Assembly: GCA_014523665.1 (NCBI GenBank)
Contig: JAATVR010000725.1
Location: forward strand, 1-10,661
Source of the DNA: Nitrososphaerales archaeon TH526
GTDB taxonomy: Archaea; Thermoproteota; Nitrososphaeria; Nitrososphaerales; Nitrososphaeraceae
Length of the DNA: 10,661 bases
Direction: 5' to 3'
Shown here: positions 1 to 10,661 of the stretch, piece by piece
How positions within the stretch are numbered: position 1 is the stretch's first letter
Layout of the letters: the number at the start of each line of letters is the position of its first letter
The notes under the pieces: model-generated
Seen by the model: only the letters and a program-made list of their open reading frames with translations
Told to the model about the DNA's origin: nothing
Database searches by the model: none
Program-made: the position numbers and the translations under genes

Positions 1-318
1 TGGTTTTCGTAAGTTCTTTATTAATCAATGTGATAAGGCACATGTAGACTAAACAACATGGAAGCAACTAGCAGGTCATAAACTCCAAGAGACAGATGCT
101 GCATACATTTGGAAGCATGAAGAGGATATACCTGCCGAATACGTTAAGGCTATTCCGTTACCATAAATCAAGAAGCGAGACTAAAGCAGGAGAATCAAGA
201 GTTAAGGGAGGATTATCTTGCTGGATTAGAGGACATTCGTGAAGAGTTAAACGAGATAAGGTACTGCCTAGCCACTCCAAAAAAAAATAATCAAAAGAAG
301 TTAGTCAAGGAGTTCTAA
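1..318 (+). pseudogene. C-terminal remnant of a tyrosine recombinase (phage-integrase family), broken
   Basis: Reading from base 2 gives GFRKFFINQC, then AGHK, then AAYIWKHEEDIPAEY. In order these match the HxxR box (base 1 can be the last base of a His codon), the box III His (77-79) and the nucleophilic Tyr (104-106) of tyrosine recombinases, which cut and rejoin DNA at attachment sites. The frame is broken by TAA at 50-52, inside the catalytic domain, and by a one-base shift near 159-163. After the shift, frame 1 reads TINQEARLKQENQELRED and continues as a helical tail to TAA 316-318. Beyond that stop the same frame stays coding-like to TGA 388-390, so the original C-terminus may have been there. 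The rest of the gene lies off the left edge. It is a dead integrase; the identification rests on the ordered catalytic residues. Confidence 0.72.
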
Positions 319-390
319 GATAAGACTCTACTCTATGATACGGTTCAAGAGGAGTGGTGGGAGTCTGAGGACTCAAAGAGGAAGTACTGA

Positions 391-548
391 ACTAGTACAT
401 GAGTGCTGGTATTATCTTGAGATTTTAAATCCTGTACAAGAATCCATATTTATTTTTCAAAAGTTTATTCTACAGGCATTCACATATTCATTCGTAACGA
501 GGTAGGATAGCAATATTCTGGTCATCAGTCCCCAAAATCAGTGGACTC
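391..548. other. non-coding spacer upstream of the Excalibur gene
   Basis: No open frame of interest is visible. A weak AT-rich element (AATATT, 512-517) lies about 34 nt before the next start, so the promoter assignment is uncertain. There is no clear SD sequence before the ATG at 549. Confidence 0.4.
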
Positions 549-1307
549 ATGGTGTTATGCCTATCGCTCCTCTTACTGTTGAACCTAATTGACAGCAATC
601 TGAGTATAAAGACGTCGGTGATTCCATACGCACACGCTCAGGCGACTACTTTTCCCTATTTTCCAAACCTCTACGATCCTTATTACTCCAATCAGCTCTC
701 TCCATGGTTTCCATCTATTCCCGCTATAGCATGTGGAGCAGGTCTATTCTCTTTTAACATTGAAGGACTTCCAGATAAAGGCGTAAACATTCCCATGAAT
801 GATGAAGAGTTGATGGCTCTGCAAATTCAATTGGATAAGGATAATTTAGGTTTGTTCTTTACCAGCGGTGATGACGTATCTGGAAAAATTCTTGTTGGGA
901 AAGACAACATCAAAACCAATCAAGGAGAAGATTTTGATGTAAAGAATCTGTTCAATAATTGTAGAACGCTAGCATTCAGTTCCACTGGTGATGTCAAAAT
1001 AAAGACACCTCTCTCCGCCACTCCTGCTTCTGATAAGGCTAATACCATTATCCTTCCGTCTCCTTTTTCGGGAAACAATATTTACAACCCTTATGGGCCA
1101 TACTATTCATCTTCGACAATGGGTTATCCTTATACATATCAAACAGCATCAAGCGGAGGCTGCAGTCCATCTTATCCAGACGTATGTATACGGGATCCTC
1201 CGCCTCAGTTAGCCTGTGGACAAGTTCCATATACTAACTTCAGAGTACTTCCCCCTGATCCACATAGATTCGACGAAAATATGGACGGCATAGGGTGTGA
1301 GAGGTGA
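549..1307 (+). CDS. secreted protein with C-terminal Excalibur-like calcium-binding motif
   Basis: This is a 252-residue protein with a hydrophobic N-terminus (residues 2-14, LLLLL core) and a probable signal-peptidase site after AHA at about 29-31, so it is probably exported. The middle (32-205) is not recognised; it is rich in Pro, Tyr, Ser and Gly near 170-205. The C-terminus (about 210-252) has Cys-containing segments PDVC and LACG, then HRFDENMDGIGCER at 240-252. This matches the Excalibur pattern DxDxDGxxCE, found in extracellular proteins and thought to bind calcium, with Asn in place of the second Asp. ATG 549 is the only usable start: an in-frame stop lies at 495-497 and no ATG, GTG or TTG lies between. 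Oddly, the n-region before the hydrophobic core has no Lys or Arg. The gene converges on the PsbP-like gene. Confidence 0.85.
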   Translation: MVLCLSLLLLLNLIDSNLSIKTSVIPYAHAQATTFPYFPNLYDPYYSNQLSPWFPSIPAIACGAGLFSFNIEGLPDKGVNIPMNDEELMALQIQLDKDNLGLFFTSGDDVSGKILVGKDNIKTNQGEDFDVKNLFNNCRTLAFSSTGDVKIKTPLSATPASDKANTIILPSPFSGNNIYNPYGPYYSSSTMGYPYTYQTASSGGCSPSYPDVCIRDPPPQLACGQVPYTNFRVLPPDPHRFDENMDGIGCER

Positions 1308-1315
1308 CAGCTTCT

Positions 1316-1339
1316 GATTTGGATTTGGATTTGGATTTT
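1316..1339 (+). repeat. short hexamer tandem repeat (GATTTG, about 4 units)
   Basis: Three perfect GATTTG units and one GATTTT lie in the 58-bp gap between two convergent genes. The run is T-rich on the plus strand and ends in TTTT, so it may also help terminate the upstream gene. It is too short to be more than a microsatellite. Confidence 0.6.
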
Positions 1340-1365
1340 CCATTTCTGTTAGTAGTGGTAGCGGC

Positions 1366-2094
1366 CTAGATAAACCGAAATGACTCGATGATTTTCTCTG
1401 CTATGGGCAGCATATTGGGAACATTTAAGGGCTGTGTATAGAAGTTCAACCGGTATAGTACACCGTCATGTATGACGAAAACATCAGAAGAAAATCCAAT
1501 CTGTACACCATCATCGCTCGTTATGGTGTCCAATCGCCAGGCATTAGTTTCATTTGAAATAACAATAGGACTGTCTTTGACATAAACGTGAGTAAGCTCA
1601 CCATAGAAATGGGAAAGAATGCCTCCCATCCAAGACTCCGATGGTGATGCTGTTGCGTTCTCAATCTTTGTAGTGTTGTACTTCTGGGAGGTAACATAAT
1701 CTCCTGCAGTTGGGGCGTACGTCTTCGCTTGCATGGTATTAGGATCCAGATAAGAAAAGGAGCTAGGGATACTGGCAGTCACTGAAAATCCAGTCCCTGT
1801 ATCGCTGTTTGCAGGGATTCGGTTAAACTCTTCGTTAGGTGGCCTTATGAAAATGAGTTGATTCTGAACTAGGATGGAAGGCTCTACCTGCCAATCTGCG
1901 GGAAAATCAAGGGCAATGCCATACAGCTCATTTGTATATGTAGTAAGGCCGGTACTTTGATTTGTTATTAAAGTTGCCATTGGAGCAGCAGGAGCAATGG
2001 TACCGAAAATTTCTGCGGCAGAGAATACAGACATTACTGAGGAAAGAGAGCACCATAGGCTAAGCGTAGCACTTAGGAGGAGCACCAGACTCAA
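1366..2094 (-). CDS. secreted PsbP-like domain protein
   Basis: This is a 242-residue protein. Residues 1-28 form a hydrophobic signal peptide with a plausible cleavage after FSA. From about 50 it reads TTYTNELYGIALDFPADW, the usual opening of the PsbP/Mog1-like fold (aromatic-x-N-x-x-Y-G-I-x-x-x-x-P-x-x-W). It ends in an amphipathic helix, LPIAEKIIESFRFI, also typical. In oxygenic phototrophs PsbP assists photosystem II; in ammonia-oxidising archaea related exported domains are common and their job is unknown. The start is TTG at 2092-2094. It is chosen because a TATA-like element lies 27 nt upstream (leaderless pattern) and no other start codon lies before the in-frame stop at 2149-2151. 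The open frame upstream contains a Lys, so an older, longer n-region is possible. Confidence 0.85.
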   Translation of the reverse strand: MSLVLLLSATLSLWCSLSSVMSVFSAAEIFGTIAPAAPMATLITNQSTGLTTYTNELYGIALDFPADWQVEPSILVQNQLIFIRPPNEEFNRIPANSDTGTGFSVTASIPSSFSYLDPNTMQAKTYAPTAGDYVTSQKYNTTKIENATASPSESWMGGILSHFYGELTHVYVKDSPIVISNETNAWRLDTITSDDGVQIGFSSDVFVIHDGVLYRLNFYTQPLNVPNMLPIAEKIIESFRFI

Positions 2095-2116
2095 GTAGAT
2101 CGTTTGAAACTTGATG

Positions 2117-2125
2117 TTATGTAAA
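2117..2125 (-). promoter_or_regulatory. TATA-like element of the PsbP-like gene
   Basis: The minus strand reads TTTACATAA, centred about 27 nt upstream of the TTG start at 2094. This spacing places transcription initiation at or next to the start codon, as in leaderless archaeal mRNAs. Confidence 0.45.
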
Positions 2126-2352
2126 CTTTCGGTAAAAAGATTATGTATTCACTTTTTTTTGAAAATCGGGTTGCGTCAAGGAAATGAGGAAGAATACTAC
2201 GTGGAGGTCTTTTAAGCAGTACCGGACTAATAATTAATCAAGAATGCCGGAATATCAGTTAGCGTCGTGATGTATCCACGGTCTAAACGAGCTAGGTCGA
2301 ACGCAACACAGAGTAGCCACAGCGGCTCCATAGCAGGTTCTCGCTACGACTA
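2126..2352. other. intergenic stretch, no gene seen
   Basis: The stretch holds a T8 run at 2153-2160 and no supported gene. The minus frame that carries the relic at 2353-2697 stays partly open here between TAG codons, so the decayed gene may once have extended this far. Confidence 0.35.
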
Positions 2353-2697
2353 ATACCGACCCCCCCTTGCCGAACTGAAACCAGTCAATGGCATGCCACT
2401 CCAGAAATCAATAATAAATAATTCCATGAAATGTTTACTAGTATCACCGCTAGCAACTAGTGAGCGAGCGAGTCAAGAGCGGAGCGAAGAACTGACTACT
2501 GCCCACTTCAATAAATGGGGGGGGTCGCCGAATCTTGGCGCCGAAAGCTTGCAAGCTTCCGACGGGTCTATTTCACCGAAGGTTTTTTCTTCCTCGATAC
2601 TACTGATTGCCCTTGTCTGTAGATTCATTATTTCTTGACTGAATAATGCTTCCAACCCAGATTGGCACAGCTCTCTGGTACATTCATAACGAGACAA
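2353..2697 (-). pseudogene. probable decayed hypothetical gene (one internal TGA)
   Basis: The minus frame from TTG 2695-2697 is open for 74 codons (segments such as GLEALFSQEIMNLQTRA and IEEEKTFGEIDPSEA) to TGA 2473-2475. It then stays open in the same frame for another 40 codons to TAG 2350-2352. About 114 codons with one stop is more than expected in DNA this AT-rich. The composition is protein-like, with charged helices followed by GDPPHLLKW. A TATA-like element (2707-2718) lies upstream; it is better placed for an out-of-frame ATG at 2687, which would fit an additional early frameshift. I do not recognise the family. The opposite-strand reading at 2393-2638 is treated as its shadow. Confidence 0.33.
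2545..2558. repeat. perfect 14-bp palindrome AAGCTTGCAAGCTT
   Basis: AAGCTTGCAAGCTT equals its own reverse complement. It lies inside the relic on the minus strand. It could be a dimeric-protein site or a chance product of the coding sequence (it reads EACKLS on the minus strand). Confidence 0.5.
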
Positions 2698-2764
2698 TTA
2701 ATGAAATTATAGTATAACCATGCTGTAAAATAACCAATTCAACACCATTTCAAAACTCGATGGA

Positions 2765-2772
2765 TATATAAA
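2765..2772 (+). promoter_or_regulatory. strong TATA box (TATATAAA)
   Basis: TATATAAA is a good archaeal TATA element. Initiation would be expected near 2794; ATG 2783 lies 15 nt after its centre and a second in-frame ATG at 2810 lies about 42 nt after it. It probably served the coding-like tract at 2783-3042. Confidence 0.4.
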
Positions 2773-2782
2773 CAGAAACACA

Positions 2783-3042
2783 ATGGCCTTGCAAACACAA
2801 CCACCACCAATGAGCACTATCAGTGGTTCTTCCATCAAGTTACAGATAGTTTAACTCGATATTTCTGGCATCTCCGCTTTCATATTGAAAATTTTACGTG
2901 CTCATGAGGTTGCGAGTTACCACTTGACAACACAAGTGACTCAAGCAACTGACGGGACTCAAGGGATGTCCATCAAGGGGGGGTGTCTGTTTCTGCGACT
3001 TGGAAAAGCTCCAACAGCTTTGCGCTAGAACTATATCACTAA
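2783..3042 (+). pseudogene. coding-like tract with stops, function unknown
   Basis: From ATG 2783 the frame reads MALQTQPPPMSTISGSSIKL to TAA 2852-2854. It then reopens in the same frame for nearly 60 codons. After a G7 run (2977-2983) a neighbouring frame reads VSVSATWKSSNSFALELYH and ends at TAA 3040-3042. That neighbouring frame is also protein-like earlier (for example FFHQVTDSLTRYFWHLRF), so which frame was original cannot be settled by eye. The family is not recognised. The low stop density and upstream TATA box suggest a broken gene rather than plain spacer. Confidence 0.22.
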
Positions 3043-3103
3043 CTTTTTTTATTTTCCCGTTATTCCATTAGTTCATTTTGTCCGACTTTTCATTTTTTCA
3101 GTC
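3043..3103. other. T-rich spacer
   Basis: A T7 run at 3044-3050 and several T-rich stretches follow the coding-like tract. They could act as a U-tract terminator on the plus strand. No gene is seen. Confidence 0.3.
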
Positions 3104-3111
3104 TATATATA
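3104..3111 (+). promoter_or_regulatory. strong TATA box (TATATATA) with no obvious large gene
   Basis: TATATATA predicts a transcript starting near 3130-3135. The sequence after it can form a 7-bp stem (AATTTCA 3140-3146 with TGAAATT 3153-3159) and then has ATG 3166, which opens only 21 codons (MIHAADKSGFYGKCKYEVDP, ending at TAA). A small RNA, a micro-ORF or a decayed gene are all possible. Confidence 0.35.
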
Positions 3112-3229
3112 GTATGCCATATCGTTCAACTTTTTTTCAAATTTCATTTAGTTGAAATTAAGAGAATGATTCATGCAGCCGACAAATCTGGTTTCTATGG
3201 TAAATGCAAATACGAAGTTGATCCAATCT

Positions 3230-3544
3230 AAATAGACAGAGAATAAATTTGAAAATGAATGAATATATGAGTATATCAAAATAGACCCAGAGTTACCATA
3301 TCATCATCTAACTTGAAGCAAAACTTATGTGGACAGTCCACTGAACGATAATTGAATGTCCATAAGGCAAATTCATTTTGAAACTTTGTTCAATCAAGTT
3401 GTTTAGAATTATCAGTGCTGCAGACACTTGTTAAATCGAAGTCTTAGTAATTCTGGACGTCTTGTGGAGAAATTAAACTCCGAGACCAGATAGTCGAGTG
3501 ACTATGCATTATGTAAAGAAATAATATTGATGATTACTGTACTA
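3230..3544. other. intergenic, downstream of the zinc-finger gene
   Basis: No convincing gene. It contains TAGACAGA at 3233-3240, identical to the arm of the inverted repeat in the zinc-finger promoter, and a 13-bp dyad GTGGACAGTCCAC at 3329-3341. Confidence 0.4.
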
Positions 3545-3700
3545 CTATCCACCTTGTTTGTAATGCCATAATCTATAATCATTGAATTCGGGTGAACCGT
3601 ACTCTTTGATCTTTGACTTACGATCATGTACTTGTCTATGGATCTCCAATCTATACCATTCAGTGAAGATAGAACTACATCTATCACACTTATACTCCAT
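3545..3700 (-). CDS. 51-residue C2H2 zinc-finger protein
   Basis: ATG 3698-3700 opens 51 codons to TAG 3545-3547. Residues 5-25 carry one complete classical C2H2 finger: Cys5, Cys8, Phe12, Leu18, His21, His25, that is C-x2-C-x3-F-x5-L-x2-H-x3-H, spaced exactly as in the family consensus. Basic residues follow (DRKSKIK), then an aromatic and basic tail (DYRLWHYKQ). Such fingers bind zinc and usually DNA; single-finger mini-proteins are known in archaea and their viruses (for example AFV1p06). A TATA element lies about 24-26 nt upstream, giving a leaderless start, and it is enclosed by an inverted repeat, which suggests the product or another dimer controls this promoter. The overlapping GTG-initiated frame at 3502-3687 is a shadow. 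No gene partner is adjacent. A transcription regulator is inferred from the motif only. Confidence 0.7.
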   Translation of the reverse strand: MEYKCDRCSSIFTEWYRLEIHRQVHDRKSKIKEYGSPEFNDYRLWHYKQGG

Positions 3701-3710
3701 AAACTATGTA

Positions 3711-3738
3711 TAGACAGATATAATTATAAGTCTGTCTA
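3711..3738. promoter_or_regulatory. TATA box inside an 8-bp inverted repeat (likely operator, possibly bidirectional)
   Basis: TAGACAGA (3711-3718) and its perfect complement TCTGTCTA (3731-3738) flank TATAATTATA (3719-3728), itself a perfect palindrome. On the minus strand the TATA element lies about 24-26 nt before the zinc-finger ATG. On the plus strand the same element would start a transcript near 3750, just before ATG 3766. Arms flanking a TATA box are a classical arrangement for a repressor that blocks TBP/TFB. Confidence 0.55.
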
Positions 3739-3765
3739 CCTGACGATGTTGATTAGTTAATAGCT

Positions 3766-3813
3766 ATGAAAATAGTAATAGCAGCTGCTGTTATGTTCTT
3801 TTCAAGAAAATAG
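3766..3813 (+). CDS. possible 15-residue leader peptide
   Basis: ATG 3766 encodes MKIVIAAAVMFFSRK and stops at TAG 3811-3813, which lies inside the left arm of a hairpin. The peptide looks like the start of a signal peptide, or a leader ORF read before the hairpin. It is very short and could be chance; the support is its position between a possible promoter and a stable hairpin. Confidence 0.2.
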   Translation: MKIVIAAAVMFFSRK

Positions 3814-3848
3814 TAATAGTCTTACTATTCTCTTGCTCTTACTATTCT
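3768..3848 (+). repeat. direct and inverted repeat cluster with a 14-bp stem hairpin
   Basis: GAAAATAGTAATAG occurs twice (3768-3781 and 3806-3819) and CTTACTATTCT twice (3821-3831 and 3838-3848); the second motif is nearly the reverse complement of the first. The central copies form a hairpin: CAAGAAAATAGTAA (3803-3816) pairs with TTACTATTCTCTTG (3822-3835) with one mismatch and a 5-nt loop. The outer copies could form a larger alternative stem, so two competing folds are possible. Confidence 0.6.
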
Positions 3849-3849
3849 G

Positions 3850-4159
3850 CGTCAAGCTCGCCAGATTTGACATTTGTGTTATGCTCAATGAAATTCTAAA
3901 AAGATCTACTTATCATTTAAACTCAAACTAATAAAAAGAAAAGTTGGGGATTTCGGAACAGCTATTCAGTAGCAGATAAATGATGATGAGAATGATCCTT
4001 AGAATTTCTGACTATTACAATATATATTACTACAATATCTATCACAGCAAAAGTAACCTTGATAATAGAATCAGCAGCATCTTCTCTTCTACCTATACAA
4101 GATAGTTAGATGTGTTTGAATTTTAATTAGATTTACATCTACTTCCATCTAAATGAGGT
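3850..4159. other. AT-rich intergenic, no convincing gene
   Basis: A 41-codon frame from ATG 3980 to TAG 4103-4105 exists, but its composition (Tyr, Ser, Ile and Asn from AT-rich triplets) looks like random sequence. I see no promoter at the right distance. Confidence 0.4.
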
Positions 4160-4162
4160 AGA

Positions 4163-4178
4163 CAGTCGTCTTCGACTG
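4163..4178. repeat. small hairpin CAGTCG-TCTT-CGACTG
   Basis: A 6-bp perfect stem (4163-4168 with 4173-4178) with a 4-nt loop. It overlaps TAGACAG (4159-4165), which resembles the operator arm at 3711. Confidence 0.4.
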
Positions 4179-4359
4179 AGAAACAATAATCTCTTAATTT
4201 TACGACTTAGGTCATTGATGCTACAGAAGGGTTTACACAAAAGCGTGGAGCAGGCGAATCTTTACGTCTTATAAAATTGTCACAGCCATCACGTCTAACA
4301 TTACCTGGAAGGAGAGATAATCAGTAGCATAAAAACCCTAAGAAATAATAGGAAAAAAG
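4179..4359. other. intergenic with a start-less open tract
   Basis: On the plus strand 4211-4327 is open for 38 codons with protein-like composition (for example IDATEGFTQKRGAGESLRL) but has no ATG, GTG or TTG at its head and begins right after a stop. It may be a gene fragment; nothing further supports it. Confidence 0.25.
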
Positions 4360-4360
4360 T

Positions 4361-4366
4361 TATATA
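4361..4366 (+). promoter_or_regulatory. TATA box (TATATA) with purine-rich BRE
   Basis: TATATA is centred about 26 nt before ATG 4389 and preceded by an A/G-rich BRE-like stretch (GGAAAAAAG, 4351-4359). This is a good match to an archaeal promoter driving a leaderless message. Confidence 0.6.
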
Positions 4367-4388
4367 GTTGGGAGCTTCTGCGTGAAGC

Positions 4389-4505
4389 ATGGGAACATGG
4401 AAAATATCCCCTTATACCGCAGTAGTTCCAACCGATAAAGGTGATGTACTTCTGGATCAGCTTACACTCATAGTTCGATCTTCTTCTAATAACCTTTCTT
4501 CGTAA
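4389..4505 (+). CDS. 38-residue hypothetical protein, possibly a truncated gene
   Basis: ATG 4389 lies exactly where a leaderless start is expected from the TATA box at 4361-4366. The frame reads MGTWKISPYTAVVPTDKGDV, continues with LLDQLTLIVRSSS, and ends at TAA 4503-4505. Composition is protein-like. The same frame continues open past the TAA for another 16 codons (WLANPSNPVSLYISGS), so the product may once have been longer. I recognise no family. The strong promoter is the main reason to believe transcription starts here; whether the peptide is functional is open. Confidence 0.42.
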   Translation: MGTWKISPYTAVVPTDKGDVLLDQLTLIVRSSSNNLSS

Positions 4506-4595
4506 TGGCTTGCAAATCCTTCTAATCCTGTTTCTTTATATATTTCGGGCAGTTAGGCATAGTTGTATCTACATCCTCGGGATCAAGTGAAGCGA
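4506..4595. other. short intergenic before the PDKSE relic
   Basis: No gene seen. CCTCGG (4575-4580) can pair with CCGAGG (4609-4614), but the right arm lies in the coding relic, so this is probably incidental. Confidence 0.3.
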
Positions 4596-4643
4596 GGACC
4601 CGATAAGTCCGAGGTATACGAAATCATAAATGTAAGGCCATAG
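4596..4643 (+). pseudogene. relic of a paralogue of the 7719-8039 gene
   Basis: In frame from 4596 the sequence reads GPDKSEVYEIINVRP and stops at TAG 4641-4643. The intact gene at 7719-8039 reads NPDKSESYEIIREKQ in its middle. The DNA is also similar (CCNGATAANTCCGAG followed by GAAATCATAA in both). The flanks show no further clear similarity by eye, so this is a short surviving fragment of a second copy. Confidence 0.5.
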
Positions 4644-4732
4644 ATCTGGCTAAAAATTGTATTGATAAATTGTCAACCGGTATTATGAATCATAAAATCG
4701 TTCTAGTAGAGTAAATAAGGATCTTACTCGAA

Positions 4733-4740
4733 CTTATAAG
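4733..4740 (+). promoter_or_regulatory. TATA-like element (CTTATAAG) upstream of the CLCA-like operon
   Basis: CTTATAAG predicts initiation near 4763, giving a 5' leader of about 40 nt before ATG 4802. A leader is consistent with the SD sequence found there, unlike the leaderless genes elsewhere in the window. Confidence 0.4.
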
Positions 4741-4783
4741 CATGCTAAATAAAGGAAACTTCGAATTTGATAAAAAAAGTAAC

Positions 4784-4789
4784 AAGGAG
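4784..4789 (+). promoter_or_regulatory. Shine-Dalgarno AAGGAG for the small upstream ORF
   Basis: AAGGAG lies 12 nt before ATG 4802. The spacing is slightly long, but it is the only plausible ribosome binding site for that start. Confidence 0.4.
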
Positions 4790-4851
4790 TCATCATAGCA
4801 GATGAGCCGAATTCTGGAGAGCATCAGGAGGGGAGACGATATTGCTTATGG

Positions 4852-4893
4852 GATATGAGACATGGTTTACAAGATATGGGGCATGGTATGCAA
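4852..4893 (+). repeat. 21-bp imperfect tandem repeat (2 units)
   Basis: Units 4852-4872 and 4873-4893 match at 17 of 21 positions (GATATGxGxCATGGTxTxCAA). The period is a whole number of codons, fitting an internal duplication in the small upstream ORF. Confidence 0.6.
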
Positions 4894-4928
4894 ACAACCG
4901 CATGGGATCAGAAATTACATTAAACATT

Positions 4929-4934
4929 GGAGGT
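4929..4934 (+). promoter_or_regulatory. Shine-Dalgarno GGAGGT deciding the CLCA-like start
   Basis: GGAGGT is a full anti-SD match 10 nt before ATG 4945. It argues for ATG 4945 over the in-frame TTG at 4927, whose own codons overlap the SD. Confidence 0.7.
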
Positions 4935-4944
4935 AAACAATAAA

Positions 4945-7287
4945 ATGGGTTTAGGTCGATTTAAGAATGGAAAATTTGATCTAGTTGTTGTAGCAAATTT
5001 TGCTATGACATCAGATGATTGGACGGCATGGGAAAGAACTCACAAGAAAGCATCCGAGATTTTGTATAACTCTTCTGAGGGCCAGATGCAATTTGGAAAA
5101 ATATTCGTTTGTGACGATAGTATTGGTTTAGATGTTGCCGACTTTATACTCCACCCGGAGTCGGGGGATGATCCTAGCTACAGCTCTGGAACTACATTTG
5201 GAGCCTCTGGCGCTGCATTACATTTAATGCCATACGTAAGGACACATGGACCGTTAACGATCCTACACGAAATGGGTCATTATGTCTGGGGTTTAGACGA
5301 GGAGTATTCCACTGAAACAACTCATGATGATATTGATAAAGTGAATCCTGCACCGGATAAAAAAACCATACCGATAAAAAATGCGACTTGGTCAAACGAT
5401 GAATTGGTGACATTAAAAGCTGAAGCAATCCTCTATTTCCCCGATATGGAGAGACATACTGTAATCGCTAACACAGCAACCACCGTGACGGTAAATTCAG
5501 ATTTTTCGGACTTACCTACAAACTCTACAGAAGATATCGTATTATACCAATTCCCTGCTCATTGTTCAGATGTCACTGATTCGAATTACTGTATTATGGA
5601 AAAAAGTCGAGACGCCGCGGGCTACTTTGATGATTTGGGAAATTGGGTAAATGTTCCTCATCCTGTTACAGAATATTGTACTCTTAGTAATCATGATCCA
5701 GATGGTGATACTGCACAAGATTACTATCATGGGAAGTCTTGCTGGGAATCAATCGTAGAGCTTCCACTCTATTCTAGTTTGACATTTTCTGATCCTGCAA
5801 ATTCGGGTCCAATAACAGGTTCGCAAATCCCAGAATGGGTCATTCTTGATAAACAACCTCGCTTTGCTTTGGTCTTGGATCGCTCTTATTCGATGCATGA
5901 AGGAACTAAATTGGCTGACACAAAAAGCGGAGCGATATACTGGTTAGATTTTTGTATGGAATCTAATGACCAACTAGCAATAATATGGTATAATCAGAAT
6001 ATTAACACAATCCTCGATTTAACTGTCGCCAATAGCATACCTGACTTGAGTAACACAATCGCCGACATAAACGCACTGACCCCAGCCGGAAAAACCAATA
6101 TCAGAGACGGATTAAACGAAGCACTTGATCAGATAGAAAGCCTTGCATCGAGGGCAGCAACTCAAGTAACACTGCTTTTGACTGATGGTCTTCATAATAG
6201 ACCCATCGGGACGAAAGCAGGTGAGGTTATTCCAGACTTTCAGGAATCGGGAGTTCGTATTTATGCGATTGGCGTTGGAGATCAGTCTAGTGTTGATATG
6301 GATACCCTCGATGATCTTGCATTCGAAACAGGCGGGCGCTCTTATTCGGTCGGTGATAATGCTCAATTGGACATCCAAACGAGTATGGCTGAGATTAATT
6401 TAGAAGTTAGAGGGGGTATAATTACAACGCAGCCAATACTATTTCCAGATAGCCAAAGTGTACAAATGGTGGAAAAACACAGACGGCGTTCTTGCGAAGA
6501 AATCATCAAGATGTTAGAAGTCAACCCAACAAATATTATAGAAGACTTACAGGCATACACTGGATCGCTTAAGGACAGAATCAAACTCATTCCAGTACAA
6601 GTTGAAGAGCAATGCAGCAGGGTTTCATTTACTCTAATATATCCAAAAAATAATGATATTCATCTATGTCTGATAGACCCCAAAGGTAAACTTGTTAACA
6701 TGTATGAGCCGAATATTCACCATGTAATTCGCAAGTCCCTCCATGAATTTGCTATCGTAGAGCAACCAACTGGAGGACGTTGGCATATGTTAGCTTTTCG
6801 ATCCAAGCCTGGACCCAGTGTTACAGCAAGGGCCATAGCTGGAGGGGAGAACAAGCATTTACAGGCTTTTGGTGATGTCACAAGAAATCCAGCTTTTAGT
6901 ACCCCGGTCAGGATTTGGGCGTCTGCAAGATGGAAAGATGAACTTTCAAATCTACGAGTGACTGCGACGGTGATTTCTCCTAATGGTTCCAGGCAGCTCG
7001 TTGTATTAGACGACAATAAATACGATGAACCTAACAGTGGTCTATATGAGGGATATATTACTCCTCACACAGAAGGGAGGTATCGAGTTATTATTCGAAT
7101 TGAAAACAAAGGGAATGCAATTATCGCAGGTCCCAATAAAAGGTTATTGCATACAGATAAAGCGTTACTATCATCGAAAAGTATGGCATCTCCATTTGTT
7201 AGGTCAATAATATGCTACTTTGACTATGGTAAGAGGCCTCCTGTGAGAGATATTGATAAAGATTCTAAAGAGGACATCAAACTCTGA
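4945..7287 (+). CDS. CLCA-like zinc metalloprotease with VWA domain
   Basis: The protein has 780 residues from ATG 4945. Residues 9-110 resemble the CLCA N-terminal domain (KFDLVVVANF near 10). HEMGHYVWGLDEEY at 108-121 fits the CLCA (MEROPS M87) motif HExxHxxxGxx(D/E)E: His108, Glu109, His112, and Glu119 (or Asp118) as likely third ligand. A Cys segment follows: Cys207, Cys216 (YCIMEKS), Cys245 (EYCTLSNHD), Cys266 (KSCWESI), echoing CLCA's FCTxxNH and CxxxSTWExI. A VWA domain (about 305-475) has an intact MIDAS: Asp312-x-Ser314-x-Ser316, Thr384, Asp414. From about 490 there are beta-rich regions, ending near 650-720 in an Ig-like piece (TATVISPNGSRQLVVLDD, GRYRVII) like the one before CLCA's fibronectin domain, which is absent. 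Animal CLCAs are secreted, self-cleaving and modulate channels. Here there is no signal peptide or membrane segment, so location and target are open. Confidence 0.85.
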   Translation: MGLGRFKNGKFDLVVVANFAMTSDDWTAWERTHKKASEILYNSSEGQMQFGKIFVCDDSIGLDVADFILHPESGDDPSYSSGTTFGASGAALHLMPYVRTHGPLTILHEMGHYVWGLDEEYSTETTHDDIDKVNPAPDKKTIPIKNATWSNDELVTLKAEAILYFPDMERHTVIANTATTVTVNSDFSDLPTNSTEDIVLYQFPAHCSDVTDSNYCIMEKSRDAAGYFDDLGNWVNVPHPVTEYCTLSNHDPDGDTAQDYYHGKSCWESIVELPLYSSLTFSDPANSGPITGSQIPEWVILDKQPRFALVLDRSYSMHEGTKLADTKSGAIYWLDFCMESNDQLAIIWYNQNINTILDLTVANSIPDLSNTIADINALTPAGKTNIRDGLNEALDQIESLASRAATQVTLLLTDGLHNRPIGTKAGEVIPDFQESGVRIYAIGVGDQSSVDMDTLDDLAFETGGRSYSVGDNAQLDIQTSMAEINLEVRGGIITTQPILFPDSQSVQMVEKHRRRSCEEIIKMLEVNPTNIIEDLQAYTGSLKDRIKLIPVQVEEQCSRVSFTLIYPKNNDIHLCLIDPKGKLVNMYEPNIHHVIRKSLHEFAIVEQPTGGRWHMLAFRSKPGPSVTARAIAGGENKHLQAFGDVTRNPAFSTPVRIWASARWKDELSNLRVTATVISPNGSRQLVVLDDNKYDEPNSGLYEGYITPHTEGRYRVIIRIENKGNAIIAGPNKRLLHTDKALLSSKSMASPFVRSIICYFDYGKRPPVRDIDKDSKEDIKL

Positions 7288-7370
7288 TGTTGGGTCCGAC
7301 CTGCTAAAGATTTAAGCCGGCGCTGCAAACCGTGGACATTTCATCGATATGGAGGGCTAATTAAACAATT

Positions 7371-7515
7371 ATGTGGTTAATCACAGATCACCTAAAAATC
7401 GCATTAATTCCAGATTGTGATAAATCGATTCCAAGTTATGAAATTTTGATTAAGGACAGTTTTCATTCAGGTTAATGAAAGGATAATACCAAATGATCAA
7501 GAGCTGACAAATTAG
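7371..7515 (+). pseudogene. small hypothetical gene with one-base frameshift
   Basis: ATG 7371 reads MWLITDHLKIALIPDCDKSI, then PSYEILIKDS. It runs out at TAA 7473-7475, but dropping one T from TTTT 7460-7463 continues as FIQVNERIIPNDQELTN to TAG 7513-7515. That stop directly abuts ATG 7516 of the next gene, which supports the repaired reading as the ancestral one: about 47 residues, first of three tightly packed genes. GGAGG at 7351-7355 is rather far (15 nt) to serve as its SD. The family is not recognised. It may be a true mutation or a homopolymer error. Confidence 0.5.
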
Positions 7516-7722
7516 ATGAAGATACATTTTAACGATCATAACAACGATTCTTGGTATAAAATAGAATTCTGTAAGATATTTAGAAATCCGAGAATATTCC
7601 GCAGATGTAAAAAAGTTTATAAGACAGAATGTACAGTCGTATTACATTATGCTGATGGAGATTGGGACGAGTTCGACATCTAGTTCTACGAAAATGACGC
7701 ATTCTATTTTATGAAAAGATGA
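7516..7722 (+). pseudogene. small basic hypothetical gene with in-frame amber codon
   Basis: ATG 7516 gives 55 residues (MKIHFNDHNNDSWYKIEF, RNPRIFRRCKKVYKTE, LHYADGDWDEFDI) to TAG 7681-7683. The frame then continues FYENDAFYFMKR to TGA 7720-7722. That TGA overlaps the ATG of the next gene in the ATGA arrangement typical of co-translated genes, so the natural end was probably 7722 and the TAG a later mutation (one base from CAG, Gln). A 55-residue product may still be made. The protein is rich in basic and aromatic residues and its function is unknown. It sits between the frameshifted ORF and the intact gene at 7719, apparently as the middle of an operon. Confidence 0.55.
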
Positions 7723-8039
7723 GAATTCTCATTTCTAAATATGATCCTGATTACTATGTTATAGTAGCTGAGGCATGGAAGCCAAAGAATAATGAGATTC
7801 AACAGCGTATATCGCCCAACTATCAATATGATGATATAACCAGGCTTCCACGTCATGAGAAAATGGAGGTTCTAGGTTTCGTTGCTAAAACTAAGAATAG
7901 TATCGATCAAAATCCTGATAAATCCGAGTCTTATGAAATCATAAGAGAGAAACAAAATGATGAAAAATCTAGAATCCTAGAGCTTAAAAAGATCTGTAAC
8001 GGTAGACTTATTTTCGGATGGAACATCAAGATCCTCTAG
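7719..8039 (+). CDS. conserved-looking hypothetical protein (PDKSExYEII family)
   Basis: This is a 106-residue intact ORF opening MRILISKYDPDYYVIVAEAW, with PRHEKMEVLGFVAKTKNS at about 44-61 and NPDKSESYEIIREK at 65-78, ending in a charged helix (DEKSRILELKK). There is no signal peptide or membrane segment, so it is probably cytoplasmic. The start at 7719 is fixed by the ATGA overlap with the preceding gene. A fragment of a second copy at 4596-4643 shows the family was duplicated locally. I cannot assign a function. It is the only undamaged member of its three-gene cluster, which suggests it is the one still selected. Confidence 0.75.
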   Translation: MRILISKYDPDYYVIVAEAWKPKNNEIQQRISPNYQYDDITRLPRHEKMEVLGFVAKTKNSIDQNPDKSESYEIIREKQNDEKSRILELKKICNGRLIFGWNIKIL

Positions 8040-8055
8040 TTTAGGCTTGAGATAG

Positions 8056-8280
8056 TTAGGTGCCCTTCCACGGAGCTTCGTCATAGAATGAGACCTCCTC
8101 CTGTGGAGTACTACCAGGAACAACAAATGGGTTCTCGTTCTAAATCGGCTTCCAATTCTTGTCCAATTACGAGTGCACCTAAAAACGTCTTCCCATTCTG
8201 CCGGAGAGAAATCATTTACATAGGTAGGATAAATTACTAGAATATCTTCATTGATCCTATTCAAAGATTCGGGATTTCAT
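8056..8280 (-). pseudogene. broken hypothetical gene read across three frames
   Basis: On the minus strand ATG 8278-8280 starts MKSRI. After a one-base shift, LNRINEDILVIYPTYVNDFS and PAEWEDV follow. After a second shift in a T5 run comes FLGALVIGQELEADLEREP. After a third shift VVPGSTPQEEVSFYDEAPWK leads to TAA 8056-8058. Each piece takes over where the previous becomes implausible, giving about 70 residues of acidic, protein-like sequence. The uninterrupted 95-codon frame 7977-8264 shares only the first part; its later Arg-rich part is antisense and out of frame. The family is unknown. Its 3' end faces the 3' end of the intact gene at 7719-8039. Confidence 0.5.
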
Positions 8281-8308
8281 GGGGCTCTTTAATAACAACC
8301 GATCCTGT

Positions 8309-8570
8309 ATGTCTATGATTAATAAACTTGGTAATCAAGGAGCTCGGAGCCGCAAGGAAACAGATATAGATTTAATAGGTTTGAACCGACATGGCCTGAC
8401 AAATTGGTTTATAAATTAACTTTGAAAATATTTCTGACAACAAGGATGTGATATCGGAAATAATAAAATTCCAAGATTGGGATAGGGTTAGGGGAAAAAG
8501 TCCGTCAGCTATAAAAAATATCCTGGAACAAAAAGAACCAATTCAACAAAATATAACCACAACACAATAA
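8309..8570 (+). pseudogene. broken hypothetical gene in two frames
   Basis: ATG 8309 opens 36 codons (MSMINKLGNQGARSRKETDI, DLIGLNRHGLTNWFIN) to TAA 8417-8419. Immediately after, another frame carries NFENISDNKDVISEIIKFQD, WDRVRGKSPSAIKNILEQKE and ends at TAA 8568-8570. Joining them gives about 86 residues of consistent composition, so one frameshift near 8414-8420 is the simplest reading. I do not recognise the family. No promoter is seen at leaderless distance. Two hairpins follow the stop. Confidence 0.42.
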
Positions 8571-8577
8571 GTCACGT

Positions 8578-8629
8578 CTATTATCTTTTTTATAATAGTA
8601 CGGCGCAAACTAGTATAGTTTGCTGTACT
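8578..8629. terminator. two tandem hairpins, possible terminator or regulatory structure
   Basis: Hairpin 1: CTATTAT (8578-8584) pairs with ATAATAG (8592-8598) around a loop of CTTTTTT. Hairpin 2: GCAAACTA (8605-8612) pairs with TAGTTTGC (8616-8623) around GTA, with an outer stem AGTAC (8597-8601) with GTACT (8625-8629) across a small asymmetric bulge. They begin 8 nt after the stop of the broken gene and end about 46 nt before the TATA box of the next gene. The T6 run fits archaeal U-tract termination; the function is inferred. Confidence 0.4.
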
Positions 8630-8674
8630 TGTCTTTCCTACCTTTGAAAAAGATAACCAAGTTCCGGAATATCT

Positions 8675-8680
8675 TTTATA
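8675..8680 (+). promoter_or_regulatory. TATA box of the Ig-like protein gene (TTTATA)
   Basis: TTTATA predicts initiation near 8703-8706, leaving a leader of about 8 nt before ATG 8713. It supports that start over the in-frame ATG at 8755, though the latter is not excluded. Confidence 0.45.
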
Positions 8681-8712
8681 CCAAATCTCTTATTATGAAT
8701 TCCTAAATCTGC

Positions 8713-9300
8713 ATGGTTAAGTGGTGTGCCGTGTCGTCCCATGCTGTACCTTTTATGCGAATAATCTACTTAATGATCGTAACGCTGGGTTTAATAGCTG
8801 CATCGGTAAAGATTGATAACTTCATTGATAAATATTTGTATCAAACTACAATTAGAGACAATGTATTTAGGTGGTTTCCACGTTGGGCATTGCCAGATAC
8901 TCCAATAAATAGCTCTCATGAAATATTTATTGAAAGATATAAAAGAAATAAGGGACCCTTAGATCTATTTGTTTCAACTTCAGTTTCTAAGAACCCAATT
9001 ACCGTTGGGGATGAGCAGACTGTGTCAATTTCAGCTTCTGACAGTAAAAGTGGAGAATTTGGGACGACTGTTTATGACGTCTCTATAGAAGGAAGAGTAA
9101 TAGATTCATCTGGAAAAACAGTTAAGAAATTTAATGATAATCCTGCTTATCCTGAAGGCCGGGCTATTGTTCTATACTCATGGGCATTAAGTACGAAATT
9201 AAAGCCGGGTGTTTTCAAAGTGATCATAGGTGCAAAGGCTCCGTATTTTAAATCAACATCAGCAACAACATCATTTGAAGTAGTACCAGTTAGATCCTAA
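8713..9300 (+). CDS. membrane-anchored protein with Ig-like domain
   Basis: This is a 195-residue protein. One hydrophobic segment (about 16-33, IIYLMIVTLGLIAASV) is an uncleaved anchor or signal. Residues about 80-192 look like a bacterial-type Ig fold: KNPITVGDEQTVSISASDS, then GRVIDSSGKTVKKF, then SWALSTKLKPGVFKVIIGA and TTSFEVVP at the end. This order (pre-strand, G-x-V-x-D-x-S-G, SW...KPGxFxV, SFEV) is common in exported archaeal surface proteins that stabilise or adhere. The domain would face outside the cell. ATG 8713 is preferred because of the TATA box at 8675; starting at 8755 would keep the membrane segment intact. The role beyond surface exposure is unknown. Confidence 0.8.
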   Translation: MVKWCAVSSHAVPFMRIIYLMIVTLGLIAASVKIDNFIDKYLYQTTIRDNVFRWFPRWALPDTPINSSHEIFIERYKRNKGPLDLFVSTSVSKNPITVGDEQTVSISASDSKSGEFGTTVYDVSIEGRVIDSSGKTVKKFNDNPAYPEGRAIVLYSWALSTKLKPGVFKVIIGAKAPYFKSTSATTSFEVVPVRS

Positions 9301-9323
9301 TAACTGCGAATTGCCTGTCTGGC

Positions 9324-9351
9324 TTGGGTACGGGATTGCATGTGATCCCAA
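9324..9351. terminator. possible hairpin between convergent genes
   Basis: GGGAT (9332-9336) can pair with ATCCC (9345-9349), or TTGGG (9324-9328) with CCCAA (9347-9351). There is no U-tract beside it, so a terminator role is weakly supported. The same stretch is open in another frame with a Cys-rich reading (CELPVWLGYGIACDPNAG), possibly a gene fragment. Confidence 0.22.
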
Positions 9352-9385
9352 CGCCGGAAGTTGTTATGGGGTTTTGCTTCTATTT

Positions 9386-9658
9386 TCATTCATCTTCAAA
9401 TTCGTTATCTTTCTGATTTGATCGTATTATAGACTTCAACTGATTGATGAGTTTATGTTGAGATAATAGTAGCGCCATGACGACGGGCTCACCTGGAAAT
9501 GGATGATCATGATTATTTATGGCTACGGCATATTTGTAACACTCAACTAATAATTTGGTCATTATAGTTTTATCATCCTCTAATGGCAGCTTCTCTATGA
9601 AACCGCGCCATGTCTCGATTTCTCTAGTAAGTACATCTTCTTCCGGAAATAAGCTCAT
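9386..9658 (-). CDS. hypothetical acidic helical protein
   Basis: From ATG 9656-9658 the product has 90 residues: MSLFPEEDVLTREIETWRGF, then IEKLPLEDDKTIMTKLLVEC, then PFPGEPVVMALLLSQHKLI and a charged tail ending NEFEDE. It is predicted largely helical and soluble, with no signal peptide. I prefer this ATG because AATAATAG lies about 26 nt upstream (leaderless pattern). A GTG at 9689-9691 would add 11 residues and could instead use TATTATAATA at 9721-9730. The family is not named by me; the regular helical pattern and clean composition argue it is a real gene. It is convergent with the Ig-like protein gene. Confidence 0.72.
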   Translation of the reverse strand: MSLFPEEDVLTREIETWRGFIEKLPLEDDKTIMTKLLVECYKYAVAINNHDHPFPGEPVVMALLLSQHKLINQLKSIIRSNQKDNEFEDE

Positions 9659-9679
9659 ATCAAATCGATGGTGCGCTCT

Positions 9680-9690
9680 ACTATTATTCA
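9680..9690 (-). promoter_or_regulatory. TATA-like element for the 9386-9658 gene
   Basis: The minus strand reads TGAATAATAG, centred near 9684, 26 nt upstream of ATG 9658. Confidence 0.35.
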
Positions 9691-9705
9691 CTGAAGTAAC
9701 ATGTC

Positions 9706-9738
9706 GGCTGGGAGTGGGGGTATTATAATATTCCAGCC
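9706..9738. repeat. inverted repeat enclosing G5 and a palindromic TATTATAATA
   Basis: GGCTGG (9706-9711) and CCAGCC (9733-9738) flank a G5 run and the perfect palindrome TATTATAATA (9721-9730). A C6 run (9742-9747) just outside could pair with the G5 as an alternative stem. The palindrome is a plausible TATA element for the minus-strand gene if it starts at GTG 9691. Confidence 0.4.
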
Positions 9739-9807
9739 AGCTCCCCCCGCGTCTGTAGAGTCAGCTGTGATCTATTAATTATTTTTGTTAAATATCACTG
9801 TCAAGAC

Positions 9808-9977
9808 ATGGCCAAACTAAACTTGTTCCCCCAAAACCCGAGCCCGAAAAGAGTCAAGCTCTCAAAATATTAGAAGAATCCAATCTACCGGAGCAAAAAG
9901 AAGAGCCAATGTTAATCGAATTTGATAATGAAATTGAATATCCGCGATGTAGTGTAGCTCCATTCCAACTTCGATGA
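9808..9977 (+). pseudogene. small hypothetical gene with an early frameshift
   Basis: ATG 9808 starts a frame that ends after 21 codons. The neighbouring frame is far more protein-like from the first few codons: QTKLVPPKPEPEKSQALKIL, EESNLPEQKEEPMLIEFDNE, YPRCSVAPFQLR to TGA 9975-9977. One missing base near 9811-9813 would join ATG to it and give about 57 residues, Pro- and Glu-rich. An AT-rich element near 9775-9785 sits about 26 nt upstream of ATG 9808, supporting that start. The function is unknown. It is convergent with the coiled-coil gene and divergent from the 9386-9658 gene. Confidence 0.42.
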
Positions 9978-9997
9978 TCTAATGAACTCATGTCCAC

Positions 9998-10537
9998 CTA
10001 AGATGTCGATCTTAATTTAGTAATTGAACATTGAGCGCTGATCTCATCTTCGGTATCTTGGAATTTAATTAATTTCTTTCTTAAACGATTTGCTTGCTTG
10101 AAGTCATAGTTAGCATTTGCGATTTCTATTGCTCGTGTTTCTGCACCATATTTCAGATCAGCCAAGCGCCCCAAAATACTCTCAAGAGTGTCTTTTTCAT
10201 TAATTAAAATGTCAGATTTGTGTAGATAATTATTCGAATCTTTTAGTTTCAAATTTAGCTCTTGAACTCGTTCTTGGACAGTGTTTTCAAACTCGATTGT
10301 CTCCATCATCTCTAAGCGCTTCTTGGTTATTGCAAGTTGTTGGCGCTCATCATTATCCCGGTTTAATATTGATTGGATGGTTCTTGTAGTCCATTGGAGA
10401 AACTCTATTTCATCGCGCCGATCAGCTATGTATAGCACATTCAGTTTCACGTTTGTTCCGATTTCTACTTCTTCTTTAAGAGCTCCAATCTTTTCATCTA
10501 CAATCTTTTGAAGCTCGACGAGTTTGTGTCTAGACAT
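9998..10537 (-). CDS. coiled-coil protein with C-terminal UVR-like motif
   Basis: From ATG 10535-10537 the product has 179 residues. Residues 1-60 are a mixed region (LVELQKIVDEKIGALKEEVE, LNVLYIADRRDEIEF). Residues about 62-125 are highly charged heptad-like helix (DERQQLAITKKRLEMMETIE, ERVQELNLKLKD), a probable coiled coil. Residues about 137-160 (EIANANYDFKQANRLRKKLI) match the spacing of the UVR motif of UvrB, UvrC and ClpC-type proteins (A-x4-DF-x2-A-x2-L-R-x2-I/L), a protein-interaction helix hairpin. There is no signal peptide. An upstream ATG (10645) would add 36 residues, but TTATATC at 10560-10566 lies 26 nt before ATG 10537, the leaderless pattern, and the extra residues do not look conserved. 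The UVR assignment is by eye only. Confidence 0.72.
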   Translation of the reverse strand: MSRHKLVELQKIVDEKIGALKEEVEIGTNVKLNVLYIADRRDEIEFLQWTTRTIQSILNRDNDERQQLAITKKRLEMMETIEFENTVQERVQELNLKLKDSNNYLHKSDILINEKDTLESILGRLADLKYGAETRAIEIANANYDFKQANRLRKKLIKFQDTEDEISAQCSITKLRSTS

Positions 10538-10559
10538 GAACCAATAACTCTCATTTGGC

Positions 10560-10566
10560 GATATAA
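10560..10566 (-). promoter_or_regulatory. TATA box of the coiled-coil gene
   Basis: The minus strand reads TTATATC centred near 10563, 26 nt before ATG 10537. It decides the shorter start. Confidence 0.5.
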
Positions 10567-10661
10567 TCAGTAACACACGATGAGAGCTGGGAGAGAGTAT
10601 GAGCCTATCGATGGTTATAGTCTGGCACACCGTACACTCTCCCATCTTATCTTATTCTGTG

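Follow-up and report, generated by a model that had tools for sequence, protein, structure and literature searches.

The gene and the architecture of its product

The window, meaning the whole stretch of 10,661 nucleotides that was analysed, is the forward strand of contig JAATVR010000725.1 from the genome of Nitrososphaerales archaeon TH526. It carries a gene for P0001, a protein in which a predicted metzincin-type domain is followed by a Cys segment, then a VWA domain, and last a region rich in beta structure. The features of the gene are as follows.

4929..4934 (+): ribosome-binding site GGAGGT, 10 nt before the ATG, read from the sequence
4945..7287 (+): gene for the leaderless metzincin-VWA-beta protein P0001, 780 aa, from the ORF, its translation and its relatives
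4945..4986 (+): N-terminal motif, Met followed by GLGRFKNGKFDL, whose Gly2 and Gly4 correspond to the mature N-terminus of secreted relatives
4945..5844 (+): predicted metzincin-type catalytic domain, residues 1-300, from the model, fold matches and sub-threshold CLCA and M64 profiles
5266..5307 (+): putative active-site motif HEMGHYVWGLDEEY, residues 108-121, from conservation, with roles by analogy with IgAse
5308..5562 (+): beta insert of about 80 residues, residues 122-206, from row comparison and the tree
5563..5742 (+): Cys segment, residues 207-266 (C207, C216-I-M218, C245, NHDPDGDTAQ, C266), from conservation and the IgAse analogy
5851..6414 (+): VWA domain with complete MIDAS, residues 303-490, from Pfam, the model and a residue check
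6580..7227 (+): C-terminal beta-rich region, residues 546-761, from the model and alignment to the secreted family

Read as an ORF, the frame is open from 4924, with the ATG at 4945 and the stop at 7287. The in-frame stop upstream of the ATG leaves 7 open codons, which upholds the view of the earlier note that P0001 has no signal peptide. Upstream of the gene, ORFs of at least 60 aa are almost absent from positions 2700-4920, some 2.2 kb in which GC is mostly low. Matches to bacterial-type promoters near the gene were at shuffle level (12 versus 10.6), and no Rfam family was found in the window. Judged by eye, the neighbouring ORFs at 549-1307 (+), 1366-2094 (-) and 8713-9300 (+) have hydrophobic N-termini and look exported; the ORF at 1366-2094 (-) has a weak, sub-threshold PsbP-like match.

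How much of P0001 is CLCA-like? The VWA models are the only Pfam models above cut-off in the protein (VWA 57.7 bits against a cut-off of 23.8, E 2.3e-15, residues 309-475), and the MIDAS is complete, with D312, S314, S316, T384 and D414 all present, as the earlier note had read it. The order of metalloprotease domain, Cys segment and VWA that the note ascribed to animal CLCA proteins is borne out by the NCBIfam vertebrate hCaCC model TIGR00868, which is collinear with P0001 from the Cys segment through the VWA domain (residues 239-476 against model positions 244-467, E 3.2e-15). TIGR00868 matches 59/59 rows of an alignment, A1, that holds 59 of the 118 search matches described below, always far below the model cut-off of 900.85 bits. 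A CLCA-like beta domain had also been claimed. The match of P0001 itself ends at residue 476, short of the beta region, and the likeness there is suggested instead by family-to-family alignment and by secreted relatives: leaderless A1 against the secreted alignment A3 gives an hhalign probability of 100 (E 1e-119, 624 columns), and the secreted protein P0241 scores 116 bits against the animal CLCA profile over model positions 245-680, that is, Cys segment, VWA and beta region. Among the secreted relatives, P0126 (28.1 bits) and P0296 (by its precomputed Pfam label) reach the Pfam CLCA threshold. As had been stated, there is no sign of the fibronectin tail: allowing E values up to 1, P0001 has no match to fn3. 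The link to CLCA is drawn through Pfam and NCBIfam profiles, not through named CLCA sequences.

Leaderless and secreted relatives

A protein search with P0001 gave 118 matches, P0001 included. Five were left out, P0113 for its disrupted sequence and P0115-P0118 as matching in the VWA domain only, and P0114 was moved to the secreted rows; the remaining 112, with P0151 from another search, make up the leaderless set of 113 rows. The first secreted set has 33 rows (P0114 and P0119-P0150), of which one lacks Gly2 and another, P0135, is an internal module without a leader. The second has 70 new rows, five of them without Gly2 or a complete start and excluded from the N-terminus count. P0152, which has no N-terminus, was set aside. 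Apart from P0114 and P0151, each row was assigned to its set according to the search in which it turned up, without regard to its N-terminus. Thirteen of the 113 leaderless rows are without the Gly2 residue, namely ten fragments and P0034, P0047 and P0066, whose start lies two residues later.

The family is scattered. Named sources of the protein matches include Actinomycetota, a Thorarchaeota fragment and Desulfosarcina. A scan of genome contigs with P0001 as a single query found no loci; with an alignment as query, 20 turned up across the wider family, some leaderless and some secreted, 19 of them bacterial and one from a Thermoplasmata archaeon. In one actinobacterial class the family occurs in 3/394 genomes. 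The earlier note had presented P0001 as an archaeal form without a secretion signal. The host is indeed archaeal, but the absence of a leader characterises the lineage as a whole, in which most named members are bacterial, and is not an archaeal peculiarity.

What precedes Gly2 differs between the two groups. Gly2 and Gly4 are invariant in an alignment of 18 N-domains. In the 100 leaderless rows that have Gly2, the residue before it is Met in 98, Val in one and Asn in one (P0050), and in 94 leaderless rows this single residue is all that precedes the glycine. In the first secreted set, all 32 rows with Gly2 have Ala (25) or Gly (7) before it, and in 31 of the 32 a hydrophobic N-terminal stretch comes first; 65 further secreted rows have Ala (59), Gly (5) or Pro (1), and 62 of them pass a hydropathy threshold of 1.6. 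As aligned, the secreted leaders end in Ala just before GxG, and the leaderless proteins begin with Met just before the same glycine; signal peptides were called here from hydropathy and from the residues ahead of the cleavage site rather than with a trained predictor.

Could leaders have been missed through misplaced starts? At the DNA level, the frame upstream of the start is closed within 16 codons in 8/12 leaderless loci, and a Shine-Dalgarno-like tetramer lies upstream in 9/12. Of the four loci with an open upstream frame, three are not hydrophobic there, and the fourth, L004, has a hydropathy of 1.69, just over the 1.6 threshold, with the last 40 residues before the Met rich in arginine. 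In P0041 (949 aa) an HTH_11 region lies upstream in the same frame; either two genes are fused there or the start may have been called too far upstream.

A tree of 94 rows, chosen for spread, needs one change between the leaderless and secreted states, on a branch with 99 by SH-aLRT; the method is a quick one and the tree unrooted. A second tree, from which three long rows were removed, agrees on the one change and is likewise unrooted. Because animal CLCA and IgAse are secreted, we take loss of the leader, not gain, to be the direction of the change.

It might be argued that P0001 works outside the cell all the same, leaving by lysis, in vesicles or through a dedicated machine without a Sec or Tat signal. 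The relatives whose biology is known, CLCA and the M64 IgAse, are described as secreted (PMC6851300, PMC12237041, PMC12402451), and some secreted sisters carry an RTX or T9SS-type sorting tail (P0146, P0148). The leaderless rows, however, have no leader, the upstream frame is mostly closed as just described, and leaderless loci hardly share any neighbouring genes. With mechanically called ORFs in loci L003-L022, flanking genes common to leaderless loci were found only between L010 and L011, close relatives whose family genes are 88% identical. Among ORFs farther out, single matches join L005 with L006 (more than 2 kb away), L009 with L015 and L016, L015 with L016 and L018, and L007 with the secreted-gene loci L014 and L016. 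We regard work outside the cell as unlikely, if the most serious of the alternatives. Composition says little on location: leaderless and secreted rows show no difference in extra cysteines (p 0.11), which thus lend no support to a cytosolic location, and the content of charged residues, 21.0% in leaderless and 17.9% in secreted rows, fits cytosol versus outside but is confounded by host composition.

The neighbours are too little conserved for a pathway to be named from context. In locus L003 the leaderless gene is followed downstream by an ORF of 101 aa and then by an M14 zinc carboxypeptidase (4907-6631), and the search that gave P0151 also gave five proteins with both M14 and VWA matches; together these hint at joint endo- and exopeptidase work. 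The N-terminus of the L003 carboxypeptidase has no evident signal peptide and looks leaderless too. In L010 and L011 (8001-9971) the leaderless copies, which lack HExxH, adjoin conserved genes of 944-960 aa and 562-571 aa; the L010 copies of both neighbours have no Pfam match at E 0.01.

The catalytic domain and its metal sites

The best-scoring Pfam family for the N-domain (residues 1-300) is CLCA, at 15.2 bits against a cut-off of 25.6; M64 follows with 13.3 bits against 26, so that both stay below threshold. Of the two profile searches proposed in the earlier note, the one with VWA models thus succeeded and the one with the CLCA model fell short. Sub-threshold matches at E up to 1 are found for CLCA in 38/59 aligned rows and for M64 in 34/59. 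The whole of P0001 gives E 0.18 with the CLCA profile, PF08434. In a PF08434 search of its own genome at E 10, the P0001 gene was not found and two controls scored under cut-off; in 14 genomes of relatives and 369 genomes of one class the same profile gave 0 matches, but the controls were silent there as well, and absence is not to be inferred from this result.

A search of the PDB with the whole model was filled by VWA domains, and the N-domain was therefore modelled alone. Foldseek placed first a phage tail-tip protein over 83 columns (E 4.9e-4), with two more phage proteins, and returned zincins at E 0.005-0.05 with query TM 0.2-0.3. Structure prediction, another check that had been suggested, accordingly gives a metzincin-type fold with a Met-turn, but with a best structural match elsewhere. 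M64 structures are not among the best 50 N-domain matches listed; other zincins fill the lists, so this is no evidence against M64.

The motif HEMGHYVWGLDEEY has H108, E109, H112 and EEY at 119-121 where the earlier note placed them, and agrees with the CLCA active-site pattern HExxHxxxGxxDEY save for Glu in place of Asp. By sequence order the M64 motif set is present too, with the same substitution: HExxHxxxGxxD followed by E and Y, then CIM, then Glu plus three Cys. In IgAse the catalytic site is reported as H539, H543 and D550 with the tyrosine Y552, the Met-turn as C606-I-M608 and the structural-zinc ligands as E551, C606, C616 and C619 (PMC12237041, PMC12402451). The order in P0001, H108, H112, E119, E120, Y121, C216-I-M218, C245, C266, is the same. 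By analogy, H108, H112 and E119 are proposed as ligands of a catalytic zinc, with E109 as the base and E120 as a ligand of a structural zinc, and Y121 is possibly a tyrosine switch. A second-zinc role for the Glu of the CLCA DEY had been proposed earlier (PMC3650047). From its CIM Met-turn, the order of its ligands and its predicted fold, the domain reads as a metzincin of the igalysin (M64)/CLCA (M87) type.

Invariant columns among the 59 rows of A1 include W29, H108, E109, H112, E120, C207, C216, C245, H250, C266, W267 and the MIDAS residues. In the 104 leaderless rows that cover them, P0001 included, H108, E109, H112 and E120 are kept in 104, 104, 103 and 104. The earlier note had remarked that the third zinc ligand appears to be Glu rather than Asp. 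Glu-119 is real and likely a ligand, but it is ordinary variation: leaderless rows have Glu in 65/104 and Asp in 39/104, the tree needs at least seven changes, and an Asp-to-Glu change at this ligand is reported for two M64 clusters (PMC12402451). Secreted rows have Asp throughout (33/33 and 70/70), and Glu occurs only in rows with the insert of about 80 residues (87 rows). That insert is present in 79/100 leaderless rows and in 0/31 secreted rows measured, and requires one change on the tree.

The four cysteines C207, C216, C245 and C266 are all kept in 106/106 leaderless rows covering them, and C207 is proposed, by analogy, as an alternative to C266 as structural-zinc ligand. Where secreted rows lack C216, C266 is also missing in 8/11 and 34/36 (the two sets), and where they have it, C266 is missing in 0/22 and 0/34, counts that reflect related sequences rather than independent events. 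In P0120, P0122, P0146, P0147 and other secreted relatives the Cys trio of the proposed structural-zinc site is replaced and HExxH and DEY stay. Met218 is kept in 107/108 leaderless rows, in 23/33 secreted rows (Ile in nine, Thr in one) and in 70/70 further secreted rows.

Is the domain a protease at all? It might be a non-catalytic scaffold or adaptor, with the VWA domain as the working part and the metzincin fold as a binding module. The two leaderless actinobacterial copies L010 and L011, which lie outside the 104-row set, read RHFAQYAYGVCDEF and have lost HExxH; they keep the Cys set, so that the catalytic and Cys sites can be lost apart. CLCA members with substituted active sites are also on record (PMC3650047). 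Against this, HExxH is complete in 103/104 leaderless rows, the exception, P0076, having an irregular sequence around the motif, and in 33/33 and 70/70 secreted rows; a non-catalytic role for P0001 seems to us quite improbable.

The host and the origin of the gene

The genome has 4.9 Mb in 833 contigs, with completeness 96.6 and contamination 5.26%. It contains an archaeal AmoA (E 3.4e-118), which makes the host an ammonia-oxidising archaeon. Does the contig belong to it? The gene at 9998-10645 (-) has 19 family matches in its own genome and 3, 11, 9 and 4 in four genus mates; outside the genus there was one weak match in 36 other genomes searched. It encodes a 215-aa protein, and many copies of the family have internal stops, giving it the look of a decaying repeated or mobile gene. 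This genus-specific repeat family ties the contig to the archaeal genome, and composition agrees. The tetranucleotide profile of the window correlates at 0.56 with 14 pooled stretches of the bin, compared with 0.28-0.54 for each of the 14 against the rest and 0.16-0.39 for seven foreign loci, although the correlation rises with length and the window, longer than most stretches, is favoured. The contig is most likely archaeal.

The gene is rare among its host's kin. A full-length copy is found in 1/70 genomes of the archaeon's family, probably Nitrososphaeraceae, and in 1/398 genomes of the phylum, in both cases the window's own; five more genomes of the family match in the VWA domain only. Two metagenomic proteins from the protein search are 85% and 80% identical to P0001. 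With one carrier in 70 family genomes the gene was probably acquired, and horizontal transfer is the simplest reading. That it is a bacterial contaminant of the archaeal bin, as the bin's contamination value, the lack of a full-length copy in four same-genus genomes and in 315 clean genomes of the phylum, and low correlations (0.28 for the gene alone against the pooled own stretches, 0.33 for the window against the AmoA contig) might suggest, is very improbable given the genus-specific repeat beside it and a window profile above all the foreign loci, with the same reservation as to length.

Proposed function

We propose that P0001 is probably a metzincin-clan zinc endopeptidase, guided by its MIDAS and active in the cytosol, from a lineage that lost its leader, and that the archaeon acquired the gene horizontally. 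The architecture, the conservation, the predicted fold, the lack of a leader, the single split between secreted and leaderless proteins and the rarity in the host's family come from the computations; zinc binding, activity, substrate, guidance by the MIDAS, Met removal, location, loss as the direction of the leader change and the transfer are inferred. A catalytic zinc would be held by H108, H112 and E119, with water activated by E109 and M218 as the Met-turn, and a second, structural zinc would sit on E120 with C216, C245 and C266 (or C207). The VWA MIDAS may bind a partner or the substrate and so aim the protease. In this lineage the signal peptide would have been lost at its cleavage site: once Met had been removed in the cytosol, the protein would begin with Gly-x-Gly, just as the secreted sister proteins do after cutting by signal peptidase. 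The protein would most likely act in the cytosol, and the gene would have reached the archaeon by horizontal transfer.

In astacins, the mature N-terminus belongs to the active fold. More tentatively, and at somewhat less than even odds in our estimation, the lineage may have moved from the cell surface to the cytosol with methionine aminopeptidase taking the place of signal peptidase, the free Gly-x-Gly being kept as part of the active fold. As the start codon here coincides with the mature N-terminus, the leaderless proteins offer a way to ask directly whether a free glycine at the N-terminus is important to proteases of this type.

CLCA proteins are medically studied, and their origin and protease role are debated. 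The present sequences, 113 leaderless rows and two secreted sets of 33 and 70, reveal a larger prokaryotic family whose scores lie between those of CLCA and M64 and one branch of which is leaderless. Provided that they are soluble, the leaderless proteins would make it easier to study the biochemistry of CLCA. Should the lineage indeed have moved into the cytosol, its bacterial and archaeal members would together form a group of metzincins that work there under MIDAS guidance. We found no account of the leaderless branch in the titles and abstracts shown by our searches of the open-licence PMC literature.

Comparison with known systems

CLCA proteins (PF08434, M87) share with P0001 the motif HExxHxxxGxx(D/E)EY, the Cys segment, the VWA domain with MIDAS and the beta region, in the same order. 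Unlike them, P0001 scores below the CLCA cut-off, begins without a signal peptide, has no fibronectin match, carries the extra 80-residue insert and has Glu in place of Asp. A survey of 2013 listed animal and about ten prokaryotic CLCA members, and argued for transfer from animals to the prokaryotes (PMC3650047).

The igalysins (M64, PF09471; T. ramosa IgAse and Bacteroides 3P1V) resemble P0001 in the metzincin motif with its extra residue before Gly and, by sequence, apparently also in the Glu and Tyr after the motif, the CIM Met-turn and a second site of Glu plus three Cys. P0001 lies below the M64 cut-off and differs in Cys spacing; IgAse, whose structures were published in 2025, has a signal peptide and continues from its catalytic domain into wrapping and beta domains, not a VWA domain (PMC12237041, PMC12402451). 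By score M64 is nearly as close as CLCA, and it is the solved template for both metal sites.

A third comparison is with CLCA_X, described as a prokaryotic zincin family clustered beside CLCA (PMC3650047), in which it is like the P0001 family. Its motif is given as HExxHxxxD, where P0001 has Gly116 (Asp in 9/104 leaderless rows), and it is reported as mostly linked to phages and plasmids; queries from the present family found no match with P0047 in plasmids, with P0001 in phages, or with A1 in viral contigs by pattern or tblastn.

Closest of all are the secreted prokaryotic CLCA-like VWA proteins (A3; P0126, P0241, P0296), which are homologous over nearly all of P0001 and have the same GxG. 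They differ in having a signal peptide, Asp as third ligand (103/103), a Cys set that is often lost, and no insert (31 measured). Since it stays below the CLCA and M64 cut-offs and lacks a signal peptide and a fibronectin match, P0001 is a variant related to both families and a member of neither.
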